Part shown: positions 1 through 34,189 of the stretch, in pieces
Layout: each line of letters starts with the position of its first letter
Position numbering within the stretch: position 1 is the first letter of the stretch
Assembly (NCBI GenBank): GCA_021108005.1
Contig: JAIORS010000137.1
Coordinates: forward strand, 1 to 34,189
Direction of reading: 5' to 3'
Source: Candidatus Aegiribacteria sp.
Lineage (GTDB): Bacteria; Fermentibacterota; Fermentibacteria; Fermentibacterales; JCC-6
DNA: 34,189 nt
The notes under the pieces: generated by a model
Databases searched by the model: none
The model's input: only the letters and a program-made list of their open reading frames with translations
What the model was told of the DNA's origin: nothing
Program-made: the position numbers and the translations under genes

Positions 1-46
1 AGTTTAACTACTGAACATGATTGACTGGCCTGAAATCAGTAATCCG

Positions 47-74
47 TTGACAAAATATCAATCGATATTATAAT
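47..74 (+). promoter_or_regulatory. sigma-70 promoter of the metal-efflux permease gene
   Basis: TTGACA at 47-52 and TATAAT at 69-74 both match the sigma-70 consensus perfectly, with a 16-bp spacer. The permease ATG follows at 120, with an AGAGG ribosome binding site at 108-112. The -10 box runs into the inverted repeat at 72-97, so a bound repressor would block RNA polymerase. A consensus-strength promoter held by a repressor is typical of metal-detoxification genes. Confidence 0.8.
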
Positions 75-97
75 ATTTGAATAATTGTTCAAATATT
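72..97. promoter_or_regulatory. ArsR/SmtB-type operator (perfect inverted repeat)
   Basis: AATATTTGAA at 72-81 and TTCAAATATT at 88-97 form a perfect 10-bp inverted repeat around the spacer TAATTG. The core TTGAA-N6-TTCAA matches the 12-2-12 type operator known for SmtB, CzrA and ZiaR repressors. It overlaps the -10 box and the expected transcription start of the permease gene, and an ArsR-family gene lies two positions downstream in the same unit. Autorepression released by metal is therefore the likely control. Which metal acts cannot be read from the site. Confidence 0.8.
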
Positions 98-119
98 CAA
101 TATAATAAGAGGTTCAACT

Positions 120-1361
120 ATGGTCTCAGAATTTCTTCAGGTGTTATGGAATACAGTGACAGAACTTGCTCCTTCACTTGTTCTGGGGCTGCTGCTCGCC
201 GGACTTCTGCATGTTTTCGTTAAAAAAGACAGGATATTGTCTCATCTGGGCAAACCGGGATTCATTAGCAGTGCAAAAGCTGCTCTGGTTGGTGTTCCGT
301 TACCACTTTGCTCGTGTGGGGTGCTTCCTGCGGCAATGGGTCTTAGAAGGGATGGGGCATCCCTGGGAGCAGTCACATCATTTCTTATCAGCACTCCCCA
401 GACCGGAGTCGATTCGGTAGCAGTAACATGGGCAGTTCTTGGATGGCCGGTTGCTCTTGCGAAGGTAGTCGCCGCATTCTTCGCTGGCATTCTGGGAGGA
501 ACCATTGCCGACAGGACAGGTAATGGTCTGAGAAACCAGGAAACCGTACAGGCCTGTACCGGGATTGAGACAGGTTCGTTTCTACGTCGAATCTGGAACT
601 ATTCCTTCAACGATCTTTTCAGGGATATCTACGGATGGCTTGTCTTCGGGATTGTCATATCCGCTTTAATAACCACGTTTCTTGAACCGGGGCAGCTCTC
701 ACGGTATCCGGTTCTTGCAGGTCCGCTGGGTCTGCTCGCTGCGCTTGCTATAGGAATTCCTCTCTACGTCTGTTCCGTTTCTTCTGTGCCAATAGCAGCG
801 GGTCTCATATACGCTGGATTTCCTGTAGGCAGTGCTCTGGTATTTCTTATGGCAGGGCCTGCCACAAATGCCGCGACCATGGGCGCGGTTCGAAAAACCC
901 TTGGATCGAGGGTATTCTTCATCTACCTGTTTACTGTTATTTTCATCAGTCTCGCGGCTGGAGGAATGCTCAACTTACTCAGCGTTCCCGTATCCAGCGC
1001 TTACCATTCAGGGCACGGTACGAATTCTATTACCGGATTACTCAGTGGTGCCGCAGGATTGCTTCTTCTTTCTGGAACGGCCTGGTTCGCTTTCAAAGAT
1101 GCCTTGGATCATCGACTGAAATCCTCAGGAAAGAAGAACTCTGAATTAAAGCAAGTATTATGTGTAGGAGGTATGAACTGTTCCGTGTGTGAGACTTCGA
1201 TAATCAATGCCCTCGAAATACTGCCAGGAATACTGAATGTATCCGCCTCGGCAAGTGAAGATGAAGTGGCTGTTTTTCTGGACGGTAGTGTCAGATTCGA
1301 TGTAAATAAGGCCATACAGATAATCAGGGAACTTGGCTACAATGTGAAGGAAGGTGAATAA
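120..1361 (+). CDS. metal efflux permease (ArsP_1/DUF318 family) with C-terminal HMA domain
   Basis: This 413-residue inner-membrane protein is a permease of the ArsP_1/DUF318 family, closest in layout to the SO_0444-type Cu/Zn efflux transporters. Hydrophobic segments fill about residues 15-320. The family motif PLPLCSCGVLP lies near residues 60-70 with cysteines 64 and 66, and a second conserved loop GIPLYVCSVSSVPIA follows in the second half, then GPATNAATMG. Residues 344-413 are a heavy-metal-associated domain with GMNCSVC (C354, C357), the usual soft-metal binding site. The ATG start has an AGAGG site seven bases upstream. The gene is followed at once by an ArsR-type regulator. Export of a thiophilic metal such as Cu, Zn or Cd is the likely role. 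The alternative is an organoarsenical permease (ArsP), but the HMA domain speaks against it. The family is secure; the substrate is inferred. Confidence 0.85.
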   Translation: MVSEFLQVLWNTVTELAPSLVLGLLLAGLLHVFVKKDRILSHLGKPGFISSAKAALVGVPLPLCSCGVLPAAMGLRRDGASLGAVTSFLISTPQTGVDSVAVTWAVLGWPVALAKVVAAFFAGILGGTIADRTGNGLRNQETVQACTGIETGSFLRRIWNYSFNDLFRDIYGWLVFGIVISALITTFLEPGQLSRYPVLAGPLGLLAALAIGIPLYVCSVSSVPIAAGLIYAGFPVGSALVFLMAGPATNAATMGAVRKTLGSRVFFIYLFTVIFISLAAGGMLNLLSVPVSSAYHSGHGTNSITGLLSGAAGLLLLSGTAWFAFKDALDHRLKSSGKKNSELKQVLCVGGMNCSVCETSIINALEILPGILNVSASASEDEVAVFLDGSVRFDVNKAIQIIRELGYNVKEGE

Positions 1362-1666
1362 TCGATTCTTCAAATACGCTGAAAGCTGATAATGAAGAAG
1401 TTGAGATACTGGCTGAGTTTTTCCATCAGATGGCCGATCCGACCAGGCTGGTGCTGCTGATGTCTCTTTTCAATGGCGAAAAATGCGTCTGTGCCCTTGC
1501 GGAACAGACCAATGTGAGTGTCTCAGCGGTTTCTCACCAGCTCAGATCCCTTAGAACGGCAAGATTTGTCAGAAGCCGCAGAAATGGAAGACACATCTTC
1601 TACAGTCTGGACGATGAGCATATTAGAGAACTTGTCTCAAAGGGGCTTGAACATATAAGGGAATGA
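1361..1666 (+). CDS. ArsR/SmtB-family metal-responsive repressor (non-canonical start)
   Basis: This small winged-helix repressor carries the ArsR signature: ADPTRLVLLMSLF, then CVCALAE, then the recognition helix around SVSAVSHQLRSLR and a wing ending in GRHIFYSL. The CVC pair matches the ELCVCDL metal-binding helix of ArsR/CadC proteins. The first ATG (1430) falls inside the conserved LADPTRL block, and the open frame continues upstream with a good first helix (EILAEFFHQ). No ATG, GTG or TTG exists between the stop at 1355-1357 and 1430. The best-placed codon is ATC at 1361, six bases after GGAAGG (1349-1354) and overlapping the permease stop, giving 101 residues. ATA at 1358 is another option. 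A sequencing error is also possible. It most likely binds the operator at 72-97. Confidence 0.75.
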   Translation: MDSSNTLKADNEEVEILAEFFHQMADPTRLVLLMSLFNGEKCVCALAEQTNVSVSAVSHQLRSLRTARFVRSRRNGRHIFYSLDDEHIRELVSKGLEHIRE

Positions 1667-1670
1667 CTTA

Positions 1671-3152
1671 TCACTCCGAAATATGGATTACTTCCATGAC
1701 TGGACTTATCCGGGTTTCCGATAGGATCCTGTAGCCATCGGTCAGTTCCGGAGTTTTGGGTCCTCCCCAGTAATCGTACACTATCCAGATGGAATCGTGA
1801 CAATCCATCAAGCTGTCTATTGCTGAGTTCGGACTTTTACCCCACACCATGAGTTCAATATAGGGATTCTCACCGCCGAAGGCTGCCCTTGGAAAGTTCC
1901 CGGACGAATAGTAATCCCAGGCCAGCCCTCCTGATTGTCCTCCTAGAATGAGGATGCTTTCATCACTGGAAAATCTTTCCTCAACATATGCTGTGGCACC
2001 TCTCCAATCCGATCTGTGGTAAGGAAAACTGTTGATATTGTAGTATGGAAGAAGCGTGATAGCTGCTGCAATGAATATGAAAGGCCCTGCGAACTTCCAC
2101 CTCTGTGATGCCGCGGCGAGTGCGAAACCAAACGGTATCCAGAGAATCGTCAGATGCCTTACGGTCGGATCTTCCTTAATAAAAATCATGAAGGGAACTG
2201 CAAATAGAAGGAGAAGCCATACTTTGAATTTTTTGTCAAGCAGATTACTCAGAAACAGATTAAGAAGCAGCAACAGGTTTCCCGCTCCAATAATGAACCA
2301 GAAGACTATCTGTTTAACATTCCGGATCATTTCGTAGCCAGCTTCCAGAAGTAATCCTCCCGGAATGAGCCTTACGAAGACCGTTGGAACTCTGACTATA
2401 AACCGGTATCTGTAGACTGCGGCCATGTCCATGCCGGCCCGCCTTATCCTCTCAGCCCTGAACGAGGTTTGTTTCACCATCAAAACAGCGAAGGGCGCGT
2501 AAAGAACAAGAAAAATGGCCGACACCAGGACAAGCTGCCTGAAAGGAAGCCTTTGCTTCCGCGGAACGGTGAAGTATAGAGCAAATCCCGCAGCAATGAA
2601 CAGGCCAAACATATGCTGAATCAGCATTCCGGTAAGAGCAATTGGTACAACGAAATATAGTGCCTTCCTGCTGCAGTTCCATGCTCTGTCAGCAATATCG
2701 ATGAAAAGAAAGCCAAAGCAGGAGATGATCCCGTAAAGCCATGCCTCCTGCCCCATCGATATCGCAAAAGGTGAAACCGACCATATCAGACCCGCCCATA
2801 GAGCCGATCTGAAACTTATTTTTCTTGATATGAAACACATGAGGGGAATGGCGGCAAGAGCAGAGGCAAGAGCCGGGATCATGCGCAGGCCAGCTTCACT
2901 CTGACCGAAAATGACTGTCGAGAATCTTATAAACAGAAAAGCCAGTGGAGGGTGGGGAGAACCGGCAATGGACAATTTCACAAGATCGATAGGATTCATA
3001 TCCATGAGGCCTGCCGCATAGGCTTCATCAACCCATAGACTTTTGGATCCAATACAAATCAGTCGAAGTACGAATCCTGCGACAAATACCAGGAGATACG
3101 CAAGCCAATGGTTCTCAGCGATAAGTTTACTGCATTTTTTTATACCATTCAC
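1671..3152 (-). CDS. GT-C membrane glycosyltransferase (GT39/ArnT-like)
   Basis: This is a polytopic membrane protein of about 493 residues with the layout of GT-C glycosyltransferases, which move a sugar from a polyprenyl phosphate to a target on the outer side of the inner membrane. Near the N terminus it has SLWVDEA (D42, E43), the first-loop acidic motif of GT39/PMT and ArnT-like enzymes, then SPHPPL at about 66-70. Some ten hydrophobic segments follow, and a soluble C-terminal part covers roughly the last 110 residues. The open frame extends to 3356 inside the radical SAM gene, so I take GTG at 3152 as start, just before the first membrane span; TTG at 3164 is possible. Its stop is 4 bp from the convergent arsR. 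It is likely cotranscribed with the two upstream genes. Substrate and sugar are unknown. Confidence 0.7.
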   Translation of the reverse strand: MNGIKKCSKLIAENHWLAYLLVFVAGFVLRLICIGSKSLWVDEAYAAGLMDMNPIDLVKLSIAGSPHPPLAFLFIRFSTVIFGQSEAGLRMIPALASALAAIPLMCFISRKISFRSALWAGLIWSVSPFAISMGQEAWLYGIISCFGFLFIDIADRAWNCSRKALYFVVPIALTGMLIQHMFGLFIAAGFALYFTVPRKQRLPFRQLVLVSAIFLVLYAPFAVLMVKQTSFRAERIRRAGMDMAAVYRYRFIVRVPTVFVRLIPGGLLLEAGYEMIRNVKQIVFWFIIGAGNLLLLLNLFLSNLLDKKFKVWLLLLFAVPFMIFIKEDPTVRHLTILWIPFGFALAAASQRWKFAGPFIFIAAAITLLPYYNINSFPYHRSDWRGATAYVEERFSSDESILILGGQSGGLAWDYYSSGNFPRAAFGGENPYIELMVWGKSPNSAIDSLMDCHDSIWIVYDYWGGPKTPELTDGYRILSETRISPVMEVIHISE

Positions 3153-3198
3153 CGTCCAGTTCAATCTGTCAGAGTCGGAGATGAACCTAACAGATGTA

Positions 3199-4155
3199 TC
3201 AGCGAATGGGTATAGCCCGCAGGAACCTGCATCCTCCCCCGCAGACTCTGTTGGAAGCACACAATGTACAATCTGAACGCGCGTTGTCTTTACGGAATTT
3301 CTCAACGAATTGAGATCGTGACAGCTCTTCGAATGATTTATCCAGGAGATTTCCAATTACGTACGGACTCTGCTCGCATACTCTCAGTTCTCCAGAGGGG
3401 CTTATCGCCCATTTTCCAGCTCCGCATATGCATGATCCGAATTTAATGCCTGGATAATCGTTGTGATGCAGGATACAGTTCTCTACCGGAATGGCAGCGT
3501 ATACTGTCATTCCGGGGGACATGAGTGAGCTGTGGCTGGCGTTTTTCAGTGATGAATCAAGCTGCTCAATAGAAGGTAGGAGATGCCTGTTCTTAAAACC
3601 TGTTCCGCCAGGCACGAATCTGTTGAGGGCGACCGCGTCCGCGGAGAAAGCGTAGGCCAGATCAACAACCCGCTCGGTATCTCCTGGATTAAGTGAAGTT
3701 ATTATATGTGAAACAGTAAGTCGGATTCCGACTGAGGCAGCGGCAAGTAAGGCCCGTTTCACATCGTGAAATCCATCGAAGCCTGTCAGATTCCTGTATC
3801 CATTTCCAGTAATTGAAGGCACGGATACTTCAAGCCATGCAATGCCTGCTTCCTTTAACGATCTCGCGGTATCACGATCAAGGAGCATGCCATTAGTTGC
3901 AATTCCAACCAGTATTCCACGTTTACGAAACACGCTGACTATCTCGCAAATGTCTTGTCTTAAAAGAGGTTCTCCACCGGTAAGTGTAACCGAAACGGGA
4001 TGTGCCGCCAGAATAGAATCCGCAAGGATCTCTATCTCTTGAACGGAGAGTTCCCGGGGGTATAGCTCACCTTCCGCCTTCCATACATTGTAGCAGTATA
4101 CGCAGGCAAGATTACACCGAGGTGTAATCTCGAAAACGAATAAGGGATGTTTCAT
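3199..4155 (-). CDS. radical SAM/SPASM-domain protein
   Basis: This is a radical SAM enzyme of 318 residues. C14-x3-C18-x2-C21 (CNLACVYC) binds the catalytic 4Fe-4S cluster, and LTGGEPLL is the SAM-binding GGE motif. The C-terminal third is SPASM-like: SCICGAGKWAISPSGELRVC, then CTLCASNRVCGGGC, for auxiliary iron-sulfur clusters. Known relatives (PqqE, AlbA, anSME, MftC, NirJ/AhbD) modify peptides, proteins or tetrapyrroles. The chain ends nine residues after the last CGGGC, so the usual final cysteine of a full SPASM domain seems missing. ATG 4155 is chosen because it starts directly before the core; TTG 4176 overlaps the upstream gene. It lies 7 bp after a secreted-protein gene and before a GT-C gene. 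The fold is certain. The substrate is unknown, and no short precursor-peptide gene is evident nearby. Confidence 0.85.
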   Translation of the reverse strand: MKHPLFVFEITPRCNLACVYCYNVWKAEGELYPRELSVQEIEILADSILAAHPVSVTLTGGEPLLRQDICEIVSVFRKRGILVGIATNGMLLDRDTARSLKEAGIAWLEVSVPSITGNGYRNLTGFDGFHDVKRALLAAASVGIRLTVSHIITSLNPGDTERVVDLAYAFSADAVALNRFVPGGTGFKNRHLLPSIEQLDSSLKNASHSSLMSPGMTVYAAIPVENCILHHNDYPGIKFGSCICGAGKWAISPSGELRVCEQSPYVIGNLLDKSFEELSRSQFVEKFRKDNARSDCTLCASNRVCGGGCRFLRAIPIR

Positions 4156-4162
4156 GTGGAAA

Positions 4163-5038
4163 TCAGAAAAGTTCAAGATCCAGAAGAAGATCGTGCAGGG
4201 CAGGCAGCCTGTCCCGGGTGCGGCTTATGGATCTTTCCATATCCTCCAGATCCTCGAGCAGTACACAGCGCTCCTCTTCATTGTTTACTCCTGAATTTTC
4301 AAGGCTGTCCAGTACCGCGGTTTTAATGCTGTCGAGATAAGGCGGTATCAGATCGGCCTCAAGAGGCCATCTGACCGACCAGAGAACCCCTGCGTAACCG
4401 ACTCTTTCGCTGACAGTCTCCAGAAGGAAATAGGTGTCAATTGAAGATCTTAGATTGCTGAAGGCGGTTATCATTTCCCCGGAGGAGATGAGGCCCTCCT
4501 CCCTGAGACGGATAACGGTATCGAGCCTGGCTTCAATCTGAGAGACAAGATAATCAGTCTGCTCTGAAACGGGCGGCGGCATCATCCTTGTCAGGGAAAA
4601 CATCGAACCGTAGGAAAGAAATGTAAGCCTGTCGGTTGCCAGTTTGTGGAGGAGGCCGATATCGAGGGAGTCAATTCCAATTTCTTCCGCGATTCCCATG
4701 AGTTCGACATAACTGTTGTCCAGCTCAGTCCTGATTTTGTCGATTGTTTCATAATCAAGATCGCTGGAGCTGTGATTAACGTCAGCTTGTTCCATATTGT
4801 TCAGTTTCTTCCAGATTCTCTTGAATTCCTGCCACTGAGGATTGCTCCAAAGAGCCGAAGTTCTGGCGAGCAGGGATCGCGACAAATCAACGCTCGAACC
4901 GGGGTTATCAACTGCACCGCTCCGGTTGCTGTTCTGATCTGAAGCTGAAGCGGCATTCAACGGTAGCAGACCCGCAGCAAACAAAATGCTCAAAGTCGGT
5001 GTAATCAGCCTATTCTGAAACCTGCTATTGTTCTCCAT
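4163..5038 (-). CDS. secreted alpha-helical protein of unknown function
   Basis: I do not recognise a family. The 291-residue product starts with a typical signal peptide: a short basic stretch, a hydrophobic core (LSILFAAGLL) and an ASA-type cleavage site near residue 35. There is no lipobox. The mature part is acidic and looks almost wholly helical, with many Leu, Glu and Asp, a proline stretch MMPPP in the middle and a single cysteine near the C terminus. The ATG at 5038 is chosen over ATG 5062 because GGGAGG stands six bases before it. The radical SAM gene starts 7 bp downstream, so the two are likely translated together. It may be a partner or substrate of the radical SAM enzyme or the glycosyltransferase, but that rests on position only. 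Confidence 0.6.
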   Translation of the reverse strand: MENNSRFQNRLITPTLSILFAAGLLPLNAASASDQNSNRSGAVDNPGSSVDLSRSLLARTSALWSNPQWQEFKRIWKKLNNMEQADVNHSSSDLDYETIDKIRTELDNSYVELMGIAEEIGIDSLDIGLLHKLATDRLTFLSYGSMFSLTRMMPPPVSEQTDYLVSQIEARLDTVIRLREEGLISSGEMITAFSNLRSSIDTYFLLETVSERVGYAGVLWSVRWPLEADLIPPYLDSIKTAVLDSLENSGVNNEEERCVLLEDLEDMERSISRTRDRLPALHDLLLDLELF

Positions 5039-5109
5039 GTATTTCCTCCCTGATAACATCATGAAGAGATAGTTAATCCATTACAGATAGTTCCATGGTA
5101 TACGGGTAT

Positions 5110-5137
5110 TTGACCGGAGAGTTCATAAGATTAGATT
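5110..5137 (+). promoter_or_regulatory. possible sigma-70 promoter of the GNAT gene
   Basis: TTGACC at 5110-5115 and TAGATT at 5132-5137 are separated by 16 bp. They stand 30 bp upstream of the GNAT start at 5167. The -10 match is only four of six, so this is tentative. The 128-bp gap must also hold the promoter of the divergent secreted-protein operon, for which I see no clear boxes. Confidence 0.35.
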
Positions 5138-5166
5138 CATCCTATAAAAACAAAGAAGGAGTCTTA

Positions 5167-6294
5167 ATGACTACAGTTATTGAACAGGTAAAAACAAAGA
5201 GTGAACTGAACGATTTCATCATGCTGCCTTACGAACTTTACAGGGATGATCCCCTCTGGATTCCCCCTCTTATCTCTCAGGAAAAGGCTCAGTTCAATCC
5301 GGATAAGAATCCCGCCTACAGATACTGTGATACCAGTTTCTTTCTGGCCCTGCGCGGTGGCAGAACTGTGGGCCGTATAGCCGCCATAGTAAACAGAAGG
5401 TACATTGAAAAACTGGAGCAAGACTGCGGAAGATTCGGATGGTTCGAATGCGAGAATAACCTGGAAACAGCCAATGCGCTTTTCAGCACTGCGGAGAACT
5501 GGCTCGCGAAAAAAGGCATGACAGCGATATCGGGCCCTATGGGTTTCACAGATAACGACATGACAGGATTTCTCATTGAGGGGTTCGATGAACTCCCCAC
5601 AATAGCGGGTAGCTACAACCCACCGTGGTACAACGATATAATTACATCCAGAGGTTACGATAAGGAAGTTGACTACGTTGAATATAAGATAACAGTACCA
5701 AAGGCCTTTCCCGAGAAAGTGGAACGCCTGACAACCCTGATAAAGAAAAGAAGCAGAGTTAAAGTATTCAACGAAAAATCTAAAAAAAACCTCTCGAAGA
5801 GATGGGGACACCAGATTTTCGACGTTCTGAATGAATCCTACGAGAAGCTGTACGGTACGACTCTGTTGGATGAAAAGGAAATAGACTACTACATAAAAAC
5901 CTATCTTGGGCAAGTTGATCCGGAGTTCATCAAACTCGCGGTTGACGGAGACAGGCTTGTGGGATTCATAATTGCGATGCCCAATCTTTCAAGGTCTTTC
6001 CAGAAGGCAAAAGGCAGGCTTTTTCCATTCGGTTTCATTCATATTCTCAGGGAAATGAAAAATAGCAGGACTTTGGATTTCTACCTTGCGGGCATCCTCC
6101 CTGCATACCAGGGGCAAGGTGTGGACGCTTTACTGGCCTACGAAATGGGAGTAAGCTCTTTCAAAAGAAAAATGGAATTTGCTGAGAGCAACCATGAATT
6201 GGAAGACAATAAAAAGATCCAGGCTATGTGGAAATTTTACGAAAAACGTCTTCACCGAAGAATCCGCGTCTATCAACGCACCCTGGGGACGTAG
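5167..6294 (+). CDS. YghO-like GNAT-family acyltransferase
   Basis: This 375-residue cytoplasmic protein resembles the large two-lobed GNAT proteins of the YghO type. The N-terminal part has DDPLWIPPL followed by FFLALRGGRTVGRIAAIVN, a GNAT beta4-A-motif pattern (R/Q-x-x-G-x-I/A). The middle holds MGFTDNDMTGFLIEGFDE and YNPPWYND, blocks conserved in this group. The C-terminal lobe has LVGFIIAMPNLS and AGILPAYQGQGVDALL, a second acetyl-CoA-type motif. The start is ATG 5167 because AGAAGGAG stands five bases upstream; the open frame begins earlier, at 5095, without such a site. It is divergent from the secreted-protein/radical SAM cassette and convergent with the aldehyde dehydrogenase. Family membership is fairly safe. 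The acyl acceptor is unknown. Confidence 0.75.
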   Translation: MTTVIEQVKTKSELNDFIMLPYELYRDDPLWIPPLISQEKAQFNPDKNPAYRYCDTSFFLALRGGRTVGRIAAIVNRRYIEKLEQDCGRFGWFECENNLETANALFSTAENWLAKKGMTAISGPMGFTDNDMTGFLIEGFDELPTIAGSYNPPWYNDIITSRGYDKEVDYVEYKITVPKAFPEKVERLTTLIKKRSRVKVFNEKSKKNLSKRWGHQIFDVLNESYEKLYGTTLLDEKEIDYYIKTYLGQVDPEFIKLAVDGDRLVGFIIAMPNLSRSFQKAKGRLFPFGFIHILREMKNSRTLDFYLAGILPAYQGQGVDALLAYEMGVSSFKRKMEFAESNHELEDNKKIQAMWKFYEKRLHRRIRVYQRTLGT

Positions 6295-6320
6295 CACATA
6301 GGACAAATAGGGGAGGCAAA

Positions 6321-6377
6321 TAGGGGTCAAATCTTTACTCTTGACATTAAATGTCAAGAGTAAAGATTTGACCCCTA
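6321..6377. repeat. 57-bp perfect palindrome (REP/IS200-like element)
   Basis: Two perfectly complementary 27-nt arms, 6321-6347 and 6351-6377, are joined by TAA. Each arm runs from TAGGGGTCAAATC at the outside to CTTGACAT near the centre. The direct repeat AAATAGGGG occurs twice at its left side (6305-6313 and 6318-6326). It fills the gap between the convergent GNAT and aldehyde dehydrogenase genes. Perfect arms of this length are too long for an ordinary terminator and resemble REP/BIME-type hairpins mobilised by IS200/IS605-family (Y1, RAYT) transposases. No transposase gene is in the window. It probably also stops transcription from both sides. Confidence 0.8.
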
Positions 6378-6384
6378 TAACACA

Positions 6385-7764
6385 TCATTTGTTAATGATA
6401 TAAACCGTCTTGCAATTCATGAATTCAAGCATACCACTTCTAGACAGTTCTCTACCAAAACCTGATAGACCAATTCCACCGAAGGGAAGCCTTGGATCAG
6501 ACCGGACAAACGAGTTTACGAAGCAGGCTCCAGCGTTCAGCTCAAGGGCGATTCTTTCCCCCCTTCGACTGTTCCGCGTATATACGGAAGCTCCAAGTCC
6601 GTAGGATGTATCGTTGGCAATCACAACAGCTTCCCCCTCATCCTTCACTGAGCAGACAGCTGCTACAGGCCCGAAGGTTTCTTCATCAAAAACAGGCATA
6701 CCCTTTCTACAACCCGTCAGAACGGTAGGCGGATAGAAAGCCCCAGGATGATCCGGAATTCTGCCGCCAGTAACTAATTTTGCCCCAAGCTCTATGCTCT
6801 TAGTAACCTGCCGGTGCAGATTATCACGAAGATCGTATCTGGCCATCGGTCCCAGATCAATTTTCATCTTCATCGGATCGCCCATCTTCCTTGCTTTCAT
6901 CTCACCGATAAGTAAATCAAGGAATTCATCGTAAACACTTTCGATGACGATGAACCTCTTGGATGCAATACAGTTCTGTCCTGTATTGATAAGCCTGGAG
7001 AACGCTGTCTGCCTGGCTGCGTCCCTTAGATCCGCATCTTCAAGAATTATCGCGGGATCACTTCCTCCAAGTTCCAGCACGCACTTCTTTATGGACGACC
7101 CGGCTTCCAAGGCAACTGCGCTCCCTGCTTTTGCGCTTCCGGTAAGCGTAACAGCTTTAACCCTTTCGTCAGCAATTATTCCGCTGGATACTTCGTGAAC
7201 GTTTTCCTCCGAAACAAGAACAACGTCAATCAGGCCTTTGGGAAATTCTGCCTCCCTGAACAGATCCCGGATGCGTATGGAACATCCCGAAACATTAGGA
7301 GCATGCTTGAGGATGAAGGAGTTCCCCGCCATTACAGCAGGTGCCGCGAACCGGAATAACTGCCAGAACGGAAAGTTCCATGGCATGACGGCATAGATAA
7401 CTCCAAGAGGCTGATAGCACACATAGCTTATATCAGCATCACTCGCGATACTTTCTTCAGCAAGGAAATCAGAACCGTTTTCAGCGTAATACCTGCAAAC
7501 CAATGCACATTTCTCAATTTCGGACTGCCCCTGCTCAACGGGCTTACCCATCTCCGCAGCCATCTCCACTGCCAGATGGTGTTTGCCCGATTCAAGAAGA
7601 TTGGCAAGATTCAACAGCCGTTTCGATCGATAACTTATTCCGATGTCACGCCAGAATTCAAACGCTCTCTGAGATTTCTCAAGGATATCTAAAATTTCTT
7701 CCGAAGTATTCTCATTCCACGACCTGATTCTTTCCCCGGTGAAAGGATTTATCGACTGAAGCAC
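6385..7764 (-). CDS. NAD(P)-dependent aldehyde dehydrogenase, succinate-semialdehyde type
   Basis: This 459-residue enzyme of the aldehyde dehydrogenase superfamily oxidises an aldehyde to a carboxylate with NAD(P). The motifs are complete: VMPWNFPFWQ for cofactor binding at about 127-135, VTLTGSAKAGSAV at 205-217, general base E231 in LELGGSDP, nucleophile C265 in NTGQNCIASKR, EETFGPVAAV and the C-terminal LPFGGIGLSGFGRE. The short form of about 455-460 residues and NCIASKRFIV resemble the Sad/YneI group, which acts on succinate semialdehyde and related short aldehydes; that assignment is an inference. The start is GTG 7764 with AGGGATG upstream. It stands alone, with the palindrome just after its stop and a divergent DUF2259 gene upstream, so its pathway is not given by context. 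Confidence 0.88.
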   Translation of the reverse strand: MLQSINPFTGERIRSWNENTSEEILDILEKSQRAFEFWRDIGISYRSKRLLNLANLLESGKHHLAVEMAAEMGKPVEQGQSEIEKCALVCRYYAENGSDFLAEESIASDADISYVCYQPLGVIYAVMPWNFPFWQLFRFAAPAVMAGNSFILKHAPNVSGCSIRIRDLFREAEFPKGLIDVVLVSEENVHEVSSGIIADERVKAVTLTGSAKAGSAVALEAGSSIKKCVLELGGSDPAIILEDADLRDAARQTAFSRLINTGQNCIASKRFIVIESVYDEFLDLLIGEMKARKMGDPMKMKIDLGPMARYDLRDNLHRQVTKSIELGAKLVTGGRIPDHPGAFYPPTVLTGCRKGMPVFDEETFGPVAAVCSVKDEGEAVVIANDTSYGLGASVYTRNSRRGERIALELNAGACFVNSFVRSDPRLPFGGIGLSGFGRELSRSGMLEFMNCKTVYIINK

Positions 7765-7792
7765 TCTGCACCATCCCTGATAAAAGTGTCTG

Positions 7793-7820
7793 TTGTCTCA
7801 ACTGTCATTTCAACTATACT
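7793..7820 (+). promoter_or_regulatory. possible sigma-70 promoter of the DUF2259 gene
   Basis: TTGTCT at 7793-7798 and TATACT at 7815-7820 are 16 bp apart and lie 66 bp before the GTG start at 7887. TATACT is a five-of-six -10 box; the -35 box is weaker. The sequence sits in the divergent gap between the aldehyde dehydrogenase and the DUF2259 gene. Confidence 0.4.
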
Positions 7821-7886
7821 ACTATTTTGTGTTCTTTTAAAAGGGAAGTTAGCCTGATTCAACCAAAAACATGATGAAGGAGAATT

Positions 7887-8636
7887 GTGAAACCTGCAAT
7901 ACTCTCTGTTCTGTTTCTAATAATGGCATCGAGTATATCGAGCGCAGCCTTTCTGGCTTCCGCTGAATTTCTCGGTTTTTCAGATGATGGAGGTTATGCC
8001 GCATTTGAGCAATACTGGATTGCCGATGGAAGCGGATTCCCGGGCGCTGAAATCGTTGTAATATCTGTTCCGGATAGCAAAATCATCCGAAGATTTGAAA
8101 TTCCATGGACCGAAGATATGATGTACGAGAACGGGTCGTATGTCTATTACGAGAACTCCATGAACCCGGCCAGAACGTTTCTTCAGGAGAAAGCATATCC
8201 GTATCTTGATAGTCTGGGAATCTCATCCGGGAACGAAGGTGTTCACTGTATCTGTCATCCGCTTACCGATACAGACGCGGAACCGGCAAGTGTATCATTC
8301 GTGACCTGGGCAGGCTCGCTGATGTACACAGGACCGGAATACAGACTCAGCATATTGAGCCACAAGGAAATGCCCGACTCCCCTCCGGACTGGCTTTCAA
8401 TGTTCGATATGCCAGTTCTTCTGGAAGTACTGATCACGGATTCAAGCGGCAATACTGTCATGCATTACCTTGATGACTCACCGCAGCCAGTGTACGAATA
8501 CATTTCAAATTACCGAATAAGAGATGTCTACGTTTTCAATGACAGCCTGGTGGCAATTATCATGAATACGACAGGACCAGGCTTCGAGGGACCTGACGGC
8601 ATGTTCAGGATGGTTACCGGAGTTATCGGTCACTGA
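7887..8636 (+). CDS. DUF2259-like predicted secreted protein
   Basis: This 249-residue protein has an N-terminal signal peptide (MKPAILSVLFLIMASSISSA, then cleavage near AAF). The start of the mature chain, FLGFSDDGGYAAFEQYWIADGSGFPGAEIVVISV, matches what I recall of DUF2259 secreted proteins: a FS-x-DG-x-YxAFE-x-Y-x-x-x-DGSGFP block. The remainder is beta-rich, with an isolated CICH motif near the middle and DVYVFNDSLVAIIMN near the end. The start is GTG 7887, preceded by GAAGGAGA four bases upstream, a strong ribosome binding site. Its last seven bases overlap the convergent MBL-hydrolase gene. No function is established for the family. The family call rests on memory of the motif and should be read as probable. 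Confidence 0.65.
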   Translation: MKPAILSVLFLIMASSISSAAFLASAEFLGFSDDGGYAAFEQYWIADGSGFPGAEIVVISVPDSKIIRRFEIPWTEDMMYENGSYVYYENSMNPARTFLQEKAYPYLDSLGISSGNEGVHCICHPLTDTDAEPASVSFVTWAGSLMYTGPEYRLSILSHKEMPDSPPDWLSMFDMPVLLEVLITDSSGNTVMHYLDDSPQPVYEYISNYRIRDVYVFNDSLVAIIMNTTGPGFEGPDGMFRMVTGVIGH

Positions 8637-9265
8637 AGAAAAGGATTTTTTCTTCTCTCTTCTGATATGGTTGTTTCGGGGCCGTGACCGGGATGTACGA
8701 TAGTCTCACCGGGAAGGCAAAGCAGCTTCTTCTTAATTGAAGAGACCAGCAAGTCGTAATCCCCTCCTGGGAGATCTGTTCTTCCTATGGATCCCTCGAA
8801 AAGAGCATCTCCGGTGAACACATGCCCCGGCAGGTATATACTGATGCCCCCGGGAGAATGCCCTGGTGTGTGAATTATTTTCAGTCTCAGATCGCCTGCA
8901 ATGATTTCTTCCCCCCCTTGAAGCAGATCGGTGGGTTCGGGAGAATCTTCAAACTGCATGCTCCAGTAGTCAGCATGCTCCCGAGCATTTCTGAGATATT
9001 GCAGGTCGCTTGTATGAACATAAAGCCGGAGTGAATCGATATGAGTCATCAGGTAAGCATTTCCCCCTATATGATCGAAGTGTCCGTGGGTATCTATCAG
9101 CGCAACTGCTATCAGATCAAGCTCTTGAATTGACTTTATGATTTTTTCCCCGTGACCTCCAGGATCAATGATTACAGCTTCGTGAGAATGAGGACATCCA
9201 ACTATGTAGCAATTCACATCGAGGGGGCCGGTAGGTATTCTGCGTATGATTGGCTTTATTTTCAT
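8630..9265 (-). CDS. MBL-fold hydrolase, glyoxalase II-like
   Basis: This 211-residue metallo-beta-lactamase-fold hydrolase resembles the short glyoxalase II-like group (YcbL type). The full metal set is visible: THGHFDH (H60, H62, D64, H65), H136 in HTPGHSPGG, D153 in FTGDALF and H194 in HPGHGPET. These bind two metal ions. Length fits YcbL-like enzymes (about 210-215) and is shorter than true glyoxalase II, which has a C-terminal glutathione-binding domain. A thioester hydrolase role is plausible, but the substrate is not known. ATG 9265 lacks a strong ribosome binding site. It is convergent with, and overlaps by 7 bp, the DUF2259 gene. Confidence 0.85.
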   Translation of the reverse strand: MKIKPIIRRIPTGPLDVNCYIVGCPHSHEAVIIDPGGHGEKIIKSIQELDLIAVALIDTHGHFDHIGGNAYLMTHIDSLRLYVHTSDLQYLRNAREHADYWSMQFEDSPEPTDLLQGGEEIIAGDLRLKIIHTPGHSPGGISIYLPGHVFTGDALFEGSIGRTDLPGGDYDLLVSSIKKKLLCLPGETIVHPGHGPETTISEERRKNPFLQ

Positions 9266-9476
9266 CGTAATGAACTGACGCTTTCTCCAGAAATAAAGGA
9301 CATTTTTTTGCAGCCTCCGTCACAAATTCTATATACATTCGCATTGTTCAGACTACTCAATACGCATGAATATAATCAATAGAGTCCGAAGTTCTCACCG
9401 AAATTTGCTCCCATTTATTATATTGCGGATTGATTCTGTGGGAAATACTCACGGGACTATCTGAAAGGTAGCGAAT
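9266..9476. other. divergent intergenic region without a recognised gene
   Basis: These 211 bp separate the MBL-hydrolase gene and the outer-membrane protein gene, so both promoters should lie here. A perfect TATAAT occurs at 9371-9376, about 100 bp before the downstream start, but the nearest -35-like TTGTTC is 21 bp away, too far for a good call. No tRNA-like or terminator-like structure is seen. Confidence 0.4.
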
Positions 9477-11675
9477 TTGAAGCTTTTATTTCTGTTCAAT
9501 CTGCTTTTAATAACCTGCGCTTGCTTCTCACAGACAACTGTTCAGGCGGTACGAGTCTCCGAACCACCTGTCATCGATGGAATCCCTGATGATGTGGTCT
9601 GGAACAATGCAATTCCTGTTCTTGAAGATTTCATTCAGCATCGACCTGACTGCGGAGAGCCTATGACCGAGAAGACCGAAGTCAGGATTCTCTTCGATGA
9701 CAGATCGATCTATTTCGCTTTCATGTTGCACGACAGTCATCCTGAGGAATTCACAAGAATAGTGGCTTCAAGGGACAACGATTTCTCCAGCGAGTGGGCA
9801 GGAATCTGGCTGGACACCTACAACGATGATAACAATGCCTACTACTTCTTCGTCAATATTGATAACGTACAGCAGGATGGCAGGTTGTGCGAAGCAAGCG
9901 GCTGGGATTCCAACTGGGATGGAATATGGGAAAGCGCTACTGCGGTTTCGGATTCAGCATGGACCGCGGAATTCGCGATTCCCTTTTCAGCTCTCTGTTA
10001 TTCCGATGATGAAGAACAGGAATGGGGCATCAATTTCAAACGAACAATTACCAGAACTAATGAGAGCGCATTCCTGTTCAGAATGGCGGACAACGGCAGT
10101 ATAGAGATCAAGAATTTCGGTAACCTCAGCGGTCTGAATTCGCTTCCCTCAACCCGGCGGATAGAATTGAGACCCTACGGAGCAGGACGCGTTCAGTACC
10201 TGCCTGACGCAGATGAAAAGTGGGATCCATGGTTTAATTCCGGCATTGACGCCAGAATCGGACTATCCTCCGAACTTCTGCTTGACCTTACGGTAAACCC
10301 TGATTTCGGTCAGGTTGAAGCTGACCCTACAGAGGCAAATTTATCCCACTGGGAAACCTACCTTTCGGAGAAAAGACCCTTCTTTCTGGAGGGCTCGGAC
10401 ATGTTCAGCATGCCTTTCTCGCTTTTTTACTCCAGACGAATAGGCTCTGTGGCGCCCAACGGCGATATCATTCCGATACTTGGTGGAGCCAAACTGACAG
10501 GTTCCACGAACGGATTCCGCATAGGATTCCTTAACGCTTACACTGGAACGGTAAAGGATGACGGCAATACTCTTGTGAATCCAACGAACTACACTGCCGG
10601 CAGGATTTTAAGGGAATTCGGTGAGGGAACCTACATCGGCTTCAGCGGTACCAGTACGGATATTCCCAGTTTCGATGGATCCGATTATGTGTATGGCAGA
10701 TCGGGAGCTGTGGACGCCCAGATCAGTTTCCTTGATGACCACAGTATAAGTTCCGCCATCGCTGGTACCTGGAATTCTGAAGAGGGTGTATGGAAAGACA
10801 ATTTCGCATACAGGGCAAACTACCGTTACGACAGCGACAGGTTCGATATCAGTGGCGGCAGTTCTTTCCGCGAGGAAAATTTCAACGCGAACATGACGGG
10901 CTACACCTCTTCCACTGGAGATGTGAATACGTGGTTCAATACTGGATTGTACCATCCCTTCTGCAACAGTGATGTATTTGATCACCTGGGGAGTTATTTA
11001 TATGCATGGTTCGACCGAGCCCCGGGTGGTCCTGTAACAGGACGAGGCGCACAGCTAAGTTCAGGTTTAACATTCCGGAACAGGTATCATGTCAGTGTTA
11101 ATTTTGGATTCGATGGATCATGGACAGACAGGTATGAGGGTCCCGATGGCACAGAATACGATGGAGGAATGGACATGGGATTCTCCTTCTCCACCGATTC
11201 CAGGAAGAAGCTTAGTGGATACCTCTGGGGCGGCACGAACACTTACTGCGAAGGCACACGCGGTTATACAGGAACATGTATAAATTATAAACCTGTATCG
11301 AATATTCTCCTCGAGGCTGATCTTGACTGGAGTTGGACTTCGGATGCTCGAAAGTACAACTGGAACTTCGACGGATGGGACAGAAGGGATACCGACTGGC
11401 GCTCCCTCGAGTTGAGCACGAATTGGATGTTTACCAACTACCTCAGCCTAAGGCTTACTTCTCAGGTTTCAAGATTCAGTACCGAATGGAATCTTGGAGA
11501 AAACACCAGGGATTTAAGCCACTGGATGAACGCACTTCTGAGCTGGCAGTTCAGACCTGGAAGCATGTTCTACTTCATGATAGGTGAAAACGCTGATCCG
11601 GATGAAATAACAGGAGAATTCGGAAAATCGGAGTTTACTGTTTTCACCAAACTCACATGGTTCCTTCCAATCTAA
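9477..11675 (+). CDS. CBM9-like/DUF5916 outer-membrane protein
   Basis: This 732-residue protein has a signal peptide of about 18 residues ending before QTTVQA. Residues 20-210 form a CBM9-like beta sandwich: PPVIDGIPDDVVWNNA at the start, then DDRSIYFAFMLHDSHPEE, DWxGxWLDTYNDDNNAYYFFVN-like strands and WTAEFAIPFSAL. A DUF5916-type region follows, with LTVNPDFGQVEADPTEANLSHWETY and KRPFFLEGSDMF, and the rest is a string of amphipathic aromatic strands typical of an outer-membrane beta barrel. The family is common in Bacteroidetes and other FCB bacteria. Function is unknown; binding or uptake of glycans is a guess from the CBM9 part. The start is TTG 9477, with AAAGGTAG upstream. It is a single gene, divergent from the MBL hydrolase. 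Confidence 0.8.
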   Translation: MKLLFLFNLLLITCACFSQTTVQAVRVSEPPVIDGIPDDVVWNNAIPVLEDFIQHRPDCGEPMTEKTEVRILFDDRSIYFAFMLHDSHPEEFTRIVASRDNDFSSEWAGIWLDTYNDDNNAYYFFVNIDNVQQDGRLCEASGWDSNWDGIWESATAVSDSAWTAEFAIPFSALCYSDDEEQEWGINFKRTITRTNESAFLFRMADNGSIEIKNFGNLSGLNSLPSTRRIELRPYGAGRVQYLPDADEKWDPWFNSGIDARIGLSSELLLDLTVNPDFGQVEADPTEANLSHWETYLSEKRPFFLEGSDMFSMPFSLFYSRRIGSVAPNGDIIPILGGAKLTGSTNGFRIGFLNAYTGTVKDDGNTLVNPTNYTAGRILREFGEGTYIGFSGTSTDIPSFDGSDYVYGRSGAVDAQISFLDDHSISSAIAGTWNSEEGVWKDNFAYRANYRYDSDRFDISGGSSFREENFNANMTGYTSSTGDVNTWFNTGLYHPFCNSDVFDHLGSYLYAWFDRAPGGPVTGRGAQLSSGLTFRNRYHVSVNFGFDGSWTDRYEGPDGTEYDGGMDMGFSFSTDSRKKLSGYLWGGTNTYCEGTRGYTGTCINYKPVSNILLEADLDWSWTSDARKYNWNFDGWDRRDTDWRSLELSTNWMFTNYLSLRLTSQVSRFSTEWNLGENTRDLSHWMNALLSWQFRPGSMFYFMIGENADPDEITGEFGKSEFTVFTKLTWFLPI

Positions 11676-11711
11676 ATTGAAATTGGATTTATAGAAGAAA
11701 TTATTATAATC

Positions 11712-11740
11712 TTATTAAATATGACAATTTAATTTAATAA
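11712..11740. terminator. AT-rich hairpin between convergent genes
   Basis: TTATTAAAT at 11712-11720 and ATTTAATAA at 11732-11740 form a perfect 9-bp stem with an 11-nt loop, between the ends of the outer-membrane gene (11675) and the ABC ATPase gene (11747). The stem has no G or C, so it would be weak, and the whole gap is very AT-rich. It may serve as a bidirectional terminator, with low certainty. Confidence 0.3.
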
Positions 11741-11746
11741 TTCGTG

Positions 11747-12520
11747 TTAATTGTACCCACAAGTTGAAGAAGTGTGGTACGTCCCCGGGAAGAAGGTGGA
11801 TACGTCGGCGGGGCCGGTTCCAGTAATTCTGAAGAAAATATCCTTAAGATCTTCCTTACCGATCTGATCGGTTCCGAAAATCTCCATCAGCCGTCCCTCA
11901 TGTATAATACCCAGCCTGTCGCAGAAAATCCGTGCCACCGGAAGTGTATGGGTCGAAAGAATAATCCCGGCCCCCGCTTTTGCGGCGGCTCTGGCCATTC
12001 TGTTGAAAGTTTCAGCCGTTGCCGGGTCAAGCCCGACATGTGGTTCATCGATCACGTAAAGAATCGGACGGGCGATAAATGCTGAGGAGAGAACAACTCT
12101 CTGTATCATACCATGGGAATACCCCTCCGCTCTGCTGTCGAGCCAGTCACCCATGTCAAAAAGCTTCACATGAAAATCGATTCTTTTCTCCAGCTCGTCG
12201 GGAGGAATATCCCTCATTCTACCTGCAAACCTTAAAAATTCCCTGCCGGACAGCCTGGGGTATATCGTGGGTTCATCGGGCACATAGGCCAATTGAGCCC
12301 TTACACCTTCAGGATCTTCTGAAGCATCTATAGAATTAACAGTTATTCGACCCGTGTCGGGTACCACAAGCCCCGGGATCATTTTCAGTGTGGTTGTCTT
12401 ACCCGCTCCGTTGGGACCGAGAAGTCCGAATATCTCACCTGCGGGAATTTCCAGTGAAAGGTCTATGACAGCTTCTTTATCCCCGTAGGTTTTTGAGAGA
12501 TTTTCGATTTTGAGAATCAT
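11747..12520 (-). CDS. ABC transporter ATP-binding protein (ABC-2/gliding type)
   Basis: This 257-residue ATPase subunit belongs to the ABC-2-type exporters. Walker A is GPNGAGKT at about 35-42, the Q-loop region is YVPDEPTIYPRLSGREFL, the signature is YSHGMIQR at 134-141, and Walker B is LYVIDEP at 154-160, followed by GLDP and the H-loop STH. The YSxGM form of the signature is usual in this subgroup. ATG 12520 overlaps the ftsY stop as TGATG, so translation is probably coupled to ftsY; the frame continues to 12541 inside ftsY without reason. No permease partner is next to it: the gene after it is convergent. It may pair with a permease elsewhere. Its cargo is unknown. Confidence 0.85.
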   Translation of the reverse strand: MILKIENLSKTYGDKEAVIDLSLEIPAGEIFGLLGPNGAGKTTTLKMIPGLVVPDTGRITVNSIDASEDPEGVRAQLAYVPDEPTIYPRLSGREFLRFAGRMRDIPPDELEKRIDFHVKLFDMGDWLDSRAEGYSHGMIQRVVLSSAFIARPILYVIDEPHVGLDPATAETFNRMARAAAKAGAGIILSTHTLPVARIFCDRLGIIHEGRLMEIFGTDQIGKEDLKDIFFRITGTGPADVSTFFPGTYHTSSTCGYN

Positions 12521-13419
12521 CAGTCCGCTTCTTCCATACACAGCAGAGCATGAACATAGGATTTAAGGTCAAAGTCAAGAAGATCGTCGCTTCCCTCGCC
12601 GACACCAACATACTTCACCGGGATATTCAGTTCGCTTGCCATAGCGAGAACGGAACCGCCCCTGGCTGTTCCATCGAGCTTTGTAACCACCAGCCCTGTA
12701 ATCGGCACGGCTTTCATAAACTGTTCAGCCTGAGCTTTTGCGTTCTGTCCCACAGTACCATCCAGAACAAGAAGTACCTCGTGGGGAGCGGACTCCATCG
12801 CTTTTCCGCACACTCTGTATATCTTGGCCAGTTCATCAAGAAGCCCTTTTTTATTGGGAAGCCTGCCCGCGGTATCTATTATCACCGAATCGTAGTGTCT
12901 GCTTTGCCCACGCTTAACAGCGTCGAATGCGACAGCGGCCGCATCGGATCCAGGTAATTGTGTAAGCAGTGCTGTACAGAGTTTCTCAGACCATATCGCA
13001 AGCTGTTCTGCCGCAGCGGCCCTGAACGTATCGGCACATGCCAGAAGCACCTTTTCGTTTCCCTTCTGAAGCCTTGCTGCCAGACGGGCAATAGTTGTGG
13101 TTTTCCCCGCTCCGTTAACTCCGACAACAACAGTAACACAGGGTTTCGCCTCAACCGTTTCAAACGCTGGTACAGGTACATTCTCTATCAGTATTTCCGC
13201 CAGCGCTTCCTTCCAGGACAAGCCTGATTTTTTGACTTTCCCGGGGAGTTCATTTATTACTTCCTCCGTAAGCTCCCAGCCCAGATCACTTCCCAGAAGA
13301 ATCTCTTCCGCCTCTTCCATATCGGCATCTTCAATTGACTCACCACCGAAAAGCCGGTCGAGTTTTCCGGCAAGGGCATCGCTGCTTCTCCTGAGTTTTT
13401 GTTTGAGATTAAATCCCAC
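12520..13419 (-). CDS. ftsY: signal recognition particle receptor FtsY
   Basis: FtsY is the membrane-associated SRP receptor GTPase that docks ribosomes making inner-membrane proteins. At 299 residues this copy is the short form, with little of the acidic A domain of enterobacteria. The N domain covers about residues 1-90 (LRRSSDALAGKL near the start). The NG GTPase motifs are present: VGVNGAGKTTTIARLA (P-loop), DTFRAAAAEQL, DTAGRLPN, TKLDGTARGG and YVGVGEGSDDLLDFD. The start is GTG 13419, 8 bp after smc. Its stop overlaps the ABC ATPase start. smc-ftsY adjacency is common in bacteria and supports the call. Confidence 0.97.
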   Translation of the reverse strand: MGFNLKQKLRRSSDALAGKLDRLFGGESIEDADMEEAEEILLGSDLGWELTEEVINELPGKVKKSGLSWKEALAEILIENVPVPAFETVEAKPCVTVVVGVNGAGKTTTIARLAARLQKGNEKVLLACADTFRAAAAEQLAIWSEKLCTALLTQLPGSDAAAVAFDAVKRGQSRHYDSVIIDTAGRLPNKKGLLDELAKIYRVCGKAMESAPHEVLLVLDGTVGQNAKAQAEQFMKAVPITGLVVTKLDGTARGGSVLAMASELNIPVKYVGVGEGSDDLLDFDLKSYVHALLCMEEAD

Positions 13420-13427
13420 CGGTACAC

Positions 13428-16400
13428 TCAGCCTTCACTTATCTGACGGGCCTTTTCAAGGTTGACGGATGTCATGGATGAAACACCCTGTTCAGCCATG
13501 GTTATCCCGAAGAGACGATCTGCTGCTTCCATCGTCCTCTTGTTATGGGTGATGACAACGAACTGGGTTCTTCGCACAAATCCCTTGAGCAGGTTGATGA
13601 AGTTATCAACATTTGTATCATCCAGTGGCGCGTCAAGCTCGTCCAGTACGCAGAATGGAGACGGTTTCACAAGGTAGAGGGCAAAGAGAAGCGCGGCGGC
13701 TGTCATGGCTCTCTCACCGCTTGAAAGCGCGGTTATATTCTCAAGCTTCTTCCCTGGAGGTCTTGCAACTATCTGTACTCCACCTTCCAGAGGATCCTCC
13801 GAATCAAGAGCGATAATATCGGCCTCACCGCCACCGAAGAGGCTTGTAAACATTTCCTTAAAATGCTTTCGAACCTCGACGAAAGTCTCATCGAATTTGC
13901 GCTCGGCTGTCCGGTTGATCTCGCCGATTGCGTCCATAAGAGATTCCCTTGCATCGATCAGATCTGTCCTCTGTTCATCAAGAAAGTCAATACGCTTTCT
14001 AGCTTCTTCATGTTCGGTTACAGCCAGCATATTCACAGGCCCCAGGTTCTCTCTGTATCCGGTCTGCTTCTCGAGTTCAATTGAAAGTTTCTCCTGTGAA
14101 TACTCCCAGTAGCGGCTCTTGTCATCGGGCAGAGTTAGATCCTTGGTGCTGAGCTCATCGTATAGACTTCTCACGGTTTCCATCTCACCGGATACCGAAG
14201 CCCTTTCCTCTCGCAAATCGGAAAGTTCATCTCTCTGCCGCATCAATTCTTCATCAGCCTGCTTAGATTTCTCAAGCCAGTCGGCTCGTTCCCGGCTAGC
14301 TTCGGCCCGGCTGCTTTCGGCTTCTTCCCTGCGGACGGATAGTTCATCCAGTTTTGATTTCAACTTCACAATAGTCTTATCAAGAGCAGCTACTGTGCTC
14401 TTCAGTTCCTTAATTTTCTCATCGATTTCTGCGCTTCCTGCCGCCGCCTCCGATGAATCTGCAAGCAGGCGCTTCCTCTCGATTTCCGTCTGTTTCAGGG
14501 ATGTTTCAAGGGAAGACAGGTCCAGTTTCAACCGGTTCTCTTCCCTTATCAGGCTGTTCATCTTTGAGCCCAGGTTCTCCCTTCGCTCCTCAATCTCCTT
14601 CAGAGCGTCTGACAATCGTTCCATCTCTTCCCTGGAATGCTGCAGTTTTTCCGTACTACCCCTGGAGTCCTGTTCCCGAGAAGCCTGCTGGAGGCTCGGA
14701 AGCTTTTCTTCAATAATGTTTCTTTCGGAGACGAGTTCATTAATTCTTTTCCCGTAACCCTCAGCCGTGGCCTGCAGGGATGCCTCTTCCTTATCGCTTG
14801 CGGATATCTGCCTGCGAAGGTCTTCACGCATATGGTCAGACACTTTCAGCCTCTCCCTGAGCTCTTTTTCATATTCGCGGCGTATTTCCAGTATCTTCGA
14901 AATTTCAAGAACCTTCTTTTCCGCTTCCTGAGCCAGAGCTTCCCTTTCGATAACTCCTCCACCGGATTCTGGTATTCCCAGTCTAACGAGACCGTCCTTC
15001 CTGAATAGATCACCCTTTTCAGTTACGATATCCAGGTCTATACCGCTGAAGAACCACTGTGCAGCCCTTTCCCTGTCCGGGGCCACAACCGCTCCGGAAA
15101 GCAGATTTTTGAAACTGCTTCGGGAATCCTCTTCGAGGCAGTCCGGAAGCCAGATGGCCCCCTCAGGAATATCAGGTTCTGCTGATTTCGAAACGTTCAG
15201 ATAATACCTTTCTCCATTGCTTCCATCGGGAAGTTCACCAGGGTTATCCCGTATCATCGAGTCCTGGAATGAATCAAGCCAGGCGCCTACTGCCATTCCC
15301 ATTCCCCTGCGCACTTTCATGCAGGTGGATAGACTGTCAGATCCGGATGTGAGCTTCGCTTCCCTAAGGCCGCTGATCTTCGCTTCCAGCAGGCCTGCTT
15401 CCATCTCAAGGGAACGTATCTCCGATTGAACCTCCGAGATTCCGATGGAAATGTCTCCGCTTCCATCGCGAATTTCATCAAGTTCTATCTCAATTTCTTT
15501 CTTCCCGGTCCTGATCTCTACGAGACGTGTTTCCGTTTCTTTCAGACTTTTTCCCAGTTCTCCCGCGGTTGACTCAAGCTCTTCCGTTCGCTCGAGCGCG
15601 TATGCGAATTCCTGCCTGGCCCTCTCCCTGGTTCGAAGACCATCGGTATACTCCTTCTGAAGGGATTGTGCCGTATCAGATATTGTGCGGTATTTCTCTC
15701 TTGCTTTCTCAAGCTCAGAGGCTGATTCTCTGAAGCGTTTCTCAGCTTTTCCTGTATCGGATGCAGCTTTCGCAAGGTTTTTCGAAGCGTCAGTTATCTG
15801 TTCTGTCAATGATGTCTCTCGCTTAATAAGCTCTTCCGCATCCTGTCCGAACTGTTCCGCTCTCTTTTTCTTACCGTATGATTCCGCTGCTGAACTCTCT
15901 ATTAGCGCTGTAGTATTACGGTATCGCTCTTCAGCAACCGCCAGCTGTTCATGGATTCTGCTCATTTCACCATCGAGATCGGAGCATCTGGCATGTTCAC
16001 CGTCAAGCCGGGTCTGAGCTTTCTCAAGTGAAACCCTTGCCTGACTCTGCCTGGCAGTGGCTGCTAAAACGGCGGCTGAAGCTGAGTGCTCACGTCCTTT
16101 GCATAGCTTGAGCCTTTCTTCAAGCTTCCTGAGCCTATCCCCTGATTCCTGCAGCGTATTGTGCTCAATCAGGCTGCGGATCTCGGTTATCCGATTTTCA
16201 GCGCTCTCCCACCTTTTGAATGCGGATACCTGTTTTCTAAGTGAACCTACGTTGCGCTCAACTTCAGAAACGATGTCGTCAAGCCTTTCAAGATCATCTC
16301 CTGCTGAATTGAGCTTCAGCTCGGCACGGTGACGCTGCATTTTGTACTTGACTATTCCAGCGGCTTCATCGAAGAGGAACCTCCTGTCAGAAGGTCCACT

Positions 16401-16853
16401 CTCTATTATCGTATCTGTCATATTCTTTTCGAGCATCCAGTATCCATTGCTGCCAAGACCCCTGTCAACAATAAGATCGGTGATATCCATCAGTCTGCAT
16501 CGGTTGCCGTTCAGCAGGTACTCGCTGTCCCCTGACCTGAAGAGCCTTCTGGTCACCGTCACCTCATCGAAATCCAGATCAAGCTCTCTATTTGAATTAT
16601 CAAAGGTAAGAAGTACTTCCGCCATTCCCTGGGGTTTTCTGTTAATGGTACCGGAGAATATCACGTCTTCCATGCGGTCAGCGCGGAGTTCAGTGGGACT
16701 CTGGGAACCAAGCGCCCATCTGATGGCATCGGCTATGTTGCTTTTACCGCAGCCGTTGGGGCCGACAACGCATGAGATACCTTGCTGAAACTCCAGTTCA
16801 AAGGCGTCTGCAAACGATTTGAAACCTACTATTTCCAGCCTTTTAAGATACAA
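13428..16853 (-). CDS. smc: chromosome segregation protein SMC
   Basis: SMC is the ATPase core of condensin-like complexes that fold and segregate the chromosome, working with ScpA and ScpB (not in this window). The 1141-residue chain is of full family length. The N-terminal head has FKSFAD and the Walker A GPNGCGKSN. Two long coiled coils, rich in Glu, Lys, Arg and Ser, flank a hinge at about residues 500-640, around GAWLDSF and GAVVAPDRERAAQWFF. The C-terminal head has LSSGERAMTAAALLFAL (signature) and FCVLDELDAPLDD (Walker B), then VVITHNKRTMEAAD. The start is TTG 16853, coding MYLKRLEIVGFKSF, with GGGAG upstream. It sits between pgsA and ftsY in the same direction. Confidence 0.98.
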   Translation of the reverse strand: MYLKRLEIVGFKSFADAFELEFQQGISCVVGPNGCGKSNIADAIRWALGSQSPTELRADRMEDVIFSGTINRKPQGMAEVLLTFDNSNRELDLDFDEVTVTRRLFRSGDSEYLLNGNRCRLMDITDLIVDRGLGSNGYWMLEKNMTDTIIESGPSDRRFLFDEAAGIVKYKMQRHRAELKLNSAGDDLERLDDIVSEVERNVGSLRKQVSAFKRWESAENRITEIRSLIEHNTLQESGDRLRKLEERLKLCKGREHSASAAVLAATARQSQARVSLEKAQTRLDGEHARCSDLDGEMSRIHEQLAVAEERYRNTTALIESSAAESYGKKKRAEQFGQDAEELIKRETSLTEQITDASKNLAKAASDTGKAEKRFRESASELEKAREKYRTISDTAQSLQKEYTDGLRTRERARQEFAYALERTEELESTAGELGKSLKETETRLVEIRTGKKEIEIELDEIRDGSGDISIGISEVQSEIRSLEMEAGLLEAKISGLREAKLTSGSDSLSTCMKVRRGMGMAVGAWLDSFQDSMIRDNPGELPDGSNGERYYLNVSKSAEPDIPEGAIWLPDCLEEDSRSSFKNLLSGAVVAPDRERAAQWFFSGIDLDIVTEKGDLFRKDGLVRLGIPESGGGVIEREALAQEAEKKVLEISKILEIRREYEKELRERLKVSDHMREDLRRQISASDKEEASLQATAEGYGKRINELVSERNIIEEKLPSLQQASREQDSRGSTEKLQHSREEMERLSDALKEIEERRENLGSKMNSLIREENRLKLDLSSLETSLKQTEIERKRLLADSSEAAAGSAEIDEKIKELKSTVAALDKTIVKLKSKLDELSVRREEAESSRAEASRERADWLEKSKQADEELMRQRDELSDLREERASVSGEMETVRSLYDELSTKDLTLPDDKSRYWEYSQEKLSIELEKQTGYRENLGPVNMLAVTEHEEARKRIDFLDEQRTDLIDARESLMDAIGEINRTAERKFDETFVEVRKHFKEMFTSLFGGGEADIIALDSEDPLEGGVQIVARPPGKKLENITALSSGERAMTAAALLFALYLVKPSPFCVLDELDAPLDDTNVDNFINLLKGFVRRTQFVVITHNKRTMEAADRLFGITMAEQGVSSMTSVNLEKARQISEG

Positions 16854-16889
16854 GTTCTGATGCTCCCGTCAGCTGAAAGTTATTCCGGA

Positions 16890-17453
16890 TCATGAATTCC
16901 GGAGCATTTTTGCGGATTCAGAAAAATAGACAAAAAGACTCAGCAATACAAACCCGAGTGATAAAAGGCCGATTGGATCAAGGCCGGCGAGAATCAGGTG
17001 TGAGGGCCATAGAGTGCTGTCCAGTATGTAGCAAACAGCGGTAGATGTAAGGTAAATCGATACGATAAGTGTTGACAGTTTTCCCCAAATATTCGAAGAC
17101 GGAGGTGAACCCAGTCGTTTCGTAACAAGAATTCCACCTGCTGCTATCAGAACGTCTCTTGTCAGAAACACTACAACGAACCAGAGTGGGACAGCCTTAA
17201 TGACGGCCATTGTAATTATGAATGCTCCGATGGCTATCTTGTCAGAAAGGGGATCGAGTATCTTTCCCCAGTCACTTACAGAATCGGTTTTTCTTGCTAT
17301 TATTCCATCAAGAAAGTCCGAAAAAACACCCAGAAATATCACGACCACTAAAGGTATTAAACTTCTCTGCACCAGGAACAGGCAAGCGGCAAATACTAAG
17401 GGTATTCTGCTCAGGCTTACAAGATTGGGAACGTTGAAAAGAGGACCCTTCAC
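16890..17453 (-). CDS. pgsA: CDP-diacylglycerol-glycerol-3-phosphate phosphatidyltransferase family protein
   Basis: This 187-residue inner-membrane enzyme belongs to the CDP-alcohol phosphatidyltransferases. The complete signature DG-x2-AR-x8-G-x3-D-x3-D is visible from D49 to D71, in SDFLDGIIARKTDSVSDWGK and on to LDPLSD. About five to six hydrophobic spans and the N-terminal NVPNLVSLSRIPL match PgsA, which makes phosphatidylglycerol phosphate from CDP-diacylglycerol and glycerol 3-phosphate. Other members of this family (for example phosphatidylserine or cardiolipin synthases) cannot be fully excluded. GTG 17453 overlaps the recN stop by four bases (GTGA), so translation is coupled. A 36-bp gap leads to smc. 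Confidence 0.88.
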   Translation of the reverse strand: MKGPLFNVPNLVSLSRIPLVFAACLFLVQRSLIPLVVVIFLGVFSDFLDGIIARKTDSVSDWGKILDPLSDKIAIGAFIITMAVIKAVPLWFVVVFLTRDVLIAAGGILVTKRLGSPPSSNIWGKLSTLIVSIYLTSTAVCYILDSTLWPSHLILAGLDPIGLLSLGFVLLSLFVYFSESAKMLRNS

Positions 17454-19096
17454 GATTTCACACCTCCAGTGTTTCCTTTCTGCATCATTTTTTCCGCATG
17501 CTCCACTGCGGGTTTTCCCCCGCCAAGCAGCCTTGCAAGCTCTTCGATTCTTTCGCGGCCATCAGAAAGAGCGTTTACATTGGTAGCAGGCAGCCCGTTT
17601 ACAATTTCTTTGGATACGGCCAGGTGCCTTTGAGCCCTCGAGGCTATCTGTGGAAGATGGGTAATCACGATGACCTGTCTTTCCCCGGAGACTCTGCTGA
17701 GTGAATCGGCCAGAAGATTCGCCGTTTCTCCTCCAACACCGCTGTCGATCTCATCAAAAACCATCGTAGGCGCCTGGGTTACACTGGCCAGGGCCAGCTT
17801 CAGTACAAGGCTTACTCTGGACATCTCGCCACCGCTGGCAACGGAGGATAACGGACCCGGTTCAATTCCTGCATTAGCGCTGAAGTAAAACTCGGGGATC
17901 TCGCATCCATCCGAACAGATGAGCGAATCCTGAATAACGCAGGATCTGTTTTCCGGAGGTTCATTCATGACGACCCTGAAGGCGGCATCGGGCATACCGA
18001 GCAGTTTGAGTTCATTCTGAGCCGATCTTTCCAGCTTTTCTGCAGCATTCCTCCTGAATTCGGAAAGCTCTACAGCGATTCCATGAAGGCTTTCAGCTTT
18101 CGAGGGTATTTCAGTCTCCAGGTTTTCGCATTTCTCCTCCAGCAGATCGTATTGCCCGAGTTCCGTGTTCAGATGCTCCCGCATGCTTAGAAGATTCTCC
18201 AGGGATCCGCCACACCTGCCAAGCAGTTCAGCGTAACCGTCAAGCCTGTCGTCGATCTCGGAGATCCTCCAGGGTGCGCTCTCAATTTTGAAAAGCATAC
18301 TTTCACATTCGGAAGAAGCCTCAGTCATGGCTATATCCGCCTGTTCAAGAAGTTCCAGAACATCCTTCGTCTCAATTCCGGTGCTGGAGAGAGAATGTCT
18401 GAATCTCCCGAGTGTTTCAAGTATACCGTCATCACCGGAAATACCGTTCGAAATCTTTCCAAGAATATCGGCGCCGTTCTGGACAGCCTTGAGTTCACGC
18501 CTTTCATCCATAAGGTTGCTGTAGTCCTCGGCTGAAGGGTTGAGTTTTTCAATCAGAGACAATTCATGCTGAGCAATGTCCCTCTTCTCAGAAACGGTTT
18601 CCAGCTGTGCGGCAAGTTCTTTAAATCGCTGCAGGAGAGACCTGTACTCCTGAAATCTGATGCTGAGATCCCGCGCGAGGTGGGCACATCCGCTGAATTC
18701 GTCAAGCGCGGCCCTTTGAACACCGCGACGCAGAAGCGCAGGTGTTGAATTCTGTGAATGAAGGTCTACAAGACCAGCTATTACGTTCCTGCCGTCCTCA
18801 AGTGTTACCAGTTCATCGTTAATAAATAGACGACTTCTGCCCTTTGCCCTGACCTCTCGCCTTACAAGATACTCGGAACCATCCTCCAGAAGAAATACGG
18901 CTTCAACGCTGGCCGTTTTCGACCCGGGTCTGACCAGTGTTGTATCCGCCCGTTCTCCCAGTGCCAGCAGAAGGCCGTCGATCAGAATGGATTTACCTGC
19001 GCCGGTTTCTCCTGTCAGTATGTTCAGCCCGTGCCCGAATTCTACCGATGTATCGCTTATTGTTGCCAGATTCCTGAGCGACAGACTTGCGAGCAT
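17450..19096 (-). CDS. recN: DNA repair protein RecN
   Basis: RecN is an SMC-like ATPase that acts in double-strand break repair. The 548-residue length is normal. The N-terminal head has LNILTGETGAGKSILIDGLLLALGER (Walker A), then HSQNSTPALL, a central coiled-coil region, and the C-terminal head with LSSVASGGEMSRVSLVLKLAL (signature), TMVFDEIDSGVGGETA (Walker B) and VIVITHLPQIASRAQRHL. ATG 19096 is preceded by AGAGGAT and starts one base after the nadK stop. The nadK-recN order is conserved across many bacteria. Confidence 0.97.
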   Translation of the reverse strand: MLASLSLRNLATISDTSVEFGHGLNILTGETGAGKSILIDGLLLALGERADTTLVRPGSKTASVEAVFLLEDGSEYLVRREVRAKGRSRLFINDELVTLEDGRNVIAGLVDLHSQNSTPALLRRGVQRAALDEFSGCAHLARDLSIRFQEYRSLLQRFKELAAQLETVSEKRDIAQHELSLIEKLNPSAEDYSNLMDERRELKAVQNGADILGKISNGISGDDGILETLGRFRHSLSSTGIETKDVLELLEQADIAMTEASSECESMLFKIESAPWRISEIDDRLDGYAELLGRCGGSLENLLSMREHLNTELGQYDLLEEKCENLETEIPSKAESLHGIAVELSEFRRNAAEKLERSAQNELKLLGMPDAAFRVVMNEPPENRSCVIQDSLICSDGCEIPEFYFSANAGIEPGPLSSVASGGEMSRVSLVLKLALASVTQAPTMVFDEIDSGVGGETANLLADSLSRVSGERQVIVITHLPQIASRAQRHLAVSKEIVNGLPATNVNALSDGRERIEELARLLGGGKPAVEHAEKMMQKGNTGGVKS

Positions 19097-19097
19097 G

Positions 19098-19967
19098 CTA
19101 TCCTCTCACTCCCCAGCCAAGCTTCAATCCCAATCTGCTGTAATAACCGGGTTCATCGTGAAACCTTACGCTCATGCATGATCCATCACCCCTGGTTACT
19201 TTCAGAATTTCTCCGGATTTCAGAGTGCCGGAAGGTGAACCGTCAGCGGAGACTACAGGCCCGGTACTTCTGAGTTCACATATCTCCACCGAAACACAGC
19301 GATCATCCGGCACGACAAGGGGCCTGAGAGAAAGTGAATGGGCGCATATCGGAACAATCAGTATCGCCGACAATCCCGGATCGAGAATCGGACCCCCGCA
19401 CGAAAGGCTGTACGCGGTTGATCCGAACGGGGTTGAAATAACAAGCCCGTCACCGGTCATATGAGCTACCTTGACACTGTTTACGTAAAGGTTGAATGAC
19501 AGAATTCCGCCCATCATTGAGCGGTTGATACTGAAATCGTTAACAGCGGTAATGGCATGCTTCGAGGGAAACTCTGCCCTGAGTACAGGAGTTGTATCGA
19601 TGTAATAGTCGCCTTCGGATATTCTGGAAACCGTTTCCTCAAGACCAGCTTTTTCAGCACTTGCAAGAAACCCCAGGTGTCCTGCGTTTACTCCGAGCAC
19701 CGGTACATTCAGCTCCCTGAAATAGCCCAGACCACGGAGAATCGTACCATCACCGCCCAGTACCATGGCCATGTCGCAGCTATTGCCCGCGGAGAGGTTA
19801 AACCCGTTCAGATGATCGGCGGATGAAGGTGCCGATACCAGAGATATACCGTGCTTTTCGCAATACAGAATGAGATTCCTTATCAGCCCGGCGTACGGAG
19901 GATTGAACCTGTCAACGTAAAGACAGAGCCTTCTCACAACCACAGGTTCATATACCAACAAAATCAC
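19098..19967 (-). CDS. nadK: NAD kinase
   Basis: NadK phosphorylates NAD to NADP with ATP or polyphosphate. The 289-residue product carries GGDGT at 71-75 in a typical VLGGDGTILR context, LGVNAGHLGFL, the NDFSINR block that contacts NAD, and GDGLVISTPFGSTAYSLSCGGP. The frame starts at GTG 19967, overlapping dxs by 20 bp with AAAGGAT just upstream. GTG 19943 or 19937 would avoid the overlap and begin directly before VRRLCLYV; I keep the longer form because of the ribosome binding site. It lies between dxs and recN. Confidence 0.96.
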   Translation of the reverse strand: MILLVYEPVVVRRLCLYVDRFNPPYAGLIRNLILYCEKHGISLVSAPSSADHLNGFNLSAGNSCDMAMVLGGDGTILRGLGYFRELNVPVLGVNAGHLGFLASAEKAGLEETVSRISEGDYYIDTTPVLRAEFPSKHAITAVNDFSINRSMMGGILSFNLYVNSVKVAHMTGDGLVISTPFGSTAYSLSCGGPILDPGLSAILIVPICAHSLSLRPLVVPDDRCVSVEICELRSTGPVVSADGSPSGTLKSGEILKVTRGDGSCMSVRFHDEPGYYSRLGLKLGWGVRG

Positions 19968-21795
19968 CTATCCTTTCGGCAAGTGATTCGGGGTCGAGAC
20001 CCATGCGCTGCAGGAGTTCCTCCCTGGTGGCATGAGGCTGAAATTCATCGGGAATGCCTATTTCAAGTACGGGACACGGACTTTTGCTCAGAAGCGAACT
20101 TATGCGGGAACCGAATCCGCCCGTTACGATGCCGTCTTCGACCGTTACCACTCTGCCGCATTCGACAGCCAGGGACTTAATCTCCTCCAGGGGTGCCGGT
20201 TTGAGCCAAATCGGGTCGTAAACCGCAGCGGATATATTCTGACCGGCGAGGTTCCTGGCAGCTTCAACCGCGTGAAGAGCCATGACTCCCACGCCTATGA
20301 TGAGTACATCATGCCCCTCGCGGAGAAGCTGACCTTTTCCGGGTTCGACGTCTTCAGGGCATTCGGATTCCACGGCCGGTTCCTCACCCCTTGCGTATCT
20401 TATCGCGGTGAGATCCTCTTCAAAATGAACCGATCTTTTCAGCAACATTTCAAGCATGACGCAATTTCTGGGCGCCGCAAGCCTGACATTCGGCAGGGGG
20501 AGAAACAGTGAAATATCAAAAACACCATGGTGAGTTGGGCCGTCTTCCCCTACGACTCCTCCACGGTCAAGGGCGAGAACAACGGGAGCCTTCTGAAGAG
20601 CAGCATCGTGTATTACCTGATCAAGAGCCCTCTGGATGAAAGTACTGTAAATGGCCACAACAGGTTTCAGACCACTAAAAGCTAATCCGCATGCAAGTGT
20701 AACCGCATGCTGCTCAGCAATTCCCACATCGAAGAATCTGTCGGGAAACTCGGCAGCGAATTTGTTCAGTCCGGTTCCATCGGGCATTGCGGCGGTTATG
20801 GTTACAATCCTCTCATCCTTCCTTCCCATTTCAACGATGGCTCTGGAGAAGGCTGCGGTGAAAGTTTCTCTTGTCTTGCTTTTGCCATTTGAACCTGACA
20901 CGCCATGATATCCCGTGGCATCACGCTCGGCAGGTTTAAAACCTTTGCCCTTCTTTGTTAAAACATGAAGCAGCACAGGTCCGGAAATTTCAGAGACCCG
21001 CTGCAGAACTCCTGTGATGGCAGTAAGATCGTTTCCGGGAACCGGGCCGATGTAACGAACACCAAAATCGTCGAACAATGTATCGGGCGTAACAAGAGTT
21101 TTTTTCAGACCCGAAGTTACTGCGTGTGCCGCGTTCCTCACCCGGTCTCCAAGTGAAGGTATCCTGCCCAGGACATTCCATACATCCTTCTTTATCCTGT
21201 TGTACCTGGGGTCAGTGATGAGACGTGTCAGGTGATGGGAGATGGCTCCAACATTGGGAGAAATGGACATCTCATTATCGTTCAGGATTATGAGCATATC
21301 GGTACCAGTATGCCCGAGGTGATTCAAGCCTTCAAGAGCCATGCCGGCACCCATTGCTCCGTCACCTATGAGGGCAACAACTTTGTAATCCTCTCCTTTA
21401 ATATCTCTGGCCAGAGCGTAACCGAGGGCAGCCGATATAGAGGTAGAACTGTGTCCGGTTCCGAAAGCGTCACAGGGACTTTCGTCTCTCCTGGGGAAAC
21501 CGCTTAAACCACCGCTCTGACGTATCGTGTGAAAGCGGTCGGCCCTGCCTGTAAGCATTTTCCATGGATAACTCTGGTGCCCCACATCCCAGATGACCTT
21601 GTCAACGGGAGGCGAATAGATTGAAAGCAGAGCGACCGTAAGTTCCACAACACCAAGGCTGGAAGCAAGATGCCCTCCTGTACTGTGAACGACTTCGATT
21701 ATTCTGTTTCTTACCTCGTCAACGAGGGCAAGTCTTTCCTCGAGAGTCAGCTCCGAAACATCACCGGGCTGCTTGATCCTGCTCAGCAGGGACAT
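19948..21795 (-). CDS. dxs: 1-deoxy-D-xylulose-5-phosphate synthase
   Basis: DXS joins pyruvate and glyceraldehyde 3-phosphate to start the MEP isoprenoid pathway, using thiamine diphosphate. The 615-residue chain shows HxTGGHLASSLGVVELTVAL, WDVGHQSYPWKMLTGR, the ThDP motif GDGAMGAGMALEGLNHLG through NDNEMSISPN, and, in the second domain, DVGIAEQHAVTLACGLA and RGGVVGEDGPTHHGVFD. The C-terminal transketolase domain ends in GFGSRI and PDEFQPHA. The ATG follows the ispA stop by 2 bp, and the AAGGAGG site lies within the last codons of ispA. ispA-dxs pairing is common and suggests joint supply of polyprenyl precursors. Confidence 0.98.
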   Translation of the reverse strand: MSLLSRIKQPGDVSELTLEERLALVDEVRNRIIEVVHSTGGHLASSLGVVELTVALLSIYSPPVDKVIWDVGHQSYPWKMLTGRADRFHTIRQSGGLSGFPRRDESPCDAFGTGHSSTSISAALGYALARDIKGEDYKVVALIGDGAMGAGMALEGLNHLGHTGTDMLIILNDNEMSISPNVGAISHHLTRLITDPRYNRIKKDVWNVLGRIPSLGDRVRNAAHAVTSGLKKTLVTPDTLFDDFGVRYIGPVPGNDLTAITGVLQRVSEISGPVLLHVLTKKGKGFKPAERDATGYHGVSGSNGKSKTRETFTAAFSRAIVEMGRKDERIVTITAAMPDGTGLNKFAAEFPDRFFDVGIAEQHAVTLACGLAFSGLKPVVAIYSTFIQRALDQVIHDAALQKAPVVLALDRGGVVGEDGPTHHGVFDISLFLPLPNVRLAAPRNCVMLEMLLKRSVHFEEDLTAIRYARGEEPAVESECPEDVEPGKGQLLREGHDVLIIGVGVMALHAVEAARNLAGQNISAAVYDPIWLKPAPLEEIKSLAVECGRVVTVEDGIVTGGFGSRISSLLSKSPCPVLEIGIPDEFQPHATREELLQRMGLDPESLAERIGDFVGI

Positions 21796-21797
21796 CG

Positions 21798-22679
21798 CTA
21801 TTTCCTCCTTGCCGGAAGGTAGAGAGCGAGGGAGGCTACTCTCTCCCAGTCTCCCCTGATGTTCATCAGTCTACCGGCGATTTCGTAGGCCATATTCTCA
21901 GCCTTTTTAATTGATTCATCAAGGCCCATCGTTGAAACGGGGTTGCGTTTGCCCTGCCGGGAATCCTTTAAAACCTCTTTACCCATCTCTTCGGTACTTC
22001 CGCAGATGTCCAGAATATCATCGGTCAGCTGGAAAAGAAACCCCAGTCTGTCGCCCTCAGCAGCAACCGCTTGAAGCACATCATCATCAGCTCCTCCGGA
22101 AAGCGCGCCAAGTTCCAGCGAAACCCGTATCATCGCCGCTGTTTTGCCCAGAACCATGTTCCGTATCCAGTCATCTCCTGCATCTTCCGTATGATACATA
22201 TCCATATACTGGCCTCCAACAAGGTATCCGGGACCTGCCGCACGGGCAAGACGCTCCACCATCTGCGCGATCCTGCCGGGTCCCAGAGGTGTATCAAGAA
22301 GTTCTCCAAAAGCCTCTATGAGAAGAAGATCACCGGCAAGCAGCGCCTGTTTCCCCCCATACCTGGTATGAAGGGCAGGCTTTCCCCTCCTTAATTCATC
22401 ATCATCCATCGCGGGAAGATCGTCATGAATCAGGGAGTAAGTGTGTATCATTTCAACAGCACAGGCTGCTTTCAGCGCAGTATCAGGATGACCTCCCACT
22501 GCGGTGCAGGCTGATCGAACAAGAAAAGGTCTTACACGTTTGCCACCGGATTCAAGGGAATAAAAAGCAAGGGAAGGAAGCCGGGAGATGGAATTCTTAT
22601 GCATGGAAATGCTCCTGAAACCGTTATCGACCCACGACGCGGCATCTGAGAGGTCTTTGTGGATATCAGGCTTTCTCAT
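21798..22679 (-). CDS. ispA: polyprenyl synthetase (farnesyl/geranylgeranyl diphosphate synthase)
   Basis: This trans-prenyltransferase condenses isopentenyl diphosphate with allylic diphosphates. The 293-residue protein has the first Asp-rich motif DDLPAMD (D86, D87, D92) followed by DDELRRGKPALH, the GGKRVRP substrate-binding segment, QALLAGDLLL, and the second motif QLTDDILD. IspA-type chain length (C15) is the usual assignment for this length and for genes next to dxs, but a C20 product is possible. ATG 22679 is chosen; it overlaps the ymdB end by 14 bp, and TTG 22685 is a less likely start. Confidence 0.95.
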   Translation of the reverse strand: MRKPDIHKDLSDAASWVDNGFRSISMHKNSISRLPSLAFYSLESGGKRVRPFLVRSACTAVGGHPDTALKAACAVEMIHTYSLIHDDLPAMDDDELRRGKPALHTRYGGKQALLAGDLLLIEAFGELLDTPLGPGRIAQMVERLARAAGPGYLVGGQYMDMYHTEDAGDDWIRNMVLGKTAAMIRVSLELGALSGGADDDVLQAVAAEGDRLGFLFQLTDDILDICGSTEEMGKEVLKDSRQGKRNPVSTMGLDESIKKAENMAYEIAGRLMNIRGDWERVASLALYLPARRK

Positions 22680-23427
22680 TGACAAGTCTCAGGCTTTCCA
22701 CTTTCAACTCGGTGTTCAGTACCAATTCAAGACCGTTCACATAAGTGTTTCCCTCAGCCACCTTCAATCGTGTATGCCTTCCGGTAATGAACCGGATTCT
22801 TGCTTCCTCTGTTGCCATTCCGATTACCCCGGACATCGAACCACACATCCCAAGGTCGGTAATGCATGCAGTTCCACCCGGGAGCACCCTTGCATCGGCA
22901 GTAAGAACATGGGTATGGGTACCTGCAACAACTGTAGCCCTTCCGTCCAGATGCCTGCTCATGACCTGTTTCTCACTGGTGGCTTCGGCGTGCATATCAA
23001 CAATTATTATTTCCGCGGAATTGTTCCTGAGGATATTGTCCACTGTCCTGAAAGGACAATCAAGTGCCATGGGTATGAACAGTCTTCCCTGAAGGTTAAT
23101 AACCATTATCCTTATCCCCTGATGTTTCATCACGATGAAGCCACTACCGGGATTACCTGGAGGATAATTGGCTGGCCGGAGAACGGGACAGTCAACTTTG
23201 TCAATGTAATCAAGAACTTCCTTATGCTGCCAGATATGGTTGCCTGATGTGATGACATTCACTCCTGCGTCCAGGAGCTGGGAAGCGGTATTCCTCGTCA
23301 GCCCGAAGCCTCCCGCCGCGTTCTCGGCGTTGGCCACGACAAAATCGTAATCGCTGTTCCTCAGAAAGGTAACAAGGGCGGTGCGTCCAGGCCTTCCAAC
23401 CACATCGCCAAGGAGCAGTATCTTCAT
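22666..23427 (-). CDS. ymdB: YmdB-family metallophosphoesterase
   Basis: This 253-residue protein belongs to the YmdB/TIGR00282 phosphodiesterases, which hydrolyse 2',3'-cyclic nucleotides in vitro and affect RNA decay and biofilm formation in Bacillus. The metal-binding pattern is complete: GDVVGRPGR at the start (D8), ANAENAAGGFGLT, TSGNHIWQHKE, VDMHAEATSEK and AGTHTHVLTAD, then TDLGMCGS. It begins one base after the rny stop, which is the classic rny-ymdB order and supports a role in RNA turnover with RNase Y. Confidence 0.95.
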   Translation of the reverse strand: MKILLLGDVVGRPGRTALVTFLRNSDYDFVVANAENAAGGFGLTRNTASQLLDAGVNVITSGNHIWQHKEVLDYIDKVDCPVLRPANYPPGNPGSGFIVMKHQGIRIMVINLQGRLFIPMALDCPFRTVDNILRNNSAEIIIVDMHAEATSEKQVMSRHLDGRATVVAGTHTHVLTADARVLPGGTACITDLGMCGSMSGVIGMATEEARIRFITGRHTRLKVAEGNTYVNGLELVLNTELKVESLRLVNEKA

Positions 23428-23428
23428 A

Positions 23429-24979
23429 TCAGTGTGCTGTTTCAGAAGCTCTGGTTTCGCGAATTACAGTAACCTTTATCTGCCCCGGGTACTGCATTTC
23501 ACTTTCGATCTTCCTGGCAACTATTCTAGCAAGTTCGGCTGCGGAATCGTCATCTACTGTCTCAGGTCTGACTGCTATTCTCAATTCCCGTCCCGCCTGT
23601 ATGGCATAGGATTTTCTTACACCATCGAACGAATCAGCAATCGATTCCAGCTTATGAAGCCTTCTGACGTACAGCTCCAGTGTCTCTCTTCTCGCCCCCG
23701 GACGTGCGGAGCTTACCGAATCTGCTGCCTGTATGAGAATGGCGTAAAGAGATTCGCATTCTATCTCTTCATGGTGAGCACCGATAGCATTGCATACTAC
23801 CTCTGATTCTTCATACCTCTGCGCAAGTTCCATCCCGACCATCGCATGTGAACCATCGATATCCTGATCAGTGGCTTTACCGATATCGTGAAGAAGGCCG
23901 ATCCTTCTTGCCAGTGCGGCATCAAGTTTAAGTTCGGATGCCAGCAGTCCGCAGATGTGGGCGGTCTCAAGTGAATGCTGGTACATGTTCTGGCCGTAAC
24001 TTGTTCTGTAGCGTAATCTTCCAAGATGCCTGATAAGCTGCTGGTGCAGACCTGATACGTTAGCGTCCAGCGCCAGCTGATTCCCCAGTTTCCTTATTCT
24101 CTTCTCCATCTCCGATGTAACTTTGGATACGGTGGATTCTATCCTTCCCGGATGTATTCTGCCGTCTTCAAGTAATTTCTCAAGGGCCTGCCTGGCTATC
24201 TCTCTGCGGACAGGATCAAAGCATGAAATAACCACTGCTTCAGGAGTATCATCGATGATAACGTCAACATTGGTCGTAGCCTCGAAGGCCCTGATATTCC
24301 TGCCCTCTCTTCCAATGATCCTTCCCTTCATGTCATCGCTGGGGAGGTTCACCACTGAGACGCAGTTTTCTACCACATGATCCGCCGCACATCTCTGAAT
24401 AGCTGTAGATAGAACCTTGAGAGCCTCTTCTTCGGCCTTATTCTCAGCATCTTCGAGTATCTTCCGGGTAAGCCTTCCCGCTTCATGATGCAGCTCTTCC
24501 TCCAGGTTGGAAAGCATTAGCTTTCTCGCTTCATCCCTTGAAAGATTTGCTCTCTGTTCAAGCAGTTTATTCTGCTCCTCCATCAGCTTGTTTACCCTGT
24601 GATGCTTGGCGTTGAGAGAGTTTTCCATTTCAGATAAACCGGTCCCGCGCTTATCAAGAGAATCCTTTCTGTCATGCAGCTTCTCTTTAAGTATACCGAG
24701 GCGCTCCGATTCACTTGAAAGCTGGCTCTCCTTACTATCCAGGCTGATTCTCCGCTCCTGGTACTTTTCCAGCATGTCCGCCCTCTCTCGCGAAATGGCG
24801 TCTCTGCCCTCAAGAAGAGCTTCACGTTTCTGAGCTTCACCCTCCCGTTTCGCATCGGATACTATGCGCTCGGCTTCAGCCTCAGCGCCTCTTATTTCCT
24901 TGGCTACAAGAATTTTATGAAGAATAAACCCCAGAACGAATGTAACTGCTGCCAGTGCAGCAGGTATAAGGATACTCAT
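23429..24979 (-). CDS. rny: ribonuclease Y
   Basis: RNase Y is a membrane-anchored endoribonuclease that starts mRNA decay. The 516-residue chain has an N-terminal membrane span (LIPAALAAVTFVLGFIL), a long charged coiled coil to about residue 200, a KH domain with IIGREGRNIRAFE and VDVIIDDTP, and an HD domain with YGQNMYQHSLETAHICGLLASEL, LLHDIGKATD and GAHHEEIE. The C-terminal KVTVIRETRA is also typical. ATG 24979 follows CAGGAGAT. ymdB follows at once. A 141-bp gap separates it from zapA upstream, which may hold its own promoter or an RNA element. Confidence 0.97.
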   Translation of the reverse strand: MSILIPAALAAVTFVLGFILHKILVAKEIRGAEAEAERIVSDAKREGEAQKREALLEGRDAISRERADMLEKYQERRISLDSKESQLSSESERLGILKEKLHDRKDSLDKRGTGLSEMENSLNAKHHRVNKLMEEQNKLLEQRANLSRDEARKLMLSNLEEELHHEAGRLTRKILEDAENKAEEEALKVLSTAIQRCAADHVVENCVSVVNLPSDDMKGRIIGREGRNIRAFEATTNVDVIIDDTPEAVVISCFDPVRREIARQALEKLLEDGRIHPGRIESTVSKVTSEMEKRIRKLGNQLALDANVSGLHQQLIRHLGRLRYRTSYGQNMYQHSLETAHICGLLASELKLDAALARRIGLLHDIGKATDQDIDGSHAMVGMELAQRYEESEVVCNAIGAHHEEIECESLYAILIQAADSVSSARPGARRETLELYVRRLHKLESIADSFDGVRKSYAIQAGRELRIAVRPETVDDDSAAELARIVARKIESEMQYPGQIKVTVIRETRASETAH

Positions 24980-25120
24980 GGCGATCTCCTGTTCAGACGC
25001 AGGTAAGCATCTATATAAACGGAATCAGGATGCAGCCATTATGACCGGGCCGGAAACACCCCTGCGCAGAATGCCGGCACATCCCTGCCGTGTCCTTTTC
25101 TTACTGCCGCGAAATTCTTA
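24980..25120 (-). other. 141-bp gap with possible RNA structure between zapA and rny
   Basis: No reading frame of note is present. On the minus strand CAGGGATGTGCC (25087-25076) can pair with GGCTGCATCCTG (25037-25026) over about 11 bp with two bulges, enclosing a GC-rich segment. A smaller stem, CCGCGA/TCGCGG (25129-25107), spans the zapA stop. All other gaps in this block are under 50 bp, so the length is notable. 6S RNA often lies beside zapA, but the gap is shorter than a usual 6S RNA and I do not see its consensus. A leader of rny or a promoter is equally possible. Confidence 0.3.
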
Positions 25121-25516
25121 CTATCGCGGTATTTCGGATGTGCTGTTCTGCTGGATTGTTGAGGCTTCGATGACGGCAGATGAATCGGAACTGGCAGAAG
25201 AGGATGATACATGAGAATGGCTCGTTTCCGAGAGAACCTGCTCTATCCTGTCGGCCAGGTGTGTCAGTTCACCGCTCTGGTTCTCATCAAGTTCCTCGTA
25301 CTGGTCTCTCTTCTGATAGAGTTCATCTGCTATGTTAAGTGCGGCAAAAATAGCCACCTTGGCTGTGGAAGCCATGGTGGCGTTATCTGTCATCTGCCGC
25401 ATTTTCATGTCTACGTAATGGGCAATTTCAGCTATGTAAGCAGGAGAACCTGCTCCCCGGATAGTATATTCCCGCCCAAAAATATTAACGCGGGTAACCT
25501 CAGCCCGGTTGCTCAT
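25121..25516 (-). CDS. zapA: cell division protein ZapA
   Basis: ZapA binds FtsZ and bundles its filaments at the division site. The 131-residue product has the ZapA core in its first 100 residues: RVNIFGREYTIRG at the start, then AEIAHYVDMKMRQM, TAKVAIFAALNIADELYQ and a C-terminal coiled coil around DENQSGELTHLADRIEQVL. The tail of some 30 residues is rich in Ser and low in complexity and is likely disordered. Length is a little above the usual 90-110 because of that tail. It lies 16 bp after a small coiled-coil gene and close to the ribosomal genes, a frequent setting for zapA. Confidence 0.9.
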   Translation of the reverse strand: MSNRAEVTRVNIFGREYTIRGAGSPAYIAEIAHYVDMKMRQMTDNATMASTAKVAIFAALNIADELYQKRDQYEELDENQSGELTHLADRIEQVLSETSHSHVSSSSASSDSSAVIEASTIQQNSTSEIPR

Positions 25517-25532
25517 TTATTCCTCTAACTTA

Positions 25533-25802
25533 TTAGTCTTCTATTTCAATACTTTCCAGTTTGTCCAGCACTCCGCATAACCTTCGCTTGATCTCCTGCC
25601 TTTCACGCAGAAGTCTCGCACTATGAATCCTGAGTATATTGTAACCATCAGAATCCACAGAGTCCACGCTGTTCTCCAGCCTGGACTCAAGTTCACTTAC
25701 TCTTATGACCAATTCATCACGTTGTGTGTGTATTGACCTGAACCTGACTATCAATCTATTTATCGCTTCAGTCAACCTCTCAATATCTTCCGACTGAGGC
25801 AC
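25533..25802 (-). CDS. small coiled-coil protein, possibly a ZapB-like division factor
   Basis: This 89-residue protein is charged and helical. Residues 1-45 read as a heptad coiled coil (DIERLTEAINRLIVRF, then RDELVIRVSELESRLE) and a second helix, RLLRERQEIKRRLCGVLDKLESI, fills the C-terminal third. There is no signal peptide or membrane span. Small coiled-coil genes directly before zapA are frequent in Gram-negative bacteria, so a division role with ZapA is plausible, but sequence alone does not prove it. The start is GTG 25802, preceded by GAGGGGATG. It follows rplT by 17 bp. Confidence 0.65.
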   Translation of the reverse strand: MPQSEDIERLTEAINRLIVRFRSIHTQRDELVIRVSELESRLENSVDSVDSDGYNILRIHSARLLRERQEIKRRLCGVLDKLESIEIED

Positions 25803-25819
25803 AGATCATCCCCTCTCCC

Positions 25820-26173
25820 TTAGAGAGCGGCTTTGGCTGCTTCCACAACCTTTGCAAATGCTTCCGGGTTTCTGACGGCGAGGTCCGCCAGTGTCTTTCT
25901 GTCGAGTTCTATACCTGCAACTTTAATCCCGGCTATGAAGTTGCTGTAATTCATATCATGCTCACGGACAGCGGCGTTAATACGCGTAATCCATAATGAG
26001 CGGAAATCTCTTTTTCTGTTTCTGCGGTCACGGTACTGGTATTCAAGAGCCTTCTTTCTGGCTTCGTTGGCTACCGTGTACAGTTTTCTTCTTCCGCCAA
26101 AATACCCTTTGGCTTCCAGCAGTCTCTTTTTGTGCTTTCTTCTCCGTGTAACAGCGTTCTTAACTTTGCTCAT
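25820..26173 (-). CDS. rplT: 50S ribosomal protein L20
   Basis: L20 is an early assembly protein of the 50S subunit that binds 23S rRNA. The product has the family length of 117 residues and its hallmark sequence: a basic start with [57 protein letters not shown], and [16 protein letters not shown] at the end. ATG 26173 follows CGGAGATG, 16 bp after rpmI. In other bacteria L20 represses its own operon by binding the rpmI leader; no such structure was examined in detail here. Confidence 0.98.
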
Positions 26174-26189
26174 TTTTCATCTCCGAATG

Positions 26190-26381
26190 CTAAGGCAGCA
26201 GTTTCCTAAGCCTTTTTGTGTCAGCTTTGGATGCTATGCTGCCTTTACGCAAATTCCTTTTTCGTTTTGAGTTCTTCTTCGTCTTGATATGATCGGCAAA
26301 AGGACTGTTCATTTTGAACTTCCCCTTTGCGGTTTTTCGGAACCGTCTTGCGGCTCCCTTATGCGTTTTCATTTTAGGCAT
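26190..26381 (-). CDS. rpmI: 50S ribosomal protein L35
   Basis: L35 is a small basic protein of the 50S subunit. All 63 residues fit the family: [21 protein letters not shown] at the start, [16 protein letters not shown] in the middle and a C-terminal RLRKLLP. ATG 26381 has GGGAG seven bases upstream. It lies 12 bp after infC and 16 bp before rplT, the conserved infC-rpmI-rplT order. Confidence 0.98.
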
Positions 26382-26393
26382 TGTTTCTCCCTG

Positions 26394-26918
26394 CTAATTT
26401 CTCTCTTTCAAAGGCGAGATGATCATGGACATCTGTCGCCCTTCCATAACCGGCTTTCTTTCAATCCGACCGTATTCCTTAAGGTCTTCAGCAAGCTTGT
26501 CAAGAAGCTCGTAACCCTGCTCCTTGTAAGACAGTTGTCTACCTCTAAATACAACGGTTGCCTTGACTTTATGTCTGGAATCAAGGAATTCCCTGGCGTG
26601 CTCCATCTTGAAGTTATAATCATGCTCTTCTGTATTTGGTCTGAATTTTACTTCTTTCAGGCCGCCGGTATTCTGGCTTTTCCTTGTCTTTCTTTCTTTT
26701 CTCTTCTGACGATAACGGAACTTCCCATAATCAACTATACTGACAACGGGCGGGTTTGCTCCGGGTGAGATCTCAACTAGATCAAGTCCTGCTTCCGCAG
26801 CCATATCAAGAGCTTCCTGTATGCTTAAAGTTCCAATATGATCTCCGTTCTCATCCAACAATCTCACGTTGGGGCTCCGAATCTCCCCGTTAACCCTGTT
26901 CTGTTCCTTCTTACTGAT
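26394..26918 (-). CDS. infC: translation initiation factor IF-3 (ATC start)
   Basis: IF-3 keeps the 30S subunit free and checks the start codon and initiator tRNA. The N domain covers RLLDENGDHIGTLSIQEALDMAAEAGLDLVEI and PPVVSIVDYGKFRYRQKRKER; the C domain has KEVKFRPNTEEHDYNFKMEHAREFL and GRQMSMIISPL. The conserved N-terminal RVNGEIRSPNVR lies upstream of the first usual start codon (GTG 26867). The frame has no ATG, GTG or TTG before it that suits, but ATC at 26918 stands seven bases after GGAGG (26926-26930), giving 174 residues, the normal size. IF-3 genes often begin with AUU, AUC or AUA, and the factor represses its own mRNA through this codon; the same control is likely here. Confidence 0.95.
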   Translation of the reverse strand: MSKKEQNRVNGEIRSPNVRLLDENGDHIGTLSIQEALDMAAEAGLDLVEISPGANPPVVSIVDYGKFRYRQKRKERKTRKSQNTGGLKEVKFRPNTEEHDYNFKMEHAREFLDSRHKVKATVVFRGRQLSYKEQGYELLDKLAEDLKEYGRIERKPVMEGRQMSMIISPLKERN

Positions 26919-26930
26919 GAACTGGCCTCC
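26916..26930 (-). promoter_or_regulatory. infC ribosome binding site and ATC start codon
   Basis: GGAGG (minus strand, 26930-26926) overlaps the thrS stop and is followed after seven bases by ATC (26918-26916). This decides the infC start and probably underlies IF-3 autoregulation, since IF-3 discriminates against non-AUG/GUG/UUG starts. Confidence 0.85.
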
Positions 26931-28858
26931 TATTCCGGTAATTCAGGCCTTCTGCACCCGGCCATGACTATATCAATCGCTTCATCAAGCTCCATTGAGC
27001 CTCTGTCACCTTCTCTGTGAATACGCAAAGAAACCCTGTTTGATTCCGCTTCTCGTTCACCGATAATGAACATGAAGGGAACCTTGCTGGTTTCCGCGTC
27101 TCTGATCCGGTATCCAACAGTTTCGCTTCGGGCGTCTATACTGCATCGGATTCCCAGATCAGCGAGATTGCTTTCAATCTCTTCAGCCTTTTCAAGCTGT
27201 GATGACGTAATAGGTAAGATAACAACCTGATGGGGGGCAAGCCAACCTGGAAGGTTGCCCGCGTAGTGTTCTATGAGGTTGCCGATGAACCGTTCCACTG
27301 AACCGAAGAGGGCTCTGTGGACCATGAACACCCTGTGATCCTGCCCGTCATCACCAACGTATGTAAGATTGAAACGCTGCGGGATGTTGAAGTCGAACTG
27401 GATGGTAGGTCCCTGCCAGTATCTGCCCAGCGCGTCTTTCATCTTTATATCGATCTTTGGACCGTAGAAAACCGCTTCACCCGCAACAGGCCTGTAATCC
27501 TCGCCCATCTCGTCAAGCGCTTTCCCAAGGGCGGACTCGACTTTTTTCCACTCCTCCGGCTCTCCTGCGTAATGATCGGAGTGTTCCGTGTCCATAAGAG
27601 AGAGCTCTATGCTGTATCCGAAATCGAAGATCTTCAGGAAGTAAAGAGCAAACCTGACTACTTTCTTGATTTCATCGACTATCTGATGCTCTGTACAGAA
27701 AATGTGGCCGTCATCAACAGTGAATCCGCGGACCCGCATAAGGCCGTGAAGTACGCCGCTCTTTTCGTATCTGTAAACCATACCAAGTTCAGCCAGTCGC
27801 ATTGGCAGTTCTCGGTAAGATCTTTTACTGCTTTTGTAAATGATGATATGGCCAGGGCAGTTCATCGGTTTCAGCGCGTACTCACCTTTGTCTATCTCAA
27901 GGAAGTACATATTTTCTTTGTAGTAGTTGTAATGCCCTGAGGTTTTCCATAACTCAACCGGCGCTATATGAGGAGTACTTACAAGCTGATACCCGGATTT
28001 AACGTGTGCTTTCTTCCAGTGGTTCTCCAACTCCTCCCGGACAATCGTACCGTCAGGCAGCCAGTATGTCAGACCAGGGCCGCCGGAGCCCCCTATTATG
28101 AAAAGACCTAGCTCCGGGCCGAGTTTTCTGTGGTCCCTCTTCTTCGCTTCCTCAAGTATCGAAAGGTGTTCTTTCAGGTTTTTCGACGAATCGAATACGG
28201 TTCCGTAAATTCGCGTAAGCATTTCGTTTTTCTCATCACCGCGCCAGTATGCTCCGGCGGTGCTTAGAAGCTCGAAGTACTTCAGGCATTTTGTTGATGG
28301 AACATGGGGGCCTTTGCAGAGATCAACAAATTCACCAAGTTGATAAACAAATACATTCTCTTCTGCATCGCGCAGTTCCTCAATGAGTTCCATTTTGTAT
28401 TTCTCGCCTTTATCCTCAAAAAACGCAACTGCATCTTCGAAACCCATCTCTTTGCGGATGAATGGCACATTCTCCTTAACCTGTTTTTTCATTTCAGCGG
28501 CAATTTCCTCGAATGCTGAAATACCGGGAAAATCAGGTATATCGAAATCGTAGTAGAATCCGTCCTCTATCGAGGGGCCTATTCCAAACCTGGCGGCAGG
28601 ATACAGTTTCTGTACGGCACTCGCGAGAAGGTGTGAACAACTGTGCCGAAGGGCTTTCTTGCCCTCTTCATCCCTGAATGTCAGAATTTCTATATTTCCA
28701 TCTTCCTGCAGTGGCTCGCAGAGGTCCAGTAACTTACCATTGAATTTTACAATCAAAGCATTTCTGGCGAGTCCCTCAGAAATATCTCCGGCTATTTCAA
28801 GACCGGTGGTACCTACCTCATACTCTCTTAAACTACTGTCCGGGAAACTTATACGCAT
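26930..28858 (-). CDS. thrS: threonyl-tRNA synthetase
   Basis: ThrRS charges tRNA-Thr. The 642-residue class II enzyme has all four parts: an N-terminal TGS domain (residues 1-60), the editing domain with HSCSHLLASAVQ and the CKGPH motif, the catalytic core with LKPMNCPGHIIIYK, YRYEKSGVLHGLMRVRGFTVDDGHIF and the DIKMKDALGRYWQGPTIQFDF block, and the C-terminal anticodon domain with GWLAPHQVVILPI. ATG 28858 has GGAAGGAGG ten bases upstream. thrS-infC-rpmI-rplT is a conserved order. A tRNA-Val gene lies 47 bp upstream and may share its transcript. Confidence 0.98.
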   Translation of the reverse strand: MRISFPDSSLREYEVGTTGLEIAGDISEGLARNALIVKFNGKLLDLCEPLQEDGNIEILTFRDEEGKKALRHSCSHLLASAVQKLYPAARFGIGPSIEDGFYYDFDIPDFPGISAFEEIAAEMKKQVKENVPFIRKEMGFEDAVAFFEDKGEKYKMELIEELRDAEENVFVYQLGEFVDLCKGPHVPSTKCLKYFELLSTAGAYWRGDEKNEMLTRIYGTVFDSSKNLKEHLSILEEAKKRDHRKLGPELGLFIIGGSGGPGLTYWLPDGTIVREELENHWKKAHVKSGYQLVSTPHIAPVELWKTSGHYNYYKENMYFLEIDKGEYALKPMNCPGHIIIYKSSKRSYRELPMRLAELGMVYRYEKSGVLHGLMRVRGFTVDDGHIFCTEHQIVDEIKKVVRFALYFLKIFDFGYSIELSLMDTEHSDHYAGEPEEWKKVESALGKALDEMGEDYRPVAGEAVFYGPKIDIKMKDALGRYWQGPTIQFDFNIPQRFNLTYVGDDGQDHRVFMVHRALFGSVERFIGNLIEHYAGNLPGWLAPHQVVILPITSSQLEKAEEIESNLADLGIRCSIDARSETVGYRIRDAETSKVPFMFIIGEREAESNRVSLRIHREGDRGSMELDEAIDIVMAGCRRPELPE

Positions 28859-28905
28859 AATCCAGGCGACCTCCTTCCGGTCATAAAATGAATGAAACTA
28901 AAAAA

Positions 28906-28982
28906 TGGTGGGCGATACTGGACTTGAACCAGTGACCTCTTGCATGTCAAGCAAGCACTCTAGCCACCTGAGCTAATCGCCC
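28906..28982 (-). tRNA. tRNA-Val (GAC)
   Basis: A complete 77-nt cloverleaf runs from 28982 to 28906 on the minus strand. The acceptor arms GGGCGAT (28982-28976) and ATCGCCC (28916-28910) pair fully. The D arm is GCTC/GAGT, the anticodon stem CTTGC/GCAAG encloses loop TTGACAT with anticodon GAC (28948-28946), and the T arm ACTGG/CCAGT encloses TTCAAGT. The discriminator is A and CCA is encoded (28908-28906). Six T residues follow directly. GAC reads valine codons GTC and GTT. Confidence 0.97.
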
Positions 28983-29008
28983 ACCGCACCATACAAAGCG
29001 TGGCTCGA

Positions 29009-29037
29009 AGGATATATACGAAAGGTGTAATCGTCAA
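29009..29037 (-). promoter_or_regulatory. possible promoter of tRNA-Val/thrS
   Basis: On the minus strand TTGACG (29037-29032) and TATCCT (29014-29009) are spaced by 17 bp, which would start a transcript about 20 bases before the tRNA 5' end at 28982. The 148-bp gap after arcC has room for it. The -10 box is imperfect, so the call is tentative. Confidence 0.42.
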
Positions 29038-29130
29038 GGTTCAAACTGTCATTATCAAGGTTTGACGAAGCAGTTCAAATATTGTTAAGGCTTTTCGTCT
29101 TCCGCTTCTTCTATCAGGAAAAAAACCTCT

Positions 29131-30123
29131 TTAAGAATCGGAAAGGGGTATTGATTCCTGAATAGTGATTCCTCCGTGAACGATTGTTGTTCCTGCTTTT
29201 CCGTCAAGCGCCTTGAGAATATTACCCGGAGACGTTATTACGACCTTCTTACCGCCGTGCTTGAGGAAACCTATGGATGCCCGGATCTTGGGAAGCATTG
29301 AACCCGCAGCGAACTCTCCATGATGAACGAACCGCTCCATCTCCTCAAGGGTAGCATTGTGAATAGGCTTCTGATCAGGCTTCCCGAAGTTCACATAAAC
29401 TTCCGGTACCGCTGTGGATATTACGTAAGTATCAGCTTCCAGCCGTGTGGCGAGAAGCGCGCTTACATGATCTTTGTCGATAACCGCGGGAACTCCTCTT
29501 ACCTTGTATCCCTCACGTACTACAGGGATCCCCCCGCCGCCTGCGCAGATAACGATCTCGCCGGCATTGACAAGGGTTCTTATAGCCTCAAGCTCAAGTA
29601 TTCTCCTGGGTTTGGGAGATGGCACAACACGTCTCCATCCCCTTCCGGCGTCCTCTTTCATGATCCAGCCGAATTCCTTTTTGATTTTACCGGCTTCTTC
29701 TTTACTGTAGAAAGAACCGACGGGTTTCGATGGATTCTCAAAGGCCGGATCGTCAGGGGCCACAAGAACCTGTGTAATGAGAGCGGTTACAGGGATATCA
29801 ACACCGCGCTCCTCCAGAACATCGCCAAGAACCTGCTGCAGAATGTAACCGATGTAACCCTGCGTTGCCGCAACGTTCAAATCCATACCATCCGGGGGAA
29901 TACTGGAGGAAGCCAGGGCATTCCTTAAAAGCTCGTACCCCACCTGAGGGCCGTTGCCGTGGGTGATTACAACACCTCCACGGAACTGAGCGATGGTTGC
30001 CATCTCTTCGCAGACTTCCCGTGCCATTTTGTGAGTGCCCAGATTTCCGTTGTTCGCGCCTGAGGAGATAAGGGAGTTACCCCCGACAGCTATTACAGTC
30101 CTTGAAGTCATTCTAGCCTGCAT
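29131..30123 (-). CDS. arcC: carbamate kinase
   Basis: Carbamate kinase interconverts carbamoyl phosphate plus ADP with carbamate plus ATP. The 330-residue product shows AVGGNSLI at the start, THGNGPQVGYELL, CAGGGGIPV, DKDHVSALLATRL with TAVPEVYVNFG, and EFAAGSMLPKIRA with GTTIVHGG near the end, all typical of the amino-acid kinase fold of ArcC. Length is slightly above the usual 310. ATG 30123 is kept because GGAGG stands nine bases upstream; it overlaps lspA, and ATG 30111 begins just after the lspA stop. No arginine deiminase or ornithine carbamoyltransferase gene is in view, so whether it makes ATP or carbamoyl phosphate here is open. Confidence 0.93.
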   Translation of the reverse strand: MQARMTSRTVIAVGGNSLISSGANNGNLGTHKMAREVCEEMATIAQFRGGVVITHGNGPQVGYELLRNALASSSIPPDGMDLNVAATQGYIGYILQQVLGDVLEERGVDIPVTALITQVLVAPDDPAFENPSKPVGSFYSKEEAGKIKKEFGWIMKEDAGRGWRRVVPSPKPRRILELEAIRTLVNAGEIVICAGGGGIPVVREGYKVRGVPAVIDKDHVSALLATRLEADTYVISTAVPEVYVNFGKPDQKPIHNATLEEMERFVHHGEFAAGSMLPKIRASIGFLKHGGKKVVITSPGNILKALDGKAGTTIVHGGITIQESIPLSDS

Positions 30124-30616
30124 CGGTACTATCCTCCATTTTCTTTTCGGCAGCCGTTTCTCCTTTGTACAGAATCACAAGAAGAACACCACCAGCCGTA
30201 ATGGCAATATCGGCAACGTTAAATGTGGGCCACCGCCAGCCGGTGAAACCGATATCTATAAAATCAACAACCTTGCCGTACATGAACCTGTCCAGAAGGT
30301 TTCCAAGCGCTCCTCCAAGAATTGCTCCTAATCCCGCAATAAACAGCGGTGAGCGTTTTCCGAATTTCCATATGAAAATAGATACCATTACAGCTGCAAC
30401 AGTGGTAATAACGGTCAGAAACAGTGGCCCCCCCCATGGCATACTGAAGGCCGCGCCCTGGTTCCATGCGAGGGTAAACCTCAGAAAGTTGCCGATAATC
30501 TCCTCAGGATGATGCAGCTCCAGTTCTCCACGAGCAAGTACTTTGGTCATTTGATCGATAATCAGGACCGAAAGCGCGGTGAGATATCCGCATAACCTGG
30601 TTTTCTTCTCAGTCAT
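30113..30616 (-). CDS. lspA: lipoprotein signal peptidase (signal peptidase II)
   Basis: LspA cuts signal peptides of prolipoproteins in the inner membrane. The 167-residue form starts at ATG 30616, which overlaps the ileS end by 8 bp and has GGAG nine bases upstream; the longer open frame inside ileS is not used. About four membrane spans are visible. The catalytic aspartates are D118 in VVDFIDI and D136 in FNVADIAI, and the conserved TLAWNQGAAFS and GALGNLLDRF blocks are present. The last 15 residues are charged. ileS-lspA adjacency is common in bacteria. Confidence 0.96.
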   Translation of the reverse strand: MTEKKTRLCGYLTALSVLIIDQMTKVLARGELELHHPEEIIGNFLRFTLAWNQGAAFSMPWGGPLFLTVITTVAAVMVSIFIWKFGKRSPLFIAGLGAILGGALGNLLDRFMYGKVVDFIDIGFTGWRWPTFNVADIAITAGGVLLVILYKGETAAEKKMEDSTDAG

Positions 30617-33386
30617 CAGTGTACACTCCATCAAGGATATCTGCACATCTGGCGCAGACATCGTCCGGTATACATGTTCCGACTTCCGGCAATATCCTCC
30701 AGCACCTGTTGCATTTCGAACCCTCCGCCTTCTTGACGGAAACGGATATCTCATCTCCGGCCTTCACATTGGCCTGAGATACAATCAGGAAATCTGACCA
30801 GTCCTCACCATTCGCCGACGCAACCATGTTCTCAGGGACCGTAAGCTCAACCGTGGCGTCCAGTCCGCCGCCTATCTCTCCCGCCGCCCGTTTTTCCTCA
30901 AGTTCCTTCAGTGCCATTTTCCTTATTTCAAGATACGGTTCCCAGCAATCAAGTTCTCCGATATCCTTTTCCGTATCACTCAGTATGTCCGCATCGGGAT
31001 ACAGGGAGAGGTGAACACTGTCAGTTTCTTCCTTAAGACAATCGGGAAGCTCCATCCATGCTTCTTCGGCGGTAAAGGGAATAAGAGGAGCAAGAAGCTT
31101 CATCATGTTCTTCAGCATGTATGCCATAACCTGTCTGGTCATTCTGCTGGATTCGGAATCGGGGTTCCCGCAGTACAGCCTGTCCTTCCTCATATCGAGG
31201 TACTGTCCGGACAGACTTATCACCGCGAAGTTCCTGAGCTCACGGTACACCCTGTGAAACTGAAATTTCCGGTATTCCTCGATACAGAACCTGCAGAGTT
31301 TCCTGAATCTCAGATAGATGTACCTGTCGAAACCCCGAAGTTTTGAAGGCTCAAGGCACACTTCGTTGAAATCTCCGAGGTTTCCAAGTATGAATCTGAG
31401 TGTATTTCGAAGTTTTCTGTATGCCTCCCTGGCGTCATCAAGCTGAGACATGTCCGCCCTGAAATCCGCCGTATAATCCACGCCTGCAAACCAGAGCCTG
31501 AGTATATCGGCTCCCTGGCGGTCTGTTATCTTAAGAGGTGACATTACATTACCAAGGGATTTCGACATCTTCCTGCCGTTCTTATCCTGAATAAGACCGT
31601 GTGTTATTATGTTATCCGCCGGTCTGCTCATTCCGAGGGCTTCACTGGTTATCAGGCTTACTCCGAACCATCCACGATGCTGGTCGGTTGCCTCAAGGTA
31701 TACGGCAGCGGGCCGCGAAAGCTCATGTTTTGAATGGAGCACATTGAAGTGGCTCAGAGAACTGTCGAACCATACATCCAGTATATCGTCCACCCTCTGC
31801 AAATTATCGCTTCCGCAAGAGGGACAGACAGCTTTCTTACCGGCAAGGGCAAAGAGTTCCGCCGGGTTCATTTCGAACCAGACATCCGATCCCTTCTCGG
31901 CAACCTTCCGGGAAACCGCATGTATGACCTCGTGATCAAGGACTGGTTCAAGACAATCAGGACAGGTAAAAACGGGAAGTGCCACACCCCACGACCTCTG
32001 TCTTGAAAGACACCAGTCCGGGCGGACTTCCATCATATTCCTCATCCGCTCGTAACCCCATCCGGGATGCCACTTTATCTCATCAACCCGCTCAAGGACA
32101 CGCTTTTTCAGGTCATTATGAGAAAGGCTGAGGAAGAACTGCCTTGTGGCTCTGAATATCAGCGGTTTCTTGCACCTCCAGCAGTGCGGGTAACTGTGCT
32201 TCACTTTCCTGTCAGCCAGGAGATGCCCCGAACTCAACAGATCGTCAATTATCTCGGAATTGGCTTTGAACACGTACATACCCGAGTACTTTCCTGCTGC
32301 ATCGGAGAAGGTTCCGTTTTCAGTCACCGGACTGAATATCTCCAGACCGTATTTAAGACCTACGATAAAATCCTCCGCGCCATGCCCCGGTGCCGTATGA
32401 ACACATCCTGTACCATCTTCCATAGTAACATGTTCGGCCACTATCATCATCGAAGTTCTGTCCCCGAAAAGGGGATGCTTCATGAGAAGACCCTCCAGCT
32501 CATTGCCGTTGAAAACCGGTTCTGGCAGCACATTTCCAGGGATTTCGGCATCCTTCATGAAAGCTTCCGCCCTTTTCTCCGCCACGAGAAATCGCCTGTC
32601 GCCGGATTCTATTATCACGTACCTCGCGGACGGGTGCAGAGCAACAGCGAGATTGGCAGGAAGGGTCCATGGTGTTGTTGTCCAGATGACCGTTTCCGTG
32701 CCCTCCGGAATACCACGGGTTTTCCATTCCTCGGGATTCTCCTGCTGGAATGCAACATATACTGAAGGGGAAGTATGGTCTGCGTACTCAACTTCTGCTT
32801 CGGCCAGTGCGGTACCGCATTTCATGCACCAGTGAATGGGCCTCAGTCCCTGATATACGTAGCCGCCTTTCACAAGGTCGCCAAACGCTTTTATAATTCC
32901 GGATTCGTAATCTCTGCTCATCGTCAGATATGGCCTGTCCCAGGCTCCGAATATGCCCAGTCTTTTAAATTCTTCCCGCTGAACGCTAACGAATTCCGCA
33001 GCGTATTCCCGACACTTTTTTCTTATGGAGGCTCTGGATAGATGTTTTCCGCCTTCATCCTGATTCTCCATTACCTTGTGTTCTATGGGCATACCGTGGC
33101 AGTCCCATCCGGGAACAAATGGGGAATCGTATCCCATCATGGTGTGTGATTTGACTATGAAATCCTTCAGTATCTTGTTAAGTGCGGTCCCCAGGTGAAC
33201 GTGTCCGTTGGCATAGGGAGGCCCGTCATGGAGAATGAACTCAGGAGATCCTTTTCTTGCCTGCCTTATTCTATCGTACAGGTCCTCCCTGTTCCATTTT
33301 TCAAGCTCTTCAGGCTCCTTCTTAATAAGATTGCCTTTCATGGAGAAGCCGGTTTCAGGCAATTGTATTGTATCCTTGTAGTTCAT
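30609..33386 (-). CDS. ileS: isoleucyl-tRNA synthetase
   Basis: IleRS charges tRNA-Ile and edits valine. The 925-residue class I enzyme has GPPYANGHVHLGTALNK near residues 55-71, WDCHGMPIE, an editing domain with TTPWTLPANLAVALHP and HTAPGHGAEDF, and KMSKSLGN around residue 600 preceded by SEALGMSRPADNIITHGLIQD. The C-terminal zinc site CNRCWRILPEVGTCIPDDVCARC is present. The HIGH motif reads HLGT (64-67), a variant also known to me from other bacterial IleRS. ATG 33386 overlaps the stop of the PNP-like gene by four bases (ATGA), so translation is coupled. lspA overlaps its end. Confidence 0.98.
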   Translation of the reverse strand: MNYKDTIQLPETGFSMKGNLIKKEPEELEKWNREDLYDRIRQARKGSPEFILHDGPPYANGHVHLGTALNKILKDFIVKSHTMMGYDSPFVPGWDCHGMPIEHKVMENQDEGGKHLSRASIRKKCREYAAEFVSVQREEFKRLGIFGAWDRPYLTMSRDYESGIIKAFGDLVKGGYVYQGLRPIHWCMKCGTALAEAEVEYADHTSPSVYVAFQQENPEEWKTRGIPEGTETVIWTTTPWTLPANLAVALHPSARYVIIESGDRRFLVAEKRAEAFMKDAEIPGNVLPEPVFNGNELEGLLMKHPLFGDRTSMMIVAEHVTMEDGTGCVHTAPGHGAEDFIVGLKYGLEIFSPVTENGTFSDAAGKYSGMYVFKANSEIIDDLLSSGHLLADRKVKHSYPHCWRCKKPLIFRATRQFFLSLSHNDLKKRVLERVDEIKWHPGWGYERMRNMMEVRPDWCLSRQRSWGVALPVFTCPDCLEPVLDHEVIHAVSRKVAEKGSDVWFEMNPAELFALAGKKAVCPSCGSDNLQRVDDILDVWFDSSLSHFNVLHSKHELSRPAAVYLEATDQHRGWFGVSLITSEALGMSRPADNIITHGLIQDKNGRKMSKSLGNVMSPLKITDRQGADILRLWFAGVDYTADFRADMSQLDDAREAYRKLRNTLRFILGNLGDFNEVCLEPSKLRGFDRYIYLRFRKLCRFCIEEYRKFQFHRVYRELRNFAVISLSGQYLDMRKDRLYCGNPDSESSRMTRQVMAYMLKNMMKLLAPLIPFTAEEAWMELPDCLKEETDSVHLSLYPDADILSDTEKDIGELDCWEPYLEIRKMALKELEEKRAAGEIGGGLDATVELTVPENMVASANGEDWSDFLIVSQANVKAGDEISVSVKKAEGSKCNRCWRILPEVGTCIPDDVCARCADILDGVYTDD

Positions 33387-33937
33387 CGCTCCTCACCTCC
33401 CTCGGTGAATTTCAGGTTATACAGATCTACAGCAGCAGTGGCCACTTCCCGGGCCGGTGGTGACTGAGCATTTATTGATTCCCAGCCATGGCATCGAACC
33501 AGAAGTACGACTTTTGCTCCTGCGTGTCCCGCAATTTCTGCTTCGTCTATTCCTTCTGACACAAGAGCCTCTGTACCGAGCAGTTCCAGTTCCGCAGGAG
33601 TGGCCAGCTTCCAGTCGGGAACTCTCCCCGCGACACCCAGATCCCAGTCACCCTCAGGTGTGATATACATTCCCATGAGCGAGGGAAATCTGGTCCCCAG
33701 GTCATCCCTGTTCGGACCCACAAGAGGACTGCTCCCGAAAAGTGAGATATGATCCGTGACTACAACGTACCTGTTCTCAGAAGATACGCCTTCCGTTCCA
33801 ATAAGGAACAGGTGTTCCCCATCCATGAGAACCGACCGAACCTTTTCATGGTTCGCGCTGGTGTCAGCGCTCCGCCTGAATACGTCAACGTTATCCGGCA
33901 GGTCACATTTCCAGCTTCCGGGAATTATCGCGAACAT
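33383..33937 (-). CDS. PNP-like protein lacking the N-terminal half
   Basis: This 184-residue product matches the second half of purine nucleoside phosphorylase. VVVTDHISLFGSSPLVGPN at 58-76 corresponds to the DHINL.G.NPL.GPN block, followed by a GxRFP segment, ATPAELELLGTEALVSEG (the ETPAE region) and AEIAGHAGAKVVLL (VIVARHAGLKV). The PNP N-terminal part with the GSGLG phosphate loop and the GRxH segment is absent. The ETPAE glutamate and the NKV asparagine of the active site appear replaced (LATPAE, VRCHG). It may be a non-catalytic relative or bind a ligand only. ATG 33937 has AGGT upstream. It is coupled to ileS by ATGA. Confidence 0.65.
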   Translation of the reverse strand: MFAIIPGSWKCDLPDNVDVFRRSADTSANHEKVRSVLMDGEHLFLIGTEGVSSENRYVVVTDHISLFGSSPLVGPNRDDLGTRFPSLMGMYITPEGDWDLGVAGRVPDWKLATPAELELLGTEALVSEGIDEAEIAGHAGAKVVLLVRCHGWESINAQSPPAREVATAAVDLYNLKFTEGGEER

Positions 33938-34189
33938 AGATTACCTGTTTTCTCGGCGCACAAATAGACAATAAAACATAGAACATAGAACAGCGATTAT
34001 GCTAATAACCGCAGATTAGAGCAAGTGTAAAAAGAGAACCCCCGACTTGCTTCGCATTGACGAACCACGACCAGACTTCATCAACTTTCCTATTGCTCGG
34101 CTTTCTCATCTGACAGGACAAAACCTAGAATTACCAGGTCATGTCAATTCAAAGCTTCGAGATGCAGATTGCGAATTTCAATGAATACT
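33938..34189. other. upstream region without a recognised gene
   Basis: These 252 bp hold no supported gene. A small tandem repeat of AACATAG (two full units and a partial third) lies at 33975-33991. A promoter candidate for the PNP-like/ileS operon is listed separately. A 35-codon open frame at 34109-34002 on the minus strand has no known match and no clear ribosome binding site. Confidence 0.4.
33996..34024 (-). promoter_or_regulatory. possible promoter of the PNP-like/ileS/lspA/arcC operon
   Basis: On the minus strand TTGCTC (34024-34019) and CATAAT (34001-33996) are 17 bp apart, 58 bp before the ATG at 33937. The -10 box matches five of six; the -35 box is weak. Confidence 0.4.

Follow-up and report, generated by a model that had tools for sequence, protein, structure and literature searches.

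Two adjacent genes in a 34,189-nucleotide stretch of DNA from Candidatus Aegiribacteria sp. (hereafter the window) probably encode a protein-maturation pair: a radical SAM/SPASM enzyme (rSAM) that, in the manner of the anaerobic sulfatase-maturating enzyme (anSME), would modify the R-M loop of a protein (SEC) before that protein is exported. The change is probably made by rSAM at a single short spot of SEC, and seems to be one that has not so far been described. The case rests on the conservation of the gene pair across genomes, on the placement of rSAM in a distinct clade, on its best fold matches, which are peptide- and protein-modifying enzymes, and on a residue of the enzyme's active site that varies with the motif carried by its partner.

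Organization of the locus

The original prediction described three minus-strand genes with gaps of 7 and about 46 bp, an arrangement borne out by the open reading frames. SEC (291 aa; positions 4163..5038, minus strand), the proposed substrate, opens with ATG; rSAM (318 aa; 3199..4155, minus strand), its proposed maturase, also opens with ATG and starts 7 bp past the end of SEC; a gene for a glycosyltransferase (GT; 1671..3152, minus strand) starts with GTG 46 bp past the end of rSAM. The GT reading frame can be extended upstream to 3356, where it would overlap rSAM; the GTG at 3152 agrees with the predicted gap. Where GT ends there is a terminator-like hairpin (1660–1677); it is weak evidence, because the region has six such sites and shuffled sequences would be expected to have 3.6.

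The characters that had been assigned to the three products also held. SEC, described as a secreted protein of no known family, falls below every cut-off in Pfam and NCBIfam; rSAM matches both Pfam domains of a SPASM-type radical SAM enzyme (Radical_SAM, 3e-25; SPASM, 9.3e-07 and 29.5 bits against a cut-off of 21.5); and GT, described as of GT-C type, passes the cut-off of PMT_2 (PF13231; 36.7 bits against 26.1).

SEC and rSAM form a two-gene unit

Of 42 genomes from the phylum, 31 have both SEC and rSAM, two SEC only, none rSAM only and nine neither (SEC homologues being present in 33/42). In 30 of those 31 the two genes adjoin with SEC ahead, and since all but one of the phylum genomes with rSAM keep them together, chance does not account for their being neighbours. 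Outside the phylum a SEC homologue lies beside the same enzyme, in the same order, in three groups. In a planctomycete (L107, Planctomycetota) the homologue preceding the enzyme is recognized at 1e-10 by BLASTP and at 98.9% by hhalign; three genomes of family f33, and genome G310, show the same order. Some genomes have two or three tandem copies of SEC ahead of one enzyme, and four copies in the window's genus have no enzyme adjacent. No relative of SEC was found in the viral contigs searched.

GT follows the pair in 8 of the 31 pair-bearing genomes, all of the window's genus, and none was seen beside the other 23 phylum pairs (a few of which are cut by contig ends) or beside pairs outside the phylum. 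The core is a two-gene unit of SEC and rSAM; GT, rejected as a core member on this distribution, is a facultative neighbour and probably lies outside it. The original prediction would have been refuted had the three families been mostly apart in related genomes: SEC and rSAM are together, and look like a substrate and its maturase in their co-occurrence, their adjacency, the multiple SEC copies per enzyme and the tracking of an active-site residue by the motif (see below), whereas GT is found apart, and the claim that it is part of the system is not supported.

The enzyme and its clade

The radical SAM cluster motif CxxxCxxC of rSAM (C14, C18, C21; 4093..4116, minus strand) is invariant in three alignments, and G60-G61-E62, the GGE motif, is likewise invariant; these are the marks by which the radical SAM superfamily is recognized. 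The SPASM region (3229..3477, minus strand) holds eight cysteines, C227 to C309, of which C227, C242, C244, C260, C296, C305 and C309 are invariant in the enzyme alignment and C299 is conserved in at least 90%. They include both SPASM signatures, C-x9-15-G-x4-C (C244-x10-G255-x4-C260) and CX2CX5CX3C (C296-C299-C305-C309). The full set for two auxiliary clusters is eight cysteines with the last past the CX3C; rSAM has eight in the region but none conserved downstream of C309, a difference from anSME, and C227 or C244 may stand in for the missing one.

Identity with several named families was considered and rejected. The best NCBIfam match of rSAM is to TIGR04303 (GeoRSP; 2.5e-34), at 119.3 bits far under the cut-off of 400; TIGR04133 (rSAM_w_lipo) gave 65.7 bits against 425; PqqE, MftC, NirJ/NirJ2, AhbC/AhbD and MoaA all remained far under their NCBIfam cut-offs. 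The clade to which rSAM belongs (support 99/98) occurs in at least six named phyla and several unnamed groups and matches no NCBIfam model. When the predicted structure of rSAM (mean pLDDT 93.3) was ranked against known structures, all eight best-ranked folds were SPASM enzymes that modify peptides or proteins (Z 27.7 to 25.7), the best being SkfB, SuiB (second) and anSME.

SkfB, SuiB, CteB, ChlB and PqqE, all high in this ranking and with the same radical SAM and SPASM fold, are RiPP maturases with short peptide precursors. At 291 aa SEC is far larger than the usual RiPP precursor and has no short leader plus core peptide. SkfB and SuiB align to rSAM only from residue ∼98–103, their N-terminal part having no counterpart in rSAM, which begins at the radical SAM core, apparently with no RRE fused to it. 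The plain RiPP reading was set aside on the length of the partner and the apparent lack of a fused RRE.

anSME resembles what is proposed for rSAM in being a SPASM enzyme whose target is a single residue in an exported protein. The rSAM model superimposes on it with Z 26.0 (291 aligned, rmsd 2.8), and E261 of rSAM aligns, in a weak match (E 0.2), with Asp277 of anSMEcpe, the residue that Goldman et al. in 2013 are said to have assigned as catalytic base. The targets, however, differ: anSME acts on sulfatases, at the motif C/S-x-P/A-x-R, whereas SEC matches no sulfatase family and has the conserved motif T-R-M-x-P-P instead; and formylglycine, the product of anSME, cannot be made from the Arg of that motif. 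With no sulfatase-like partner, rSAM is not an anSME proper. In one phylum genome (L073), a single case, a sulfatase adjoins the enzyme.

Other systems share the layout. In the Bacteroidota rSAM-with-lipoprotein system (TIGR04133/TIGR04134) a SPASM enzyme likewise stands beside an exported protein; a protein of L208 (Bacteroidota) with a sub-threshold match to TIGR04134 carries C-Y-G-A-P at its lipobox, and the L208 enzyme sits on a long branch of the tree, outside the rSAM clade. In GrrM/GrrA and other radical SAM systems with exported targets the maturase adjoins a signal-peptide protein; GrrA is glycine-rich.

The exported partner and its loop motif

SEC is predicted to be an exported, all-helical protein without a named family. 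A putative Sec signal peptide, read by eye from the translation, spans residues 1–32 (4943..5038, minus strand) and ends in AASA, before SD; the SEC body is conserved over its whole length. Against PDB sequences the SEC profile returned chance-like matches only, the best (0.0076) to a designed protein. The predicted structure, made from two input sequences (pLDDT 45.6, pTM 0.35), is good for rough helix and loop positions only; in this low-confidence model the R-M motif sits inside a loop of residues 147–156.

This motif, T150-R151-M152-M-P-P (4574..4591, minus strand), is the proposed modification site: among full-length SEC homologues R151 is present in 48/48, T150 in 43/48 and M152 in 42/48. 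Two helical motifs are similarly conserved, namely W69-x6-W76 (4811..4834, minus strand), with both Trp in 48/48 homologues, and the C-terminal P279-x-L-x2-L-L-x-D-L (4166..4204, minus strand), with P279 in 46/48 and L288 in 47/48. From one SEC alignment 7 fragments out of 47 sequences were dropped.

Two branches with two motifs

In the tree the enzyme clade splits into an R-M branch (94/83) and a C-Y branch (99/97), whose enzymes adjoin exported proteins bearing a C-Y motif. The C-Y partners carry this short loop motif within bodies of quite different kinds: Ser/Trp repeat proteins, small lipoproteins and short membrane-anchored proteins. A strict motif was found in the upstream gene at 13 of 20 clade loci and 5 of 85 other radical SAM loci, a count in which two of the 13 (L106, L107) matched first at a different position, although their protein has the motif as well, and in which the pattern missed three true members (L110, L137, L249).

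The residues directly after SPASM C260, E261-Q262 in rSAM (3370..3375, minus strand), are EQ in enzymes with an R-M partner and NH in those with a C-Y partner. Residue 261 is Glu in 27/27 R-M enzymes and Asn in 10/10 C-Y enzymes, and its column is the sole one fixed within both sets yet different between them; nine further columns also separate the sets. The comparison took 21 of the 31 phylum enzymes, leaving out short or contig-cut reading frames and the broken G035; seven of those left out also read C-E-Q by eye. Partner type, predicted from residue 261 before the search, was right in all four new cases in which a partner was found (R-M for G433 and G310; C-Y for G394 and G600). Neither motif was found near two further clade members, L141 and G476, both C-E-H. 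The R-M/C-Y and Glu/Asn difference counts as few independent events, because it follows the tree.

A single C-Y partner sequence showed no detectable relation to SEC; a four-sequence alignment of C-Y partners from Chloroflexota and Planctomycetota matched it with an hhalign probability of 88 (E 2.9e-6). The two motifs are likely equivalent, though not exactly so, because hhalign sets C-Y some residues ahead of T-R-M.

Proposed mechanism and alternatives

We infer that rSAM would bind newly made SEC in the cytoplasm and abstract a hydrogen atom within the T-R-M-x-P-P loop, most probably at Arg151, thereby altering that residue; SEC would be exported afterwards with its loop modified, much as anSME changes a single residue in a protein that is exported. 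The enzymes of the sister branch would do the equivalent job on exported C-Y proteins. A wider proposal is more tentative, and on balance doubtful: that the clade as a whole acts on exported proteins at one short loop, modifying the Arg of T-R-M or the Cys of T-C-Y, that the choice is made by the Glu or Asn aligned with Asp277 of anSME, and that the Arg branch makes an undescribed backbone or side-chain modification of Arg in an exported, folded protein.

SEC could be the substrate and yet be modified elsewhere, either in the W69-x3-K/R-x2-W76 helix, by a Lys/Arg-Trp or Trp-Trp cross-link, or in the C-terminal helix, with the R-M loop serving only for docking or folding. W69 and W76 equal R151 in invariance, P279 and L288 come close, and SuiB, second in the fold ranking, makes a Lys-Trp cross-link; but C-Y partners keep the short loop motif in different bodies that do not have the W-x6-W helix, and we think another site unlikely. 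It is less likely still that SEC is a partner of the enzyme instead of its substrate, perhaps as the carrier, chaperone or sink of a small-molecule product of rSAM. The large size and export of SEC would suit such a role, and protein substrates in this clade are putative only; against it, an Fe-S enzyme of the cytosol could meet an exported protein only before its export, and several SEC copies per enzyme, with a motif that varies with an active-site residue, suit a substrate better. Service of the pair and GT in a surface-glycan pathway, with a sugar or lipid precursor as the target of rSAM, is very improbable: GT does stand behind rSAM in the window's genus, but the other pairs, within the phylum and outside it, were seen without it, and the top-ranked folds of rSAM are peptide-modifying enzymes.

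Maturation of SEC by rSAM at the R-M loop is thus the reading we prefer. Searches of the open-licence PMC literature yielded no paper on the SEC–rSAM pair, TIGR04133/34 or 'CY motif', and we know of no such system in this lineage. The pair offers a concrete and testable case of enzyme and substrate, in which R151 is the predicted site and E261 the predicted specificity residue. If the proposal is true, it would add a maturase clade that is spread across many phyla and targets an exported protein instead of a small peptide, and it would provide a natural Arg/Cys switch from which to learn how SPASM enzymes pick their residue.

A gene pair conserved across the phylum

The three minus-strand genes of the original prediction are found as open reading frames at 4163-5038, 3199-4155 and 1671-3152. 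The first encodes a protein of 291 aa, here called SEC, whose N-terminus is Sec-like by eye; it has no match above cut-off in Pfam or NCBIfam, and among 21 homologues weak matches occur to SHOCT (two proteins) and Lactamase_B_4 (one). The radical SAM enzyme gene (Pfam Radical_SAM and SPASM) begins 7 bp past SEC, and the glycosyltransferase gene (Pfam PMT_2) 46 bp past that. Elsewhere in the window, whose source assembly is 3.2 Mb, an ArsP-type permease with a C-terminal fusion to a heavy-metal-associated domain is encoded at 120-1361. A perfect inverted repeat of 29 bp with a 1-nt loop lies between two genes at 6320-6378; it resembles the ends of REP/RAYT-type elements, and among the other loci fetched it was found only in copies of the same place.

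SEC profile matches occur in 33 of 42 genomes of the phylum and the specific enzyme in 31: both are present in 31 genomes, SEC alone in two, the enzyme alone in none and neither in nine (Fisher p = 1.2e-7, kinship ignored). One of the SEC-only genomes is 61% complete and its sole copy is one without an adjoining enzyme (G014); in the other a contig end cuts SEC (G016). In 30 of the 31 pairs SEC comes first, with the enzyme no more than 60 bp behind. The exception is G035 (L094), in which frame breaks interrupt both genes and 4.2 kb separates them, possibly reflecting ongoing loss or an assembly fault. Some genomes of genus g5 carry two or three tandem SEC genes ahead of a single enzyme. An extra SEC copy without an adjoining enzyme occurs in G010, G013 and the window's own genome; this last (L098:6595-7506, contig C101 of G000) has 46% identity, retains the T-R-M and C-terminal motifs and has no radical SAM gene beside it.

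The glycosyltransferase follows the pair in eight genomes of the phylum, all of genus g1, at ∼46-165 bp behind the enzyme where its start can be judged. Beyond these genes the neighbourhood differs between genera. Of the proposed three-gene cassette, the SEC-enzyme core is a real and conserved pair; the glycosyltransferase, seen in those eight genomes only, is a bystander or an addition at genus level. At five g5 loci (L080, L082, L083, L086 and L087) the operon is arranged back to back with a pair of ABC exporter genes and a gene containing an M29-peptidase-like segment (Pfam on L080 only).

Conserved residues of SEC

W69, W76 and R151 are invariant in all 48 full-length SEC proteins. Arg occupies position 137 in 46, with Lys in the other two; T150 is kept in 43 and M152 in 42. 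R151 belongs to a T-R-M-x-P-P motif (R-M), and residues 147-156 fall between two helices in a poor model (pLDDT 45.6). Two second SEC copies of family f33 have TRC and TRS in place of TRM, and the Arg is therefore the fixed part of the motif.

Relatives outside the phylum

A search of 18 genomes from other phyla gave no SEC match. Close enzymes do occur outside the phylum, as seen in the best 80 of 569 contig matches from a scan of named genomes and in a search of 385 genomes. A SEC homologue stands immediately 5′ of the enzyme at a planctomycete locus (L107; BLASTP 1e-10, hhalign 98.9%), and by profile matches one or two do so in three f33 genomes. Elsewhere the upstream exported or other protein carries a Cys-Tyr (C-Y) stretch, for example ITCYEP: in Chloroflexota (L106, L108), Planctomycetota (L110), Bacteroidota (L111, L113, L135), Myxococcota (L137) and family f212 (L190). 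The Chloroflexota and Planctomycetota C-Y partners may share the SEC scaffold, judging from profile alignment (hhalign 88%, E 2.9e-6); those of Bacteroidota have no apparent likeness to SEC.

In Omnitrophota (L109) TTSRMIVVPPE lies near the end of a membrane protein. The Lentisphaerota partner (L141:5118-6897) is lipoprotein-like, with W-x6-W and without T-R-M, and its enzyme ends short of the last SPASM cysteines; this pair is perhaps decayed. At L111:2519-5845 one enzyme is preceded by a series of small lipoprotein-like genes, several of them bearing a C-Y motif once or twice; this looks like a single maturase for many short targets. At L208:1390-3052 (Bacteroidota) a protein with a sub-threshold TIGR04134 match carries C-Y-G-A-P at its lipobox, and a radical SAM gene comes after it; this may be a motif of the same type, within a pair that is known but unstudied.

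In an IQ-TREE phylogeny of 49 enzymes, the R-M and C-Y relatives form one clade (99/98), to the exclusion of 14 further enzymes of SPASM or related type. Within it the C-Y enzymes group together (99/97), as do the R-M enzymes with L141 (94/83); the L109 enzyme is basal in the clade, on a long branch. A control comparison gave a strict motif match in the immediately upstream gene at 13 of 20 clade loci, versus 5 of 85 other radical SAM loci.

Enzyme fold and an active-site correlate

The enzyme was modelled with good confidence (pLDDT 93.3, pTM 0.91). Its closest solved folds are SkfB (Z 27.7, 275 residues aligned, 2.9 Å), SuiB (27.2) and the anaerobic sulfatase-maturating enzyme anSME (26.0); ChlB, CteB and PqqE rank lower, with viperins, enzymes that do not act on peptides, ranked in between. 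For SkfB and SuiB the alignment begins only at about residue 98-103; their N-terminal part, the RRE domain, therefore has no counterpart in the window enzyme.

Ten alignment columns separate R-M from C-Y enzymes without overlap, and column 261 alone is fixed in both sets (E in 27/27, N in 10/10). The residues after SPASM cysteine C260 are E-Q in R-M enzymes (E-M in one) and N-H in C-Y enzymes, L111 included. A weak match to anSMEcpe (E 0.2) pairs C260 with C276, and E261 with D277, described as the catalytic base. C276 is an auxiliary cluster ligand (PMC5682303).

The rule that C-E-Q or C-N-H foretells the partner was fixed before new genomes were inspected, and was correct in all four new cases with a partner. 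G394 and G600 have C-N-H enzymes and C-Y partners; G433 and G310 have C-E-Q enzymes and SEC homologues with VRMMPAP and TRMM. In G433 the two genes are on separate contigs, each close to a contig end. In G310 (L191), where C-E-Q was already known at prediction and the partner was not, SEC is just 5′ of the enzyme start and the enzyme's end is on another contig. For a fifth enzyme (C-E-H, G476) no partner was found. Because the rule is confounded with the tree, these cases are consistent evidence rather than many independent events.

A putative maturase and its proposed substrate

Most likely the enzyme would act on the R-M loop of SEC in the cytoplasm, with export following modification; anSME, which acts on sulfatases, offers a possible parallel. 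Given Arg in one branch and Cys in the other, both could be served by a backbone reaction (epimerisation or desaturation) or by a carbon-carbon link, whereas a thioether or formylglycine would fit the Cys branch only. The choice of this place in the original prediction is borne out by its two-gene core: SEC and the radical SAM enzyme are probably an undescribed pair of putative substrate and putative maturase.
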